A stretch of 64,000 nt of DNA from Salisaeta longa DSM 21114 (lineage in GTDB: Bacteria > Bacteroidota > Rhodothermia > Rhodothermales > Salinibacteraceae), in NCBI RefSeq assembly GCF_000419585.1, contig NZ_ATTH01000001.1:2891001-2955000 (forward strand), written 5' to 3'. Positions within the stretch are counted from its first letter, which is position 1; each line of letters starts with the position of its first letter. Shown here piece by piece: positions 1-64,000 of the stretch. Position numbers and translations under genes: made by a program. Under the pieces are notes generated by a model that saw only the letters and a program-made list of their open reading frames with translations, was not told where the DNA came from and did no database searches.

Positions 1-1678
1 CACCGGGGCCGACTTCGAGAACGTCCTTCAGATGATGGAGGATCGCCTCAAGGCCAACCCGATTCCGGTGCAGTACCCCATTGGCGCCGGCGACATGTTC
101 CGCGGCGTGATCGACCTGATCGAAAACAAGGCGATCATATGGGACGACGAGTCGCAGGGGATGGAATGGGAAGTGATGGACATCCCCGAAGATCTGAAAG
201 GCACCGCGCGCCACTGGCGCATCAACATGCTGGAGAGCGTGGCCGAGTATGACGACGAGCTCCTCATGAAGTACCTGGAGGGCGAAGAGATTGCGCCGGA
301 AGAGCTCCGCGCGGTCATCCGTGAGGCCACCCTGGCCCGCGACATTACACCGGTGTTTGCCGGTACGGCGCTCAAGAACAAGGGCGTACAGCGCCTCTTG
401 GATGGCGTCATCAACTACCTGCCGAGCCCGGACGATGTGCCGCCGGTTACGGGGCATCACCCGCGCGACGAGGAGGAGGAAATCGTACGCCGCCCCCAAG
501 AAGACGAACCGTTTAGCGGCGTTGCCTTCAAGATTGCTACCGACCCGTACGTCGGTAAAATCACCTTTGTGCGCGTCTACAGCGGCACGCTTGAAGCCGG
601 CTCGAAGGTGTACAACGCAAGCAGCGACGAGATGGAGCGCGTGGGCCGCTTGATGTTCATGCACTCCAACGACCGCGAAGACATCGACATGGTGCGTGCC
701 GGCGACATCGCCGCCGTGGTGGGGCCCAAGAACCTCAAGACGGGCGACACCGTCTGCGACCCCGATCACCCGGTGGTGCTGGAGTCGATGGACTTCCCCG
801 AGCCGGTCATCCGTATTGCCATTGAGCCGAAAACCAAGGCCGACCGCGATAAGCTGACCGGTGGGCTTGTGAAGCTGGCCGAAGAAGACCCGACGTTTAA
901 CGTCTCGACCGACGAAGAAACGGGTCAGACCATCATCGCGGGCATGGGCGAGCTCCACCTGGAGATTATTGTGGACCGCCTCAAGCGCGAGTTCAAGGTG
1001 GAGGCCAACATCGGGCGCCCGCAAGTGGCGTACCGCGAAGCGATTACCACCGCCTACGACGAGCACTACGTACTCAAGAAGCAAACCGGCGGTCGCGGAC
1101 AGTTCGCAGAGATCTACATGGAGGTCAGCCCGAACGATGAGGGCACGGGCCTCGAGTTTGAAGATGAAATCGTGGGTGGCTCGATTCCGAAAGAGTTTAT
1201 CCCTTCGGTGCGCAAAGGCATCGAGAGCTCGATGGATCAAGGACCGCTCGCCGGGTATCCCATCGAGGGCGTGAAGGTGCGCCTGTACGATGGCGACTAC
1301 CACGACGTCGACTCCGACCAGAACGCATTTGAGATTGCCGGGCGCATGGGCTTCCGCGAGGCCGCCCGCCGCGCCAAGCCGGTGCTCATGGAGCCAATTA
1401 TGGCCGTCGAGGTCATCACGCCGGACGAGTACATGGGCGACGTCATTGGCGACCTGAACAGCCGCCGCGGACGCATCGGCCAGATGGGGCAGCGCAACGA
1501 CGCGCAAGTCATCAACGCGATGGTGCCCCTCTCCGAAATGTTTGGGTACTCCACGGACCTGCGCTCCATCACGCAGGGGCGCGCCATCTACACCATGCAG
1601 TTTGAGACCTACGAAGCGGTGCCCGAGTCTCTCGCGAAAGAAATCATCGACGACGAGACCGTGGGTGCTGCTGCGTAG
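1..1678 (+). CDS. fusA: Elongation factor G, 3' part (5' end outside window)
   Basis: EF-G is the ribosomal translocase GTPase and also acts in ribosome recycling. The frame is open from the window edge, so the P-loop end of the G domain is missing; about 558 residues remain. Visible are the end of the G domain, domain II (VGKITFVRVYSG), domain III (AGMGELHLEI), domain IV (GGRGQFAEIYMEV) and the domain V end with GRAIYTMQFETYE. An acidic run of glutamates near residue 150 of the visible part fits a halophile. It lies 50 bp upstream of tuf, the usual str-operon order, so co-transcription with tuf is likely. The true start cannot be placed. Confidence 0.97.
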   Translation, partial: TGADFENVLQMMEDRLKANPIPVQYPIGAGDMFRGVIDLIENKAIIWDDESQGMEWEVMDIPEDLKGTARHWRINMLESVAEYDDELLMKYLEGEEIAPEELRAVIREATLARDITPVFAGTALKNKGVQRLLDGVINYLPSPDDVPPVTGHHPRDEEEEIVRRPQEDEPFSGVAFKIATDPYVGKITFVRVYSGTLEAGSKVYNASSDEMERVGRLMFMHSNDREDIDMVRAGDIAAVVGPKNLKTGDTVCDPDHPVVLESMDFPEPVIRIAIEPKTKADRDKLTGGLVKLAEEDPTFNVSTDEETGQTIIAGMGELHLEIIVDRLKREFKVEANIGRPQVAYREAITTAYDEHYVLKKQTGGRGQFAEIYMEVSPNDEGTGLEFEDEIVGGSIPKEFIPSVRKGIESSMDQGPLAGYPIEGVKVRLYDGDYHDVDSDQNAFEIAGRMGFREAARRAKPVLMEPIMAVEVITPDEYMGDVIGDLNSRRGRIGQMGQRNDAQVINAMVPLSEMFGYSTDLRSITQGRAIYTMQFETYEAVPESLAKEIIDDETVGAAA

Positions 1679-1728
1679 CGCGCACACCAACCCCTCTTTG
1701 ATTCATTCCAACGACACGATACTGAGCT

Positions 1729-2919
1729 ATGGCGAAGCAGGCATTTGAGCGGAAGAAGCCGCACATAAACATTGGCACGATCGGGCACGTCGACCACGGG
1801 AAGACGACGCTCACGGCGGCGATCACGAAGGTGTTAGCCGAGCAGGTGGGCGGCGCGGCCGAGCGCACGTTTGAGTCGATTGACAACGCGCCGGAGGAGC
1901 GCGAGCGCGGGATTACGATTGCGACCTCGCACGTGGAGTACGAGACGGAGGCGCGGCACTACGCGCATGTGGACTGCCCGGGGCACGCCGACTACGTGAA
2001 GAACATGGTGACGGGCGCGGCGCAGATGGACGGGGCGATCTTGGTGGTCGCCTCCACCGACGGCCCGATGCCGCAGACGCGCGAGCACATTTTGCTGGCG
2101 CGGCAGGTGGGGGTGCCCTACCTGGTGGTGTTTATGAACAAGACCGACCTGGTCGACGACGAGGAGCTGTTGGAGCTTGTGGAGATGGAGGTCCGCGAGC
2201 TGCTTGAGGAGTACGAGTACCCGGGCGACGAGGTGCCGGTGATCCGCGGCTCGGCCTTGCAAGCGCTGGAGAGCGACGCGGCGGCCGAAGAGAAGATCAT
2301 GGAGCTGATGGCGGCGGTCGACGAGTACATTCCGACGCCGGAGCGCGACGTGGACCAGCCGTTCTTGATGCCGATTGAGGACATCTTCTCGATTACAGGC
2401 CGCGGGACGGTAGTGACGGGCCGCATTGAGCGCGGGCGCATCCACACGGGCGACGAGATCGACATTGTGGGGATGCAAGAGGAGAAGCTCACCTCGACGG
2501 TGACGGGGATTGAGATGTTTAACAAGACGCTCGACGAAGGCGAGGCGGGCGACAACGCCGGCATTTTGCTGCGCGGGATCAAGAAGGAAGAGGTCGAGCG
2601 CGGCATGGTGCTGGCGGAGCCAGAGACGGTGACGCCGCACAAGCAGTTTGAGTGCGAGGTGTACGTGCTGTCGAAGGAAGAGGGCGGTCGTCACACGCCG
2701 TTTTTCAAGGGGTACCGCCCGCAGTTTTACTTCCGCACGACGGACGTGACGGGAGACATCAAGCTGCCGGAGGGGATGGAGATGGTGATGCCGGGGGACA
2801 ACGCGACGTTCACGGTGGAGCTGATTCAGCCGGTGGCGATGGAGGAGGGCCTGCGCTTTGCGATTCGCGAGGGCGGGCACACGGTCGGTGCGGGCGTGGT
2901 CAGCAAGATCCTCGACTAA
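1729..2919 (+). CDS. tuf: Elongation factor Tu
   Basis: EF-Tu carries aminoacyl-tRNA to the ribosomal A site. The 396-residue length is standard. The P-loop GHVDHGKT is at residues 19-26, followed by DCPGH and the guanine-specificity motif in the form NKTD; beta-barrel domains 2 and 3 are complete through the C-terminal GVVSKILD. The ATG is preceded by gagct with no Shine-Dalgarno sequence. The gene uses G-ending codons (gcg, acg, gtg, gag, ttg) more heavily by eye than the ribosomal genes around it, which may reflect high expression or gene conversion with a second tuf copy elsewhere. Confidence 0.98.
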
Positions 2920-2992
2920 CCCCACGGCCTCGACCGCGGAACGCCGGGGCACCGCGCGCCGGCGTTCAGCTTTTGAACATAGACCCGACGAT

Positions 2993-3304
2993 ATGGCAAC
3001 GCAGCAAAAAATACGTATTAAGCTGAAGTCGTACGATCACACGCTGATCGACAAGAGTGCGGAGAAGATCATCCGCACGGTGAAATCGACGGGCGCTGTG
3101 GTTAGCGGACCCATTCCGCTGCCCACGAAAAAGAAGGTGTACACGGTGCTTCGCGGCCCGCACGTAGACAAGAAGAGCCGCGAGCAGTTTGAGCGCCGCC
3201 ACCACAAGCGCCTCATCGATATTCTCTCGTCGAACAGCGAGACCGTCGATGCCCTCATGAAGCTTGAGCTTCCGAGCGGCGTGGACGTGGAAATTAAGGT
3301 GTAA
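2993..3304 (+). CDS. rpsJ: 30S ribosomal protein S10
   Basis: S10 (103 residues) binds the head of the 30S subunit and, in bacteria generally, also serves as NusE in antitermination. The typical core is present: [10 protein letters not shown], then [10 protein letters not shown], then [13 protein letters not shown] and a C-terminal [10 protein letters not shown] chose the ATG at 2993 because an upstream in-frame codon would add a tail absent from the family. It opens the S10 cluster 73 bp after tuf. Its stop is only 2 bp before a GTG-started lipoprotein gene, unlike the wide spacers elsewhere in this cluster. Confidence 0.97.
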
Positions 3305-3306
3305 GG

Positions 3307-3762
3307 GTGCCGCGCCTGCGCCACGTGGTTGGCCTGATGGTGGTGGTGCTCCTTGCGAGCGGCTGCGACCGTCAGCGCGCAACTACATCGGCCTACCGCC
3401 GCATCGTGGGCACGTGGCGCATCCAGACGATGCGCGTGGACGGGTTCGACTACACGAGTTTGCTTACCGAGCGCTACAACCGCTTGCGGCTACAACTCGC
3501 AACCGACCCGTCGCGCTTTCAATGGACCAGCGCCGGCGGCCTACAGCTTGCAGGCACCGTGCTGCTCCAAAATACACGCACGATGGTATGGAGCGGCGGA
3601 TTTAGTAAACCGGTGTACTGGCGGTACGAAAAGACAACATTTGGTGTCGTGCTAGAAACCGCCGGCGTAGCAGCCGGGGCCGACGCACTGACCGAGCGCC
3701 TCGCACCCTCGATAGGTGCCACCACGCGTTCGACCATTGTACTTCGCCTGGAGCGCCCGTAG
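3307..3762 (+). CDS. Small predicted lipoprotein inside the S10 operon
   Basis: A 151-residue protein with a GTG start, 2 bp after the rpsJ stop. Residues 1-20 form a lipoprotein signal: basic start, hydrophobic VVGLMVVVLL, lipobox ASGC with Cys20. The mature part has a YRRIVGTWRIQTMRVDG segment and alternating hydrophobic stretches, suggesting a small beta-rich, lipocalin-like fold; that fold is a guess. There is no transmembrane segment after the signal. No ribosomal function is evident, so its place between rpsJ and rplC is unexpected. The long open frame, the clean lipobox and the same strand as its neighbours argue for a real gene. Confidence 0.75.
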   Translation: MPRLRHVVGLMVVVLLASGCDRQRATTSAYRRIVGTWRIQTMRVDGFDYTSLLTERYNRLRLQLATDPSRFQWTSAGGLQLAGTVLLQNTRTMVWSGGFSKPVYWRYEKTTFGVVLETAGVAAGADALTERLAPSIGATTRSTIVLRLERP

Positions 3763-3807
3763 CATCGCGCCCAGGGTTACAAACAGACTTTAGACTGACT
3801 GACTGCT

Positions 3808-4437
3808 ATGAGTAGCGGACTGATTGGAAAGAAAGTGGGCATGACCAGCGTCTTTGAAGACGATGGACGCAATATTGCGTGCACCGTCATCGAGGCCGGT
3901 CCTAACATCGTCACGCAAGTGAAGCATGCCGATGGGGCCGATGGCTACGACGCGGTACAGTTGGCCTTCGACGATAAGAAAGAGAAGCGCACCACGAGCG
4001 CGCTGAAAGGGCACTTTGACAAGGCGGGCGCTGCGCCGAAGAAGCAAGTGGTGGAGTTCCGCAGCTTCGAGGGCGACGTAGACCTCGGCGACGTGCTGAA
4101 CGTGGACGACGTGTTCACCGAAGGCGAAACCATTGACGTGGTGGGCGTCAGCAAAGGAAAAGGCTTTCAGGGCGTAGTAAAGCGCCACGGCTTTGGCGGC
4201 GTAGGCATGGCCACCCACGGCCAGTCCGACCAGCAGCGCCACTCCGGTTCGATTGGCGCCTCGGCCGACCCGTCGCGCGTGTTTAAAGGAACGCGCATGG
4301 CCGGCCGCACCGGCGGCGACCGCACAAAAGTGAAGAACCTGCGCGTGGTGCGCGTGCTGCCCGACCATAACGCCATCCTCGTAAAGGGATCGGTGCCGGG
4401 CGCAAAGAACAGCTACGTTGAGCTTCACAAGAAATAA
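3808..4437 (+). CDS. rplC: 50S ribosomal protein L3
   Basis: L3 (209 residues) is an early assembly protein near the peptidyl transferase centre. The N-terminal [12 protein letters not shown] and the family signature region [19 protein letters not shown] are present, as is [18 protein letters not shown] near the C-terminus. The start ATG is preceded by ctgct without a Shine-Dalgarno sequence. It follows the inserted lipoprotein gene by 45 bp and precedes rplD by 77 bp. Asp/Glu content is raised between residues 85 and 115, in line with a halophilic proteome. Confidence 0.97.
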
Positions 4438-4514
4438 GGCTGCGGCCTCCAACCCGCACCCCGTGTGCCCCGTAGGCGAACGAGCATTTTAGACACCCCA
4501 AGAGCACTGGCATC

Positions 4515-5156
4515 ATGGAAGTTGAGATTCTTCAGGAAGACGGCATGAGCTCCGGCCGGACGGTCGCGCTCGACCCGACCGTGTTTGGCATTGAGCCGAA
4601 CGACCACGTTCTGTGGCTCGATGTGAAGCGGATCCAGGCGAACAAGCGCCAGGGTACGCACAAAACGCGTGAGCGCAGCGACGTGCGCGGCAGCCGCCGG
4701 AAGCTCTATCGCCAGAAAGGCACCGGAAACGCCCGGGCCGGCGATGCCAAATCGCCGATTCGTCGCACCGGAGGCCGCACCCACGGGGCCCGTCCGCGCG
4801 ACTACACCCAGAATCTCAACAAGAAGACGAAGCGCCTCGCCCGTCGCTCGGCCCTTTCGTACCGGGCAGCCAGCGGCAACGTGCGGGTCATCGAAAACTT
4901 CTCGATGGACGTGCCCAGCACGCGGCAGCTGAAAGACCTCCTGGCGCTGCTTGAGGTGGACGGCCAGAAGGTGCTGATCGTAACGGACGGTGTGGAGCAA
5001 GAGATCTACCGCTCCGCGCAAAACCTTCAGAAGGTGAACGTGCGCGAAGCACAGAGCCTCTCGACCGTCGATGTGCTCGATGCCGAAGTGCTCCTGATAC
5101 AAGAAGGCGCGCTCGATGTGATCACCGACGTGCTCTCTACCGCCCAGCCCGCATAA
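4515..5156 (+). CDS. rplD: 50S ribosomal protein L4
   Basis: L4 (213 residues) lines part of the exit tunnel. The basic extended loop RGSRRKLYRQKGTGNARAG around residues 53-72 is the tunnel hairpin. The globular remainder carries RRSALSYRA and a C-terminal Rossmann-like part ending in alternating acidic and hydrophobic residues. In Escherichia coli L4 represses its own operon through the S10 leader; that leader would lie upstream of rpsJ and I see no equivalent structure here. Confidence 0.96.
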   Translation: MEVEILQEDGMSSGRTVALDPTVFGIEPNDHVLWLDVKRIQANKRQGTHKTRERSDVRGSRRKLYRQKGTGNARAGDAKSPIRRTGGRTHGARPRDYTQNLNKKTKRLARRSALSYRAASGNVRVIENFSMDVPSTRQLKDLLALLEVDGQKVLIVTDGVEQEIYRSAQNLQKVNVREAQSLSTVDVLDAEVLLIQEGALDVITDVLSTAQPA

Positions 5157-5206
5157 CGCCCGCCTGCCCCGCGGCCTTTCGAGAATACCAGATTATTGCC
5201 TGAGTC

Positions 5207-5512
5207 ATGAGCAAACGAGTGCTGATTAAGCCGTACGTGACGGAGAAGACGACCCGGCAAATGGCCGAGGACAAATACACGTTTGTCGTACGCCTCGATG
5301 CCACGAAGCCCGCGATCAAACAGGCCGTAGAGCAGGCCTACAAAGACGAGGGCGTGCGCGTGACGAAGGTGCGCACTCAAATTGTGCCGGGCAAGCGGCG
5401 CCGTCAGTTCCGCGAAGGCAGCATGATTGAAGGCCGCACCTCGGGCTTCAAAAAAGCCATCGTGGAGCTCGACCCCGAAGGCGGAAGCATCGACTTCTTC
5501 GACGCGATATAA
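5207..5512 (+). CDS. rplW: 50S ribosomal protein L23
   Basis: L23 (101 residues) sits at the tunnel exit, where trigger factor and SRP dock. The characteristic opening LIKPYVTEKTTRQMAEDKYTF is followed by the tunnel-loop region KVRTQIVPGKRRRQFREG. The length matches bacterial L23. The ATG at 5207 is preceded by gagtc without a purine-rich ribosome site. It is flanked by rplD (50 bp upstream) and rplB (60 bp downstream), the standard order. Confidence 0.96.
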   Translation: MSKRVLIKPYVTEKTTRQMAEDKYTFVVRLDATKPAIKQAVEQAYKDEGVRVTKVRTQIVPGKRRRQFREGSMIEGRTSGFKKAIVELDPEGGSIDFFDAI

Positions 5513-5572
5513 CCGACGACCGCACGCTGTTGAACTTGCCGGGTACCGCCCGGCGCAACCTACTGTTTTGCT

Positions 5573-6418
5573 ATGGCCATTAAGAAGCTCAAACCCAACA
5601 CGAACGGGCAGCGGCACCGCTCGGGATCCGCATTCGACGACATCACAAAGACGGAGCCCGAAAAGAGCCTGCTGGAGCCGCTGAAGAAAAGCGGCGGCCG
5701 CAACAACCACGGCCGGATGACGATGCGCTACCGCGGCGGCGGCCACAAGCGCCGCTACCGCATCATCGACTTTAAGCGCAACCACAAAGACGGCATCCCG
5801 GCAACGGTTGCTAGCATTGAGTACGACCCGAACCGCACCGCGCGCATCGCGCTGCTGGTATACGCCGATGGCGAGAAGTCGTACATCATTGCACCCGACG
5901 GACTGGAGGTGGGCAGCACAGTGGAAAGCGGCCCAACGGCCTCGCCCGATGTGGGCAACTGCTTGCCGCTCGAAAACATCCCGGTGGGTACGTTTGTGCA
6001 CGCGGTTGAGATGAAGCCCGGAAAGGGCGCCCAGCTTGCACGCTCGGCGGGCACGCACGCCCAGCTGACGGCCCGCGAGGGGAAGTACGCAACGCTCGCG
6101 CTTCCCTCGGGCGAGACGCGCCTGGTACCGGCCAAGTGCCGCGCCACGGTGGGCACCACGAGCAACGTAGACCACATGAACATCGACCTGGGCAAGGCCG
6201 GCCGTAAGCGTTGGCTGGGCCGCCGCCCCCGCACGCGTGGCGTAGCCATGAACCCGGTCGACCACCCGATGGGCGGCGGTGAAGGCCGCGCCTCGGGCGG
6301 ACACCCGCGGTCGCGCAAGGGCGTGCCGGCAAAGGGCTACAAGACGCGCAAGCGCAACAAGGACTCAAACAAGTACATCATCCGGCGCCGTACCGAGAAG
6401 AAAAACCGCAAGCGATAA
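5573..6418 (+). CDS. rplB: 50S ribosomal protein L2
   Basis: L2 (281 residues) is needed for subunit association and peptidyl transferase function. Visible are the RNA-binding core ([22 protein letters not shown]), the SH3-like middle domain, and the C-terminal signature [13 protein letters not shown] containing the conserved histidine, then GGHPRSRKG. The tail is strongly basic ([11 protein letters not shown]). The length is close to the family norm. The start at 5573 is preceded by tttgct. Confidence 0.98.
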
Positions 6419-6473
6419 GTAACGCACGCGGCGCCTCCCGACGGACTCGCACGACTAAGACGCACGAACTGTT

Positions 6474-6761
6474 ATGCCTCGCTCGCTACGCAAAGGGCCT
6501 TACGTCTATTACAAGCTGCAACGTAAGGTCGACGCGCTGAACGAATCCAACGACAAGAAGGTCATCAAGACCTGGAGCCGGGATTCGCTCGTTACGCCCG
6601 CTTTTGTGGGCCACACCTTTGCCGTGCACAACGGCCGCCAGTTCATTCCGGTGTACGTCACCGAGAACATGGTAGGCCACAAACTGGGCGAGTTTGCGCC
6701 CACGCGCACCTTTAAGGGGCACGCGAAGTCGAAGGTCGACAAGCGCACGCGCCGTCCGTAA
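6474..6761 (+). CDS. rpsS: 30S ribosomal protein S19
   Basis: S19 (95 residues) forms the A-site-facing part of the 30S head with S13. The start [10 protein letters not shown] and the signature stretch [17 protein letters not shown] are both present. The basic tail [11 protein letters not shown] is typical. The ATG follows gaactgtt, the recurrent pyrimidine-T context of this cluster. It sits 55 bp after rplB and 51 bp before rplV. Confidence 0.97.
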
Positions 6762-6812
6762 CATCGGATGGGTCGCCTCGGGACGATTCACGCCTAAACC
6801 TAAGCTACCGCG

Positions 6813-7172
6813 ATGGAAGCACGAGCCGTACGCAAACACATTCGCTGTTCGCCCATGAAGATGCGCCGCGTCATTAACTTGGTGCGCGGGCGCAACGTGG
6901 CCGAGGCGATGGCCATCCTCAACTACATGCCGCAGCGGCCCACAAAATTTGTGAGCAAGACGCTGCGCTCCGCCGTGTTTAACCTGATGGACAAGCACGA
7001 CGAGCGGTTTGATGATGGCGAGCTGGTAATCAAAGAGATTCGGGCCGACGAAGGGCCGGTCTTTAAGCGCTATCAGCCCCGAGCGCGCGGGCGGGCAGCA
7101 CCGATTCGTAAGCGCACTACACACCTCACGGTAATCGTGGGCGTAGCTGCGCTCGAAGAAGCCGAGGCATAA
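6813..7172 (+). CDS. rplV: 50S ribosomal protein L22
   Basis: L22 (119 residues) contributes the narrow constriction of the exit tunnel. The N-terminal ARAVRKHIRCSPMKMRRV and the tip of the long beta hairpin, RYQPRARGRAAPIRKRTTH, identify it. A short acidic C-terminal extension (EEAEA) ends the protein. It lies between rpsS and rpsC as in other bacteria, with an 88 bp spacer before rpsC. Confidence 0.96.
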   Translation: MEARAVRKHIRCSPMKMRRVINLVRGRNVAEAMAILNYMPQRPTKFVSKTLRSAVFNLMDKHDERFDDGELVIKEIRADEGPVFKRYQPRARGRAAPIRKRTTHLTVIVGVAALEEAEA

Positions 7173-7260
7173 ACCGTTCATTGCACTTGCGCCTTCGTCT
7201 GCGGCACACAGGCGACGAAGGGCCACAGACTAAGGACAAGACAAGGAACCACACCTACCT

Positions 7261-7977
7261 ATGGGCCAAAAAATACACCCTGTCGGGCTTCGTTTGGGGA
7301 TCATCCGCGGTTGGGATTCCAACTGGTACTCGGAAGAAAACCTGCAAGAGAAGCTCGTTGAAGACAACACGATTCGCGAGTACCTGGAAGCGCGCCTGCG
7401 CCGTGCCGGCCTGAGCCGGACGGTCATTGAGCGCACGCCCAAGCGCGTGATCCTCACGCTGCACACCAGCCGTCCGGGCGTGGTCATTGGCCGCGGCGGA
7501 TCGGAGGTCGAAAAGCTGCGCGAAGAGCTCAAGACGCTCACGGGCAAAGACATCCAGGTCAACATCAGCGAGATTAAGCGCCCCGAGCTGGATGCCGCGC
7601 TGGTGGCCAAAAACATTGCGCAGCAGCTGGAGGGTCGCATTTCCTTCCGCCGTGCCATGAAGCAGGCCATGACCGCCGCGATGCGCATGGGCGCCGAGGG
7701 CTGCCGCATCCGCGCCGCCGGTCGCCTGGGCGGGGCCGAGATGGGACGCATCGAGGAGTACCTGGAAGGCCGTGTGCCGCTGCACACCCTGCGCGCCGAC
7801 ATCGACTTTGCCAAAGCAACAGCGTTTACCATCTACGGCACCATTGGCATTAAGGTGTGGATTCACCGCGGCGAGATCCTTGGCACGCCCGACCTAAGCC
7901 CCAACGTGCAAGCGCAGCAGCGCAAGCGTCCGAAGGGCGGGCGCTCCGGCGGCCGTGGCCGACGGAGCCGCCGCTAA
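7261..7977 (+). CDS. rpsC: 30S ribosomal protein S3
   Basis: S3 (238 residues) forms part of the mRNA entry channel. The opening GQKIHPVGLRLGIIRGWDS is diagnostic. A KH domain with the GxxG loop in the form GRGG lies around residues 78-82, and the C-terminal S3 domain includes GAEGCRIRAAGRLGGAEM. The tail is rich in Arg/Gly (GGRSGGRGRRSRR), an extension likely to touch rRNA. The start ATG follows cacctacct. Confidence 0.97.
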   Translation: MGQKIHPVGLRLGIIRGWDSNWYSEENLQEKLVEDNTIREYLEARLRRAGLSRTVIERTPKRVILTLHTSRPGVVIGRGGSEVEKLREELKTLTGKDIQVNISEIKRPELDAALVAKNIAQQLEGRISFRRAMKQAMTAAMRMGAEGCRIRAAGRLGGAEMGRIEEYLEGRVPLHTLRADIDFAKATAFTIYGTIGIKVWIHRGEILGTPDLSPNVQAQQRKRPKGGRSGGRGRRSRR

Positions 7978-8040
7978 CCGCACGCCCCAACCTGTTCGTC
8001 ACCCGGCAGCCCGTGCTGCCCTCGTTGAAACTACCACGCT

Positions 8041-8466
8041 ATGCTACAACCCAAACGCACAAAGCACCGCAAGGCCCAGCGCAACCAGGGCATCAAGAAA
8101 GGCAACGCCACGCGCGGCACGCGCATCAACTTTGGCGACTTTGCCCTGAAGGCCCTGGAGCATGGCCAGATCACCAGCCGCCAGATTGAGGCGGCGCGTG
8201 TGGCCATCAACCGCCACATGAAGCGGGCCGGCAAGGTGTGGATCCGGATCTACCCGGACAAGCCCGTAACCAAGACGCCTGCCGAAACCCGCATGGGGAA
8301 AGGAAAAGGGGCGCCGGAGTTCTACGTGGCCGAAATTCAGCCGGGGCGCGTGCTCTTTGAAGTGGGCGGCGGCGTCTCGCGCGAGGTTGCGCAAGAAGCG
8401 CTGCGCCTCGGGCGCCACAAGCTGCCCATCCGCACGAAGTTTGTTGCGCGCCCGGTGCTCGGGTAA
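8041..8466 (+). CDS. rplP: 50S ribosomal protein L16
   Basis: L16 (141 residues) helps position A-site tRNA. Both family signatures are visible: the region around [16 protein letters not shown] and [16 protein letters not shown]. The N-terminus [13 protein letters not shown] is standard. The start at 8041 is preceded by ccacgct. It lies 63 bp after rpsC and 43 bp before rpmC, the universal rpsC-rplP-rpmC order. Confidence 0.97.
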
Positions 8467-8509
8467 CCGCGCACTGGCTTCCCGTTGACCAAGAGACCCT
8501 GTTGCCGTT

Positions 8510-8710
8510 ATGACGCCCCAAGAAATTCGCAACTTAAGCGCTGAAGAGATTGAGCAGCGCATTGACGAAGAGCAAGAACAGCTCGACGAGCTTCGCTTTC
8601 AGCACGCCATTCAGGGCCAGCTGGAAAACCCGATGCTCCTTCGCAAGAAGCGCCGTACGATTGCGCGACTGAAGACGATTTTGAACGAGAAAGCACGCGC
8701 GGTATCCTGA
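8510..8710 (+). CDS. rpmC: 50S ribosomal protein L29
   Basis: L29 (66 residues) is a small two-helix protein beside L23 at the tunnel exit. The sequence runs MTPQEIRNLSAEEIEQRI, then EQLDELRFQHAIQGQLENP, then RTIARLKTILNEKA, matching the family. The N-terminal helix is very acidic for L29, in line with other acid-shifted proteins here. The ATG is preceded by gccgtt. Confidence 0.95.
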   Translation: MTPQEIRNLSAEEIEQRIDEEQEQLDELRFQHAIQGQLENPMLLRKKRRTIARLKTILNEKARAVS

Positions 8711-8760
8711 GCGACGCCGCATAGCGCCGCGCCTCACAAGACACTTGAGATCGATTGGTT

Positions 8761-9048
8761 ATGGAAGACACGCCTACAGCAGAGCGCAACACCACCGAGC
8801 GCAACGCGCGCAAAGAACGCGTGGGCATTGTGGTGAGCGACAAGATGGAAAAGACCATCACCGTTGCGGTACGTCGGCAGATGAAGCACCCGATGTACGG
8901 CAAGTACCTGGAGCGCTCCTCCAAGATGCTCGTGCACGACGAAGAGAACGAAGCGAGCGAGGGCGACACGGTGCGCATCATGGAGACGCGCCCCTTGAGC
9001 AAGCGCAAGCGCTGGCGGCTGGTTGAAATTGTAGAATACGCCAAGTAA
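8761..9048 (+). CDS. rpsQ: 30S ribosomal protein S17
   Basis: S17 (95 residues from this ATG) is a primary 16S rRNA-binding protein with an OB fold. The core [20 protein letters not shown], then [21 protein letters not shown] and [18 protein letters not shown] are typical. An upstream in-frame TTG at 8755 exists, but the ATG has the same gattggtt context as its neighbours and is preferred. An acidic and threonine-rich N-terminal extension of about 15 residues ([14 protein letters not shown]) is longer than in E. coli S17. Confidence 0.95.
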
Positions 9049-9142
9049 CCCCGTCGACAGGCTGCGCGAGCGGCCCCTGGCCCCGCCGCCTGCGCGTTTC
9101 CGACGCTCGACACTCTCCACCTGTTAGAGGACTTTTGAAGCA

Positions 9143-9511
9143 ATGGTTCAGCAAGAAAGCAAATTGAAGGTCGCCGACAATAGCGGGGCCAAGGAAGTTC
9201 AGTGCATCCGCGTGCTGGGCAGCAGCGGGCGCCGCTATGCCCGACTGGGCGACCGCATCATGGTGTCCGTGAAGTCGGCCATTCCCGGCGGTACCGTGGG
9301 CAAGGGCGACGTGAGCCCGGCCGTTGTGGTGCGCACGCGCAAGGAAGTGCGCCGGCCGGACGGGTCGTACATCCGCTTCGACGAGAACGCGGCCGTGCTC
9401 ATCGACAACCAGAACGAACCGGTGGGCACCCGTGTGTTTGGCCCGGTGGCGCGCGAGCTGCGTGAGAAGCAATTCATGCGCATCGTATCGCTCGCCCCCG
9501 AGGTGCTGTAA
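9143..9511 (+). CDS. rplN: 50S ribosomal protein L14
   Basis: L14 (122 residues) forms intersubunit bridges with h14 of 16S rRNA. It begins [19 protein letters not shown] and contains the signature [19 protein letters not shown]. The length equals the bacterial standard. This is one of the few genes here with a plausible Shine-Dalgarno sequence: agagga about 11 bases before the ATG. The 94 bp spacer from rpsQ is the widest between S10/spc genes in the window. Confidence 0.97.
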
Positions 9512-9589
9512 GCGCACGGCCTATGTGCCGCCCCGGGCTGTACCGCAGCCCGCCTCCACGACATTGTATCGATAGTTGCCATCTGACCG

Positions 9590-9976
9590 ATGCCACGAAC
9601 AACGAACAAGCGCAAAAAGCTTCACATAAAGAAGGGCGACCGCGTGATGCTCAACAAAACGATCACCTCGGCCCCCTCTGCGGGCGAGGATCGTGAGAAG
9701 GGCTACATTGGAAAAGTCCTCCGGGTCTTTCCTGAACGCGAGCGCATCATTGTGGAAGGCGTAAACATGCGCGTCTTCCACGAGAAGCCACGGATGGGCC
9801 AGCCCGAGGGCGGCCGCATCGAGCGCGAAGCCCCCATTCACGCCTCCAACGTGAACCCGGTGGACAGCAACGATAACCCGACGCGCATTGGGCGGAAGAA
9901 GATTGAAGATCCGGAAAGCGGTGCAAGCCGCTGGGTGCGGTACGCGAAAACGACCGGCGAAGAACTCGACAACTAA
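9590..9976 (+). CDS. rplX: 50S ribosomal protein L24
   Basis: L24 (128 residues) initiates 50S assembly at the 5' end of 23S rRNA. The N-terminal KLHIKKGDRVMLNKTITS carries the KOW-type beta strand, followed by GYIGKVLRVFPERERIIVEGVN. The C-terminal half has EAPIHASNVNPVD and a zinc-less tail. It is longer than E. coli L24, with an internal insertion around residues 20-35 (TITSAPSAGEDREKG). Confidence 0.95.
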   Translation: MPRTTNKRKKLHIKKGDRVMLNKTITSAPSAGEDREKGYIGKVLRVFPERERIIVEGVNMRVFHEKPRMGQPEGGRIEREAPIHASNVNPVDSNDNPTRIGRKKIEDPESGASRWVRYAKTTGEELDN

Positions 9977-10039
9977 GCGCCTCTGCGCGCCCGCCGCCGC
10001 CGTGCGGCGCATCATCACCTGTAGAACTGCAAACGTGTC

Positions 10040-10606
10040 ATGGCCACTACTCCGCGACTGAAAGAGCGCTATAACGACGAGGTTCGTCCCGACCTGAAAG
10101 ACCAGTTCGGACACAGCAATGTGATGGAGGTGCCCCGCCTCGAAAAAATCTGCATCAACAAGGGCGTGGGCGAAGCCGCCGAGAACCAGAAGGTGCTTGA
10201 CGATGCCATCGACGAGCTGCGCCGCATCACCGGTCAGCATCCGACGGTGCGCCGCTCGAAGAAGAGCATCTCGAACTTTGGGTTGCGGAAAGGCATGCCG
10301 GTGGGCGTGTCCGTCATACTGCGCGACGCGCGCATGTACGAGTTTATGGATCGCCTCACCACGCTTGCGCTCCCCAACATTCGCGACTTCCGCGGCGTGC
10401 CCGACCGTAGCTTTGACGGCCACGGCAACTACACGCTGGGCATCGCAGAGCAAACCATCTTTCCAGAAATTGATGTGGACAAGGTCGACCGCATCAGCGG
10501 CATGGACATCACATTTGTGACGAGCGCCGACACCGACGAGGAAGCCTATGCACTGCTGAAAGGCCTGGGCATGCCCTTCGTACGGCGCGAAGAACAAGCC
10601 GCGTAA
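10040..10606 (+). CDS. rplE: 50S ribosomal protein L5
   Basis: L5 (188 residues) binds 5S rRNA and contacts P-site tRNA. Motifs are [34 protein letters not shown], and the downstream region [20 protein letters not shown], all typical. The C-terminus is acidic before a final RREEQAA. The start ATG at 10040 follows acgtgtc. It lies between rplX and rpsN, the standard spc order. Confidence 0.97.
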
Positions 10607-10649
10607 GGCCTGTCCTCCACTGTAGACGAGAATACCGACCCCGACTGTC

Positions 10650-10919
10650 ATGGCTAAAAAGAGCTGGATTGCACGCGAAGAGAAACGCCGCGAGCTGCAC
10701 GAAAAGTACAAAGAGAAGCGCCGTCGGCTGAAAGAAGAGGGCCGCTGGGTGGAGCTGCAAAAGCTCCCGCGCGACTCGAGTCCGGTGCGCCAAAACAACC
10801 GCTGCCCCATCTGCGGGCGCGACAACGGTTTCATCCGTGAGTTTGGCGTGTGCCGCATCTGTTTCCGCGAGATGGCCCTCGAAGGGCGCATCCCCGGCGT
10901 GCGGAAGTCAAGCTGGTAA
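10650..10919 (+). CDS. rpsN: 30S ribosomal protein S14, long form with intact zinc cysteines
   Basis: S14 binds the 30S head near S3 and S10. The protein has 89 residues, the length usual for the zinc-free class, yet it retains two CxxC pairs (RCPICG and VCRICF) separated by [11 protein letters not shown], the ligand set of the short zinc class. The C-terminus [11 protein letters not shown] is conserved. The mixture of long helical N-terminus and intact zinc ribbon is seen directly; zinc binding itself is inferred. Confidence 0.95.
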
Positions 10920-10986
10920 GCACCGCGCGGCCCGCGACAGCCCGCGCACACATGCACCATCAGATTTTACAGAACCGAAGACCGTA

Positions 10987-11388
10987 ATGAGTGGAATCTC
11001 CGACCCGGTGGCCGATTACTTGGCACGCATCAAGAACGGGCAACAGGCCAACCATCAGTACATTGACATCCCGGCCTCGCGCCTGAAGCGCGCGATCACC
11101 CAGATTCTGCTGGAAAAGGGATACATCAAAAACTACCTGAACATCGACGACGGGAAGCAGGGGCTGTTGCGCCTGTACCTGAAGTACGATGAGGCCGGCT
11201 TGCCCGCCATCAAGACGCTCGACCGCGTGTCGCGCCCCGGATTGCGCGAGTACGCCAAGGCACAAGAGGTTCCGCGCGTGAAGAACGGGCTGGGCATTGC
11301 CATTTTGTCCACGTCGCGCGGCGTTATGAGCGACAAAGAAGCGCGCCGCTTTAACGTAGGAGGCGAGGTGCTTGCCAAAGTATTTTAA
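10987..11388 (+). CDS. rpsH: 30S ribosomal protein S8
   Basis: S8 (133 residues) binds helix 21 of 16S rRNA and is the spc-operon translational repressor in E. coli. It opens SGISDPVADYLARIKNGQ and ends with the signature GLGIAILSTSRGVMSDKEAR. The ATG at 10987 was preferred over upstream in-frame codons because it gives the normal N-terminus. I did not find an obvious S8-like hairpin in the 43 bp rplE-rpsN or 67 bp rpsN-rpsH spacers, so local autoregulation cannot be claimed. Confidence 0.97.
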   Translation: MSGISDPVADYLARIKNGQQANHQYIDIPASRLKRAITQILLEKGYIKNYLNIDDGKQGLLRLYLKYDEAGLPAIKTLDRVSRPGLREYAKAQEVPRVKNGLGIAILSTSRGVMSDKEARRFNVGGEVLAKVF

Positions 11389-11440
11389 CGCCCCTGCCGG
11401 TTTCACGCAATTCCGCTGACTTCAACGAGGTGACAGACGC

Positions 11441-12025
11441 ATGGCTCGCATAGGCAGCAAGCCGATTCAACTTAATGACAAGGTGACCGTGTCGGTCGAC
11501 AAGGCCAACCGCGTAACCGTACAAGGACCGAAGGGTGAACTGATCGAGCAAATCGATCCGGACATGACCGTGTCGGTCGAGGACGACGCCGTTGTGGTAG
11601 ATCGGCCCACAAACCAGAAGCGCCACCGGGCCTTGCACGGCCTCTCGCGCTCCCTGATCGACAACATGGTCGAAGGCGTAACCAATGGATACAAGAAGCG
11701 CCTCGTGCTAATTGGCGTGGGTTACCGCGCCGAAGTGGACAACGACGGCGTCCTGGAGCTCGCCCTTGGCTACTCGCACCCCATCTTTTTCATGCCGCCC
11801 GAGGAGGTGAGCATCTCCATTGGCGATGCCAAAAGTGTGAGCGTGAGCGGTGCGAAAGACAACGTAACCACCGTTGTAGAGGTGGAGGGCATCGACAAGC
11901 AGTTGGTAGGCCAGGTGGCCGCCAAAATTCGAAGCCTCCGCCCGCCCGAAGTGTACAAAGGCAAGGGCGTGCGCTACGATGGCGAGCACGTATCGCTGAA
12001 AGCCGGTAAGACGGCCGCTCGCTAG
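11441..12025 (+). CDS. rplF: 50S ribosomal protein L6
   Basis: L6 (194 residues) contacts the sarcin-ricin loop region. Two repeated alpha/beta domains are visible. The first runs MARIGSKPIQLNDKVTV to LHGLSRSLIDNMVEGV; the second contains VEGIDKQLVGQVAAKIRSLRPP and the C-terminal KGKGVRYDGEHV signature. A gaggtg sequence eight bases before the ATG is a plausible ribosome-binding site, uncommon in this cluster. The length is modestly longer than E. coli L6. Confidence 0.97.
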   Translation: MARIGSKPIQLNDKVTVSVDKANRVTVQGPKGELIEQIDPDMTVSVEDDAVVVDRPTNQKRHRALHGLSRSLIDNMVEGVTNGYKKRLVLIGVGYRAEVDNDGVLELALGYSHPIFFMPPEEVSISIGDAKSVSVSGAKDNVTTVVEVEGIDKQLVGQVAAKIRSLRPPEVYKGKGVRYDGEHVSLKAGKTAAR

Positions 12026-12097
12026 CCGTAGACCCTGCAACGCCCCACGCAACGGGGCTGCTGACCGGCTCAACATCGAACGATTTATAGCAGACTC

Positions 12098-12457
12098 ATG
12101 GCGAAAGGATCAAAAGAAAAAGCCGCACGCCGCAAGCGTGTGCACGATAGCATTCGGCAGACCATCATGGGAACGTCGCAGCGCCCGCGGTTGTCGGTGT
12201 ACCGCTCGAACAAGTACATCTACGCGCAGCTCATTGACGACCTGAGCGGCAAGACGCTGACCGCAGCATCGAGCCTCGAAGCGGACGTCAGCGGCGAGAA
12301 CCGGACCGAGGAGAGCCGCCACGTTGGCGAGCTCGTGGCCGAGCGTGCCCAAGAGGAAGGCATTACCAAGGCGGTGTTTGACCGCAGCGGCTACAAGTAT
12401 CACGGGCGTGTACGCGCCGTGGCTGAAGGCGCACGCGACGGCGGCCTGCATCTGTAA
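12098..12457 (+). CDS. rplR: 50S ribosomal protein L18
   Basis: L18 (119 residues) binds 5S rRNA with L5. The sequence [21 protein letters not shown] is followed by [15 protein letters not shown] and the C-terminal [24 protein letters not shown], which is typical. The middle portion ([19 protein letters not shown]) is acid-rich. The start ATG follows cagactc and lies 72 bp after rplF. Confidence 0.96.
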
Positions 12458-12510
12458 CGCCAGCAGGCGCCGCCCCGTAACACTCTGCATCAATTGAAAC
12501 GCAAGCTATT

Positions 12511-13041
12511 ATGGCGAAACGAAACAAAGGCCGCAAGCGCGTCAATGCCGATAAGCGCCAAGAAAATTGGGTGGATCGGCTCGTGACCGTCAACCGCGTG
12601 TCGAAGGTTGTGAAGGGCGGACGCCGCTTCTCCTTCAACACCGTGGTGGTGGTAGGCAACGAAAACGGCCTGGTAGGCACCGGGCTGGGGAAAGCCAACG
12701 ACGTGTCGAGCGCGATTAGCAAGGGCAACGACGATGCCAAGAAGAACCTGATCCGCGTGCCCATCCGCGATGGCACCATCCCGCACGAAGTGGTCGGTCA
12801 GCAGGACTCGGGCCGCGTGCTGCTTAAGCCAGCCGCGCCGGGTACCGGCGTGATTGCAGGTGGCGGTGTGCGCGCCGTGCTTGAGTGCGCCGGGTTGAAG
12901 AATGTGCTCTCGAAGTCATTGGGTACAAGCAACCCGCACAACCAGGTGAAGGCCACCATCAACGCCCTCGCGCAGCTTGAGGACGCCGTGGAAGTGGCCA
13001 AGCGCCGTGGAATTCCGCTGGAGAAAGTCTTCAACGGATAA
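12511..13041 (+). CDS. rpsE: 30S ribosomal protein S5
   Basis: S5 (176 residues) acts in decoding fidelity and mRNA entry. The N-terminal double-stranded RNA-binding domain carries [19 protein letters not shown] with [17 protein letters not shown]. The C-terminal domain has [18 protein letters not shown]. The protein is complete. The ATG follows gcaagctatt. The spacing to rpmD is 32 bp, the shortest spacer among the adjacent ribosomal-protein genes in this window. Confidence 0.97.
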
Positions 13042-13073
13042 GCTCCGATTCATCGTCTGACCGCGTAACTGCT

Positions 13074-13262
13074 ATGGCAAAGATCAAAATTACACAGGTG
13101 CGGAGCACCAACCGCCGGTCGCAGCGCCAACGAAGAACCATGAAAGCGTTGGGCCTGCGTCGCATTCGGCACACCGTAACGCACAACGACTCGCCGCAAA
13201 TTCGCGGCATGATCGACACGGTGCGTCACCTGGTAACCACCGAAGTGGTGGACGACGCGTAA
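13074..13262 (+). CDS. rpmD: 50S ribosomal protein L30
   Basis: L30 (62 residues) is a small surface protein of the 50S subunit. The sequence KIKITQVRSTNRRSQRQRR is followed by MKALGLRRIRHTVTHNDSP and an end DTVRHLVTTEVVDDA; the single-domain fold pattern is preserved. L30 is absent in some lineages but present here in the expected spot between rpsE and rplO. The start ATG follows taactgct. Confidence 0.94.
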   Translation: MAKIKITQVRSTNRRSQRQRRTMKALGLRRIRHTVTHNDSPQIRGMIDTVRHLVTTEVVDDA

Positions 13263-13330
13263 CTGTACTGTTCATGACGGCTTTTCTTGTGCTACACCAG
13301 CACAGCACAAGCCGATAGCTTCCCAAGATT

Positions 13331-13795
13331 ATGGATTTGAGTAACCTATCCCCTGCTGAAGGGGCCACGACCGATCGCAAGCGCATTGGGCGCGGCGTAG
13401 GCTCGGGCTACGGCGGCCACAGCTCCACGCGGGGCAACAAAGGCCAAAGCAGCCGTTCGGGGTCAAAGAACCGCCCGGTATGGTTTGAAGGCGGCCAAAT
13501 GCCGCTGTATCGCCGGCTGCCCAAGTTCGGGTTCACGAATCCCTTTCGTACCGAATACAGCATTGTAAACGTGGGCCGCCTCGACCGGCTGGTTGATGAG
13601 GGCGTGCTCGATGCCGACGCCGACGTGACGCCGGAGGTGCTTGAAGCCATTGGCGCGGTGCGCAGTGCCGAGCGCGTGAAGGTATTGGGCGATGGCCCGC
13701 TGGAGGCGTCGCTGACGATCAGCGCGCACGCCTTTAGCGACTCGGCCCGCGAAAAAATTGCGTCCGCTGGCGGATCGGCCACGGTGATTGAATAA
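13331..13795 (+). CDS. rplO: 50S ribosomal protein L15
   Basis: L15 (154 residues) is a late assembly protein with a long basic N-terminal arm (RKRIGRGVGSGYGGHSSTRG) that threads into 23S rRNA, then FEGGQMPLYRRLPKFGF and a globular C-terminal part ending ASAGGSATVIE. The start ATG follows cccaagatt. It is placed directly before secY, as in most bacterial spc operons. Confidence 0.96.
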   Translation: MDLSNLSPAEGATTDRKRIGRGVGSGYGGHSSTRGNKGQSSRSGSKNRPVWFEGGQMPLYRRLPKFGFTNPFRTEYSIVNVGRLDRLVDEGVLDADADVTPEVLEAIGAVRSAERVKVLGDGPLEASLTISAHAFSDSAREKIASAGGSATVIE

Positions 13796-13839
13796 GCCGA
13801 GACCCGCACAACGGTCTCACTCACAAACCCCCGCAGGTT

Positions 13840-15162
13840 ATGGCAGGGCTTGCCGAAAGCATTCGTAACATCTGGAAAATTGAGGAGCTGCGCGAGCGGA
13901 TCCTGTATACCCTGGGCATCCTGGTGGTGTACCGCTTGGGCACCTACGTCACGCTTCCGGGCGTTGACGCAGCGCTGCTTGAGCAAATCAACGCACAGGC
14001 CGGGTCTGGGGGGCTGTTTGGCTTCCTGGATATGTTCGTGGGCGGCGCCTTTCGCCAGGCGGGCATTTTTGCACTGGGCATCATGCCGTACATTACGGCC
14101 TCCATTATCATCCAGTTGATGGGGGCGGTGGTGCCGTACTTCCAGAAGCTGCAGCGTGAAGGCGAAGAAGGCCGGCGCAAGATTACGCAGCTTACGCGGT
14201 ATGGCACAGTGGGCATCACGGCGCTGCAGTCCATTGGCTACGCCATTAACCTGCAATACGGCGCGACCGGGCAGGCCATCGTGATCAACTCGACGTTCTT
14301 CATGTTCACGACGGTCCTCACGCTTACGGCAGGTACCGTGTTTGTGATGTGGCTGGGTGAGCGCATCAGCGAGGATGGCATTGGCAACGGCATTTCGCTC
14401 ATCATTATGGTGGGCATCATCGCATTCCTGCCGCAGGCGCTCTTAAACGAGGTAAGCCTGCTGGGCAGCAACATCTTCTTGCTGCTGCTGGAGATTGCCG
14501 TGTGGGTGCTCGTCACCGCGGGCGTGGTGCTGGTGTCGCAGGGCACGCGGCGCATTCCGGTGAAGTATGCGAAGCGCGTCGTGGGCCGCAAGATGTACGG
14601 CGGCACGACGCAGTACCTGCCGCTGCGCGTCAACGCGGCCGGCGTGATGCCGATCATCTTCGCGCAATCCATTATGTTTTTGCCGTCGACGGTGGCGTCG
14701 TTCTTTCCGAACAGCCCCTTCATGCAGATGATGGGGCGCTGGTTCTCTGACATCAGCAGTTGGGGCTACTCGGGCGTGTTCTTCTTCATCTGTGTCTTCT
14801 TCACGTACTTCTACACGGCCATTGCGGTGAACCCGCAGCAGATGGCCGATACGATGAAGCGCCAAGGCGGCTTCATTCCGGGCGTGCGCCCGGGGCGCCA
14901 GACGGCGGAGTTCATTGACAACATCCTCACGCGCATCACGCTGCCGGGCTCGATCTTCCTGGGGCTGGTGGCCATTCTGCCGGCGTTTGCGATGAAGGCC
15001 GGTATCTCGCAGCAGTTTGCGATTTTCTTTGGCGGCACGAGCCTGCTCATTTTGGTGCAGGTTACGCTTGACACCTTACAACAAATTGAAAGCCACTTGC
15101 TCATGCGTCATTACGATGGATTTATGAAGAGCGGTGGATCGGTGCGCGGGCGGCGCGTGTAG
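13840..15162 (+). CDS. secY: Preprotein translocase subunit SecY
   Basis: SecY (440 residues) is the channel of the Sec translocon in the inner membrane. Ten hydrophobic segments can be followed. The first signature region is YRLGTYVTLPGVD and the second lies around GIMPYITASIIIQLM. The loop before the last helices has GVRPGRQTAEFIDNIL. It exports the many lipoproteins and the T9SS clients seen later in the window. secY ends 5 bp before map and lies 44 bp after rplO, so it is co-transcribed with ribosomal genes. Confidence 0.98.
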   Translation: MAGLAESIRNIWKIEELRERILYTLGILVVYRLGTYVTLPGVDAALLEQINAQAGSGGLFGFLDMFVGGAFRQAGIFALGIMPYITASIIIQLMGAVVPYFQKLQREGEEGRRKITQLTRYGTVGITALQSIGYAINLQYGATGQAIVINSTFFMFTTVLTLTAGTVFVMWLGERISEDGIGNGISLIIMVGIIAFLPQALLNEVSLLGSNIFLLLLEIAVWVLVTAGVVLVSQGTRRIPVKYAKRVVGRKMYGGTTQYLPLRVNAAGVMPIIFAQSIMFLPSTVASFFPNSPFMQMMGRWFSDISSWGYSGVFFFICVFFTYFYTAIAVNPQQMADTMKRQGGFIPGVRPGRQTAEFIDNILTRITLPGSIFLGLVAILPAFAMKAGISQQFAIFFGGTSLLILVQVTLDTLQQIESHLLMRHYDGFMKSGGSVRGRRV

Positions 15163-15167
15163 CTCCG

Positions 15168-16031
15168 ATGGGATGGATACGAAGGATCTGGCAACGGTTG
15201 GTTGGACGACACATGGTGCATCTGAAAAGCAAGCGGGAGATTGAGAAGCTGCGGGCCAGCGCCGAGCTCGTCAGCCGTACCCTTGCCGAAGTCGGGCGCC
15301 ACGTGGCCGTCGGTGTAACGACGAACGAGCTTGATGCCATTGCCGAAGACTTCATCCGAACACATGGGGCCGAGCCTGCATTCAAGGGTCATCGGCACGG
15401 AAAAAACGTGTTTCCGGCCACGCTGTGTACGTCAGTTAACGACCACGTCGTGCACGGCATCCCAAGCGATTACGCGCTGCAGCCCGGCGACCTTTTGTCG
15501 GTGGACTGCGGCGTTGTACTCGACGGATTTATTGGAGACAGCGCGTTTACGTTTGCGGTGGGTACCCTCGCGGACGAGGATTACACGCTGTGCCGTGTGA
15601 CGCACGAGGGCCTTAATGCAGGCATTGAAGCGGCGGTTGCCGGGCATCACATTGGCGATATTGGCGCCGCTGTTGAAGCCCGCTGTGCCGATTACGGTAT
15701 TGTGCGCGACTTGTGCGGGCACGGTGTAGGACGCAGCCTGTGGGAACAGCCACAGGTGCCCAATTACGGCAGCCCAGGTACCGGACGCACGCTGCGTAAG
15801 GGCTTAACGATTTGCATTGAGCCCATGATTAACCACGGCACGGCCGAGGTGTACACGGCCGACGACGGATGGACCGTGGCCACGGCCGACGGAACGCGCT
15901 CGGCCCACTACGAACACATGATTGCTGTGCGCGACGGCGCACCTGAAGTACTCAGCACGTTTGACTACATCGAAGACGTCACCGTGCCGCCGTACCTTCG
16001 CCCCGAATCAACTTCTACAGACGATACTTGA
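15168..16031 (+). CDS. map: Methionine aminopeptidase, type I
   Basis: MetAP removes the initiator Met from nascent chains. From ATG 15168 the protein has 287 residues; a second ATG at 15213 (MVHLKSKREIEK) would give the more usual N-terminus and is a serious alternative, since the first 15 residues (basic, with Trp) are not typical. Metal-ligand regions are visible: LSVDCGVVLDGFIGDSAFT with two Asp, HGVGRSLWEQPQVPNYG with His, and TICIEPMINHGTAEV with Glu. The end has AHYEHMIAVRDG. It sits 5 bp after secY and 6 bp before infA, so it is tightly coupled. Confidence 0.96.
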   Translation: MGWIRRIWQRLVGRHMVHLKSKREIEKLRASAELVSRTLAEVGRHVAVGVTTNELDAIAEDFIRTHGAEPAFKGHRHGKNVFPATLCTSVNDHVVHGIPSDYALQPGDLLSVDCGVVLDGFIGDSAFTFAVGTLADEDYTLCRVTHEGLNAGIEAAVAGHHIGDIGAAVEARCADYGIVRDLCGHGVGRSLWEQPQVPNYGSPGTGRTLRKGLTICIEPMINHGTAEVYTADDGWTVATADGTRSAHYEHMIAVRDGAPEVLSTFDYIEDVTVPPYLRPESTSTDDT

Positions 16032-16037
16032 CGTACT

Positions 16038-16256
16038 ATGGCGAAAGAAGAAGCCATCGAACAAGACGGCGAAGTCATTGAGGCTTTGCCCAACGCACAG
16101 TTTCGCGTTGAGCTAGAGAACGGCCACGAGATTCTCGGGCTGCTCTCGGGCAAAATGCGCATGAACTACATTAAGATTTTGCCGGGCGACCGCGTAAAAG
16201 TCGAACTGTCCCCGTACGATCTGTCGAAGGGGCGGATTGTGTACCGTTACAAGTAA
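16038..16256 (+). CDS. infA: Translation initiation factor IF-1
   Basis: IF-1 (72 residues) is an OB-fold protein that occupies the A site during initiation. The sequence [23 protein letters not shown] is followed by [20 protein letters not shown] and [10 protein letters not shown], all family hallmarks. It lies 6 bp after map. The next gene is rpsM after a 74 bp spacer; no rpmJ frame is present in that spacer. Confidence 0.97.
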
Positions 16257-16330
16257 GCGTTGTATCACGCGGCGACGCGCACGCACGGCCCCTGGCCGCC
16301 ACTGTTGATTTAGAACCGTATCAGACGTAC

Positions 16331-16711
16331 ATGCCACGTATTGCAGGAGTTGACGTACCGGACCACAAGCACGGCGAAATTGCCCTCACCGAAATTTTCG
16401 GGGTGGGGCGCTCGCGTGCAAACACGATTCTTGAAGAGGCGGGCCTCGACCCGTCGGTGCCGCCCCGAGAGTGGGACGATGCCGATACGCGCGAGGTGCG
16501 TCGTATCATTGAAGAGGAGTACACCGTGGAAGGCCAGCTGCGCACCGAGGTGCAAATGAACATCAAGCGCCTGATGGATATTGGGTGCTACCGTGGGCTG
16601 CGCCACCGCAAGGGACTGCCCGTTAATGGGCAACGCACCCGCACCAATGCGCGCACCCGCAAGGGCCGTCGCAAGACGGTGGCCGGGCGCAAGCAAGCCC
16701 CGCGGAAATAG
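16331..16711 (+). CDS. rpsM: 30S ribosomal protein S13
   Basis: S13 (126 residues) contacts P-site tRNA and the 50S bridge. It begins [19 protein letters not shown], has the helix-two-turn-helix part [19 protein letters not shown], and ends with the basic tail [15 protein letters not shown] typical of the family. An acidic stretch ([19 protein letters not shown]) in the middle is more negative than in non-halophiles. Confidence 0.97.
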
Positions 16712-16760
16712 CGCGCGGCGCATCGCCAGCCTCCATTCGTTTTAAGGAAGACCTCCAACC

Positions 16761-17165
16761 ATGGCAAAAGAAAAGAAAAAGGGCGGCAAGCGAACCGTCC
16801 GCAAGAAAAACGTTGTTGTAGAGTCGAACGGCCGTGCCTACATCAAGGCCACGTTCAACAACGTGATTGTAACCATCACCGATCAGTACGGCAACACCAT
16901 TTCGTGGGCCAGTGCCGGCAAAATGGGCTTTAAAGGCAGCCGCAAAAATACGCCGTACGCGGCACAGCGCGCCGGTCAGTCGGCTGCGCAAGAAGCCTAC
17001 GACCTGGGCCTGCGACGCGTAGATGTGTTCGTGAAAGGGCCGGGCTCGGGCCGCGAGGGCGCCGTGCGTGCGCTTGACGATGTGGGGCTGGATGTGGCTA
17101 CGATTCGTGACGTAACGCCGCTGCCGCACAACGGCTGCCGCCCGCCAAAGCGCCGGCGCGTCTAA
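16761..17165 (+). CDS. rpsK: 30S ribosomal protein S11
   Basis: S11 (134 residues) lies in the 30S platform near the Shine-Dalgarno/anti-Shine-Dalgarno region. The N-terminus is basic ([18 protein letters not shown]), followed by [19 protein letters not shown] and the C-terminal signature [19 protein letters not shown] sequence aaggaa about 11 bases before the ATG is a weak ribosome-binding candidate. Order rpsM-rpsK-rpsD-rpoA-rplQ matches the alpha operon. Confidence 0.97.
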
Positions 17166-17247
17166 CCCCTTCTTGGATGCTGCGTGCCGGGTCGCTGCCC
17201 GGTACCGGCGTCTCCTGACATCGACTATCGATAATTACTATTGAGAT

Positions 17248-17850
17248 ATGGCCCGATACCGAGGACCAAAACAGAAAGTTGCCCGCCGTTTTAAAGAGCC
17301 CATCTTTGGGCCGAGCAAGGCGCTAGAGCGTAAGCCCTATCCGCCCGGACAGCATGGCCGCAACCGCCGACGCCGTGAGAGCGAATATGCGGTGCAGCTG
17401 AAGGAAAAGCAAAAAGCGAAGTACACCTACGGCCTGCTGGAGCGCCAATTCAAGAACCTGTTCGATAAGGCAACGCGCAAACAGGGCGTGACGGGCGAAA
17501 ACCTGCTGCGGTTTCTGGAGGCGCGCCTTGACAACGTCGTGTTCCGGTTGGGCATTGCCCGCACGCGCCGCCAGGCCCGTCAGTTTGTGACGCACGGGCA
17601 CATCATGGTAAACGGCGAGCCGGTCAACATCCCCTCGTACGAGCTGCAGGCGGATGACATCGTGGCCGTACGCCCGAAGAGTCGCCAGTTGGAAGTGATC
17701 AAGGACAACATCGAGCGGCAGCGTCGCAACTACGCTTGGATGGAAATGGACCGCAACGAGATGAAGGGACGGTTCATTGCGCTGCCTGAGCGCGAAGAGA
17801 TCCCGGAAAACATTGACGAGCAGCTCATCGTCGAGCTCTACTCGAAGTAA
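17248..17850 (+). CDS. rpsD: 30S ribosomal protein S4
   Basis: S4 (200 residues) starts 30S assembly and represses the alpha operon in E. coli. The sequence has no cysteine at all, so it is the zinc-free class. The S4 RNA-binding domain is clear ([19 protein letters not shown], then [19 protein letters not shown]). The C-terminal helix is rich in Asn, Glu and Arg. It is followed by a 130 bp spacer, the widest gap in the r-protein region, before rpoA. Confidence 0.97.
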
Positions 17851-17980
17851 GCGACGCCCGCGATGGCCCGATGCCGCGAGGCCCCGGGCGCGGCCTGCAC
17901 GGCGCCGCTCCGCTATCAGGTGCCGCCGGCGCGCATTCGCATCTTCACCCTACTGCTGATTAGCACGATCAACCGAGCGT

Positions 17981-18964
17981 ATGAACAACTACGGGCTTGA
18001 AATGCCGGAGGGCGTCCAGATTGAAACGATGGACGACCAGTCCGGGCGATTTATCATTGAACCGCTGGAGCAGGGCTTTGGCGTAACCATCGGCAACGCG
18101 CTGCGCCGCGTGCTGCTCTCGTCGCTGCGTGGGCTCGCCATCACGGCCATCAAGATTGACGGGGTGCAGCACGAGTTCTCGACCATCGACGGCGTGACGG
18201 AAGATGTCTCCGACATCATCCTTAACCTCAAGGGCGTGCGCTTCAAAGCAGAGGAGATGAAGGAAGGGCACCTCCACCTGGCGCTTGAGGGCCCCGGTGC
18301 ATGGACCGCTGCCGACATTGCCGACGAAACGTCCGAGTTTGAGGTCCTGAACCCGGAGCAGCACATCGCGACGCTCGCCGAAGATGCGTCCATCAACGTG
18401 GACCTGCGCGTGGGCTTTGGGCGCGGATACGTCCCGTCTGAAGAAAACAAGCGTGAGGACGACCCCATCGGCGTCATTGCCATCGACTCGATCTTCACGC
18501 CGATCAAGAACGTGAAGTACTCGGTGAAGCCAACCCGTGTGGGGCAAAAAATCAACTACGAGCAGCTCACGCTCGACGTGGATACCGATGGATCGGTAAC
18601 GCCCGAAGAGGCCCTTACGCGGGCTGCTTCCATCCTGCGCGATCACGTCGACTTCTTCATCCAGCTCGATGAAGAGCCCGAGCCGGCCGTTGAGGAGCAA
18701 GAAGTGGATGAGGAAGTGAAGCGCATCCGCGACCTGCTGTCGCAGCCGGTGGACGAGCTCGACCTCTCGGTGCGTTCGCACAACTGCCTGAAGGCGGCCA
18801 GCATCAAGAACATTGGCGACCTCGTGCGTCGCGAAGAAAACGAGATGCTGAAGTTCCGCAACTTTGGCCGTAAGTCGCTCCAGGAGCTGAAGGATGTGCT
18901 CGACGAGCGCGGGCTGCACTTTGGCATGAACGTCGAAGAATACCTCGAAGAGGCCACCAACTAA
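17981..18964 (+). CDS. rpoA: RNA polymerase alpha subunit
   Basis: Alpha (327 residues) nucleates RNA polymerase assembly. The N-terminal domain shows EPLEQGFGVTIGNALRRVL and the conserved dimerisation region, plus IFTPIKNVKYSVKPTRVGQ. After an acidic linker (EEPEPAVEEQEVDEEVKR) the C-terminal domain has LDLSVRSHNCLKAASIKNIG and FGRKSLQELKDVL, the region that reads UP elements and activators. The linker is notably acidic. The product is complete at the usual length. Confidence 0.98.
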   Translation: MNNYGLEMPEGVQIETMDDQSGRFIIEPLEQGFGVTIGNALRRVLLSSLRGLAITAIKIDGVQHEFSTIDGVTEDVSDIILNLKGVRFKAEEMKEGHLHLALEGPGAWTAADIADETSEFEVLNPEQHIATLAEDASINVDLRVGFGRGYVPSEENKREDDPIGVIAIDSIFTPIKNVKYSVKPTRVGQKINYEQLTLDVDTDGSVTPEEALTRAASILRDHVDFFIQLDEEPEPAVEEQEVDEEVKRIRDLLSQPVDELDLSVRSHNCLKAASIKNIGDLVRREENEMLKFRNFGRKSLQELKDVLDERGLHFGMNVEEYLEEATN

Positions 18965-19036
18965 TTTCTTGGGATGCAGGCGCCGCCGCCTGCGTTGGCC
19001 CCTGCCCCTTGAAACCTGAGAATCAACTATATTGCC

Positions 19037-19507
19037 ATGAGACATCGGAAGAAAGGAAATAAGCTGGGGCGCGACGCTGCCCATCGTAAGGCAACGCTCG
19101 CCGCACTGGCGCGCGCGCTCATCGAGCACAAGCGCATCCGCACCACCACCGCAAAGGCCAAGGCGCTGCGCCCCTTCGTGGAGCCGCTCATCACGCGGGC
19201 GAAGGAAGACACCACGCACAACCGCCGCCAGGTCTTTCGCCGCCTGCAAAGCAAAGAGTCGGTGACGGAGCTGTTTACCGAGGTGGGGCCGGAAGTGGCC
19301 GGACGCCCGGGCGGCTACACGCGTATCGTAAAGCTCGGCCGTCGCTCGGGCGATGGCGCTGAGCTCTCGGTGATTGAGCTGGTGGACTACAACGACGTGA
19401 AGCCGGGCAACACCGGCAGCAGCAGCTCCAGCACGCGCCGCGGCAGTGGCAAAGGCCGCCGCGAAGAGACGAGCAGCGAGCCGGAAGAAGCAGCTGCGGG
19501 CGCCTGA
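19037..19507 (+). CDS. rplQ: 50S ribosomal protein L17 with a Ser/Glu-rich tail
   Basis: L17 (156 residues) lies near the tunnel exit. The conserved core is [20 protein letters not shown] through [23 protein letters not shown]. After about residue 125 it carries a low-complexity tail ([17 protein letters not shown], then [11 protein letters not shown]) that is not part of the conserved fold. It ends the alpha-type operon and is followed directly by a strong terminator hairpin. Confidence 0.96.
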
Positions 19508-19515
19508 TTCCGCTT

Positions 19516-19531
19516 CAAGACATACGTCTTG
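19516..19531 (+). other. Small hairpin after rplQ
   Basis: A perfect 6 bp stem (caagac/gtcttg) with a four-base loop lies 9 bp after the rplQ stop and just ahead of the larger terminator. It may protect the 3' end of the transcript or be incidental. Confidence 0.4.
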
Positions 19532-19533
19532 TC

Positions 19534-19572
19534 AAATGCCTCCTTGGGGTTGCCCAGGGAGGCATTTGTTGT
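19534..19572 (+). terminator. Rho-independent-type terminator of the ribosomal operon
   Basis: Arms 19534-19548 and 19553-19567 can form a 15 bp stem with one T-G pair and a gttg loop. A T-rich stretch follows. It stands 26 bp after the rplQ stop and separates the ribosomal cluster from the lipoprotein cassette. Confidence 0.85.
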
Positions 19573-19601
19573 TTGTATTCGGCGTGGGCTATTTCTATTA
19601 T
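19573..19601 (+). promoter_or_regulatory. Candidate promoter for the lipoprotein cassette
   Basis: TTGTAT at 19573-19578 and TATTAT at 19596-19601 are separated by 17 bases, in an AT-rich patch right after the terminator and about 42 bp before the ATG of the first cassette gene. The -35 box is a weak match, so this is a position-based inference. Confidence 0.4.
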
Positions 19602-19643
19602 AGGAACAGCAGGCCCTTTCGTTTAACTGTGCATGCAGCCGTG

Positions 19644-22600
19644 ATGTCTCTTTTGTTTCGTACACGACGGCTCCTCGGTAGGCTGTGGGTCGGTGCACTT
19701 TTGCTGGTCGCCGGTTGCCAGGACGCGGACGCTCCGGTGGCCTCGCGCGCCGAGCGGGCGCCGGCGCCGCAAGATACGACGCTCTTCACGCGGCTGCCCG
19801 CGGCCCACACGAACGTCGACTTTGCCAACACGCTCAACCTCACCGAGGAGACAAACGTCTTTACCTATCGGCACTACTACAACGGCGGCGGCGTGGCGCT
19901 GGGCGACGTAAATGGCGACGGCCGCACCGACATCTACTTCACCCACAATCAGAAGAAGAACCGGCTGTACCTGAACCGGGGCGACTGGTGGTTTACGGAC
20001 GCCACCGAGGCGGCCGGTGTGGGCGGCACGCGGGCGTGGTCGACCGGCGTCACGATGGCCGATGTGAACGGCGACGGACGCCTCGACATCTACGTGTGCA
20101 ACTCGGGCGACATCGCGGGCGACGATAAGCAAAACGAACTCTTTATCAACCAGGGCCCTGATGCGAACGGCGTCCCGCAATTTGAGGAGCAGGCCGCACA
20201 GTACAACCTCGACGACGAGGGCTACGGCACCCACGCCTCGTTCTTCGATTACGACCACGATGGCGACCTGGACGTCTACCTCCTCAACAACTCGTTTACC
20301 GACGTCAGCAAATTCGACCTGCGCGATAATCAGCGCACGGTGCGCGACGCCCTAGGCGGCGATAAGCTTCTGCGCAACGACAACGGCACGTTCGTGGACG
20401 TGACCAAAGCGGCCGGCATCTACAGCAGCGAAATTGGCTTCGGACTGGGCATCACCGTGGGCGATGTGAACCGCGACGGCTGGCCCGACCTCTACATCTC
20501 AAACGACTTCTTTGAGCGCGACTACCTCTACATCAATCAGCAAGATGGCACCTTTCGGGAGGCCCTCACCGAGCAAATGCGCCACATCAGCCTCTCGTCG
20601 ATGGGCGCGGACATGGCCGACGTGAACAACGACGCGCAGCCCGACATCTTTGTAACGGATATGCTGCCCGACACCGATCGCCGCCTCAAAACGACGTCGG
20701 TCTTCGAGTCGTGGAACGTCTACCAGATGAAGCTGCGCAACGGCTACTACCACCAGCTCATGCGCAACATGCTGCACCTGAACAACGGCAACGGCACCTT
20801 CAGCGAAATTGGGGCGCTGGCCGGGGTGCATGCCACCGACTGGAGCTGGGGCGCGCTGCTGGCCGATTTTGACCTGGACGGCCTGAAAGACATTCTCGTG
20901 ACCAACGGCATCCGCCGTGACCTTACCGACCAGGACTTTATCCAGTACCTCGCCAACGAGGAGACCTTCCGGCGCCTCACGGCCGATGGCGACGTGGAGT
21001 TCATGGACCTCATCAAGGAAATTCCGGAAACCCCGCTGCCCAACTACGCCTTTCGGAACGTCGACGGCTACCACTTTGCCGAAGCGACGCGCGCCTGGGG
21101 GCTGGGCCACCCGACGTTCTCCAACGGCGTTGCCTATGGCGATCTGGACAACGACGGCGACCTCGACCTCGTCGTGAACAACCTCGACCAGCCGGCCCAC
21201 ATATACCGCAACGACGCCCGCCAATCGACCAACGCGCACTACCTACAGATCGCGCTGCGCGGCGCGCCGCCCAACACGCACGGCATTGGCGCGAGCGTAA
21301 CGCTGCGCGCCGACTCGCAAACGATCTACCTGGAGCAGATGCCCGCGCGCGGCTTCCAGTCGAGCGTAAGTCCGGTGCTCACGGCCGGCCTGGGCGCCAT
21401 CGACACGCTCGATCAGGTAACGGTCACCTGGCCGGACGGCCGCACCACCATCCGGCGCAACGTAGCCGCCAACCAGCGCCTGGTCGTGCAGCAGGCGGAA
21501 GCCGGGGGAACGGTGCCGACGCCGCCCGACGCCCCCGCCCCTACGTGGACGAACGTGGCCACCGCCACCGGCCTCGACGTGCAGCACAACGAGAACGACT
21601 TTGTCGACTTCAACCGCGAAGGCTTGCTGCCGCGCAGAGTCTCCACCGAAGGCCCGCGCCTGGCCGTGGGCGACATCAACGGCGACGGGCGCGACGACGT
21701 GTTTATCGGCGGCGCCAAGGAGCAGCCGGCCCGCCTGATGGTGCAGCAGCCCACCGGCACGTTTGTGGCGACGAACGAAGCGCTGTTTGCCGACGATGCC
21801 CTCTCGGAAGATGCCGAGGCGGCGTTCTTTGACGCCGATGGCGATGGCGATCAGGACCTGTACGTGGCAAGCGGCGGCTACGCCTTCGCGCCGGGCCACC
21901 GGGCCCTGCAGGATCGCCTGTACCTCAACGCGGGCAGCGGGCAGCTGACCGACGCCACCGACCGGCTGCCATCCCTGGAAACGAGCGCGTCTGCGGTGGC
22001 TCCGTACGACTACGACCGCGACGGCGACACCGACCTGGTGGTGGGCGGGCGCGTGGTGCCGTGGCGCTACGGCCTTACGCCCCGGTCGTACCTGCTCGAA
22101 AACGACGGCACCGGGCGGTTTACGGACGTGACCGAGGCGCGGGCTCCGGCGCTCGCGCGCATCGGCATGGTGACGGATGCCGTGTGGGCCGATCTGACGG
22201 GCGACGCCCGCAAAGAGCTGGCCGTCGTGGGCGACTGGATGCCGCTCACAATCTTTCGCGCGTCGGGCGGGGCGCTCCGCCGCGACACCACCCTGGTGCA
22301 TGACGCCGCCACCGGCTGGTGGACCCGCGTGCATCCGGCCGATCTGGACGCCGACGGCGACACCGATCTGCTCACGGGCAACTTCGGAACCAACATGCGG
22401 CTGAAGGCTCCGCCTGGCCATCCGGTGACGATGCACGTGGGCGACTTCGACCGCAATGGCTACGTGGAGCAGATCGTGAGCTTTTATAACGACGGCGGCA
22501 CGTATCCGCTGCCGTTGCGCGGCCCGCTGATGGACCAGCTGCCCATGCTGAAGCAGCGCTACGTGAAGCACGCCGACTATGCCGAGCAGACCGTTCGCGA

Positions 22601-23045
22601 CCTGTTCTCCGATCGGGTGCTGGCCAGCGTGCAGAAGCACACGGCCGAAACGTTTGAAACCTCGCGCTGGATGAATGACGAGGGCACGTTCGTGCGGCGG
22701 CCCCTCCCGACGCGCGCGCAGTTTGCGCCCGTCTTTGGCATAGCCACCGGGCAATGGACGGGCGACGGGCGGCTGGATGTGCTGCTCGCGGGCAACTTCT
22801 TTGGCATGCTGCCCAACATTGGGCGGCTCGATGCCAGCTACGGCACGATGCTGCGCAGCACGCCGTCTGGTGCGTTTGAGGCGCTTCCGGCCACACAGAG
22901 CGGGCTCTCGCTAAACGGGCAGGTGCGCGACATCGCCCAACTGCGCATCGCGGGCCGCGGCACCGTGCTGGCCATCGCACGCAACGACGCGCCGTTGCTC
23001 CTCCTCGAACCGCCGTCTTCGCTGCTTACCGCCCGTACGCCATGA
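19644..23045 (+). CDS. Giant FG-GAP/ASPIC-UnbV lipoprotein 1
   Basis: The product has 1133 residues. The ATG at 19644 gives a lipoprotein signal (LLFRTRRLLGRLWVGALL, lipobox VAGC, Cys about residue 25); the open frame extends further upstream but that would bury the signal. About seven FG-GAP/VCBS loops of DxDxDGxxD type precede an ASPIC/UnbV module at roughly residues 540-610 (RGFQSSVSPVLTAGLG, VTWPDGRTT). A similar number of loops follow, implying two calcium-binding beta propellers. No T9SS sorting domain is seen at the C-terminus. Such proteins are known in Bacteroidota and CRTAC families, but their ligand is unknown. It overlaps the next gene by 4 bp. Confidence 0.9.
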   Translation: MSLLFRTRRLLGRLWVGALLLVAGCQDADAPVASRAERAPAPQDTTLFTRLPAAHTNVDFANTLNLTEETNVFTYRHYYNGGGVALGDVNGDGRTDIYFTHNQKKNRLYLNRGDWWFTDATEAAGVGGTRAWSTGVTMADVNGDGRLDIYVCNSGDIAGDDKQNELFINQGPDANGVPQFEEQAAQYNLDDEGYGTHASFFDYDHDGDLDVYLLNNSFTDVSKFDLRDNQRTVRDALGGDKLLRNDNGTFVDVTKAAGIYSSEIGFGLGITVGDVNRDGWPDLYISNDFFERDYLYINQQDGTFREALTEQMRHISLSSMGADMADVNNDAQPDIFVTDMLPDTDRRLKTTSVFESWNVYQMKLRNGYYHQLMRNMLHLNNGNGTFSEIGALAGVHATDWSWGALLADFDLDGLKDILVTNGIRRDLTDQDFIQYLANEETFRRLTADGDVEFMDLIKEIPETPLPNYAFRNVDGYHFAEATRAWGLGHPTFSNGVAYGDLDNDGDLDLVVNNLDQPAHIYRNDARQSTNAHYLQIALRGAPPNTHGIGASVTLRADSQTIYLEQMPARGFQSSVSPVLTAGLGAIDTLDQVTVTWPDGRTTIRRNVAANQRLVVQQAEAGGTVPTPPDAPAPTWTNVATATGLDVQHNENDFVDFNREGLLPRRVSTEGPRLAVGDINGDGRDDVFIGGAKEQPARLMVQQPTGTFVATNEALFADDALSEDAEAAFFDADGDGDQDLYVASGGYAFAPGHRALQDRLYLNAGSGQLTDATDRLPSLETSASAVAPYDYDRDGDTDLVVGGRVVPWRYGLTPRSYLLENDGTGRFTDVTEARAPALARIGMVTDAVWADLTGDARKELAVVGDWMPLTIFRASGGALRRDTTLVHDAATGWWTRVHPADLDADGDTDLLTGNFGTNMRLKAPPGHPVTMHVGDFDRNGYVEQIVSFYNDGGTYPLPLRGPLMDQLPMLKQRYVKHADYAEQTVRDLFSDRVLASVQKHTAETFETSRWMNDEGTFVRRPLPTRAQFAPVFGIATGQWTGDGRLDVLLAGNFFGMLPNIGRLDASYGTMLRSTPSGAFEALPATQSGLSLNGQVRDIAQLRIAGRGTVLAIARNDAPLLLLEPPSSLLTARTP

Positions 23046-26000
23046 CTCGTCGATTCGCTCTCTGTTGGTGTTTTACGCTTCTTGCGTTGATGGGGTGCGC
23101 GAGCCCCGAAGCGCCGCAACGCCCTGCGTTGTTCGCCCGGCACGACAGCGCGCGCACCGGCGTGGCGTTCCAAAATACGCTGCGCGAATCGGCCGACCTC
23201 AACATTCTGAACTACCTCTACTACTACAACGGCGGCGGCGTGGCCGCGGGCGATGTGACGGGCGACGGGCGCGTCGACCTCTACTTTACGGCCAACGAGG
23301 GGCCGAACGCGCTGTACGTCAACCAGGGCAACTTCCGCTTCAAAAACGTCACGCAATCCGCGGGCGTGGCCGGTTCGGCCGACTGGACGACCGGCGCCAC
23401 CATGGCCGACGTGAACAGCGACGGCCGCCTCGACATCTACGTGAGCGTTGTGGACGGCTACCGGGGCCTGGAGGGGCACAACGAGCTGTTCATCAACAAC
23501 GGCGACGGCACGTTCAGCGAGCGGGCCGCGGCGTACGGACTCGATGTGCGTGGATTTGGCACGCAGGCGGCGTTTTTCGATTACGACCGCGACGGCGACC
23601 TCGATGTGTACCTGCTCAACCACTCGGTGCACTCCACCCGGAGCTACGGACGGCGCGCTACGCTTAAGAACAAGCTGGATCGGAACGCGGGCGACCGGCT
23701 CATGGAAAATCGCGGCGGGCGCTTCGTGGATGTGAGCCGCGCCGCGGGCATCGCGGGCAGCGCCCTGGGCTACGGCCTGGGCGTGGTGGTGAGCGACCTG
23801 AACACCGACGGCTGGCCCGATCTTTACGTGGCCAACGACTTCCACGAAAACGATTACTTGTACCTCAACACGGGCGAGGACACGTTTCGGCAAGTCATCA
23901 CGCAGGCCGCGCCCCACACCAGCCATTACGCCATGGGCGTCGATGCGGCCGACATCAACAACGACCGGCGGCCCGACCTGATGGTGCTGGACATGCGCCC
24001 GCGCCGCGAGGCCATCCTCAAAACGTCGGCGGCTACCGAGTCGTACAACGTCTATCAGATCAAGCGGCGTTACGGCTACCATCATCAGCTGATGCGCAAC
24101 ACCTTGCTCCTCAACCAAGGGCAAACGCGCTTTAGCGACGTTGCGTACCTTACCGGCACGCACGCCACCGACTGGAGCTGGGCGCCGCTCTGGGCCGACT
24201 TTGACCTCGACGGGCGCAAGGATCTGTTCGTCACGAACGGCATCTACCGGCGGCCCAACGACCTCGATTACATCAACTACGCCTCCAACGCCGCGGTGCA
24301 GCAATCGCTGGAGGCCGGCGTCACCGCGCAAAACCTGTCGCTGATTGAGCGCATGCCGCAGGTGCCCATCCCCAACGCGGCGTTCCGCAACGCGGGCGGG
24401 CTGCGGTTTGAAGATGTCGCGGCGCGCTGGGGATTGGCCAGGGCGGGTTTTTCGAACGGTGCCGCCTACGCCGATCTGGACAATGACGGCGACCTCGATC
24501 TGGTGACGAACAACGTCAACGCGCCGGCCGGGCTCTACGAGAACCGCGCCGATACCCTACGCGCCGGCCGCACCCTCACGATCCGGCTGCGCGGGCCGAC
24601 CGACAATCCGTTTGGCATGGGAGCCCGCGTCGCCGTGACGGCCAACGGACAGACGCAATGGTTGGAGCTGTACACCACCCGCGGCTTTCAGTCCAGCGTG
24701 CCGCCGCGTCTTACGGTGGGCCTTGGGGGCGCCGCACAGGCCGACACCGTACGTGTGCTATGGCCCGACGGCCGCGTGAGTCTCCGCACCACGGTGCCGC
24801 CGGGCCCCCTGACTGTGCGCCACGCCGATGCTACAACGCGGCCCGCCCCGTGGCCAAGCAACGAAGCGTCCGGCGGCGTGCGCGTGCGGGCCGTCGACCC
24901 GCCGCCGGGGCTGGCACTGACGCATCAGGAAGATCGCTACAACGACTTCAACCGCGAGCCGCTGGCTCCGCACATGCGCTCAACCGAGGGGCCGGCGTTG
25001 GCCGTGGGCGACGTAAACGGCGACGGCCGCGACGATGTGTATCTGGGCGGCGCGCACGGGTTTGCTGGCGCGCTGCGGGTGCAAAAGCCCGATGGATCGT
25101 TTCGGGGCACCGCGTCGGATACGCTGTGGGCCGCCGAGGCCCGCTTCGAGGACGTAGACGCGGCCTTCTTCGATGCCGATGGCGACGGCGATCAGGACTT
25201 GTACGTGGCGCACGGTGGAAATAGGGTGGGGGCACCTGCCGCTGTGTTGCGCGACCGCCTCTACTGGAACGACGGCGCCGGGCACTTCCGACGCGCCCCC
25301 GATGCGCTTCCGAGCCACCAACCGGCCACCGCGGGCGTGGTGGCGCCGCACGATGTGGACGGCGACGGCGACGTGGATCTGTTTGTGGGCCGCCGGGGCG
25401 TGCGCGGGCAGTACGGGGCCGTACCGGCGAGTGCGCTGTGGCTCAACGACGGCACCGGGCACTTTCGGGACGTGACCGGCACGCGGGCGCCGGCGCTAGA
25501 TACGTTGGGGATGGTGACGAGCGCCGTGTGGCTCGATGCAACCGCCGACGGTCGCGCGGATCTGCTGGTGGCCGGCACGTGGATGCCGCTGACGCTTCTT
25601 GTGCAACAGCCCAATGGGACCTTTGCGCGCCGCGTGGACAGCGCGGGCCTCGGGCAAACATCCGGATGGTGGAGCGCCCTGCACGCCGTTGACATGGACG
25701 GCGACGGCGACCGCGATGTGCTGGCGGGCAACCTGGGCCGCAACACGTTGCTCCACGCGTCGCCGCAGCACCCGCTCCGGCTCTACTGGCACGACTTTGA
25801 CGACAACGGCGCACGGGAGAGCATCGTGACGTATTACCACGACGGCGCCGCGTACCCGCTGCCAACCCGCGATGCACTGATCGGGCAGATTGGCGGGCTC
25901 GAACAGCGCTTTCCGACCTACGAAGCCTTCGGCGCGCGGCGCCTGGAGGACATCTTTGCCGATGCCGTGCTGGCAAAGGCACAGGTGCGGCGCATCACCG

Positions 26001-26404
26001 AGCTGCGCAGCGTGTACCTTGAAAACCGATCCGACGGGACTTTCGCCGTGCGTCCGTTGCCCCGGCGCGCCCAAGTGGCCCCCGTGTTTGCGATTACCAC
26101 CGCCGACATAAACAACGACGCCCGGCGCGATGTGCTGCTCGCGGGCAACTTCTACGGCGTAAAGCCGCAACTGGGCCGCTACGACGCCAGCTATGGCCAC
26201 GTGCTGCTGCAAGACACCACGGGCGGCTTCCGGGCGCTGCCGCCTTACGCGAGCGGATTGTACCTGGAGGGCCAGGCGCGGGCGTTTGGATGGGTGCGCG
26301 ACGGCAATGGCTCCCGCCGGCTGCTGGTAGCGCGCAACGACGCCGCGCTCCGGCAACTCGTTATCGATGCCGCGCGGCCCTCGCTGGCGTCTACCGCTCC
26401 ATAG
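23042..26404 (+). CDS. Giant FG-GAP/ASPIC-UnbV lipoprotein 2 (tandem paralogue)
   Basis: The product has 1120 residues and a lipoprotein signal with lipobox LMGC (Cys about residue 19). The start ATG overlaps the previous stop in an ATGA junction, which implies translational coupling. The layout repeats that of the upstream gene: seven DxDxDG loops, an ASPIC/UnbV module near residues 516-596 (RGFQSSVPPRLTVGLG), then a second set of loops. Colinear motifs such as HATDWSW and YNVYQ occur in both, so the pair arose by tandem duplication. The copies differ throughout, so the duplication is not recent. The location is predicted to be membrane-anchored, facing out. The function is unknown. Confidence 0.9.
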   Translation: MTRRFALCWCFTLLALMGCASPEAPQRPALFARHDSARTGVAFQNTLRESADLNILNYLYYYNGGGVAAGDVTGDGRVDLYFTANEGPNALYVNQGNFRFKNVTQSAGVAGSADWTTGATMADVNSDGRLDIYVSVVDGYRGLEGHNELFINNGDGTFSERAAAYGLDVRGFGTQAAFFDYDRDGDLDVYLLNHSVHSTRSYGRRATLKNKLDRNAGDRLMENRGGRFVDVSRAAGIAGSALGYGLGVVVSDLNTDGWPDLYVANDFHENDYLYLNTGEDTFRQVITQAAPHTSHYAMGVDAADINNDRRPDLMVLDMRPRREAILKTSAATESYNVYQIKRRYGYHHQLMRNTLLLNQGQTRFSDVAYLTGTHATDWSWAPLWADFDLDGRKDLFVTNGIYRRPNDLDYINYASNAAVQQSLEAGVTAQNLSLIERMPQVPIPNAAFRNAGGLRFEDVAARWGLARAGFSNGAAYADLDNDGDLDLVTNNVNAPAGLYENRADTLRAGRTLTIRLRGPTDNPFGMGARVAVTANGQTQWLELYTTRGFQSSVPPRLTVGLGGAAQADTVRVLWPDGRVSLRTTVPPGPLTVRHADATTRPAPWPSNEASGGVRVRAVDPPPGLALTHQEDRYNDFNREPLAPHMRSTEGPALAVGDVNGDGRDDVYLGGAHGFAGALRVQKPDGSFRGTASDTLWAAEARFEDVDAAFFDADGDGDQDLYVAHGGNRVGAPAAVLRDRLYWNDGAGHFRRAPDALPSHQPATAGVVAPHDVDGDGDVDLFVGRRGVRGQYGAVPASALWLNDGTGHFRDVTGTRAPALDTLGMVTSAVWLDATADGRADLLVAGTWMPLTLLVQQPNGTFARRVDSAGLGQTSGWWSALHAVDMDGDGDRDVLAGNLGRNTLLHASPQHPLRLYWHDFDDNGARESIVTYYHDGAAYPLPTRDALIGQIGGLEQRFPTYEAFGARRLEDIFADAVLAKAQVRRITELRSVYLENRSDGTFAVRPLPRRAQVAPVFAITTADINNDARRDVLLAGNFYGVKPQLGRYDASYGHVLLQDTTGGFRALPPYASGLYLEGQARAFGWVRDGNGSRRLLVARNDAALRQLVIDAARPSLASTAP

Positions 26405-26471
26405 AAAGAATCAATACGCCGATTTGTGGCTACCAATGCACACGGTATTCAAGGACAAGCATAACGGGACG

Positions 26472-27851
26472 ATGAGGCATACATGGTTGCTACTGCTCCT
26501 GTGTATCGTCTTAACGCCTGCCTGCGAATCGCAGACGGCGTACCGCGCGGCAATCGACGATGCGGAGGTGCTGCATCGGTCGGTGAAAGCGTTGTCGGAT
26601 GTCATGGTGTACGATATTTTTAGTCCGCCGCAGGCCAGTCGGGCGTTTGCCTACACCAGCGTGGCAGCGTACGAGGCCCTGCAGCACGGCGATCCGGCCT
26701 ACCAGAGCCTGGCCGGTCAGCTGAATGGATTGACGCCGGTGCCCGCGCCGGATACCACCCGGCCGCTCGCACTGGAAGTGGCCGCCGTGCATGCGTTCTT
26801 TACCGTGGGGCGCTCGCTGGTGTATTCCACGAAGCGCCTAGATGCCGTCCACCAAAAGATGCGCGCCTACTTCAAAAAGCAGGGGGTGCCAGCGGCGGTG
26901 CTCCGCCGGTCGGTGGTTTATGGCGACACGGTGGCCGCGCACATCCAGCGCTGGATGGCAGCCGACCGCTACAAGCAAACCCGCAGCGCATCGCAGTTTA
27001 CCGTGACCGACGAGCCGGGGCGCTGGCAGCCCACGCCGCCGGCCTACATGGACGCGATCGAGCCCAATTGGGATAAGCTGCGCCCCTTTGTGATGCAGCG
27101 GGCGGCGCAGTTTAAGCCGGCGCGTCCGTACGACTACAGCATGCAGCCGGGCACGCCGTTCTACAAGCAAGTTATGGCGGTGTACGAGGCCGTTAAAAAC
27201 GCATCGAAGGAGGAGCGCGCGATTGCTGCGTTCTGGGACTGCAACCCCTACGTGATGCACACCCGCGGCCACGTGATGTACGCCACGAAGCACATCACAC
27301 CTGGCGCGCACTGGATGGGCATCGCGGCGGTGGCGGCGCGCAAAGACAGCGCTTCGCTGATGCGCACGGCCGAGACCTATGCCCTGACCGGCGTGACCCT
27401 GGCCGATGGATTCATCAGCGCGTGGGACGAGAAGTACCGCAGCGACTTGGTGCGCCCCGAAACGGTCATCAACGAGCACATCGACCCCGACTGGCGGCCC
27501 ATTTTGCAGACGCCGCCCTTCCCGGAGTATACGAGCGCGCACAGCGTCATCTCGGCAGCCGCGGCCGAGATGTTGACGGCGCTGTATGGCCCAAACTTTG
27601 CCTTCCGAGATACCGTGGAGGTTGAATACGGGCTGCCGGCGCGTTCCTACGCGTCCTTCCGGTCCGCCGCGCAAGAGGCTGGCGTGAGTCGGCTGTATGG
27701 GGGCATCCACTACCCCATGGCGTACAAACGCGGACTCACGCAAGGCCGTCAACTGGGCCGGTACGCCGTGCAGACGTTGCGCACACGCGCTGCTGGGGCA
27801 CCGGCGCTAGCAGCGCGGAGAAACCGTGCACCGGCTCGCGGCGTTGAGTAA
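26472..27851 (+). CDS. Vanadium-haloperoxidase/PAP2-superfamily lipoprotein
   Basis: The product has 459 residues from ATG 26472, with signal LLLLLCIVL and lipobox TPAC. The PAP2 core is intact in its first two-and-a-half motifs: K321-x6-R-P (KYRSDLVRP), TSAH with H357 in the PSGH position, and SR-x5-H with R407 and H413. The acidic residue that ends the phosphatase motif three residues after H413 is alanine, which leans toward the haloperoxidase branch. A vanadate cofactor and halide oxidation are inferred from family only; an acid-phosphatase role is the alternative. A weak promoter-like pair (TTGTGG, 16 bases, TATTCA) occurs in the 67 bp gap upstream, so it may also be read through from the propeller genes. 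Confidence 0.85.
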   Translation: MRHTWLLLLLCIVLTPACESQTAYRAAIDDAEVLHRSVKALSDVMVYDIFSPPQASRAFAYTSVAAYEALQHGDPAYQSLAGQLNGLTPVPAPDTTRPLALEVAAVHAFFTVGRSLVYSTKRLDAVHQKMRAYFKKQGVPAAVLRRSVVYGDTVAAHIQRWMAADRYKQTRSASQFTVTDEPGRWQPTPPAYMDAIEPNWDKLRPFVMQRAAQFKPARPYDYSMQPGTPFYKQVMAVYEAVKNASKEERAIAAFWDCNPYVMHTRGHVMYATKHITPGAHWMGIAAVAARKDSASLMRTAETYALTGVTLADGFISAWDEKYRSDLVRPETVINEHIDPDWRPILQTPPFPEYTSAHSVISAAAAEMLTALYGPNFAFRDTVEVEYGLPARSYASFRSAAQEAGVSRLYGGIHYPMAYKRGLTQGRQLGRYAVQTLRTRAAGAPALAARRNRAPARGVE

Positions 27852-27887
27852 CGTGTCTGTTTAACACGTACGCAATGCGGGGGCATT

Positions 27888-28352
27888 ATGCTACGGGCTA
27901 TTCTTACACTCTTTCTTGCCGCCGGACTCCTGGGCTGCTCGGCAAGTGAAACGACCCGTACGGAGGAGCGGGTGCATACGGGGTACGGCAGCGAAACGGC
28001 ATCCGACTTCACGGGAGCGGCGTCTACCGTCGACGCGGAGGACGTGGCGCAGCGCACCGGCGCGGTGCATTTTGCTGATTTGCTGCGGGGCCAAGTGGCC
28101 GGCGTGCAGGTAGGTTACGCACCAGGCGGCGGACTCAAAATTACTATCCGTGGCGCCACCTCCATGTACGGAAGCAACCGCCCGCTGTACGTGGTAGACG
28201 GCATGCCCGTAACGCCCGGCGTGGGCGGCGCGTTGAGCTGGCTGAATCCGAAGGACGTGGCGTCCATCACCGTGTTGAAAGACGCTGGGGCGACCGCCAT
28301 TTATGGATCGCGCGGAGCCAACGGCGTTATCGTCGTAGAAACGAAGCAATAG
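27888..28352 (+). CDS. Stand-alone TonB-receptor Plug-domain lipoprotein
   Basis: The product has 154 residues, with signal LRAILTLFLAAGL and lipobox LLGC. After a short Thr/Ser-rich linker comes a SusC/RagA-type Plug domain: DLLRGQVAGVQV, RGATSMYGSNRPLYVVDGMP, then DVASITVLKDAGATAIYG and SRGANGVIVVETK. In a normal receptor this plugs a 22-stranded barrel, but the frame stops right after the Plug and no barrel follows; the next gene is on the other strand. A 6 bp inverted repeat (27851-27856 with 27864-27869) lies in the 36 bp spacer after the haloperoxidase gene. It could dock onto another barrel or act as a soluble adaptor. Confidence 0.85.
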   Translation: MLRAILTLFLAAGLLGCSASETTRTEERVHTGYGSETASDFTGAASTVDAEDVAQRTGAVHFADLLRGQVAGVQVGYAPGGGLKITIRGATSMYGSNRPLYVVDGMPVTPGVGGALSWLNPKDVASITVLKDAGATAIYGSRGANGVIVVETKQ

Positions 28353-28474
28353 AGGCAAAGCCCCCCGCGGCCCGCCAACGCCTGTGGCATATTCTGCCCT
28401 GGTGCGTACGCTGACGGGCCCCGGCGCGCGTCCTAAAGTTGCGTAAGCGGAGGGCCGAGCGGCACGACGTCTAC

Positions 28475-29470
28475 CTACGCCGTTGAATCCTCGGCATCCG
28501 GGGCGGCCCCGTCGCCTTGCGCGGTGGGGGCGCCGCTCGGTTGGAGCGCAAAGTCGTCAAGCGCCAGCCCACTGAGCACCGCGTCGTAGCGCGTGAGGTC
28601 GGCCGGGAGGAGCACCTTGTTCTCCTGACGCCCCAGGCGGGCGACGGTGTCGAGGTACTGTTCGGCTAGGCGCAGCTTCACGGCCTCCTCGCCGCCCGGC
28701 TTGGAGACGGCATCGGCAATGCTCTCAATCGCCTCGGCCGTCGCGTTGGCTATCTCCTCGATCTCCTGGGCGCGGCCCTCGGCCTCGTTGATGCGCCGCT
28801 GCATCTCGCCTTCCGACTGGTTGATGAGCTCTTGCTTTTGGCCCTCGGCATCGTTTACGGTCGACTGCTGCTCGCCCTCCGAGCGGGCCACCACGGCGCG
28901 CCGGTCGCGCTCGGCGGTCATCTGGCGCTCCATCGCCTTCTGCACCGTACGCGGCGTGTCGATGTTTTTGATCTCGTAGCGATGCACGCGAATGCCCCAG
29001 GCCTCGTCTACTTCATCGAGCACGTCAACCACCGACTGGCTGATGAGGGCGCGTTCCTGGAACGTGGTGTCGAGCTCCATCCGGCCAATGACCGAGCGGG
29101 TGGTCGTTTGCGCGAGCTGAATCGCGGCCCGGCGGTAGTCCGTCACGCCGTAGCTCGCGTTTACCGGGTCGCTTACGCTGATGTAGATCACGCCGTCGAC
29201 GCGTACGCGCACGTTGTCGCTGGTAAAGCAGTCCTGGGGCTCGACCGGAATGGCCTGCTCGCGCAGGTCGTGAACGTAGGCGACACGGTCAAAAAAGGGC
29301 ACGAGCGCATGAAAGCCCGCGTCGAGGGTCTTGGAGTAGTTGCCAAGGCGCTCCACCACGTAGGCGCTTTGCTGCGGCACAAGGCGGATGGCACGCAAAA
29401 ACTTGTAGAGGATGTAGAGGGCCAGCAGGCCAAGAATGGCGAGGCTGGCATCGTTGAGCGTCTGTAGCAT
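28475..29470 (-). CDS. SPFH/Band 7 (stomatin-like) membrane protein 2
   Basis: The product has 331 residues from the ATG at 29470 (context ctgtt-ATG); a TTG 27 bp upstream is less likely. One transmembrane helix (residues about 5-25) is followed by an SPFH domain (QSAYVVERLGNYSKTLDAGF, VDGVIYISVSDPVNASYGV). A long charged helix rich in Glu, Arg and Ala follows (residues about 195-260), the oligomerisation coiled coil. Family members form large membrane rings that organise microdomains or regulate proteases such as FtsH. It is the third gene of a minus-strand nfeD-SPFH-SPFH set, 51 bp after its paralogue. Confidence 0.9.
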   Translation of the reverse strand: MLQTLNDASLAILGLLALYILYKFLRAIRLVPQQSAYVVERLGNYSKTLDAGFHALVPFFDRVAYVHDLREQAIPVEPQDCFTSDNVRVRVDGVIYISVSDPVNASYGVTDYRRAAIQLAQTTTRSVIGRMELDTTFQERALISQSVVDVLDEVDEAWGIRVHRYEIKNIDTPRTVQKAMERQMTAERDRRAVVARSEGEQQSTVNDAEGQKQELINQSEGEMQRRINEAEGRAQEIEEIANATAEAIESIADAVSKPGGEEAVKLRLAEQYLDTVARLGRQENKVLLPADLTRYDAVLSGLALDDFALQPSGAPTAQGDGAAPDAEDSTA

Positions 29471-29521
29471 AACAGGGAAACGGTTGGCGGAAGGCAAAGC
29501 GGCGGTAAGGCGGCGGGGCAG

Positions 29522-30433
29522 CTATTGGCCCGTGTGATCGCTGACCTGCGACACGCCCTCAAAAAAGGTCTTTAGGTTGGCGGCCTCCACCGGAAGCACG
29601 CTCACGTTGGCACCGTCGATGACCGTGCCCAGGCGGTCGATGTACTGCTCGGTGAGGCGCATCTTTACGGCCAGGGAGCCGCCCGGCTGGGCGATGGCGG
29701 TGGCGATGCGCTGGAGGCCCTTGGCGGTGGCGTTGGCAATAAGTTCCATCTCTTGGGCCTGGCCCTTGGCTTCGTTGATGCGCTTTTGGCGCTTGCCCTC
29801 CGACATGAGAATGGCGCTGCGCCGCTCGCCCTCCGAGACGTTGATGCGGGCGTCACGCTCGCCGCTCGACATCGTGATCTCGGCGCGCTTGTCGCGCTCG
29901 GCCTCCATCTGCTTCTCCATCGTCTGGGTCACTTCCGCCGAAGGCTGAATGTCCTTAATCTCGTAGCGCATGACCTTAATGCCCCACGGGTCGGACGCCT
30001 TGTCGAGCTCGCGCACGATGGCTTCGTTCATCTTGTCGCGCTCGCTAAACGTATCGTCGAGCGTGATTTTGCCGACCTCGCTGCGCATGGTGGTTTGGGC
30101 CAGGTTGATGGCGGCGAGGCGATAGTCGTTGATGCCGTAGCTCGCCTTTCGTGCATCCATCACCTTCAGGTACACGAGGCCGTCCACATCCACCTCAATA
30201 TTGTCTTTCGTGATGCACTTTTGATGGGGCACGTCGATGACCTGCTCGCGCGTTTCTTGACGGTAGGCCACGCGATCCACAAACGGGATGACAAAGTGCA
30301 GGCCGGGCGAGAGGGTGGCGCGGTACTTCCCGAGGCGTTCTAAGATCACCTCTTCCCGCATTTCCACAATGATGAACGTGTTGTAGAACACGAACAGGGT
30401 AAGCAGCAGAAGAACGACAAGGAGCGTAGCCAT
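29522..30433 (-). CDS. SPFH/Band 7 (stomatin-like) membrane protein 1
   Basis: The product has 303 residues with an N-terminal hydrophobic helix (LLVVLLLLTLFVFY). The SPFH domain contains EEVILERLGKYRATLSPGLH, then VDGLVYLKVMDARKASYGI and LAQTTMRSEVGKITLDDTF. A coiled-coil helix follows (residues about 180-245). The two SPFH proteins share layout and many motifs but have different C-termini, so they are diverged duplicates that may form a mixed ring like HflK/HflC. It follows the NfeD gene by 27 bp, suggesting one operon. Confidence 0.9.
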   Translation of the reverse strand: MATLLVVLLLLTLFVFYNTFIIVEMREEVILERLGKYRATLSPGLHFVIPFVDRVAYRQETREQVIDVPHQKCITKDNIEVDVDGLVYLKVMDARKASYGINDYRLAAINLAQTTMRSEVGKITLDDTFSERDKMNEAIVRELDKASDPWGIKVMRYEIKDIQPSAEVTQTMEKQMEAERDKRAEITMSSGERDARINVSEGERRSAILMSEGKRQKRINEAKGQAQEMELIANATAKGLQRIATAIAQPGGSLAVKMRLTEQYIDRLGTVIDGANVSVLPVEAANLKTFFEGVSQVSDHTGQ

Positions 30434-30460
30434 AAGAGCACGGGGTTCGTGAGGACGACG

Positions 30461-31000
30461 TTAGCGGGAGCGGTGCGGTGTGCGCGAAGGTGTGGGCTGC
30501 GTATCGGGGCTTAGGGCATCTTGGTATTGCATATCGAGGTCGCTGCCGTCGGTGGGTTCAACGATCCACGTGAGGTTCTCGCGGTAGACGATGCGGGCCT
30601 CGGCGCCTTCGGGCAGGGTGCCTTCGAGCGTGCGGGCGTCCCAGGTCGCGCCGCGAAAGCGAATGCGCCCCGGGGTGGTGGGCGTGATGGCCTCGACGAC
30701 ATCCACCGTTTGCCCCATGGCGTCGGCATCTTCATCGGTGAGCTGCACCACGCTGTCGCCGCCAAAGTAGCGGGTGGCCAGCGGGCGCAGGGCGATGGTG
30801 AGGCCGGTGGAGAGGAAGAGCCACGTGAGGAGGGCGGTGAGCGGGTCGACCACGAAGCCCATCACGCGCAGCCCGCTTACCACGAGCCCGCCAATGCCAA
30901 GGAAGAAGGCTACGCCGCCGGGCAGCACCGTCTCAAGGAGCATCAGCAGCAAACCACCAAGGAAAAACCCCCACGTAAGGAGCTCAGGATCGACAGACAT
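30461..31000 (-). CDS. NfeD-like membrane protein
   Basis: The product has 179 residues from the ATG at 31000 (SVDPELLTWGFFLGG). Hydrophobic segments near residues 6-25, 30-50 and 55-75 (GFFLGGLLLMLLETVLPGGV among them) are followed by a soluble OB-fold-like C-terminal domain (ITPTTPGRIRFRGATWDAR, ARIVYRENLTWIVEP). This is the NfeD C-terminal layout, short form without the serine-protease domain. NfeD proteins pair genetically with SPFH proteins, as seen here with two such genes directly downstream. The tail is Pro/Ser/Thr-rich. Confidence 0.88.
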   Translation of the reverse strand: MSVDPELLTWGFFLGGLLLMLLETVLPGGVAFFLGIGGLVVSGLRVMGFVVDPLTALLTWLFLSTGLTIALRPLATRYFGGDSVVQLTDEDADAMGQTVDVVEAITPTTPGRIRFRGATWDARTLEGTLPEGAEARIVYRENLTWIVEPTDGSDLDMQYQDALSPDTQPTPSRTPHRSR

Positions 31001-31131
31001 ACGCGCTGCATCAACAGGTGAAAGAAACTGGTGCTGCAGTGTAAGCAAAATGCACCGGAGCTACAACACAGGTACGGCCCAGGCGTCGTCACTGTTACAG
31101 GCGCGTGGAAAAAAACGGTTCGGGGGGCCAG

Positions 31132-31767
31132 CTAACGCCCGAGCGTGAGGTGGGCGTCGGCGAGGGCGGCCAGGGCGTCGGTTTGGTGGCTGGAGACGAT
31201 GGCCGTGCCGCCGCGCGCTACGTGTTCGCGCACCAGTGCTACCGTGGCAGCGATGGCGTCGGTGTCGAGGCTGCGAAGCGGTTCGTCCATGATCAGGACG
31301 GCGGGCTGGGCAACGAGCGCTGCACCGATGAGGGCCTTTTGGGTCATGCCGCTGGAGTAGGTACCAATGCGGCGCGTGCGGCGCTCGTCAAGGGTGAGGC
31401 GATCGAGAAGGGCCTGAGCGGTTGCGTCGGGGGCGTCGGCTGTGGGGCGCCGGCTGCGCAGCACCCACAGCAGCAGCTCGACGGCGGAAAGCTGCGCGGG
31501 GAGGTCGGCGCTGGCGGGTACGATGCCCGCATGCTGGAGGAAAGCGCGCGGTTGTTGGTGGATGTCGAGGGATCCGTAGCGCACGCGGCCCGCGGTGGGA
31601 AGCGCCTGCGCCGTAAGCACCCGCAGGAGCGTCGTTTTGCCAGCGCCGTTGGGCCCGGTGATGAGCGTGCAGGTGCCGGGCGCAAAGGTGTGCGAGAGGT
31701 CGCGCAGCACCGGCGCGTGGGTGCCGTAACGTTTGGTGAGGGCGTCAATGACGAGCGCGTCGGCCAT
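31132..31767 (-). CDS. ABC transporter ATP-binding subunit
   Basis: The product has 211 residues, a single ABC ATPase domain: Walker A GPNGAGKTT near residues 38-46, signature YSSGMTQK, Walker B VLIMDEP, and switch His in IVSSHQTD. The sequence resembles the CcmA/heme-exporter and related exporter ATPases, but substrate identity cannot be deduced. The gene follows a 415-residue membrane protein gene by 27 bp on the same strand, which is the likely transport partner. Confidence 0.9.
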   Translation of the reverse strand: MADALVIDALTKRYGTHAPVLRDLSHTFAPGTCTLITGPNGAGKTTLLRVLTAQALPTAGRVRYGSLDIHQQPRAFLQHAGIVPASADLPAQLSAVELLLWVLRSRRPTADAPDATAQALLDRLTLDERRTRRIGTYSSGMTQKALIGAALVAQPAVLIMDEPLRSLDTDAIAATVALVREHVARGGTAIVSSHQTDALAALADAHLTLGR

Positions 31768-31794
31768 AAGGCAGAACGTAGGTGAGGGCAGCAG

Positions 31795-33042
31795 CTAAGC
31801 GAGCTGGCGGCGGTGATTGTACTCGTGGAGCAGGGTGGTGGCCACGGCACACACAAGCGCAGCGCCCGCATGAAGCAGCGCCACCTGTCCGATGGCGGCC
31901 ATGCCCACCCGGTCGCTCGCCCACGCCACAAGGGCTACGCTCAGCACATGCGGCAGCAGCCAGCGCAGGTTGACGAACAGGCGGGTCACGATCCAGTCGG
32001 GGACGGACTGCATGATGTGTTGAAACGCGGGCGGCGCGAGGCGCGCGTCGGCCAGGAGCGCGCTCGGCGCTACCGAGCCCAGCACAAGAAGCGCCGTGTA
32101 GACGACGCGCACGGGCTGCGATACGCCGGTGTACACGAGCAGCCACAGGCCCATGTGGCCCACGGCGACGAGGCGTCCGAGCGGGAGTTTCCGATCCAGC
32201 TGCAGGAGGCTTGCCCAGGTGGCGGGCCGCCAGCGGGCGGGGACCCAGTAGGTGGCGCGGTAGGCAAGCGAGCGGCGCTCGCCTTGTACGAGCCCCGTGG
32301 TGAGCACTTCGCTAAAGAACGCCTGCGTCGCATAGAACCATCGGTCGTATGCGGGGGCGAGGGTGCGAAAGCGCCACGCCACGCCAGCGGTAAGGACAAG
32401 ACCGGGCACCAGGCCCCAGCCGTTGCCCCACGTGTTGGCCGTAAGAGCGGTTGCCACGGTGGCTAGCAGCAGCACCCCGTAGCACTGGAACGTAGCGCCC
32501 AGTGCTGGAATCAGGCCGGGCGGAAGGTCGAGGCCCTGGCCGGTTTCCTCTTTGACGGCGCGGTAGCGTTGGCCGGCGCGGCCGTCGTGCCACGCCTGGG
32601 CCCGCGGCCCCAGCTGTACGTAGCGCGCCACCGTGTAAGCCATGGTGCCAAGCAGCACCAGCAGCACCTGCAGAAAGGGCAGCAGTGCCATCGCCTCGCC
32701 GGCAAGGCTGAGCGCCAAAGCCGGCAGCACCGTAAGCCCCAACAGCGGCAGCATGCTGCTTGCAACATGCGTCAGCAGCAGGGCGCGTTGGGGCGGGTTC
32801 ACGAGCTGCAGGAGGGTAAGGTTGCGCTCCGGCCAGCGCAGGTTGGGCAGGGCCACCACCACGCCGCCGCCCGCAAGTAGCATCCAGAGGCGCAAGGCCG
32901 TCCCCTGCGCGGCCCGCGTGGCATCCAGCGCATAGCGCCAGCACGCAACCACCAACAGCGCCGTGAGGCCGCCCCACAACACGCGATGCACCCACGGGCG
33001 CTCGGGGGCAAATACCAAACGAAGGGACGGGCGATGGGCCAT
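31795..33042 (-). CDS. Multi-pass membrane protein, probable ABC permease
   Basis: The product has 415 residues with many hydrophobic segments (for example VLWGGLTALLVVACW, LLGLTVLPALALSLAG, FLQVLLVLLGTMAY and segments to the C-terminus), interrupted by a cytosolic loop near residues 155-180. I recognise no specific family signature. Its place directly upstream of an ABC ATPase gene on the same strand suggests it is the permease, though this is only contextual. The ATG at 33042 faces the divergent uppP gene across 159 bp. That spacer contains a 9 bp inverted pair (gcgcgccgg and ccggcgcgc). Confidence 0.7.
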   Translation of the reverse strand: MAHRPSLRLVFAPERPWVHRVLWGGLTALLVVACWRYALDATRAAQGTALRLWMLLAGGGVVVALPNLRWPERNLTLLQLVNPPQRALLLTHVASSMLPLLGLTVLPALALSLAGEAMALLPFLQVLLVLLGTMAYTVARYVQLGPRAQAWHDGRAGQRYRAVKEETGQGLDLPPGLIPALGATFQCYGVLLLATVATALTANTWGNGWGLVPGLVLTAGVAWRFRTLAPAYDRWFYATQAFFSEVLTTGLVQGERRSLAYRATYWVPARWRPATWASLLQLDRKLPLGRLVAVGHMGLWLLVYTGVSQPVRVVYTALLVLGSVAPSALLADARLAPPAFQHIMQSVPDWIVTRLFVNLRWLLPHVLSVALVAWASDRVGMAAIGQVALLHAGAALVCAVATTLLHEYNHRRQLA

Positions 33043-33201
33043 TGCAGCAGCAGATGGTCAAAAGCGTACAGAGGCACACGTGCAGTGTAGATGCGCGCCG
33101 GGGCGATTGCTACCCGATGGCAGAAACACACGATGGATTCACGCCGGCGCGCTTCCGAAGAAGAACGGCAGCCCCTATGCTGTACCGCACGCACATTCTG
33201 T

Positions 33202-34035
33202 ATGGCACAGCAACTGCTTATGACGTGGTGGGAAGCGCTCATTCTGGGCCTGGTACAAGGCCTCACCGAATTTCTGCCGGTGTCTTCGTCGGCGCATTTG
33301 GTGCTGGGGGAATACGTATTGGGCCTAAACGCTGCAGGCACGGGCAGTCTCACCTTTGAGGTGTTCGTGCACTTTGGCACGATCCTTAGCATCTTTACGG
33401 TGTACAACCTGCGCGTCAAGGAGCTGGTAACGGAAACGCTCGCGGCGTCCATTCATCCGGGGGAATGGGCCGCGCGGTTCCGCGAGCGTCCGCCGTTTCG
33501 CACCGCCGTCTACATCTTGATCACGATGATCCCGACGGGCATCACGTACGTGCTGTTCAAGGATTTCTTCGAGCGGGCGTTCGACGATCCGGAGCTCGCG
33601 GCGGGCATGCTGCTGGTTACCGGCGTGCTCCTGTTGCTCACGCTGCTCCGCCCCAACCCCTCGGGCGAGCTCACCGGCGGAAAGGCGCTGCTCGTCGGCG
33701 TGGCGCAGTCGTTTGCCATGATTCCCGGCATCTCGCGGAGCGGCGCTACCATCTGCACTGCGCTTTACCAAAACGTGAATCCGGAGCGCGCGGCCAACTT
33801 CTCGTTCCTGATGTTGCTGCCGGTAGTGCTGGGGGCCACGCTCATCAAAACGATCGAGCTCGCGCAGCAGGGGCTGGGCGAAGCGTGGCTGCCGTTGGCG
33901 GTGGGCACCTGCGCGGCCTACGGGGCGGGCATTCTGGCCATTAAAGTCGTCATCGACTTTGTAAAGCGCGGCCGCTTGCAGTACTTCGCGGCCTACTGCT
34001 TTCTTGTTGGCGGGTTGGGGCTGTGGCTGCTATAG
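33202..34035 (+). CDS. uppP: Undecaprenyl-diphosphatase (UppP/BacA type)
   Basis: UppP recycles undecaprenyl pyrophosphate to the lipid carrier for peptidoglycan and glycan assembly. From ATG 33202 there are 277 residues; ATG 33220 would give 271 and is equally plausible. Motifs are ILGLVQGLTEFLPVSSSAHL near the N-terminus and PGISRSGATI at residue about 175, the two halves of the active site. Several transmembrane helices alternate around them. It is divergent from the ABC gene pair and precedes an EcsC-family gene by 109 bp. It would serve the flippase and glycosyltransferase encoded further on. Confidence 0.95.
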   Translation: MAQQLLMTWWEALILGLVQGLTEFLPVSSSAHLVLGEYVLGLNAAGTGSLTFEVFVHFGTILSIFTVYNLRVKELVTETLAASIHPGEWAARFRERPPFRTAVYILITMIPTGITYVLFKDFFERAFDDPELAAGMLLVTGVLLLLTLLRPNPSGELTGGKALLVGVAQSFAMIPGISRSGATICTALYQNVNPERAANFSFLMLLPVVLGATLIKTIELAQQGLGEAWLPLAVGTCAAYGAGILAIKVVIDFVKRGRLQYFAAYCFLVGGLGLWLL

Positions 34036-34144
34036 GGGAAAGCGCCCGGCGGGCCGCGTAACATCGGCAGCGTATAGCGCGTTATGATGCACGTACTGCT
34101 GTGCGCTCACGCACGCCACCCTTCTGCTTACCGTCAGGACGTTT

Positions 34145-34960
34145 ATGCGCCTCACCGACCGTGAAAAAGACATCCGCCGCGAAATTGAAGCCTGGCAGCA
34201 CGCCGACGCCTCGGTGGTTACGCAAGCCATGGATTGGGCCATGCGCCCGCTCGACTGGGCGGTGCAACAGGTGACCCCGCCCGAGTTGGTCGACCAGATG
34301 AGCGACCGCATTGGCGAGTTTCTGGCGATGCTGAGCGACGCCTCGGAGTGGACCTTTGCCGATGACGATGTGCTGCAGGCAGCAGAAGAACGTGGCCTCG
34401 TGGCTGAGGTCGTCAGCGACCTGCGGCATGAGCCGCTGCGGGAGCTCGACGCGTTGGCGCGGAGTCGCTTCCGGCAAAACGCCTTGCTGGCTGCACTGGA
34501 GGGCGGCGGCACCGGGCTCGGCGGTGCGGCGCTCATCGCGGCCGACATCCCATTGCTGTTTACCATCAACCTGCGCCTCATCCAGCAGATCGGCGCCTGT
34601 TACGGCTTTCCGATGCGTGGCCCGGCGTTTCGCCCGCTGGTCCTCTCCATCTTCAACATTGCTGCCTCGGGCGGGCGCGAGGCCCGTAACGAGGCGCTGC
34701 GGGAGGTGAGCGTAGCCGCGGCGGCATTTGCGAATGGGCAGGCCTACAAGGGGCGCGTCTCGGGCACCTTCCGCGATCAAAACCGCCACCTGCCACGCGA
34801 GATTGCGAAGGCGCTCGTGGGCCGCAAGGCGGGGCAGGTCGTTCCCCTCGCGGGGGCCGCGGTAGGCGCGGGCGTCAACTACTGGTTCACGCAGCAAACC
34901 GCCGAGGCCGCCCACATGTGCTTCCGCGCGTTGTACCTCGACTGGAAGGAGCGCCTCTGA
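34145..34960 (+). CDS. EcsC-family protein
   Basis: The product has 271 residues matching the EcsC family layout: a helical N-terminus, a Gly-rich hydrophobic central stretch (GGGTGLGGAALIAADIPLL near residues 118-140) and a second Gly/Ala hydrophobic stretch near residue 235 (VVPLAGAAVGAGVNYWFT). It has no signal peptide and is probably membrane-associated. The molecular function of the family is not established; in Bacillus the name derives from an ABC transporter locus. Here it follows uppP. The ATG is preceded by ggacgttt. Confidence 0.85.
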   Translation: MRLTDREKDIRREIEAWQHADASVVTQAMDWAMRPLDWAVQQVTPPELVDQMSDRIGEFLAMLSDASEWTFADDDVLQAAEERGLVAEVVSDLRHEPLRELDALARSRFRQNALLAALEGGGTGLGGAALIAADIPLLFTINLRLIQQIGACYGFPMRGPAFRPLVLSIFNIAASGGREARNEALREVSVAAAAFANGQAYKGRVSGTFRDQNRHLPREIAKALVGRKAGQVVPLAGAAVGAGVNYWFTQQTAEAAHMCFRALYLDWKERL

Positions 34961-34979
34961 GCCGCACCCCAGCACGCGC

Positions 34980-36101
34980 CTACGGCACAAACGTGCGCAT
35001 GGGGCTGGTGCGCGTTTCGGTACGGCGAAACGCGACGTCGGGGAAGCGGGCGGCGAGCCAGTCGCGGAGCAGGGCCTCCGTCAGCGCCTCGGTTTCGTAG
35101 TGGCCCGCGTCGATGAGCGCCATGGCGGGCGCGCCGTCGGTATCCAGCACGTCGAAAAACGTATGATACGTCACATCGGCCGTTACGTACGCATCGGCCC
35201 CGGCCGCTTGCGCCTGGCCGACAAAATCGCTTCCCGCGCCCCCACATACGGCCACGCGCTGCACGGAGGCCGCCGGGTCGCCCGCGTAGCGCAGACTGCC
35301 TGCATCCAGCCGGTCGGCTACGCGCGCCAGGAAGCTGCGCAGCGGCATGGCCTCGTCGAGATGGCCCACCGCACCAAGGCCCGCCTGCGTGTTTTTCTGC
35401 TGGACCGGATAGACGTCGTAGGCCACTTCCTCGTACGGATGCGCCGCGCGTAGTGCATCCAGCACCGCGCCCAACGTCCACCGGGCCACCTCGGCCTCCA
35501 GCCGGTATTCGTCGGCAGAAGACAGCGTGCCGGGCGTGCCGGTGTGCGGATCGGCATCCTTGTGGGGGCGGAAGTAGCCCGTGCCCTTGGTGGCAAAGGC
35601 GCACGCGTCGTAGTCGCCAATCCGCCCAGCGCCCGCGTCAGCAAGCGCGCTGCGGACGTCCTCCAGCGCCTCGGCCGGCACAAAGGTCGTCAGCTTGTAG
35701 AGCGTCTCGGGAAAGCCATCGAGGAACGAGACCTCCTGGAGGCCCAGGTGCTCGGCCAAGGCAAACGATACGCCGCCCGGGGCCGCGTCGAGGTTGGTGT
35801 GGATGCTAAACAGCCCGATCCCGGCCTCCGCCAGCCGGAGCGCAAGCGACGAAGGATAGTCTGCAGCCGTAACCGACGTGAGCGGACGAAAGATCAGCGG
35901 ATGGTGCGTCACGATGAGGTCAGCCCCCACGTCTTGCGCTTCGCGTAACACCTGCGGCGTGCAGTCCAGCGCCAGAAGTACGCGCGCAACGGAAGCATCC
36001 GCGCGGCCCACTTGCAGCCCCACGTTGTCGTAGTCTTGGGCAGAACCCGGCGGCGCCCAGGCATGCAAGGCGCGGGCGATGGCGCGAACAGAAGTGGGCA
36101 T
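34980..36101 (-). CDS. Nif3-like dinuclear metal-centre protein
   Basis: The product has 373 residues, the long Nif3/YqfO form with an inserted middle domain (residues about 130-230, containing GTGYFRPHKDADPHTGTPG). Metal-ligand regions are THHPLIF, HTNLDAAPGG and GHYETEALTE, the expected His/Asp/Glu set. The ATG at 36101 (PTSVRAIARAL) gives the normal N-terminus. The family is widespread, hexameric and binds two metals; proposed roles include GTP cyclohydrolase-like or regulatory activity, none settled. It is convergent with EcsC and divergent from sprA. Confidence 0.92.
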   Translation of the reverse strand: MPTSVRAIARALHAWAPPGSAQDYDNVGLQVGRADASVARVLLALDCTPQVLREAQDVGADLIVTHHPLIFRPLTSVTAADYPSSLALRLAEAGIGLFSIHTNLDAAPGGVSFALAEHLGLQEVSFLDGFPETLYKLTTFVPAEALEDVRSALADAGAGRIGDYDACAFATKGTGYFRPHKDADPHTGTPGTLSSADEYRLEAEVARWTLGAVLDALRAAHPYEEVAYDVYPVQQKNTQAGLGAVGHLDEAMPLRSFLARVADRLDAGSLRYAGDPAASVQRVAVCGGAGSDFVGQAQAAGADAYVTADVTYHTFFDVLDTDGAPAMALIDAGHYETEALTEALLRDWLAARFPDVAFRRTETRTSPMRTFVP

Positions 36102-36417
36102 AGTGGCAGGTGCGTTGTGAACGGCGTGCGAGTGGATGCAGGCGTGGACCGTTAAACATCTGAACCGCGCGTTGGACGTGCAAGTGGACGCCCGATGAAC
36201 TTCGCGTGGGAGGCGTCGTACGTCTACCGCAGTGTTGCACCTTCCATACGGCATTGTTACCATTGCCATGTGCCGGCGCGGCACGGTTTGCACAGACCTC
36301 TCTTCTGACTCAACACCCTCTGCGTATCGGCTGTTGTTACGTTCGTTTGCGTCCTTTTTGCATGGTATCAGGGCTGGCTGCCGAGGCCACACCTGATTTG
36401 TTTTTAGACGGTACGTA
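36102..36417. other. Intergenic region between the Nif3-like gene and sprA
   Basis: This 316 bp divergent spacer contains no supported gene. It has a 6 bp-arm inverted repeat (gtgccg, gcg, cggcac; 36270-36284), AT-richer sequence near 36320-36345 and 36395-36406 that may hold the sprA promoter, but no clear -35/-10 pair. Confidence 0.6.
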
Positions 36418-39400
36418 GTGGGAATTGTGCATCGTAGCAAAACGCATTCATGGTATCGCGTGGGCGGATGGCTGGCCGTCGCGCTGCTTGTAGCAAGCGG
36501 CTGGGCGGTGCTCATCCGCGAGTTGCCGGCGGTGGCGCAGGGGCGCCGGGTCGCGTTGCCGCTCGCGCCCTCCGACACCGACTCTACCGCGCAGGCCCGC
36601 CCCGTGCCCAACGCGGGTGTCGTGCGGGGCCCTTCGGATACGCTCCGCGCCGACACGCTCCAAGCCGACAGCCTGCAAACAGCATCCACGTCGCGCCCGG
36701 ATACCGGGCGGGTGGCCAGCTACGTGGTCCCTTCGCCCTGGCAGCGCCCGTCCCTTTTCCCCTCGGCGCAGCCCTTCACCCAGCCGCACCCTTTGCAGCC
36801 CCAAACGGTGCTCGACTCGGCCGGCGGCTACGTGGTAGACACCTACCCGCGCGACGGCGCCTTTTACGTTCCGGATAGCACGTACCAGGCCATGCGGCTT
36901 CGGGCCGGGGTGCAGGCGAACTGGCAGTCGCTCATTGCCCAGCGCGACCAGAGCCAGCAAGACCGGGCCGGGTTTGGCGTCAATCTCGCCATCCCGGGCG
37001 GCTCGCAAAGCGCCTTTTCCACCATCTTTGGCGCGCCGCAGGTTGACCTGCGCATCAACGGGCAGGCCAACATCAACGCCGGGTTCGACTACCGAAAGAG
37101 CGACCGGCAGGTGGCCATTAGCGGCAATGCCTCGCAGCTCGATCCGCGGTTTAAGCAGGACCTGCGCCTGGGCATCACCGGCACCATCGGCGACAAGCTG
37201 CGCATCAACGTCGACTGGGACACCAACAGTCCGTTCAACTACCAAAACCAGCTCAAGCTCAAGTACACGGGCTACGAAGACGAGATCATCCAGAGTGTAG
37301 AGGCGGGCAACGTGTTCTTGAACACGCCCTCGCAACTCATTCGGGGCGGGCAAAGCCTGTTTGGCCTGAAGGGCCAGTTTCAGTTTGGCGATCTCACGCT
37401 TACCACTGTGGCCACGCAGCAAGAAGGACAGGCGCAGTCGCTCACCATTGAGGGCGGCGCCGAAACGAGCACGTTCAACCTGCGCCCCACCGACTACGAC
37501 GCCAACGCGCACTTTTTGCTGGGGTACTACTTTCGCAATCGGTGGAACGATGCCCACAACAATCCACCCAACGTGACGCTGTTTGACGGCTTTGGCGGGC
37601 TGTTGGAGATTGAGGTGTGGAAGCTGCAGACGCGCCCCGATCCGGATGCCCAAAACGTGCGGCGGGCGGTGGGCATGGTGGATCTGGCCGAGCCCACCGC
37701 GCTCGTCGAGCAGGCCGACCGCTTCACGCAGCCGGTGCTCCCGCGGCCCACTGCCGACCAATACACCGACGCCGAGATCCAGCGCCTGCGCGACGGCGAC
37801 CAAGTGGCCAGCACGTACCTCACCTCGAACCAGATGAACGTCCCGCTCGACGAGCAGAGCTTTCAGGAGGGCGTCTTTCGGAAACTGGAGCGCGGGCGCG
37901 AATACACCGTTGATGAGCGCCTGGGCTACCTGTCGCTCACGCAGAGCCTGCAGCCCAACGAGGCGTTGGCCGTGGCGTACCGCTACACCGTGAACGGACA
38001 AACCGTAACCGTGGGCGACTTTGCGGCCGACCAGGGCGGCACCACCGGCGGACAAGACGCCGACCGGCTCGTCCTCAAGCTGCTGCGCCCTTCCAACCCC
38101 GTGCAGCCCAGCGTGCAGGAAAACCCGGCCGCGTGGCACCTGGCCCTACGCAACATCTACCGCCTCAACGGCCGCCGGTTTACCCCCGACAATTTTCAGC
38201 TCGACATTTCGTACAATCCGCCGGGCAGCGGCAACCGCACCGTTATTCCGGCGGTGGCCGGGCAAACGCCGCTGCTGCGCGTGTTCGGGTTCGACGCGCT
38301 CAACCAAAACAACGGCCCCGAGCCCGACAATCGCTTCGACTTCGTGCCCGGCTTTACCATCGACCCGAGCAACGGGCTGCTCATTTTCCCCGACCTGGAG
38401 CCTTTTGGCGCGCACCTCGCCGATGTGATTGCCTCCAACGGCGGCGACCCCAACGGAGCGGCCGAGCAGTACCTGTTTCGGGACCTCTACCGGCTCAAAA
38501 AAGAGAACGCGCAGCGCCGGCAGGCGCGCGACGTGTACCGCGTCAACGGGGAGTTTCGCGGGGCGACGAAGCAGTTCTACGACCTGAAGGCGTTTGCCGG
38601 CATCGTAGAAGGCTCGGTGGAAGTGACCGCCGGGGGCACGCCGCTGCAAGAGGGCACCGACTACGTGGTGGACTACCAGGGCGGCACGGTAACCATCACC
38701 AATCCGGCGTACTTGCAGGCGGGCCGCGACATCCAGATCGATTACGAGCAGAACTCCTTCACGCAGGTCCAAAAGAAGACCCTCCTCGGGGCGCGCGCGG
38801 AGTACGCCGTCGGCGAGAAGTACGCCCTGGGGGCCACGCTGATGCGCCTCAGCGAAAAGACGCCGGCCGATAAGTTTCGCATCGGCGAGGAGCCCATCAA
38901 GAACACGCTGTGGGGTGTAGACGGCTCAATGGACGTGCAGCCGCGCTGGCTCACGCAGGCGATTGACGCCTTGCCGCTGGTGCAAACAAAAGCCGAAAGC
39001 CGCGTGCAGGTCTCGGGCGAGTTTGCACAGTTCCGCCCCGGTTACACGCGCACCGAGGCGTACGAGCGAACGCAAAACGAATTGCAGGAGGCCGGCGAGC
39101 AGTTTGCCCCGGACGAACGCCGGGGCATCTCCTATATCGACGACTTCGAGGGCTTCGAAAACTCGTTCTCGCTGCGGCAACAGCTCGATGCCTGGACGCT
39201 GAGCGCGCCGCCGGTGTATCCGCAAAATCAGCCTGCCGGCCCGCAGGCCGACTCGCTGGTGTCGAACTGGCGGGCGACGCTGGGCTGGTATCAGCTCAAC
39301 GAAAACTTCCTGGAGACGCTTGAAGGCCAAACCACGCAGCGCGGCCCGGCCGAGGCCACCGAGATCGTCGACGTGCGCGATGTCTTTCCGGATCGGGACG

Positions 39401-42400
39401 TGAGCGGGCAGTCGAACCCGACCATCCGCACGCTCGACCTGTACTTCAATCCGTGGCAGCGTGGGCCGTACAACTTCACCACGGCGCTGGGCGACTTCAT
39501 GCGCCAACCCAGGCGCACCTGGGGCGGCATCACGCGGCGCATCCCGGAAGGCTACACCGACTTTACGCTCCAAAACGTGGAGTTCGTGGAGTTCATCGTG
39601 AAGCCGTATGCCGAAACGCCGAGCGGCAGCCCCACCGATGAGGCGATGCTCTACGTAAACCTCGGGTCGATCTCGGAGGACGTGGTGCCCAACAATCAGC
39701 TCAACGACGAGGATGGGCTCTCGCCCACGTTTAGCGCGGCAAACCTCGATCGGTGGAGCCGCCTGCCGGGCGGGCAGAAGAATACGGCGATCGACGTTAC
39801 CGGCCAGCGCACCGAAGACCTGGGGCTCGACGGGCTGGTGTCGTACAACCCGCCGGCGTACGCCACGCCCGAAAGCGAGCTTCAGAAATACGAGGCGTTT
39901 GTGGCATCGCTCGATCAGGTCAGCCGGGCGGGGCTCTCGGCCGAGGCCCGCACCCGCCTCGACGCCGCGATTGCCCGCGCGCGCCGCGACCCGTCCGGCG
40001 ACGACTATCACTACTTTAGCAACAACGCGTACTTCGCCGATCCATCGTTCTATCCGACCACCCTCTACCCGCAGGGCGCGACCGTGCAAGAGCGCTTCAG
40101 CCGCTACTACGCCGGCAAGGAGCTGAACTCCTTCGTCGCGCAAAACGAGCTGGCACAGGGCGTAAGCGTGGCCCGCGGCAACGTGCGGCGCCCCGACAGC
40201 GAGGACCTCAACTTCAACAGCGGGGTCGATTTTGCCAACGACTACTACGAGTACGCGGTGCCGCTCAGCCGCGCGCGCCTCGATGCCCTGGCCCAACCGC
40301 GCGCGACCGACGACTACGTGGTGGGGAAGGTGGGTGAGGGCTGGTACAAGGTGCGCATCCCCGTCAACAACTTCACGCGTAAGGTGGGCACCATTGATGG
40401 GTTTAGCCGCATCGAGTCGATTCGGCTGTGGACGACCGGCCATGCGGCGCCGACGACGGTTCGGTTTGCGGCGCTGGAGCTGGTGGGCAGCCAATGGCGC
40501 AACTCGGACGCCGTGGCCGCCGAGGAGGCGCGCACGACGCAAGAAGGCGGCGCCGAGCTCAACGTGACGAGCATCAACAACGAGGAAGACCCCGTGTATC
40601 AGCCGCCGCTGGGCGCCATTGTGCCGACCACGCGCACGGCGAGTGGCGGGCAGCAGCGCAGCCGCGAGCAGTCGCTCGTCGTGCGCGTGGAGGACCTGGC
40701 CCCCAACACCCAGCGCGGCGTGTTTAAGACGTACAGCCGCGCCCTCGATCTGCTCAAGTACTCGAACCTGCGAATGTTTGTGCATGCGCACGGCGCAGCG
40801 TCGGGCGCCAACGTGCAGCAGCGCATCCGGCAGAACGCGCGCCTCTTTGTGCGCCTCGGGTCGAGCGAAACCGGCGCCTACTACGAGTACGAGCAGCCGC
40901 TGGTGGTGAGCCCGGTGCCCACCGGAAGCGAAACGCGCAGCCAGCTCTGGCCCGACAGCAACGCTGTAAACATCCGGCTGCGTACGCTCAACCAGCTGAA
41001 GGTGGCGCGCGACCGCAGCGGCTTTCCCATTGACTCGGTGTATGCGAGCACGCAAGCGCCCAGCGTGCGGCTGGGCGATGCTCCATCCGGAACCGTTGTG
41101 TATGTCAAGGGCACGCCCTCGCTGCGCAACATTAACACCGTCGTGATTGGGCTGCGGCATCGCGGGGTCACGAACGCCATCCTCGACGAGATAAACCTGT
41201 GGGCCAACGAGCTGCGCGTGTCGGGCTACGACCAGTCGACCGGGTGGGCGGCGCTGAGCAACATGAACGTGCAAATGGCCGATTTTGGCACGGTGCGCGC
41301 GAGCTTCGAGCAGCGCACCGCCGGTTTCGGATCGCTCTCTAGCACCCTCGCCAACCGGAGCCTCGACGCCCGCCAGAATTGGACGGTGGGCGCCGATGTG
41401 AGCCTAGACAAGCTACTGCCCAAGGCCCACGGGTGGCAGATGCCGGTAACCATGCAGATGCAATCGCAAACGACAACGCCTACGTTCGATCCGGTGCGGG
41501 GCGACGTGCGCGTGGCAGCCCTCGTCGAACGCATCAACGCGTTGCCCGACAGCAGCCTGCAACGGCAGTACGGCGCCAACACGTCGCCCGATGCGCTGCG
41601 CGAGCAACTGCGTGATAGCATTCGCACCGCCGCTCAAAACCGCAGCATACAGCGCTCGCTGACAATCCGCGTGAGCAAGCGCAACTCCGAGTCGCCGTGG
41701 CTGCAGTACACCATGGACGCGATCGGCCTCAGCTTTAGCTACTTCGACCGTGCCGCGCGCTCGCCGCAAAACGCGATCAACGATCAGTGGCAATGGAATG
41801 GGACCTTCGATTATCAGCTCGACTTTGGTGATGCGGCGACCGTAAAACCCTTCTGGTTTTTGGGCGGCGTGCCGGTGCTCGGCGCGCTTGGGAATGTGCA
41901 GTTTAACTACAAGCCCCAATCCGTTAGTTTTCGGGCGAGCGCGAACCGGTCGTTTAGCCAAACCAAGAGCCGGTCCAGCGTAGCCCAGGCCGAGGCAGGC
42001 GTGCTGCCCGACCGGCTCGCCAATCCGCTCCGCGAGAACCAGTCGTTCCAGCACCAGCGCACGTTCGACCTGCAGTACAACCCGTTCACGTTTCTCAACC
42101 TGAACGTGAGCACCACCACGCAGCAAAGCCTCAACGATGTGGGCGCGCGCCGGCGCACGAACCTCATCTTGGTCGATTCGCTCAGCCGCATTCAGAACGT
42201 CTACCCGAATCTCACGCAAGAGGAAGCCCTGGCGCAGGGGATTATCTCGCAGGCGGACATCGACGCGGGCCGCGTGTTTGAAGAAGAGCGCCTCATGGCC
42301 CGGCCCGAGGACGAGGTCTTCCGCGACGTATTCTTTGGCGCCGCAAGCCCGCGCACCAACACCTACGAGCAGCGGCTAAGCGCCACGTTTACGCCCACGT

Positions 42401-44085
42401 TCTTGGAGGGCGAAACGTTCAACTGGATTCGGCTCGATAACATCGCATACAACGCGTCGTTTGACTGGCAGAACGCGTCAGAGGGCAGCGCCACCGGCGC
42501 CACGGTGAAAAACACGGTGGATGTGCAAACCGGCATTACACTGCGGCCGAACAAGGTGTGGGAGCGGTTCGGGTTTTTTGAGCGGTGGAAGGAGGCGCAG
42601 CGCAGCAGCGACGCAGCAGAGGCATCGCCCGCGCCACCGGATACCGCTGCAGCAGACAGCACCGGTTTCCTTGCCGACCTGCCGTGGCCCGATCCGCTGA
42701 AGATAGCCCGTGGGGTGGCGCTCACGTTTATGGATGTGCCCAATCTTTCGTTTACCTACAACGCCTCACGAAGCGCGCGCTCCTCGGGCGTTGGCCGGGT
42801 GCAAGACGACGGCTCCATTGGCGTCGATTACAGCGTGCTCGACGCCCTGCAGGGCCAGGGCCCGTCGCTGGGCTACCGGCTGGGGCTGAATCGGCGCATC
42901 GATCCATCGCAGCGCATCGTGGATTCGCTCCGCCAGACGACGGATGCGTTTCGGAATACCAACCGCTTTGGCGCCACCACCACGCTGACGCCCAGCCGCA
43001 ACGTGCGCGTGACGCTCGACTGGAGCGCGGCCTGGAGCAACGATCGCACCGTGCGGCTGCGGCCGCTTGCGGCGGGTGAGGCGTCGCCCGATGCACCCGT
43101 TTCGAGCGCCGGGCAGCCGTTTGCGCGTATTTCGACGGTGCGTGGGCAACGCGAGACCTCGGTGTGGAGCTTTGGGGCCTCGTATCGCGATGTGTTTGCC
43201 AACCAGCTGCAAACCTTGCGGGCGTCGGCCGCGCGCCCGGCCACCGATACCTTGCAGGCCCGCGCCACGGTGCTTACCAACGCGAGCGCCGCGTCGGCTT
43301 TCCGTAAGGGTTTCGTGAGCGGCGTGGGCACCGTCGGCGACGGATTTCCGCTTCCGCTGCCGGGGTGGCGCATGTCGTACACCGGCCTTTCGCGCTGGCC
43401 GTTCGTGAAGCGCTTCGTGCAGCAGGCCACCATAAGCCACGACTACCGAAGCACCTACACCGCGTCGTACCAATCGAACCCGACGGCCGGCGCCATTGGG
43501 TCCGTAGCCCTCGGGGCCCGCACGTTTCAGTATGTGCGCCCAGGCCAGTCCGTAGAAAGCGCACGACTCATCGAACGGTTCAATCCGCTCATTGGGCTGG
43601 ATCTTACGTGGACGGATGCCCTGCAAACCAGCATCGAGTGGAACACGACCAACGAGGTGGCGCTCAGCACCTCGCGCATGGGCGTGCAGCAGGCCGAGAC
43701 CAGCGAGTTGTCGTTCAGTGCTTCCTTCCGCAAGCGGGGCCTTCAACTTCCGTTCTTCAACCGCATTCAGAACACGCTCGAATTCTCATTAAACGTCCGG
43801 CGCGCGGTCACCGATCGGCGCCGCTACGTGATGCGCACCGCCCTGGCAAATGCCCTCAGCGATCCGTCGTTTACGGCCGAGCAGGCGCTCACGGGCGACA
43901 ACGTGGCCCCGCTTGAGCAGACCACGCGCCTCACCGTTGCGCCCCAAATCTCGTACCGCGTCAGCAATCGCGTGCAGGCGGCATTTCAAATGGAATACGT
44001 GCGGCTGCAAGGCGACAGCAACAATCCGTCGTTCACCGAAATGCGTGGTGGCTTTAACGTGACGGTCAACATCAGCGAAAATTGA
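36418..44085 (+). CDS. sprA: SprA, giant outer-membrane translocon of the type IX secretion system
   Basis: The product has 2555 residues. It starts at GTG 36418 with an N-terminal hydrophobic segment (VGGWLAVALLVASGWAVLI) acting as a signal. SprA family marks include RPTDYDANAHFLLGYYFRN around residues 356-376, KNTLWGVDGSMDVQPRWLT near 830, GISYIDDFEGFENSF near 902 and FVEFIVKPY near 1060. The long C-terminal region alternates aromatic and polar residues as in a beta barrel. In Flavobacterium SprA forms a very large 36-stranded channel that exports T9SS clients. Its partner genes (porK, L, M, N) are not in this window, but the sortase gene porU is. It is somewhat longer than typical homologues. 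The gene stands alone on its strand. Confidence 0.93.
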   Translation: MGIVHRSKTHSWYRVGGWLAVALLVASGWAVLIRELPAVAQGRRVALPLAPSDTDSTAQARPVPNAGVVRGPSDTLRADTLQADSLQTASTSRPDTGRVASYVVPSPWQRPSLFPSAQPFTQPHPLQPQTVLDSAGGYVVDTYPRDGAFYVPDSTYQAMRLRAGVQANWQSLIAQRDQSQQDRAGFGVNLAIPGGSQSAFSTIFGAPQVDLRINGQANINAGFDYRKSDRQVAISGNASQLDPRFKQDLRLGITGTIGDKLRINVDWDTNSPFNYQNQLKLKYTGYEDEIIQSVEAGNVFLNTPSQLIRGGQSLFGLKGQFQFGDLTLTTVATQQEGQAQSLTIEGGAETSTFNLRPTDYDANAHFLLGYYFRNRWNDAHNNPPNVTLFDGFGGLLEIEVWKLQTRPDPDAQNVRRAVGMVDLAEPTALVEQADRFTQPVLPRPTADQYTDAEIQRLRDGDQVASTYLTSNQMNVPLDEQSFQEGVFRKLERGREYTVDERLGYLSLTQSLQPNEALAVAYRYTVNGQTVTVGDFAADQGGTTGGQDADRLVLKLLRPSNPVQPSVQENPAAWHLALRNIYRLNGRRFTPDNFQLDISYNPPGSGNRTVIPAVAGQTPLLRVFGFDALNQNNGPEPDNRFDFVPGFTIDPSNGLLIFPDLEPFGAHLADVIASNGGDPNGAAEQYLFRDLYRLKKENAQRRQARDVYRVNGEFRGATKQFYDLKAFAGIVEGSVEVTAGGTPLQEGTDYVVDYQGGTVTITNPAYLQAGRDIQIDYEQNSFTQVQKKTLLGARAEYAVGEKYALGATLMRLSEKTPADKFRIGEEPIKNTLWGVDGSMDVQPRWLTQAIDALPLVQTKAESRVQVSGEFAQFRPGYTRTEAYERTQNELQEAGEQFAPDERRGISYIDDFEGFENSFSLRQQLDAWTLSAPPVYPQNQPAGPQADSLVSNWRATLGWYQLNENFLETLEGQTTQRGPAEATEIVDVRDVFPDRDVSGQSNPTIRTLDLYFNPWQRGPYNFTTALGDFMRQPRRTWGGITRRIPEGYTDFTLQNVEFVEFIVKPYAETPSGSPTDEAMLYVNLGSISEDVVPNNQLNDEDGLSPTFSAANLDRWSRLPGGQKNTAIDVTGQRTEDLGLDGLVSYNPPAYATPESELQKYEAFVASLDQVSRAGLSAEARTRLDAAIARARRDPSGDDYHYFSNNAYFADPSFYPTTLYPQGATVQERFSRYYAGKELNSFVAQNELAQGVSVARGNVRRPDSEDLNFNSGVDFANDYYEYAVPLSRARLDALAQPRATDDYVVGKVGEGWYKVRIPVNNFTRKVGTIDGFSRIESIRLWTTGHAAPTTVRFAALELVGSQWRNSDAVAAEEARTTQEGGAELNVTSINNEEDPVYQPPLGAIVPTTRTASGGQQRSREQSLVVRVEDLAPNTQRGVFKTYSRALDLLKYSNLRMFVHAHGAASGANVQQRIRQNARLFVRLGSSETGAYYEYEQPLVVSPVPTGSETRSQLWPDSNAVNIRLRTLNQLKVARDRSGFPIDSVYASTQAPSVRLGDAPSGTVVYVKGTPSLRNINTVVIGLRHRGVTNAILDEINLWANELRVSGYDQSTGWAALSNMNVQMADFGTVRASFEQRTAGFGSLSSTLANRSLDARQNWTVGADVSLDKLLPKAHGWQMPVTMQMQSQTTTPTFDPVRGDVRVAALVERINALPDSSLQRQYGANTSPDALREQLRDSIRTAAQNRSIQRSLTIRVSKRNSESPWLQYTMDAIGLSFSYFDRAARSPQNAINDQWQWNGTFDYQLDFGDAATVKPFWFLGGVPVLGALGNVQFNYKPQSVSFRASANRSFSQTKSRSSVAQAEAGVLPDRLANPLRENQSFQHQRTFDLQYNPFTFLNLNVSTTTQQSLNDVGARRRTNLILVDSLSRIQNVYPNLTQEEALAQGIISQADIDAGRVFEEERLMARPEDEVFRDVFFGAASPRTNTYEQRLSATFTPTFLEGETFNWIRLDNIAYNASFDWQNASEGSATGATVKNTVDVQTGITLRPNKVWERFGFFERWKEAQRSSDAAEASPAPPDTAAADSTGFLADLPWPDPLKIARGVALTFMDVPNLSFTYNASRSARSSGVGRVQDDGSIGVDYSVLDALQGQGPSLGYRLGLNRRIDPSQRIVDSLRQTTDAFRNTNRFGATTTLTPSRNVRVTLDWSAAWSNDRTVRLRPLAAGEASPDAPVSSAGQPFARISTVRGQRETSVWSFGASYRDVFANQLQTLRASAARPATDTLQARATVLTNASAASAFRKGFVSGVGTVGDGFPLPLPGWRMSYTGLSRWPFVKRFVQQATISHDYRSTYTASYQSNPTAGAIGSVALGARTFQYVRPGQSVESARLIERFNPLIGLDLTWTDALQTSIEWNTTNEVALSTSRMGVQQAETSELSFSASFRKRGLQLPFFNRIQNTLEFSLNVRRAVTDRRRYVMRTALANALSDPSFTAEQALTGDNVAPLEQTTRLTVAPQISYRVSNRVQAAFQMEYVRLQGDSNNPSFTEMRGGFNVTVNISEN

Positions 44086-44210
44086 TCGCGCACGGTTGAA
44101 CGATGCGCCAGAGGACGTAAGCAGCGACACCGCCCGCCCGCATGAACGTATCGGGCGCTGCGTCATACAGTCTTTGTGCGATGTCTTTTGCCACTTTTCG
44201 ACGACGTCTT

Positions 44211-44837
44211 ATGCAGGCATTATTGGTCGTAGACGTGCAGAACGACTTTTGTCCGGGCGGGGCGCTTGCGGTGCCCAATGGCGATGCCGTGGTGCCGGTC
44301 ATCAACGATCTCGCCGCGGCTTTCGATCATGTGGTGCTGACGCAGGACTGGCATCCGGCGGGGCATCAGTCGTTTGCGTCATCGCACGACGGAAACGAAC
44401 CGTACGACACCATCACGGTCGATTACGGCGAGCAAATCCTGTGGCCCGATCACTGCGTGCAGGGCACCCCGGGGGCCGCGTTCCATCCCGACCTCAACGT
44501 CGATGCAGCCGAGCTCATCATCCGCAAAGGCTTTCGGCCCACCATCGACTCGTACTCGGCGTTTTACGAAAACGACGGCACAACGCCCACCGGCCTGACC
44601 GGCTACCTGCAAACGCGGGGCATCGACACCCTCGTGGTGGTGGGGCTGGCCGCCGATTTCTGCGTTCGGTGGACGGCCGTGGACGGCCGCGACGAGGGCT
44701 TCAGCGTGTCGGTGGTGGAAGAGGCCACACGCGGCATCGACCAGGACGGATCGTTGGATGCGGCGTGGGGCGCAATGAACGACGCCGGCGTGCAGGTCAT
44801 CTCGGCCGATGCAGCCCGGGCCCAAGCGGACGCATAG
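44211..44837 (+). CDS. pncA: Nicotinamidase
   Basis: The product has 208 residues from ATG 44211 (MQALLVVDVQNDFCPGGAL). Catalytic residues are D8 (DVQNDF), K106 (IIRKGF) and C151 (AADFC), and the metal site is DWHPAGHQSF. It converts nicotinamide to nicotinate in NAD salvage and may be pyrazinamidase-like. An in-frame upstream ATG at 44181 would add residues not found in the family. The gene follows sprA by 125 bp on the same strand and precedes a convergent response-regulator gene. Confidence 0.94.
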   Translation: MQALLVVDVQNDFCPGGALAVPNGDAVVPVINDLAAAFDHVVLTQDWHPAGHQSFASSHDGNEPYDTITVDYGEQILWPDHCVQGTPGAAFHPDLNVDAAELIIRKGFRPTIDSYSAFYENDGTTPTGLTGYLQTRGIDTLVVVGLAADFCVRWTAVDGRDEGFSVSVVEEATRGIDQDGSLDAAWGAMNDAGVQVISADAARAQADA

Positions 44838-44882
44838 CGCAGGCGGGCGGGAGAGCCCTGAAGCTGCACGTGGCGGGGCTCC

Positions 44883-45272
44883 TTAGGCGTCAGCTTCCAG
44901 CACGCGTGCAATGGCGCCGGTAAGATCGTCGCGCGTAAACGGCTTGCTGATGTACGCGTCGAAGCCCGCCTCCAAAAAGTGATCGCGGTCGCCGGGCATG
45001 GCGTAGGCGGTTAGGGCAATGGCCGGCACGCTGCGCAGATGATCGCGCTCCCGTAGCAGGGCGAGCAGGTCGGTGCCGGTGCGCTGCTCGCTCAGGTTGA
45101 TGTCGAGGAGCAGCACATGAAACGTGAGCACATCGGCGGCTTCCAGGGCCTCCTCTACGCCATCCACCACCGTAACGTCGAACGACGTTTTGAGCAGGTG
45201 ATGCAGGAGCAACTGCGTTTCAGCGTTGTCTTCTACGGCAAGGACGCGAGGCAGAGTGGCGGGCGCATTCAT
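44883..45272 (-). CDS. Single-domain response regulator (CheY-like)
   Basis: The product has 129 residues from the ATG at 45272, one receiver domain with no output domain. The acidic pair near the N-terminus (VEDN), the phospho-acceptor D57 (LLLDINL), a conserved Thr/Ala (ALTAYA) and the Lys in ISKPF are all present. It probably relays or titrates phosphate. The nearest kinase gene is the histidine kinase at 47247-49616, two genes upstream on the same strand with an exported phosphatase-fold gene between them; pairing is inferred from proximity. Confidence 0.92.
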   Translation of the reverse strand: MNAPATLPRVLAVEDNAETQLLLHHLLKTSFDVTVVDGVEEALEAADVLTFHVLLLDINLSEQRTGTDLLALLRERDHLRSVPAIALTAYAMPGDRDHFLEAGFDAYISKPFTRDDLTGAIARVLEADA

Positions 45273-45480
45273 AAGCAACACGGAAGTCGTGAGAACCGGT
45301 TGTTGAGCAGCTGTTTGGTAGAACGGTTGGCGCTACGCGCCCTTTGCCTTTTGACCTACTTGCTAATCGGCTTTTAAGAGCTATACGTTGCTTGGCGGCC
45401 GTGTATCCGTCGAGCCCACCGATTGGATAAAACGTTATGTTCTAGACCGAGCATGCTGCAGGAGGTGAGCCGTGGAAACG

Positions 45481-47013
45481 CTATGGGGTGTCGCGGAGGC
45501 GGACATCCAAGACGACCGGCAGATGGTCGGACGCGGTGGCGGTATCGGAGGCTTCGAGACCGTGCGCGGATAAAACGGCGGGGGGCATGGCCTGCGTATT
45601 CAGCACAAACGACTGCGTAGCGCGCAGCACGCTGTCGCTGTAGTAGAGGTAGTCGAGCCGCCCCGGCGGATACGAGCTTTCGGGGTCGATCCACGTAAAG
45701 TGCAGCGGGCGGTGCGTTTCGCGGGGCCGCGCATCCACCAGCGGCGTGCGATCCCAGTCGGGCGCCGCGTCGGGGCCGAGGCGTGCGTTGTGGATGATGT
45801 CGCCGGTGCGCAGGGTGTTCGGCTGCTGCGCGTGGCCCACAAAGTTCATGTCGCCGCCCACAAAGATCGGGGCGTTGGCCGGAACCGCGACCGGAGCGGT
45901 GCCCGCGCGCACGTCGCGGATGAACGCCGCCACCCGGTCCACCACCCACTGGCGCATCTCATTGCGCGTGGTGGCGCCGTCGGCAAAGTTGCAGCACGGC
46001 GGATGCATCAGGATAAACAGCGAGGGCACGCCCCACCGCTCGCGGGTGTCGAGCACGAAGGCCGCGCTTTTCCAATCGTCGTAGCCCGGAATGGCGTAGC
46101 TGTCAAGGATCGGATAGCGGCTGACGGCCACCAGGTCGAGCCCGGCCTTGGCCGCGTGCCACGTGGGCCCCGGCAGCAGCTCGGCGACCACCTGCCGCGT
46201 AGCCGATGCGCTGCGCTCATAAATTTCCGAAAAGCCCCACACATCGGGCGCGAGCGCCTTAAAGAGGCGGGTGTACGCGCTGCGGGCCCCGGCATCGAAG
46301 AGGCGGCTGCGCAGCACGTTGTAGGCTACTACGCGCAGCGTGCCTTCGGTACGGTCGAGCGTACGCGGCGCAAGATCTGGAACGGAGACGACGGGCGTTA
46401 CGACGTACGCGATGCTGCCCTGGTCGGGTGCGGCATCGCCCGGTGCGGCAAGCGCCACGCGGAGCGTGTCGGCGGTAAAGAGCGGCGCGTTGGCCACGGG
46501 CGTGGCGCTGCGGTCGAGCGTAAGCTCGAAGCGGTTGGCGCGCACGGTGGGCAACGAGCCAAACCCGATGGCCTCATGCGCAATCGTATGTTGGGTGCCG
46601 TCGGGGCCCACCACGGTGCCCGTGCGCTCGCCAAAGCGCCAGACGAGCTCCGCCCCGTGGGCCGTGACGCCGGTGGAAGCCTCGCCGTCGGTATTCAGGT
46701 AGAGCGCGAGGGCGTTGCCTTCCTGGAGGTTGAGCGGGGCCCCCGTTTCGAAGCGCACGTACAGCCGCTCGGCATCGTGGCTCACCCACACGCGCTCCAG
46801 GTCGATGGATGCGCCGTCGCCTGCAGGATCGGTGTGCTGCAGCGCCCCGGCGGGCCAGTCGGCAAACCGGCCATCGATGAGTACGCGGGCGGCGGTTGCA
46901 GTATCGCTACGCGCCTGCGATGCGGCGGGCGGCGGCGACGCAGTATCCGACTGGCATCCGAGCAGCGCGCCCAGGAGGAGCGCAAGACAGGCGGTAACAC
47001 ACGAGCGAGGCAT
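45481..47013 (-). CDS. Lipoprotein with CBM9-like and endonuclease/exonuclease/phosphatase domains
   Basis: The product has 510 residues from the ATG at 47013, with signal SCVTACLALLLGALL and lipobox LLGC. Residues about 45-200 resemble a CBM9-like beta-sandwich (IDGRFADWPAGALQHTDPAG, then ALALYLNTDGEASTG). Residues about 225-510 form an EEP fold: LRVVAYNVLRSRLFDAG, WGFSEIYE, then FVGGDMNFVGH, RLDYLYYSDS and ASDHLPVVLDVRL, with the catalytic Asp/Asn/His set. It could be a surface nuclease or phosphodiesterase. The pairing of the two domains is notable. The substrate is unknown. Confidence 0.88.
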   Translation of the reverse strand: MPRSCVTACLALLLGALLGCQSDTASPPPAASQARSDTATAARVLIDGRFADWPAGALQHTDPAGDGASIDLERVWVSHDAERLYVRFETGAPLNLQEGNALALYLNTDGEASTGVTAHGAELVWRFGERTGTVVGPDGTQHTIAHEAIGFGSLPTVRANRFELTLDRSATPVANAPLFTADTLRVALAAPGDAAPDQGSIAYVVTPVVSVPDLAPRTLDRTEGTLRVVAYNVLRSRLFDAGARSAYTRLFKALAPDVWGFSEIYERSASATRQVVAELLPGPTWHAAKAGLDLVAVSRYPILDSYAIPGYDDWKSAAFVLDTRERWGVPSLFILMHPPCCNFADGATTRNEMRQWVVDRVAAFIRDVRAGTAPVAVPANAPIFVGGDMNFVGHAQQPNTLRTGDIIHNARLGPDAAPDWDRTPLVDARPRETHRPLHFTWIDPESSYPPGRLDYLYYSDSVLRATQSFVLNTQAMPPAVLSAHGLEASDTATASDHLPVVLDVRLRDTP

Positions 47014-47088
47014 ACAGGCAGGCGGCAGGTTGGTAAGACAGGGACGCCCACAGCATACAAAAGCCGCCGGACGAATGGAAGCGTGCTG

Positions 47089-47247
47089 GGCTGTGTTTAA
47101 AAACACCTCGCGGACTGCGCCCGGTTGGAGAGCCGCTGCTGATGCGTTGTTCTGCATCGCTGTAGGCCCGCTACCCCTGCTTCGAACGCCGTGCAGCTCG
47201 GGCTTCCCCCACGGGCTCGCGCTCACGTTGATTTTTTAAACACAGCC
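47089..47247. repeat. Short inverted-repeat (MITE-like) element A
   Basis: This 159 bp element has perfect 15 bp terminal inverted repeats, GGCTGTGTTTAAAAA at the left and its complement at the right. It contains no open frame of use. It shares CTGCGCCCGG, GCCGTGCAGC and CACGGGCTC, in the same order, with element B at 52054-52176. The right end coincides with the last base of the kinase stop codon. The ends look like insertion-sequence termini, but no transposase or target duplication is visible. Confidence 0.6.
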
Positions 47248-49616
47248 TAACCGCCGCGTTGCTCTTGGGGCAACCGGACGGTGAACGTGGTGCCGTCGCC
47301 CGGCGTGCTCTCTACCGCAATGTCGCCGCCCATCAGGTCGACGAGGCGCTTGCAGATGGAGAGGCCCAGGCCGCTGCCTTCGTGGGTGCGGCGGTTCCCC
47401 GTCGACTCCTGAACGAAAGGCTCGAAAATCTTCTCCTGAACCGCGGGATCGATGCCCACGCCGCTATCGGCCACAGCAAACACCAGGGCGCCGGGCTCGG
47501 GGGTGCACGAGAGGGTAACCTGGCCGCCCTGTGGCGTGAACTTGAGGGCGTTGTTCAGCAAGTTTTGGATGATGTGCTGCAGGGCATCGGGGTCGAGGTG
47601 CGCCTCAATGGGCGAGGGGGGCAGCTCAAGCGTCATGGCGACGGCCTGCTGACGTGCCTGCGCCTCGAAGAACGCGAAGGTGTCGCGGAGGTGGTCGCCT
47701 ATGTCCAGCAATTGAGGCGACAATGCACGCGCACCGGCCTCTAGCTGCGAGAAGTCGAGGACGGCATTGAGGGTGTCGAGCAGGCGGCGGGCGCCGCGAC
47801 GGATCAAGCGGGTAAAATGGGTGCGTTCCTCGGGCGACGTCTCGATCAATTCGGCAAACCCAATGATGCTGGTAAGCGGGGTGCGCACTTCGTGGCTCAT
47901 ATTCGCCAAAAACGCCGATTTCATGCGGCTGAGCTCTTGGGCTTCATCGCGGGCCGCGCGCAGGGTGTCTTCTCGGGTGATACGATCGAGGACCGCCTCG
48001 GCATTTTGCGCCAGGATTTCCAGCAGGCGCACGTCAAAGGGATCGATGCCGTTTGTAGTCACCGAGGCCACCGAGATGATGCCATGTCGGCCAATGGGGA
48101 TGTAGGCCGCATGCTGCAACGGTGCCCGCGTAAATCCATCCTCAATAGCTGTTACGTCGTCATAAACAGCGGTATCGCCCGTGCGGTATGCTTCCGCCAC
48201 GATGCTCGCGCCATCCACGGCGTACACCGGGCGCGGCGCAATTGCGACATCGCTCGTTATTTTGGTGTAATACGGCACCAGGCGGTTGCCTTCACGCAGC
48301 CGTACAGCACTAATCGAATAGCCAAAGACCGCATCGACAAGGGTCAGGATGAGTTCGGCCACGTCATCGGCCGTGGTGGTCGCAAGCAAATCGCGAGAGG
48401 CCTTGTAGAGGGCCTCAACCCGCCGCTCGCGCTCTTTGCGCTGGCGCTCGGCGTCTTTCAGTTCGGTGATGTCAATCATGACGCCCACCAGCTCGTCGAC
48501 CTGTCCGTCGCGCGTGAGCACGCTCACCACGTCGCGCAGCCACACCACCGAGCCATCGGCCGCAATCATACGGTAATCGAACGAGTGGCGGCGCTTCTCC
48601 TCGGTTGCACGGGCGCAGTAGGCCGGCGCCCAGGCGCGGTCGTCGGGGTGCATGTGCTCCTGCCAGAAGTTGGGCTCGTCGAGCCAGCGCTCCGGTGGGT
48701 ACCCCAACAGGGCCTCCGCCTGCGGGCTAACGTAGGTGAACTGAAACGTATCGGGGGTGCCGCGCCACAGGATGGCCGAGGTCGACTGCACCAGGTCCTG
48801 AAACTGCGCCTCCTCGGCCTTGCGGCGGTTTTCGAGCTGCTGGTGCTGCGCAAACGGGACGACCGTAGACAGCACGAACGAGGCCCCGGCATGCGTGAGT
48901 TGCGTTGTGGTCACGTACACGTGCAGCGGCGCCCCGTCGGCCCGCGCAAACGTCCAGTCGCCGTCCAGCAGCTTCGCGTCGCTTGCAAGGGCTGTTGCAT
49001 AGGCCGCCTCGGCGCGCTGCTGATTTTGGGGGGTAGAAAAGAGAAACGGAGCAAACGGCTCTCCATGAAGCTCGGCGGGCGTGTACCCGAGGATGTCGGC
49101 GTAGGCGGCATTTACGTACACAAACCGCCCCTCGGCATCGGTCAGCGCGAGGCCCGCCGTGGTGTCGTCTAAAAGGGCGTGCGGCGGGGGTCTAGTAGGC
49201 AACGGGCGGGCGGGTGATGGAGCCGCGAGGGCCGCGAGGTCGCGCAGCGTCGTCGCGGGATCGGCGGGCAACTGCTGCGGCGTACGGGGCGCCGGGTCCA
49301 CCGCACAGAGCACAGCCGCCGCGCCGTCATCGGGCGGCGGCAGCGACGTGCCGGCAAGGAAGCGCAGGTCGTCGGCCGCGAGCGCCGCCACGTCGTCGGA
49401 CGCACAGTCTGGGATGCAAAGGGGCGCCTCGGCAGCGTGTACGTAGGCGCACACCGCCCGCAGCGCCTCATGCGAAAGCGGCAACGCACCGTCACACGCA
49501 AGCACGCGCCATCGCTGATGCTGGCGGATGCCAATGAATGCACCAGGTGTTTGAAAGACCGACGCGGCAAGCCGCGCAAGGCGTTGCGAAGTAGAAGGCA
49601 CCGAAGGGGTGGACAC
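47247..49616 (-). CDS. GAF/PAS multi-sensor histidine kinase
   Basis: The product has 789 residues. Domains in order are a GAF-like region (about 10-130), PAS (147-255), PAS-PAC (268-385), GAF (398-545), HisKA with phospho-acceptor His575 (SHEVRTPL), and HATPase_c (670-785) with N-box [11 protein letters not shown]1 DSGVGID and G2 GSGLGL. No transmembrane segment or signal is seen, so it is a cytosolic sensor, perhaps for redox, light or small ligands. No receiver domain is attached; a solo receiver is encoded nearby. The start is GTG 49616, directly after an inverted repeat and tandem repeats. The stop codon borders element A. Confidence 0.92.
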
Positions 49617-49617
49617 A

Positions 49618-49636
49618 GTAAAACGGGGCGTTTTAC
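49618..49636. promoter_or_regulatory. Palindrome touching the kinase start
   Basis: A perfect inverted repeat, gtaaaac-ggggc-gttttac, ends one base before the GTG start of the histidine kinase on the minus strand. A transcript hairpin here would hide the start region; alternatively it is a protein-binding operator. Confidence 0.5.
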
Positions 49637-49640
49637 GCGC

Positions 49641-49676
49641 CGATCAAATTCGATGGACCGGTCAAATCCGACGGAT
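49641..49676. repeat. Tandem 18 bp direct repeats upstream of the kinase gene
   Basis: Two abutting 18 bp units, 49641-49658 and 49659-49676, agree at 14 of 18 positions (both CG-TCAAAT-CGA-GGA in outline). They lie 25 bp upstream of the kinase start and could be a paired activator site. Confidence 0.5.
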
Positions 49677-49796
49677 ACGCTCCAGCGCGCAGCGACGCGG
49701 GTGCACAGAGGGGCCGTCTCGCGTCGGCCGCGTCGCCACACAGCGGGAGATCAACGTCGTCACAGCTCACAGCAAGCTGGAAGGTGCCGTACCGCC

Positions 49797-50642
49797 TTAT
49801 TCCATCAAAAGGTCCAGCAAGTGCCCGATGCGCTGGCGCATGCGGCGGCGGTCAACGACCATATCGACGAAGCCGCGTTCGAGCAAAAACTCGGATCGCT
49901 GGAAGCCTTCGGGAAGGTCGGAGCCAATGGTTTCGCGAATCACGCGCGGCCCGGCAAACCCGATGAGGGCCTCCGGCTCGGCGATGTGCACGTCGCCCAG
50001 CATGGCAAACGAGGCCGTAACGCCACCGGTGGTGGGGTGCGTAAGCACGGAGATGTAGGGCAGGTTGGCTTCATCGAGGCGGGTGAGGTGGGCGCTCGTT
50101 TTGGCCATCTGCATGAGGCTCAGCGCGCCCTCCATCATGCGCGCGCCGCCGCTTTGGGAAATGATAATCAGTGCGCGCCCCTCGGTGTAGGCCCGCTTGA
50201 CGGCCCGCGCGATAATTTCGCCCACCACCGAGCCCATCGAGCCGCCAATGAACCCGAAGTCCATGGCTGCAATGGAGAGCGGGTGCCCGTAGAGCATGCC
50301 CGTCGCCGACTGGGCCGCTTCGTTCCGGCCGGTCTTTTTCCGGGCCTTCTCCAGCCGTTGCGTGTAGGACTTGCGATCTTCGAAGTGAAGGGCATCTACC
50401 GAGAGCAGGTCGGTATCGTGCAGGGTGTAATCGCCATCGTCGAACAGAAAGTCGAAGTAGCGATGGCTATCCATCCCAAAGTGATAGCCCGAGCTTGGAA
50501 AGACGAGGAGGTTGTCCTCCAACTCGCGGCGCGTGGTGATCTCGCCGGTTTTGGGGCACTTCACCCATTGCCCCTCGGGCATGTCGTTCTGGTCCTCGCG
50601 GGCCGTGAGGATACCAGCTTTTTTGCGTCGGAACCAAGTCAT
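49797..50642 (-). CDS. accD: Acetyl-CoA carboxylase carboxyltransferase beta subunit
   Basis: The product has 281 residues from the ATG at 50642 (MTWFRRKKAGI). AccD with AccA transfers carboxyl from biotin to acetyl-CoA in fatty-acid synthesis. The carboxyltransferase core is clear: DFGFIGGSMGSVVGE, SGGARMMEGALSLMQMAKT, THPTTGGVTASFAMLGD and GFAGPRVIRETI. The N-terminal zinc ribbon is degenerate: KCPKTG and FPSSG stand where CxxC pairs are usual, so only one of four cysteines remains, as I know from Bacteroidota AccD. No accA is in the window. Confidence 0.95.
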   Translation of the reverse strand: MTWFRRKKAGILTAREDQNDMPEGQWVKCPKTGEITTRRELEDNLLVFPSSGYHFGMDSHRYFDFLFDDGDYTLHDTDLLSVDALHFEDRKSYTQRLEKARKKTGRNEAAQSATGMLYGHPLSIAAMDFGFIGGSMGSVVGEIIARAVKRAYTEGRALIIISQSGGARMMEGALSLMQMAKTSAHLTRLDEANLPYISVLTHPTTGGVTASFAMLGDVHIAEPEALIGFAGPRVIRETIGSDLPEGFQRSEFLLERGFVDMVVDRRRMRQRIGHLLDLLME

Positions 50643-50747
50643 AGTCTCAGTAGCAGATCCCAAAGAGCACATCATCAGAAGGTGCACGCTACGGCGCGCA
50701 ATTCCAAATCCAACACCAAAAATGCAAAAACACCGGGCGGCGGGCGG

Positions 50748-52028
50748 TCAGGACAGCGCGTGGCGGGTGGCCGCAACGATGGAGGGGCGCACGCCCACGT
50801 GCCGCGAGACGGCCCGATACACCCACACGTTGCGGGCTGCGAGGCTCACGGCCGTTGCGAGGGCCGCGCCCAGCGGACCCATCAGGTGAATGCCCACGAG
50901 GTTGAGCACAAGGTTGAGCGCCGCGATGGCCACCGAGATGCGCATGCTGAGGCGCTCGTGTCCGCTTGCCACCAGGAGGACCGTTGCGCTTCCGGTGGCT
51001 GCATTGGCCAGGTAGCCGCCCACCAGGCACAGCAGCAGCGGGTGGGCGGCGGCATACGACGGGCCAAAGAGCGCGAGCAGCGACGTCCCCGCCGCCACGA
51101 GCACGCCCGCGACCAGCAGCGACGGCCAAAAGTGAAGGTGCACGAGGCGATGGACCAACCCGGGAAGCGCCGCGCGGCGCTCATGCAAGCAGCGCGCCAG
51201 GCGCGGGGCGCCCACGGCATCCACCGCGACGCCCACGAGGGTCGTGACCTGGGCAAGCCGAAGCGCCACGGCGTAGAGGGCCACGTCGGCTTCCGGGCGC
51301 AGCCCGCCCAGCATCAGGACGTCGCTTTTGGAGAGGACGAGCGTGGCGCCGTCGGCGATGAGCAAGGGCAGCGCCACGGCGAGCAGGCCGCGCGGGGCAA
51401 ACGACGGGGCTGCAGACGAAGCGGGCGGCGCGGGGGCTGCCCGTTGCAGGCCCCACGCGCCCCACAGACCTGCCACGGCGCAGAGGCCCACCAGCAGGAG
51501 CGTCGGCGAGGCCCCCAGAACCCACACGCCGCCCACGAGGCCCCCACCCAGCAGCACAGGACGGAGCACCTGCGGCGGCCCGTACGCCCACTGGGGGCGG
51601 TCGGCCAAGCGCAGGCGGTTGGTTTCGAACAGCGACAGCGCGGTCGGCAGCAGAAAGAGCCCGGCCCAGCCCAGCGCGGGCCCCGCGATGTCGTACGTCC
51701 ACAAGAGGCTCAGCAGGCCGGCCAGGGCGAGGCCCACGCCGCCGATCAGCCAGCGCCCCGTGCGCAGCACGCGCCGCGGCGTTGGGGTTTGCGGAAGCAC
51801 CTGAAAGAGCGCCGACGGGAGTCCCAGCGCGGCCAGTCGGGCCAGCACAAACGTCCAACCCAGCGCCAGTGCGTAGGTGCCATAGTCGGCCACCGAGAGC
51901 CAGCGCGCCAGCAGCACGTGCGTGGCAAACCCGAGCGCGCCGCCCACAACGTGCAGCACCAGCACCGCGCCGGCGCCGCGCGCCAAGCGTGTGGTGAGGT
52001 GATGCAGCACGTTGGAGCGAAAAGGCAC
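50748..52028 (-). CDS. Wzx-like polysaccharide/lipid-linked oligosaccharide flippase
   Basis: The product has 426 residues with about twelve hydrophobic segments and an MVF/MATE-like layout: an N-terminal GGALGFATHVLLARWLSVADY, matching the first Wzx motif (ARWLSVADYGTYALA), and LSKSDVLMLGGLRPEADVALY in the middle. The start is GTG 52028. These exporters flip lipid-linked glycans across the inner membrane. It lies between accD and porU on the same strand. The glycosyltransferase gene and uppP elsewhere in the window fit a glycan pathway, although no complete gene cluster is present. Confidence 0.82.
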   Translation of the reverse strand: MPFRSNVLHHLTTRLARGAGAVLVLHVVGGALGFATHVLLARWLSVADYGTYALALGWTFVLARLAALGLPSALFQVLPQTPTPRRVLRTGRWLIGGVGLALAGLLSLLWTYDIAGPALGWAGLFLLPTALSLFETNRLRLADRPQWAYGPPQVLRPVLLGGGLVGGVWVLGASPTLLLVGLCAVAGLWGAWGLQRAAPAPPASSAAPSFAPRGLLAVALPLLIADGATLVLSKSDVLMLGGLRPEADVALYAVALRLAQVTTLVGVAVDAVGAPRLARCLHERRAALPGLVHRLVHLHFWPSLLVAGVLVAAGTSLLALFGPSYAAAHPLLLCLVGGYLANAATGSATVLLVASGHERLSMRISVAIAALNLVLNLVGIHLMGPLGAALATAVSLAARNVWVYRAVSRHVGVRPSIVAATRHALS

Positions 52029-52053
52029 GCGGTGCAGCCGGTTGGTTGATGAG

Positions 52054-52176
52054 GCGCTGTCTGAACATCCTTCGGGCCCTGCGCCCGGCCGGAGGGTCGC
52101 TACCGTGGCTTTGAGCGCCGTGCAGCAGCATCGTGCGCCACGGGCTCACCAAGCCACTGGCTTTTTCGGGCAGCGC
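52054..52176. repeat. Short inverted-repeat (MITE-like) element B
   Basis: This 123 bp element has imperfect terminal inverted repeats (GCGCTGTCTGAACA at the left; right end complement GCGCTGCCCGAAAA, 11 of 14 alike). It shares three 9-10 bp blocks with element A in the same order. An internal inverted pair ccgtggc/gccacgg is also visible. Its right end abuts the porU stop codon. It has no coding capacity of note. Confidence 0.6.
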
Positions 52177-55100
52177 TTAGCGAATGACCACCACCTTGCC
52201 AATCTCGCCGGAGTGGGTTCCATCCTCGGCGTCCATCCGCACGCGGTACAGGTACACGCCCGTGGCCACGCGGTCGCCGTCGGCATCGCGGCCGTTCCAG
52301 CGCAGCATGTTCCATCCGGTAGTGCGCAAGCCCAGCCCGTCGTTCAGGGTGGCGCCATCAAACGTGCGCACGAGGCGGCCCGCGACGGTGTAAATCCGAA
52401 GCTGAAAGTTCTCGGGGCGCGTGCTTCCGCCTTTAACCCGAAAGGCAAAGGTGGTGTGCGTGTGCATCGGGTTGGGGTACGGGTACATGGCCTCAATCAC
52501 CTGATTTTCCTGCACGCGGAACGTGACGAGCGCAGGATCGGCCATGGCATTGCCTTGCGGGTCGCGCGCTTCCACCTTGAGGGTGTAGGTCGAGTCGCGG
52601 CCGGTAAAGTCGGGCGTGTAGAGCAGCCGAACCGACGATGAATCGTCGTTGGGATCGGGCGGCTGCAGCTTGAGGGCCGGGCCGCTGAAGGAGACGCGCC
52701 GGTAGGGCGACCCCAGGCCAATGTTTGGCGCCGGCAGCCCGCCCTTAATCGCGACCGTGTAGAGGCTCGTGTCGGCCAGCGACGCATACGGATTGTCGTC
52801 TTGCGCCACAATCTCGAAGGTGGGCGTGGTGGAGACGAACGGCAGCGCCGGATCTTGCAGGTTGGAAAGCGCCGCCGGGGTAAACGGTAGGGCGCGGCCC
52901 TCCACCAGTACCTCCACCACCGGCGCGCGCGCATCGGACTGCACCACAAACGAGCGCACCGCGACGTTATTGAAGGTGCGCGCCTCCGCGAGGGCCGTAT
53001 GGGCACGAACGGCCAGCTGGTTGCGGCCGTCGCGGTTAAACGTGGGCACCGTGAACGTCACGGAAGCCGTCGCGCGGGCCTCGAGGCCGGCGAGCGTATC
53101 CACCGGCACGGTCGTCGATACGTTCTGGGCATCGGTGAGGGTGTACGACACCACAACGGGTGCATCAGCCGGGGTGTCGCTCAGGTTGCGCACCACGGCG
53201 TCCACGCGCAAGGGCGCGCCCTCGCGGAGGGTGTCGGCCGAGAACGTGAGGGTCGACGGGTCGATGGCCAGCTCCGGCGGCGGCACGAAGCCTACGGTCC
53301 ACCGGTTCAAGTCGGGCGCTTGGGCGCTGGTGGAGTCCACGAAGGTGCCCTCCAAGAAAATGCGTGGATGAGCGCGGGCGTCGATGGACGACAGGTCGAT
53401 GGTTCCATCAAGGCCCCGGCGCTCGCGGAAGAGGAGGGTTGAGTCGCGGGCGGAGAAGACCGAAACGCCAAACTGCGCGGTCGATGACGCCGCGTTGGCC
53501 TGCCAGGCGAGGGATTTCCATGCGCGCACCGGACCAATAGCGGGCGTCGTGGTGATGCCCTTCTGGTGGGGAAAGGTGGGCGTGAGCTCCAGGAAAATAT
53601 CGGGCGGATCGTTGGGGCCGGGCGGCGACACGCGCTCTATGGTGCGCTGGGGGTGGCCCACCTGCGTGGCCAAAATCCACAGATGGTTGTACGTAAGGGT
53701 ATCCATGGCCGTCGTGTACGGCTGCGGCGCGGGCTGCGTGCCCAGGTTGCGGAACAGATCCTTCACGCGGTCGGGAATTTGCGGCCCGCTCCGGCGGCCC
53801 AGGTGGCGGGTGCGCACGTACACAAGGTTTTCATCGCGCGCATGCTGGTCCAAAAAGGCGGCGAGCTTATCGATGGCCTCCGTCTGATCGCCCACATCGT
53901 CTTCCAGGTCATCGCGCAGGTCGAAGGTCGGAAAGGACTCGCTGGCGATCACCTCGCTGCTGCGTTCATCAATGACCAGCACGCTAAATCCGAACTGCAG
54001 GTACGCGTAGTTTTGCGCGCCGTAGGCGAACCCGCTGTTGCGCGAGCCGCTTCCGCGCTCGGAGTTGATCTCCAGCGGAATGCTAAAGGTGTTGAAGCTC
54101 CATTGCTGGGGCGCATACGAGATGCGGGTCGTGGCGTTGGCCTGAAAGAGCGGATCTTGCTGCAGCCAGCCCGCTTCTGCAAACGCCGTGGCCACGGTAA
54201 ACCGCGCCGTCTGCCAGGTGCCCTCGGTAGATGCGATGCGGGCGCGCCAGTAGTACGTGGTGTTGTCGAGCAGCGGCTGCGAGGGTTGCCAGGCAAACGT
54301 GTAGTCGTCCACCGCTTCCTCATGGGTGCGCAGGGCCGGCGAGTTGAAGGCGGCCGTGGTGTCGAGCTGAATGACGATAGGCACGGACGTACGGCGCACG
54401 CGCTGTACGCTGCCCTCCAGCGTGGGACGCCGCGTAGAAACGCGGGCGACGTCGGAGGGCGCGAGCAGCGTGAGGCCGGCATCAAACACGGTGGTCGATT
54501 GCGCGCCGGTGTTGTTGGTTTCGTTGGCCTCGGGGTAGCGAGCCGTCGCGTCGGCGCGCGCGGTAAACGTGTTCGTGCCGGCGGTCTCGGGCGTTAGCTG
54601 GATCTCAAACCGCGGCGCCTGCCCTTTCGCAAAGCGTGGCACGCGCCGGTCAAACACCTGCGTCTGACCGTCGGGGCGGGTCCAGCGCAGCCGGACGTCT
54701 ACGCTGTCGCGTGGCACGAGGCCCAAATTCCTGACGGTGGCGGCTACCGTGATGCGATCGGTTACGTTAGGGGGCGACGGCGACACCTGCACCTGCTGAT
54801 TGCGCACGCGAAAGTCGGGCCGGTCGGCGATGCTGATGCGCGTGGCGGGGTCGCCCAGAAGGCCGTACTGCAGCAGGTGGCGCACATAAAACGAGCTGGA
54901 CCCGAACTGATCGGCAATCTGGCTCTTGGCGGACTGCACCGCGCGGCCCAGCACGCGCATCGTGTCGGTAAACACGCGCACGTTCACCGCTTCGTTGATG
55001 CGCGCAGAGGGCAGCAAGTAGCTCAGCGCCGACGACCCAAAGTGCGCGATGCCGCCATTAAGAGCGCCCGGCTCCACGCTGCCATCCGGGGCAATGCTTC

Positions 55101-57225
55101 CGACCACCAGTTGCTCGCCAAACGAGGGCGCGCTGCGCACCTCGAAGCGCCCGCCCGCAAACGCACCGGTACGGCAGCCAATAGACATAACGACCGGCAG
55201 GCGGCCCGCATTGTCAAAATCGGACGGCGGCGCGGTCACAATCTCCCACGTCTGTGCAGCCGAGTGGCCAAAGTAGTTGAGCCAGCCCGCCCCCTGCGCG
55301 AGGTCCGCGGCCAGCGAGTCCTGAAAGCTGATGTCAAGCGCCTCGTCGCTCCGCTTGTAGTAGCGCAGCGTATCCATGCCCGCCGCGTACAGCGAATCGG
55401 GCGTGCCGGTGGCCAACTCGCCCCAGCGGTTGGAGTAAAACTGCAGCGACTGTTGTTCGCTTGCACGCACGCCGCCCGCCAAGAGGAGCATCCGTTGCTG
55501 CCAGGCATCGAGCGGGGCCTGCTCGTAGGTGCGCAGCTTCTCCAAAAAGAGATCGCCCTGCGCGTTGCTGCGCACCGGCACGCGGCCAATGGCTACGATT
55601 TCGGTCCAATCGTTTGGTCCGGCATACTGCATGGCAAACCAGGGATCGGACGGCGAGAAGCCGTACGAGGGTACGCTCCACGGCGGACGAGGCGCCAGGC
55701 CCTCCGTCTCAATGGGAAATTGGGCGTCGGCCCAGATGGTCACAAAGCGGGGCGGCGTGCTCCATTGCCGGGTGCTGTGCACAAAGCGCCGGATGGCCCG
55801 CGGGGTGGGCTGTCCGTAGTCGAACTCGTCGAAGAGGTCTTGCACGCGCACGATAGCCGTGGAGAGCCCCGTTTCCGACCGCCGATAGCTGGCGAGGCGC
55901 TCGGCGGACGGGCGAAGCGCCTGCGTGGTGATGATGACGTACTCGGCAGCGTGGGCCGAAGGGGTGCCCCAGTTGCTCGGCGTATCCGGCACGACGGCCG
56001 CGGGCGTTCGGTAGGCCGCATCCGATACCGCGTGGAAGGTGGCGCCGCCCGCCGGGAGGTCGGCCGTAAACGTAGCAGTGGTATTTTGCGGCGTGAGCCG
56101 ATAGCGGGCGCCGGTGGCGGGGCTCCACACCGTAAACGCCGATGCGGGCGTGTTGGACAAGGTGAAGGTGCGCGGGCCGTCTGCGGCTACGGCAAACGAC
56201 TGCGTGCCATTGGCTGCAAACGACAGATTGCGCGTGTAGGTGGCCTCTACCCAATCGAGAAGCACGTAGTTGGGCGTGCTGGCAGGCGGGGGGCAGTTGG
56301 GCAACGCGAAGTTGGCATTCGTCGATACGATGCGTAATGCGAGGGGGCCGTCCGGCAGGCGGTCTTGGGCGATGGAGGCCGTTATGGTTTGCCGCTGCGC
56401 GCCCCGCCACTCCACCGTTTCCAGCGTCTCGTAATTGGCACCCCCCAGGTCGGCCTTGAGGGCCACCTGATGGCAAGACGACGAGGCCGCATCCAGGCGC
56501 ACCGTAAGCTGCAAGGTTTCGCTGGCCGATGCCACGCGGCGCTGGGTAGGCAGCGACAGATCGAAGGGGATGCTGCCGGTGGTATTGTGCGTGAAGCGCC
56601 GCCAGAAATACCCCTCGGAGGTGGTGTAAAACGGATTTCCTGACTCATTGGAGCGGCCGTAGTAGTAGCGCGTGTCCTGCTCGGCGTGCACGGTGTCGCG
56701 GATGGTTGTTTGTGGCGGCTGCGCGACGGGCGAGGGCGGCGAGGTGTAGCGCCGGCCGGGCGCGCCGCCCCACGTGAGCCAGTAGTATGTGGTGTCGGTG
56801 TAGAGGCTGTAATACGTGCTGCTTTGGCCTTGCGGATCGGGGTAGGCCCAGCCCTCGTCGGTGCCGCGGTTGCGGTGCCCGATGAAGGTGAGCCGGTCGC
56901 TGGGGTCTACGCGGCCGTCGGTGGTGCCGGTAAGGTGCAGGGGTACCTCGCGCCCGTGCACCAGCAGGCGCAGCGACTCAGGCGCGATGTCGCTCAAACG
57001 GGTGCCGCTGGGAAGGGCGCCGCTGAGGGCTTGCGCCGAGAGGCGGTAGACGCCATCCGCAACAACGGCGATCCGCAGGTGGGGCGCCTCGGGATTATAC
57101 CACGCGGCTGCGTCCACCCGCTGTGCATGGGCCGTGTGAAAGGGCGCAAGCGCGCACGTCGCCAGACCAAAGACAAGACAGAACAGCAAACAACGGGCCC
57201 GCAGGCGAGAGGTAAAACCGATCAT
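52177..57225 (-). CDS. porU: PorU-type T9SS sortase, with C25 peptidase and sorting domain
   Basis: The product has 1682 residues from ATG 57225, with a signal ending near THAHA-Q. PorU cleaves the sorting domain of T9SS cargo and attaches it to the cell surface. The N-terminal part (RIAVVADGVYRLSAQAL) matches the family. The gingipain-like C25 peptidase spans roughly residues 420-780, with catalytic candidates His654 (NYFGHSAAQTWE) and Cys684 (SIGCRTGAF). CARDB-like Ig modules follow. The last 90 residues are a T9SS type-A sorting domain (YPYPNPMHTHTTF through SGEIGKVVVIR). It is considerably longer than the roughly 1150-residue Porphyromonas protein because of added Ig-like modules. It is encoded divergently from a glycosyltransferase. 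Confidence 0.88.
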   Translation of the reverse strand: MIGFTSRLRARCLLFCLVFGLATCALAPFHTAHAQRVDAAAWYNPEAPHLRIAVVADGVYRLSAQALSGALPSGTRLSDIAPESLRLLVHGREVPLHLTGTTDGRVDPSDRLTFIGHRNRGTDEGWAYPDPQGQSSTYYSLYTDTTYYWLTWGGAPGRRYTSPPSPVAQPPQTTIRDTVHAEQDTRYYYGRSNESGNPFYTTSEGYFWRRFTHNTTGSIPFDLSLPTQRRVASASETLQLTVRLDAASSSCHQVALKADLGGANYETLETVEWRGAQRQTITASIAQDRLPDGPLALRIVSTNANFALPNCPPPASTPNYVLLDWVEATYTRNLSFAANGTQSFAVAADGPRTFTLSNTPASAFTVWSPATGARYRLTPQNTTATFTADLPAGGATFHAVSDAAYRTPAAVVPDTPSNWGTPSAHAAEYVIITTQALRPSAERLASYRRSETGLSTAIVRVQDLFDEFDYGQPTPRAIRRFVHSTRQWSTPPRFVTIWADAQFPIETEGLAPRPPWSVPSYGFSPSDPWFAMQYAGPNDWTEIVAIGRVPVRSNAQGDLFLEKLRTYEQAPLDAWQQRMLLLAGGVRASEQQSLQFYSNRWGELATGTPDSLYAAGMDTLRYYKRSDEALDISFQDSLAADLAQGAGWLNYFGHSAAQTWEIVTAPPSDFDNAGRLPVVMSIGCRTGAFAGGRFEVRSAPSFGEQLVVGSIAPDGSVEPGALNGGIAHFGSSALSYLLPSARINEAVNVRVFTDTMRVLGRAVQSAKSQIADQFGSSSFYVRHLLQYGLLGDPATRISIADRPDFRVRNQQVQVSPSPPNVTDRITVAATVRNLGLVPRDSVDVRLRWTRPDGQTQVFDRRVPRFAKGQAPRFEIQLTPETAGTNTFTARADATARYPEANETNNTGAQSTTVFDAGLTLLAPSDVARVSTRRPTLEGSVQRVRRTSVPIVIQLDTTAAFNSPALRTHEEAVDDYTFAWQPSQPLLDNTTYYWRARIASTEGTWQTARFTVATAFAEAGWLQQDPLFQANATTRISYAPQQWSFNTFSIPLEINSERGSGSRNSGFAYGAQNYAYLQFGFSVLVIDERSSEVIASESFPTFDLRDDLEDDVGDQTEAIDKLAAFLDQHARDENLVYVRTRHLGRRSGPQIPDRVKDLFRNLGTQPAPQPYTTAMDTLTYNHLWILATQVGHPQRTIERVSPPGPNDPPDIFLELTPTFPHQKGITTTPAIGPVRAWKSLAWQANAASSTAQFGVSVFSARDSTLLFRERRGLDGTIDLSSIDARAHPRIFLEGTFVDSTSAQAPDLNRWTVGFVPPPELAIDPSTLTFSADTLREGAPLRVDAVVRNLSDTPADAPVVVSYTLTDAQNVSTTVPVDTLAGLEARATASVTFTVPTFNRDGRNQLAVRAHTALAEARTFNNVAVRSFVVQSDARAPVVEVLVEGRALPFTPAALSNLQDPALPFVSTTPTFEIVAQDDNPYASLADTSLYTVAIKGGLPAPNIGLGSPYRRVSFSGPALKLQPPDPNDDSSSVRLLYTPDFTGRDSTYTLKVEARDPQGNAMADPALVTFRVQENQVIEAMYPYPNPMHTHTTFAFRVKGGSTRPENFQLRIYTVAGRLVRTFDGATLNDGLGLRTTGWNMLRWNGRDADGDRVATGVYLYRVRMDAEDGTHSGEIGKVVVIR

Positions 57226-57376
57226 CGGGAGACAGGAGCGTAGGCAAGCCGTTCGTGCGGTGTCGAACATTACGCATGAGTAACTTGTGGAACGGCCAAA
57301 GGTTTTATGCCCACGGTATGCTTTAGCGAGGGCCACCTGTTTAGCGCATCCGCTCCCACTCACCATTACATGCCGC

Positions 57377-58198
57377 ATGCACGCACCGGCCGTCTCCGTG
57401 CTCATTCCAACCCACAACATGGAGGCCCATCTCCGGATTGCACTTGCCTCCATCCTCGACGGCCACTTTGAACCGCTCGAAGTGATTGTCATCGACGACG
57501 GATCAACCGACGCCACCGCAGCGGCCCTGCGCGCCTTTACGACGCCAGGCGCGCAGCGGTACGACCGGCGCGTGCGCACCCTGTGGCAGTCCCACCGTGG
57601 GAAGTCGGCAGCGGTGAACAACGGCATACGCGCCGCCCGCGGCACCTACCTAACCATCGTCGATGCAGACGACCGGCTGCCGCCGGACAGCCTGACGCGC
57701 CGGTACCAGCGGGCCACGGCGGGAACGGGCGCGGCCTGCGTGGCGGGGGCGTTTGCCATCATTGATGCAGAAGGGCAGGAGCTTGGACGCCGCCCGGTGC
57801 CCGCGGCCCGCGATCCGCATCGGCTCCTCCAAAGGTTTTTTGTGGCGCCGCACACGCCGCTGCACCTCAACACGTGTTTGCTGCACCGTGAGCTCGTTGC
57901 CACCGTGGGCGCACTGGACGAGCGCCTGGCACGCGGCGAAGATGTTGAGTACCTGTTCCGCGTCCTCAAGCACATCGACCACGTGCCCGTCGTCGACGCG
58001 CCGGTGTACCACTACCGCAAGCACCGCCGCACGCTAAGCGAACGGCTACGGGTGCGATGGGTGACCGGGCGATGCCGCCAGGAGATTTATCGCCGCCACG
58101 CGCCGGAGGGCTGGGGGCCTCTCGCCACAGGCGCGGCCGTCGCGCTCGATCTCGGAAAGATGTGCTATGAACTTGTGAAAGGATATTATCCGTCGTAG
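57377..58198 (+). CDS. Family 2 glycosyltransferase
   Basis: The product has 273 residues from the ATG at 57377 (MHAPAVSVLIPTHNMEAHL). The GT-A fold signs are VIVIDDGSTDATAAAL near residue 40 and IVDADDRLP near residue 95. No transmembrane helix is evident. It transfers a sugar from a nucleotide donor; acceptor unknown. It lies on the + strand divergent from porU and ends before a strong terminator, so it forms its own transcription unit. Confidence 0.93.
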   Translation: MHAPAVSVLIPTHNMEAHLRIALASILDGHFEPLEVIVIDDGSTDATAAALRAFTTPGAQRYDRRVRTLWQSHRGKSAAVNNGIRAARGTYLTIVDADDRLPPDSLTRRYQRATAGTGAACVAGAFAIIDAEGQELGRRPVPAARDPHRLLQRFFVAPHTPLHLNTCLLHRELVATVGALDERLARGEDVEYLFRVLKHIDHVPVVDAPVYHYRKHRRTLSERLRVRWVTGRCRQEIYRRHAPEGWGPLATGAAVALDLGKMCYELVKGYYPS

Positions 58199-58231
58199 GA
58201 TGTATGACGTGCGGCGTGCAGAATACACGGC

Positions 58232-58253
58232 CGCCGCGCCGCCCGGCGCGGCG
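58232..58253 (+). terminator. GC-rich terminator stem after the glycosyltransferase gene
   Basis: The arms cgccgcgccg and cggcgcggcg are perfectly complementary with two bases between, followed 18 bp later by aatttt. It lies 34 bp after the glycosyltransferase stop. Confidence 0.65.
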
Positions 58254-58269
58254 CAACTTAAATAAGTTG
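58254..58269. promoter_or_regulatory. AT-rich palindrome CAACTTAAATAAGTTG
   Basis: A 7 bp perfect arm pair (caactta/taagttg) around aa directly follows the terminator stem. It may complete the terminator on either strand or be an operator upstream of the TolQ promoter. Confidence 0.45.
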
Positions 58270-58339
58270 AATTTTGCGCTATGTGCTGCGAGCGGCGCAC
58301 GAGCCGGTGCGTTTCCATGCCGTTGGGTGTGGGAATATT

Positions 58340-58368
58340 TTGACAAGCATCTTCGCGTTTACTATACT
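58340..58368 (+). promoter_or_regulatory. Near-consensus sigma70-type promoter of the TolQ/ExbD operon
   Basis: TTGACA at 58340-58345 and TATACT at 58363-58368 are separated by exactly 17 bases. Start of transcription is expected near 58375, leaving a leader of about 140 bases before the ATG at 58517. Confidence 0.7.
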
Positions 58369-58516
58369 GATGCAATGTGATGGGACCCTGTGCACTGTGC
58401 AGCGTCGCGTCACATCCAACACGAAACAACACAATTGTGCGCTACACGCAGGTAGCGCTTGGCTTCTACGCCCCCATGTACTTACTCACTGATTCTACTG
58501 AGGACAAAGCCTACCT

Positions 58517-59251
58517 ATGGTGATTCTCGATAAGTTGACGGTTTCCCTCCTGTTGATGCTACCGCAGGCCAACGGTGGTGCCATTAATGCCTTGGTTCAG
58601 CGCTTCAACGAAGGCGGAGCCTGGATGTGGCCGGTGCTCATTTGCCTGATCATCGGTCTTGCCATCGCGTTTGAGCGCATCATCTCGCTCAACCGCGCCG
58701 ACATCAACACCCGCGAGTTCCTGCAGAATGTAAAGGAGGCCCTCGATGAGGGCGGCATCCCTGCGGCCGAGGAGGTATGCGCCGAGACGCGCGGCCCGGT
58801 CGCCTCGGTCTTTCAGGCCGGCTTGCTGCGTGCCAACGAAGGCATCGACGCCGTCGAGAAAGCTGTGGTGTCGTACGGCTCGATCGAAATGAGCTTTCTG
58901 GAGCGCGGCCTTGTGTGGATCTCGCTCTTCATTAGCGTTGCCCCGATGCTCGGCTTCCTGGGTACGGTGATTGGCATGATCCAGGCCTTCGATGCCATTG
59001 AGAGCGCTGGTGACATTTCGCCGCGCTTGGTGGCTGGCGGTATTAAGGTGGCGCTTCTTACCACCGCGTTTGGCCTCATCGTAGCTGTGATCCTGCAGTT
59101 CTTCTACAACTACGCCGTGTCGAAAATCGACCGGATCGTGGCCGAGATGGAAGATGCGTCTATCGAGCTCATCGACTCGCTCGTGCTGCTGAAGGATGGC
59201 AAAAAAGTGCTTGGTGAGAAAGACGTGCCCGAGCAGATTGCAAACGAGTAA
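58517..59251 (+). CDS. MotA/TolQ/ExbB-type proton channel protein
   Basis: The product has 244 residues. The family pattern is a helix at about 36-56 (MWPVLICLIIGLAIAFERII), a cytosolic loop, then helices near 136-158 and 175-200 with GLVWISLFISVAPMLGFLGT and the conserved FDAIESAGDISPRLVAGGI region. It forms the pentameric stator that couples proton flow to periplasmic work. It is the first gene after a strong promoter and is followed by a small membrane protein and two ExbD-like genes. Whether it powers TonB receptors or a Tol-like system cannot be decided. Confidence 0.93.
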   Translation: MVILDKLTVSLLLMLPQANGGAINALVQRFNEGGAWMWPVLICLIIGLAIAFERIISLNRADINTREFLQNVKEALDEGGIPAAEEVCAETRGPVASVFQAGLLRANEGIDAVEKAVVSYGSIEMSFLERGLVWISLFISVAPMLGFLGTVIGMIQAFDAIESAGDISPRLVAGGIKVALLTTAFGLIVAVILQFFYNYAVSKIDRIVAEMEDASIELIDSLVLLKDGKKVLGEKDVPEQIANE

Positions 59252-59273
59252 CGACGTTTTGTCGACAGACGGT

Positions 59274-59298
59274 GCCCCCGGCCGGACGGTCGGGGGGG
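59274..59298 (+). other. GC-rich hairpin between the exbB-like gene and the next gene
   Basis: gcccccg (59274-59280) can pair with cgggggg (59291-59297) around a ten-base loop. No T-run follows, so it may be an mRNA stabiliser or partial attenuator rather than a full terminator. Confidence 0.45.
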
Positions 59299-59347
59299 CT
59301 GTTCTGCCACCGCACGTTTCCATGTATCTAACCCACGCAACGTTATC

Positions 59348-59626
59348 ATGAGTGGCAACACCATCCTTTACCTTTGCATCTGGGCCGCCATCATCCTGGT
59401 GGGCTTGGGCGCTGTTACCATTTTGGGCGCTGGCTTGCGGAGCTTGCTACAGGGCCGCGCCGAACCCCTCGGTGTCTTTATCATGGCCATTCCCGTCGCC
59501 CTGCTGGCCATCCTTGGGGCTACGATGTCCACATGGGCACAAGCGGGCATCATGACCGTTCTCGTAATGTTCGGACTCAGCCTCCTGGGGCTCCTCTTTA
59601 CCGGCATACGCGGGCTCTTTACCTAG
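59348..59626 (+). CDS. Small three-helix membrane protein in the ExbB/ExbD operon
   Basis: The product has 92 residues, almost entirely hydrophobic: helices near 6-30 (LYLCIWAAIILVGLGAVTI), 42-62 (LGVFIMAIPVALLAILGAT) and 66-90 (AGIMTVLVMFGLSLLGLLF), with a short basic loop (RSLLQGRAEP) between the first two. It has no known catalytic motif. Its location between the ExbB-like and first ExbD-like genes suggests a part of, or accessory to, the stator complex. I do not recognise a named family. Confidence 0.75.
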   Translation: MSGNTILYLCIWAAIILVGLGAVTILGAGLRSLLQGRAEPLGVFIMAIPVALLAILGATMSTWAQAGIMTVLVMFGLSLLGLLFTGIRGLFT

Positions 59627-59666
59627 CCCTTGCCCCTCTGGTTTTCTTGATGCAACCCTGAACGTT

Positions 59667-60266
59667 ATGGCTGGATTTTTTAAAGACGACAACAAGCAGC
59701 GCCGCGACGCGGAGATTCCGTCGGGCTCTATGGCCGACATCGCGTTCCTGCTGCTCATCTTCTTCCTGGTAACCACGACCATTAACGTGGATACCGGCAT
59801 TGGCATGACGCTCCCGCCAAAGCTGGAACAAAACCAGGAGCCGCCACCGGTGAAAGAGCGTAACATGCTCAAGGTGTTGGTGAACGCCGAAGGCCAGGTG
59901 CTTATTGAAGAGGAGCCGGCGAGCGTTGCCCAAATTCGTGGGGAGGTGCGTCGGCACGTGCTCAACTACGGGAAGCAACCCGACTATGCCGTGAGTCCCT
60001 CGGACGCGGTGATCTCCATCAAGACCGATGCAAAGACGACCTACCAAACCTACATCAAGGTTCTTGATGAGGTGTGGATGGCGTATCGCGAAATCTGGGG
60101 CCAGGTGGCGCGCACCGGCCAACTGCCAAATGGAGAGACGGTCCTGCAGAAAACCTATCCGAGCTATCAAGAATATCGTGCATCGCTGGAGCCGGGAGAG
60201 GAAAACGTGATCCGTGAAAGCATTGGCGCGAACATTTCGATTGCCGAGCCGGATCTGGGCAACTAA
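59667..60266 (+). CDS. ExbD/TolR-type protein 1
   Basis: The product has 199 residues. The cytosolic start has RRDAEIPSGSMADIAFLLLI, with the conserved Asp in the single transmembrane helix (ADIAFLLLIFFLVTTT), followed by a periplasmic domain. That domain has an added segment around residues 100-185 (KTTYQTYIKVLDEVWMAYR, TVLQKTYPSYQEYR), making it longer than the usual 130-150 residue ExbD. The membrane Asp and the operon with an ExbB-like gene make the role clear. Confidence 0.92.
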   Translation: MAGFFKDDNKQRRDAEIPSGSMADIAFLLLIFFLVTTTINVDTGIGMTLPPKLEQNQEPPPVKERNMLKVLVNAEGQVLIEEEPASVAQIRGEVRRHVLNYGKQPDYAVSPSDAVISIKTDAKTTYQTYIKVLDEVWMAYREIWGQVARTGQLPNGETVLQKTYPSYQEYRASLEPGEENVIRESIGANISIAEPDLGN

Positions 60267-60319
60267 GCCTCTGCGCGCTTCTCTGTCTCCTGCATACGAC
60301 GTAACCAACCAACTACGTT

Positions 60320-60778
60320 ATGGCGTCTGAACATTTTCAGTCTCGCAATACCGACACGTCCCCGGGAATATCAACGGCCTCCCTCCCGGACATCGTGTTC
60401 ATGCTGCTCATCTTCTTCATGGTTTCGACGGTCCTCCGCGAAACCAACTTGAAGGTGCGCACGCGTCTCCCGGCGGCCGAGGCCCTCACAAAGATTGACC
60501 AAAAGCGGCTGATCTCGTACCTCTACATTGGGCCGATCAAGCAAGGGGAAAACCAGGGCCAAACGGCCATCCAGATTGATGATGCCCTGATTGAGAATAA
60601 GCAAGCCATCCGGCAGATCATGTACACGAAGCTGCAGGAGCAGCCCAAGCTGATCGTGTCGATGAAGGTCGATCGGCGGTCGCAGATGGAGGTTGTGAAC
60701 GAGGTGCAGCAAGAGCTCCGTGAAGCGGGGACGCTGCGTATTAACTACTCGTCTACTCCGGCGAGCCCCGGCTCGTAA
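60320..60778 (+). CDS. ExbD/TolR-type protein 2
   Basis: The product has 152 residues. The pattern TASLPDIVFMLLIFFMVSTV carries the conserved membrane Asp. The periplasmic domain has LYIGPIKQGENQGQTAIQI and the C-terminal VDRRSQMEVVNEVQQELRE. It differs from the first ExbD-like protein in size and sequence, so the two may form a hetero-oligomer. It is the last gene before a terminator at 60810. Confidence 0.92.
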   Translation: MASEHFQSRNTDTSPGISTASLPDIVFMLLIFFMVSTVLRETNLKVRTRLPAAEALTKIDQKRLISYLYIGPIKQGENQGQTAIQIDDALIENKQAIRQIMYTKLQEQPKLIVSMKVDRRSQMEVVNEVQQELREAGTLRINYSSTPASPGS

Positions 60779-60809
60779 CCGAATCGGTATCGATGGTGGA
60801 ACGTACAAC

Positions 60810-60840
60810 CGAAAGCCCTGCCGCTGTGGCGGGGCTTTCG
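60810..60840 (+). terminator. Terminator of the ExbB/ExbD operon
   Basis: cgaaagccctgcc (60810-60822) pairs with ggcggggctttcg (60828-60840), 13 bp with one T-G wobble and a gctgt loop. It stands about 30 bp after the second ExbD stop. Confidence 0.75.
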
Positions 60841-60889
60841 CTATGTTCAATCGGTATGTCTTTCCCCAACGGACGTTCACGAAGCAGCT

Positions 60890-61303
60890 ATGATTCAACG
60901 CATCCAATCGGTGTATCTGGTACTGGCGGCCGTGGCGCTTGCTAGCCTTCCCTTCTTGAACTTCGATGCCGGCGTGTCGCTCGCGTGGTTTACTCCAACC
61001 GTCATCGGCCTTTCGGGGCTTGCCGCACTAAGCGCCGTGGGCTGCGTGGCGCTTTATGCCAACCGTGAACGGCAGTTGCAAGCCGTGCAGGGGGTCCAGG
61101 TACTGGTGATTGTGCTGGCTGGTGCGTTCTACGGCGGCCTCTTCCTTGCCGGCGGTCTTGCCGTTCAGGGCGCGCAGGGCATTTTGTGGCCGAATGTAGC
61201 CGAGCTTGCCCTCCCCATTGTTGCATACGGATTGCTGGTGCTGGCGCGCCGCGGCATCAAGAAAGATATCGAGCTGGTGGCGTCAATGGACCGCCTCCGG
61301 TAG
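60890..61303 (+). CDS. DUF4293-family membrane protein
   Basis: The product has 137 residues with four hydrophobic segments. The start MIQRIQSVYLVLAAVAL is the hallmark of the Bacteroidota DUF4293 family. The C-terminus is short and charged (RRGIKKDIELVASMDRLR). The function is unknown; it is a marker for lineage more than for a pathway. It follows the ExbD terminator by 49 bp and precedes the carboxypeptidase gene. Confidence 0.9.
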   Translation: MIQRIQSVYLVLAAVALASLPFLNFDAGVSLAWFTPTVIGLSGLAALSAVGCVALYANRERQLQAVQGVQVLVIVLAGAFYGGLFLAGGLAVQGAQGILWPNVAELALPIVAYGLLVLARRGIKKDIELVASMDRLR

Positions 61304-61345
61304 GCAGCGTCTCGTTCTTTTGGTGACTGGATAGAGGTGTGGCAT

Positions 61346-62851
61346 ATGAGCGATGCACTGGAAGCGCTCCGCACGCGACTTGCGAAAATTGAGGATGTGA
61401 AGCACGCGGCGGCCGTGCTGGCGTGGGACCAGGAAACGTGGATGCCCCCGGAAGGCGAATCGGGGCGCGCCCAGCAGTTGAGCACGCTGCACACGCTCGC
61501 GCACGATCTGTTCGTGGACGATGCCACCGGCGCGCTCCTCAACATGGCGGAGGCGGCGGCTACGCAGCCGCTGGATGCCGACCTGGTGCGTGTGGTGCGG
61601 CGCGACTATGAACGCGAGCGCACCGTGGCCTCCGACCTGGTGGCCCGCCTCTCCGAAGCCGCGGCCCGCGGGCAGGCAGCGTGGCAGAAGGCGCGTGCCA
61701 ACGACGACTTTGAGGCCTTTGCGCCCCACCTGGAGCGGCTGGTGCAGCTCAACATCGAAAAAGCCGAACAGCTGGGCTACGACGACACGCCCTACGATGC
61801 GCTGCTGGAGGAATATGAACCCGGCTGTACCACTGCTACGCTCGTCGATACGTTTGGCGCACTGCGCCGCGCGCTGGTGCCCATCGTGGAGCACATCGCC
61901 GCGGCGCCCGCGCTGGATGCGTCGCCCGTGCATGGCCCCTTTCCCAAAGCGCAGCAGCGCACGTTTGGCGAGGCCGTGATGGCCGACCTCGGCTACGACT
62001 TTTCGCGGGGCCGCCAAGACGAGTCGGCGCACCCGTTTACCACCGCCTTTGGCATCGATGACGTGCGCGTAACCACGCGGTACGATACGTCGTTCTTCCC
62101 CACGGCCTTCTTCTCGATGCTCCACGAAGCGGGGCACGCGATGTACGAGCAGGGCCTGTCGCCCGACCTGGCGCGTACGCCCCTGGCCGAGGGCGCATCG
62201 CTGGGCATGCACGAGTCGCAGTCGCGCCTCTGGGAAAACATGGTGGGCCGCAGCCGCGCCTTCTGGACGCACTACTTCCCCAAAGCGCAAGCGGCCTTCC
62301 CCGACGCCCTCGCGGACACCGCGGCGGAGGCGTTCTACCGGGCCATCAACCGCGTGGAGCCGTCGCTTATCCGCGTGGAGGCCGACGAGGTGACCTATCC
62401 GCTGCATGTGATGGTGCGCTTCGAGTTGGAGCGCGCCCTCATCGAGGAGCGCCTGACCGTAGACGAGCTGCCGGCGGCCTGGAACGCCCGCATGGACGAG
62501 TACCTCGGCGTCGTGCCCGATTCCGATGCCAACGGCGTGCTGCAAGATGTGCATTGGTCGATGGGCGCGTTTGGCTACTTTCCCACCTACGCCCTGGGCA
62601 CGCTCATGGCCACGCAGCTGTGGGACGCCATTGAACGAGACATACCCAACGTAAGAGCGCAGGTGGCGCAGGGGCAGACTAGCCACATCCTGGAATGGCT
62701 GCGCACCCATATCCACCGGCACGGGCGGCGGCGCACGGCCGAGGAGCTGCTGCAGGATGCCACCGGCGAGGGCCTTACGGCCGACCCCTGGCTCGCCTAT
62801 GTCCGCAAGAAATTCGGCGCCCTCTACGGATCGATTCCCCAAGCCGCATGA
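61346..62851 (+). CDS. M32 carboxypeptidase (Taq type)
   Basis: The product has 501 residues from the ATG at 61346; a GTG 9 bp upstream is less likely. The zinc site HEAGH starts at His260, with [15 protein letters not shown] carrying the third ligand region. Other M32 marks are [34 protein letters not shown] and GYFPTYALG. It removes C-terminal residues from peptides in the cytosol. The stop overlaps the start of the next gene in an ATGA junction, so translation is coupled to rluD. Confidence 0.95.
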
Positions 62852-63939
62852 GCGACGCGTTCGACCCCACCGCATACGACGCCGAGGTCACCCGCGCGGG
62901 CAACGTCGTGGAAGTGACCGTGCCCACAGAAGCTACGCCCGTGCGCATCGACAAGTACCTGACGCGGTTTTATCCGCAGGCCTCGCGCACCAAAATTCAG
63001 CGCAGCATCAAGCAGGGCCACGTGAAGGTGAACGGTGCCGACGTCAAAAAGTCGTACCCGGTAGAGCCCGGCGACCAGATTGTGTGCCGCCTCATTCAGC
63101 CGCCCCCGCTCTCCGCCGATCCGGAGGCCATTCCGCTCGATGTGGTGTACGAAGACGAGCACCTGCTGGTGGTACACAAGCCCGCCGGCATGGTGGTGCA
63201 TCCTGCGCCGGGCCATCGCAGCGGAACGCTCGTGAACGCGCTGCTGCATCACGTCGACGGGGCCTCGGTGGCGCCGGACGATGAAGCGGCTGCCGATGAC
63301 GTCGGATTGTCGATGGTTAACGCCCTGCCCGCGCGCCCCAACCACCCCGTGGTGCGGCCCGGCATTGTGCACCGGCTCGACAAGGGCACCTCGGGCCTTT
63401 TGGTGGTGGCGAAGCGCGATACGGTGCACCGCGCGCTGGCGGCACAGTTCAAGGCCCACACCATCGATCGCGTCTATCACGCCATCGTCTGGGGCCGTCC
63501 CGATCCGCCTGCAGGCACAGTTTCCGGTGCCATCGGCCGCGACCCGAACCACCGGCAGCGCATGGCTGTGGTGCCGCCCGAGGACGGAAAGGCCGCTACC
63601 ACGCACTACGAGACAATCGGGGCGCTCACGCACGTGGCGCACATGCGCTTTCAGCTGGAAACGGGACGCACGCACCAGATTCGGGTACACGCCCGCCACA
63701 TGGGCCATCCCGTGCTGGGCGATCCCAAATACGACGGCGCCCGCGTGCGCTACGGAACGCAAAGCGGATCCCGCCGGCGCTTCTTTACCAATCTGTTCGA
63801 GACCATGCCCCATCCGGCGCTGCACGCGCACCGCCTCGGATTTACACATCCCGCGACCGGCGAGCACCTCACCTTCACCGCCGACTGGCCCGAGGACGTC
63901 GCGGCCGTGTGGGCGCGCCTCCAAAAAGCGGGCGAGTGA
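62848..63939 (+). CDS. rluD: RluD-type 23S rRNA pseudouridine synthase
   Basis: The product has 363 residues from the ATG at 62848. An S4-like RNA-binding domain (VRIDKYLTRFYPQASRTKIQ, GHVKVNGADVKKSYPV) precedes the synthase domain with the catalytic Asp178 in HRLDKGTSGLLVVAK. Other motifs are HPAPGHRSGTLVNALLHH and TGRTHQIRVHARHMGHPVLG. RluD acts on helix 69 of 23S rRNA; RluC and YlyB relatives are alternatives. It contains an acidic insertion near residues 138-150 (DDEAAADDVGL), probably halophile-related. Confidence 0.92.
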   Translation: MSDAFDPTAYDAEVTRAGNVVEVTVPTEATPVRIDKYLTRFYPQASRTKIQRSIKQGHVKVNGADVKKSYPVEPGDQIVCRLIQPPPLSADPEAIPLDVVYEDEHLLVVHKPAGMVVHPAPGHRSGTLVNALLHHVDGASVAPDDEAAADDVGLSMVNALPARPNHPVVRPGIVHRLDKGTSGLLVVAKRDTVHRALAAQFKAHTIDRVYHAIVWGRPDPPAGTVSGAIGRDPNHRQRMAVVPPEDGKAATTHYETIGALTHVAHMRFQLETGRTHQIRVHARHMGHPVLGDPKYDGARVRYGTQSGSRRRFFTNLFETMPHPALHAHRLGFTHPATGEHLTFTADWPEDVAAVWARLQKAGE

Positions 63940-63967
63940 CGGCGTGGTGCGAGGTCGCGTGTAGGGT

Positions 63968-64000
63968 TTACGGCGCAGGCGTCGGCTGGAAAAAGTCCAC
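63968..64000 (-). CDS. Possible 3' end of a convergent gene running off the window
   Basis: On the minus strand, ten codons (VDFFQPTPAP) end at a TAA at 63968-63970. The piece is too short to identify. It is only 28 bp past the rluD stop and may be chance. Confidence 0.25.
   Translation of the reverse strand: MDFFQPTPAP

Follow-up and report, generated by a model that had tools for sequence, protein, structure and literature searches.

The gene at 3307..3762 on the + strand, which lies between the ribosomal-protein (r-protein) genes rpsJ and rplC, would encode an accessory, outer-membrane, lipocalin-like lipoprotein and form an ancient, vertically inherited cistron of the str/S10 ribosomal-protein transcript, a reading to which we give a probability of ~0.6. 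Function is the textbook reason for the stable gene order of the S10 cluster, and a lipoprotein gene that stayed within it while an entire order and its sister family diversified, with distances that follow those of the r-proteins, is either a natural coupling of envelope and ribosome output or a demonstration of a long passenger ride in an essential operon.

The rpsJ-rplC junction in the window and in its relatives

Within the window, the whole stretch of 64,000 nucleotides that was analyzed, the gene order runs from fusA (cut) through tuf, rpsJ, the lipoprotein ORF, rplC and rplD to the remaining S10, spc, and alpha genes. On the + strand, tuf (EF-Tu, 1729..2919) was placed by its translation and by comparison with relatives, rpsJ (S10, 2993..3304, with its TAA stop at 3302-3304) by sequence comparison, rplC (L3, 3808..4437) by translation and homology search, and rplD (L4, 4515..5156) by translation. 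The junction gene, delimited as an ORF and by its homologues at the same junction, begins with a GTG 2 bp past the rpsJ stop, spans 151 codons, and ends with a stop at 3760-3762, 45 bp before the rplC start. The sequence-only reading had thus described the gene accurately. That reading had also put the gaps between r-protein genes at 32 bp or more, which holds for the 18 adjacent r-protein or elongation-factor (EF) gene pairs placed in the window (43-130 bp). The window's own genome holds the lipoprotein gene in single copy.

A first search of 60 relatives had returned weakly similar stretches, the three best beyond the window's own genome being 30-36% identical; many of these stretches lay at the rpsJ-rplC junction as well. 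RplC was then located in 102 of the 114 genomes of the window's order (12 were without), giving 103 copies, since one genome (G001) holds two; rpsJ and rplC were both readable in 100 junctions. A co-oriented lipobox ORF of ~150-230 codons lies between them in 61 of these 100, namely the 58 members that were aligned and three more (L207, L208, and L210). The other 39 junctions have no lipoprotein; 38 of them have gaps of 5-108 nt and one (L046) a gap of 260 nt. Three copies were incompletely readable (G075, G006, and G031, the last two cut), and in G075 the lipoprotein adjoins rplC, with rpsJ off the contig.

The gene is present in families f1, f2, f4, f5, f7, f9, f10, f12, and f14 and in part of f13, and absent from f3, f8, f11, f15, one f1 genus, G005, and parts of f5 and f13. 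Some genera contain both states: it is present in G102 and absent from G103, and present in G030 and absent from G087-G089. Such clean within-genus losses provide natural with/without pairs and make the question of position testable.

Two of these loci are unusual. Of the two rplC loci of G001 (L036 and L037), one has the lipoprotein and the other lacks it, and this genome may be a mixed bin. The 260-nt gap without a lipoprotein ORF (L046:1535-1794, genome G036) may be what is left of a decayed gene, although none of its three + strand frames was among the best 20 and the best 12 matches of the profile searches, the lower of which were all shuffled sequences.

In members of the class outside the order, 20 junctions were read. 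All 18 that do not belong to family f16 have rpsJ close to rplC, without the lipoprotein, and both f16 junctions hold a lipoprotein ORF of 145-150 aa. The f16 proteins matched the profile of the 58 members with E values of 9e-8 and 7e-6, which none of 200 shuffled sequences equalled; a weaker match persisted after removal of the signal peptide. Inspection of the same junction in relatives, which the sequence-only reading had proposed, has thus turned up the ORF both within the order and in f16. In a phylum-wide sample of 296 genomes, 67 matched the profile at E ≤ 0.001, the best match outside the order having an E value of 1e-13. No neighbouring r-protein genes were found at the eight outside-order matches that were fetched (L191-L198), and these are therefore taken as general lipocalin-like relatives.

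Descent, losses, and selection

Seven r-proteins of 81 genomes were used to build a tree by a quick method. Each family with at least two rows fell on one side of a branch, and f16 came out as the sister group of the order (full SH-aLRT support). Mapped on this tree, the presence and absence of the lipoprotein in 80 labelled rows needs at least nine changes, a count that alone cannot separate gain from loss. The pattern is best read as one ancient gain before the radiation of the order followed by about eight losses, a single early gain being favoured because the gene is present in f16, f4, and f10, which are early branches.

Lipoprotein distances correlate with r-protein distances across 46 genomes (Mantel test, Spearman 0.669); none of 2000 permutations reached this value, the maximum being 0.263, and the two sets of distances share the nearest neighbour in 29 of the 46 genomes. 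Such congruence is what would be expected under vertical descent. The median identity is 23% for the lipoproteins versus 68% for the r-proteins, and in the alignment, the window protein is 13-32% identical to the 57 other members. All 15 close pairs have a dN/dS of 0.03-0.43, and the lipoprotein thus evolves fast yet under purifying selection.

As homologues occupy the same place in many genomes and dN/dS is below 0.5 in 15 of 15 pairs, ORF 3307-3762 is a real gene. The sequence-only reading had also considered an accidental insertion or a spurious frame. The low identity of the window protein to its 57 relatives and the lack of a database family for it would fit a spurious frame or a recent neutral insertion, to which we nonetheless give next to no credence: both are refuted by the homologues at the same place through the order and its sister family f16, by the purifying selection, and by the congruent distances. 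We hold with high confidence that the gene is an ancient, conserved lipoprotein cistron. Since it has been lost several times, the lipoprotein is not essential.

A fast-evolving, putatively lipocalin-like lipoprotein

The window protein begins with a 19-residue signal peptide (3307..3363, from sequence reading and the alignment) and carries the lipobox ASGC at residues 17-20. The lipobox cysteine, Cys20 (3364..3366), and the Gly35 and Trp37 of a G-x-W (3409..3417) are the positions found invariant in all 58 aligned members. The invariant cysteine supports the earlier prediction of a lipoprotein. We take this G-x-W to be a lipocalin-type motif.

The window protein itself has no match in Pfam (E ≤ 10) or in NCBIfam. 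Searching Pfam with the 58 members at E ≤ 0.1 gave matches to Lipocalin_4 for 20 (best E value 7.2e-6), DUF5004 for 8, Lipocalin_8 for 3, and NlpE for 2, along with some single matches to unrelated families. Against the curated Lipocalin_4 cut-off of 22.4 bits, the junction members L086 (17.2 bits) and L037 (14.3 bits) both fall below, and a paralogue away from the junction (L201, genome G032) passes with 23.6 bits. By these matches the window protein is classed as lipocalin-like and is not assigned as a member of Lipocalin_4 (PF13648).

Fold prediction, which the sequence-only reading had put forward as a check, yielded a hint. The single-sequence AlphaFold2 model of the window protein was poor (mean pLDDT 53.6), and the nearest Foldseek hits to it were calycins without significance (best E value 0.12), which included lipocalin 15 and proteins that bind retinoic acid or fatty acids. 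A profile search of the PDB gave no match (best E value 0.26). All in all, a lipocalin-like fold, that is, a calycin beta-barrel, seems likely.

The junction proteins share with Lipocalin_4, DUF5004 (PF16395), and Lipocalin_8 (PF16585) a small lipoprotein domain with a G-x-W near its start and a later G-T-Y. However, the window protein and most junction members fall short of these models, and the junction members form a fast-evolving group of their own that is tied to one genomic place. NlpE is an envelope stress sensor. Two of the 58 members match the N-terminal domain of this outer-membrane lipoprotein (PF04170, best E value 7.3e-4), whereas the other 56 do not.

Beyond the lipobox cysteine, the residue at +2 is Asp in 55 of the 58 members and that at +3 is Ser in 39, and in 38 the stretch +2 to +11 is net acidic by at least 3. 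The C-D-S followed by acidic residues seen in many members resembles the lipoprotein export signal (LES) of Bacteroidota surface lipoproteins, such as SDDDD and SDDFE, as given in the passages cited (PMC5080379). The window protein, which reads C-D-R-Q-R-A-T-T-S from the lipobox cysteine onward and has a net charge of -1 over +2 to +11, lacks such an acidic, export-signal-like stretch and, like seven others of its family, is not net acidic at its N terminus; many relatives outside its family would be compatible by sequence with an LES as those passages describe it (PMC5080379).

Family matches with E values below 1e-16 away from the junction were found only in G057, G085, and G031, to which paralogues in G032, G023, and G041 are to be added. 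Loss from the junction is nearly always loss from the genome, the exceptions being G057 and G085. In G057, which has no junction copy, the gene (L199:2544-3020, - strand) directly abuts a TonB-dependent receptor gene (198-2543, - strand), and a strong copy off the junction is likewise found in G085, which belongs to the genus of G057. In G031, whose junction is cut, a strong member (L204:2254-2733, - strand) lies directly upstream of yajC (1811-2239, - strand). G032 has an extra copy after a FecR gene (L201:1013-2480, + strand), preceded, by reading, by a sigma-factor-like ORF. The strong copies in G057, G031, and G032 hint at function. Six f14 genomes (G111, G112, G039, G113, G049, and G058) have, besides the junction copy, extra matching frames of ~290-480 codons elsewhere in the genome.

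Packing and expression at a soft junction

The lipoprotein start overlaps rpsJ in 14 of the 58 members, with starts chosen by rule; the end lies within 2 nt of rplC or overlaps it in 7, and in many members fewer than 60 nt separate the two genes. Within 2800-4700 of the window there is no + strand terminator-like site, and within 1-12000 no Rfam match, the rplC-side gap (3763..3807, 45 bp, + strand) included. The promoter pattern TAnnTTTG is of the Bacteroidota type. It is not enriched in the 58 junctions (5 observed versus 4.6 expected), nor is a fuller pattern (1 versus 1.7). Seen as a cistron of the str/S10 operon, the gene is co-oriented with its neighbours, stands 2 and 45 bp from them with no terminator between, and keeps a conserved order. 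Given the tight packing, the absence of any terminator-like site on the + strand, and the unenriched promoter pattern, it is highly probable that the lipoprotein is co-transcribed with the r-protein genes. The earlier suggestion that it is co-expressed with ribosomes gains indirect support from the packing and from the missing terminator-like site, both read from sequence.

The codon adaptation of the lipoprotein ORF (0.561) is below that of all 24 r-protein and EF ORFs scored (0.579-0.782), which are favoured by construction, as the reference set consists of the same genes. This codon usage argues against very high translation of the lipoprotein; together with the repeated losses, it marks the gene as accessory.

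The sequence-only reading had called the rpsJ-rplC junction one of the most conserved in bacteria, which overstates the case for this phylum. A set of 80 named Bacteroidota loci from outside the order (L111-L190) served as an outgroup; they are the best RplC matches and not a random draw, and a few of them have little upstream DNA. In 60 of them rpsJ precedes rplC at a distance of 13-518 nt, several of these gaps being long; in the other 20, rpsJ was not found in the DNA fetched upstream of rplC. Within the phylum, the junction is thus a soft spot and the S10 operon has an unsettled head. Two of the loci with long gaps were read (L165 and L133), and neither gap holds an ORF of at least 80 aa. 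These long gaps, two of them read as free of ORFs, and the soft operon boundary could speak for a regulatory spacer: the stretch would split a str-rpsJ unit from one led by rplC and carry the promoter or leader of the latter, the protein being secondary. We consider this improbable, as the promoter pattern is unenriched in the 58 junctions, Rfam gives no match, the protein is under purifying selection, and the room left ahead of rplC is in many members less than 60 nt.

Position of the gene and comparison with known insertions

The gene occupies the rpsJ-rplC junction in most families of the order and also in the sister family f16. In the explanation that we propose, it is a cistron of the str/S10 transcript that would be transcribed along with the r-protein genes, with translation in some cases coupled to that of rpsJ. 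Its product would be lipidated and would probably form a lipocalin-like (calycin) beta-barrel anchored to the outer membrane; in the many members whose N termini are acidic, it may be exposed on the cell surface. This barrel may act as a ligand-binding or envelope-housekeeping accessory. The junction location would make the lipoprotein dose follow ribosome production, and growth-rate coupling of lipoprotein output is plausible. A selected link to growth rate can be put forward tentatively, and we doubt that the position itself has been selected as a way to keep the amount of lipoprotein, made from the ribosomal transcript, in step with ribosome synthesis. Had it been selected, the lipoprotein could serve, for example, as an envelope component matched to growth or as a sentinel that monitors the traffic of lipoproteins, and envelope and ribosome output would be physically coupled through one mRNA.

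A competing account, which we rate at somewhat less than an even chance, holds that the gene is a long hitchhiker, which entered once in an ancestor and was kept as r-protein operons rarely rearrange; the protein would be functional and its position would not. The repeated, clean losses fit this account, as do the codon usage, which is not r-protein-like, and the close relatives elsewhere (by the TonB-dependent receptor gene in G057, at the FecR locus in G032, and by yajC in G031). Insertions known from the str-S10 boundary of other bacteria, for instance that of bfd-bfr in Gammaproteobacteria, point the same way, as they come without a stated link to ribosome function in the passages cited (PMC8046335). 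However, nearly every strong family member is at the junction, and losing the junction copy has, save in G057 and G085, almost always meant losing the gene altogether.

For the vertically inherited lipoprotein cistron that we prefer, a search of open-licence PMC papers did not turn up any that places a lipoprotein gene between rpsJ and rplC. As far as these searches show, the kind of insertion is already known, and a lipoprotein cistron kept at rpsJ-rplC over such depth is apparently undescribed. Insertions at the str-S10 boundary, bfd-bfr among them, are described in Gammaproteobacteria and Bacilli (PMC8046335). In the passages cited, these resemble the present case in consisting of a non-ribosomal gene, in going back to one ancestral insertion, and in being inherited vertically (PMC8046335). 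They differ in that their gene order often breaks up later (PMC8046335), whereas here the order of rpsJ and rplC is kept and one lipoprotein cistron lies between the two, often packed against a neighbour.
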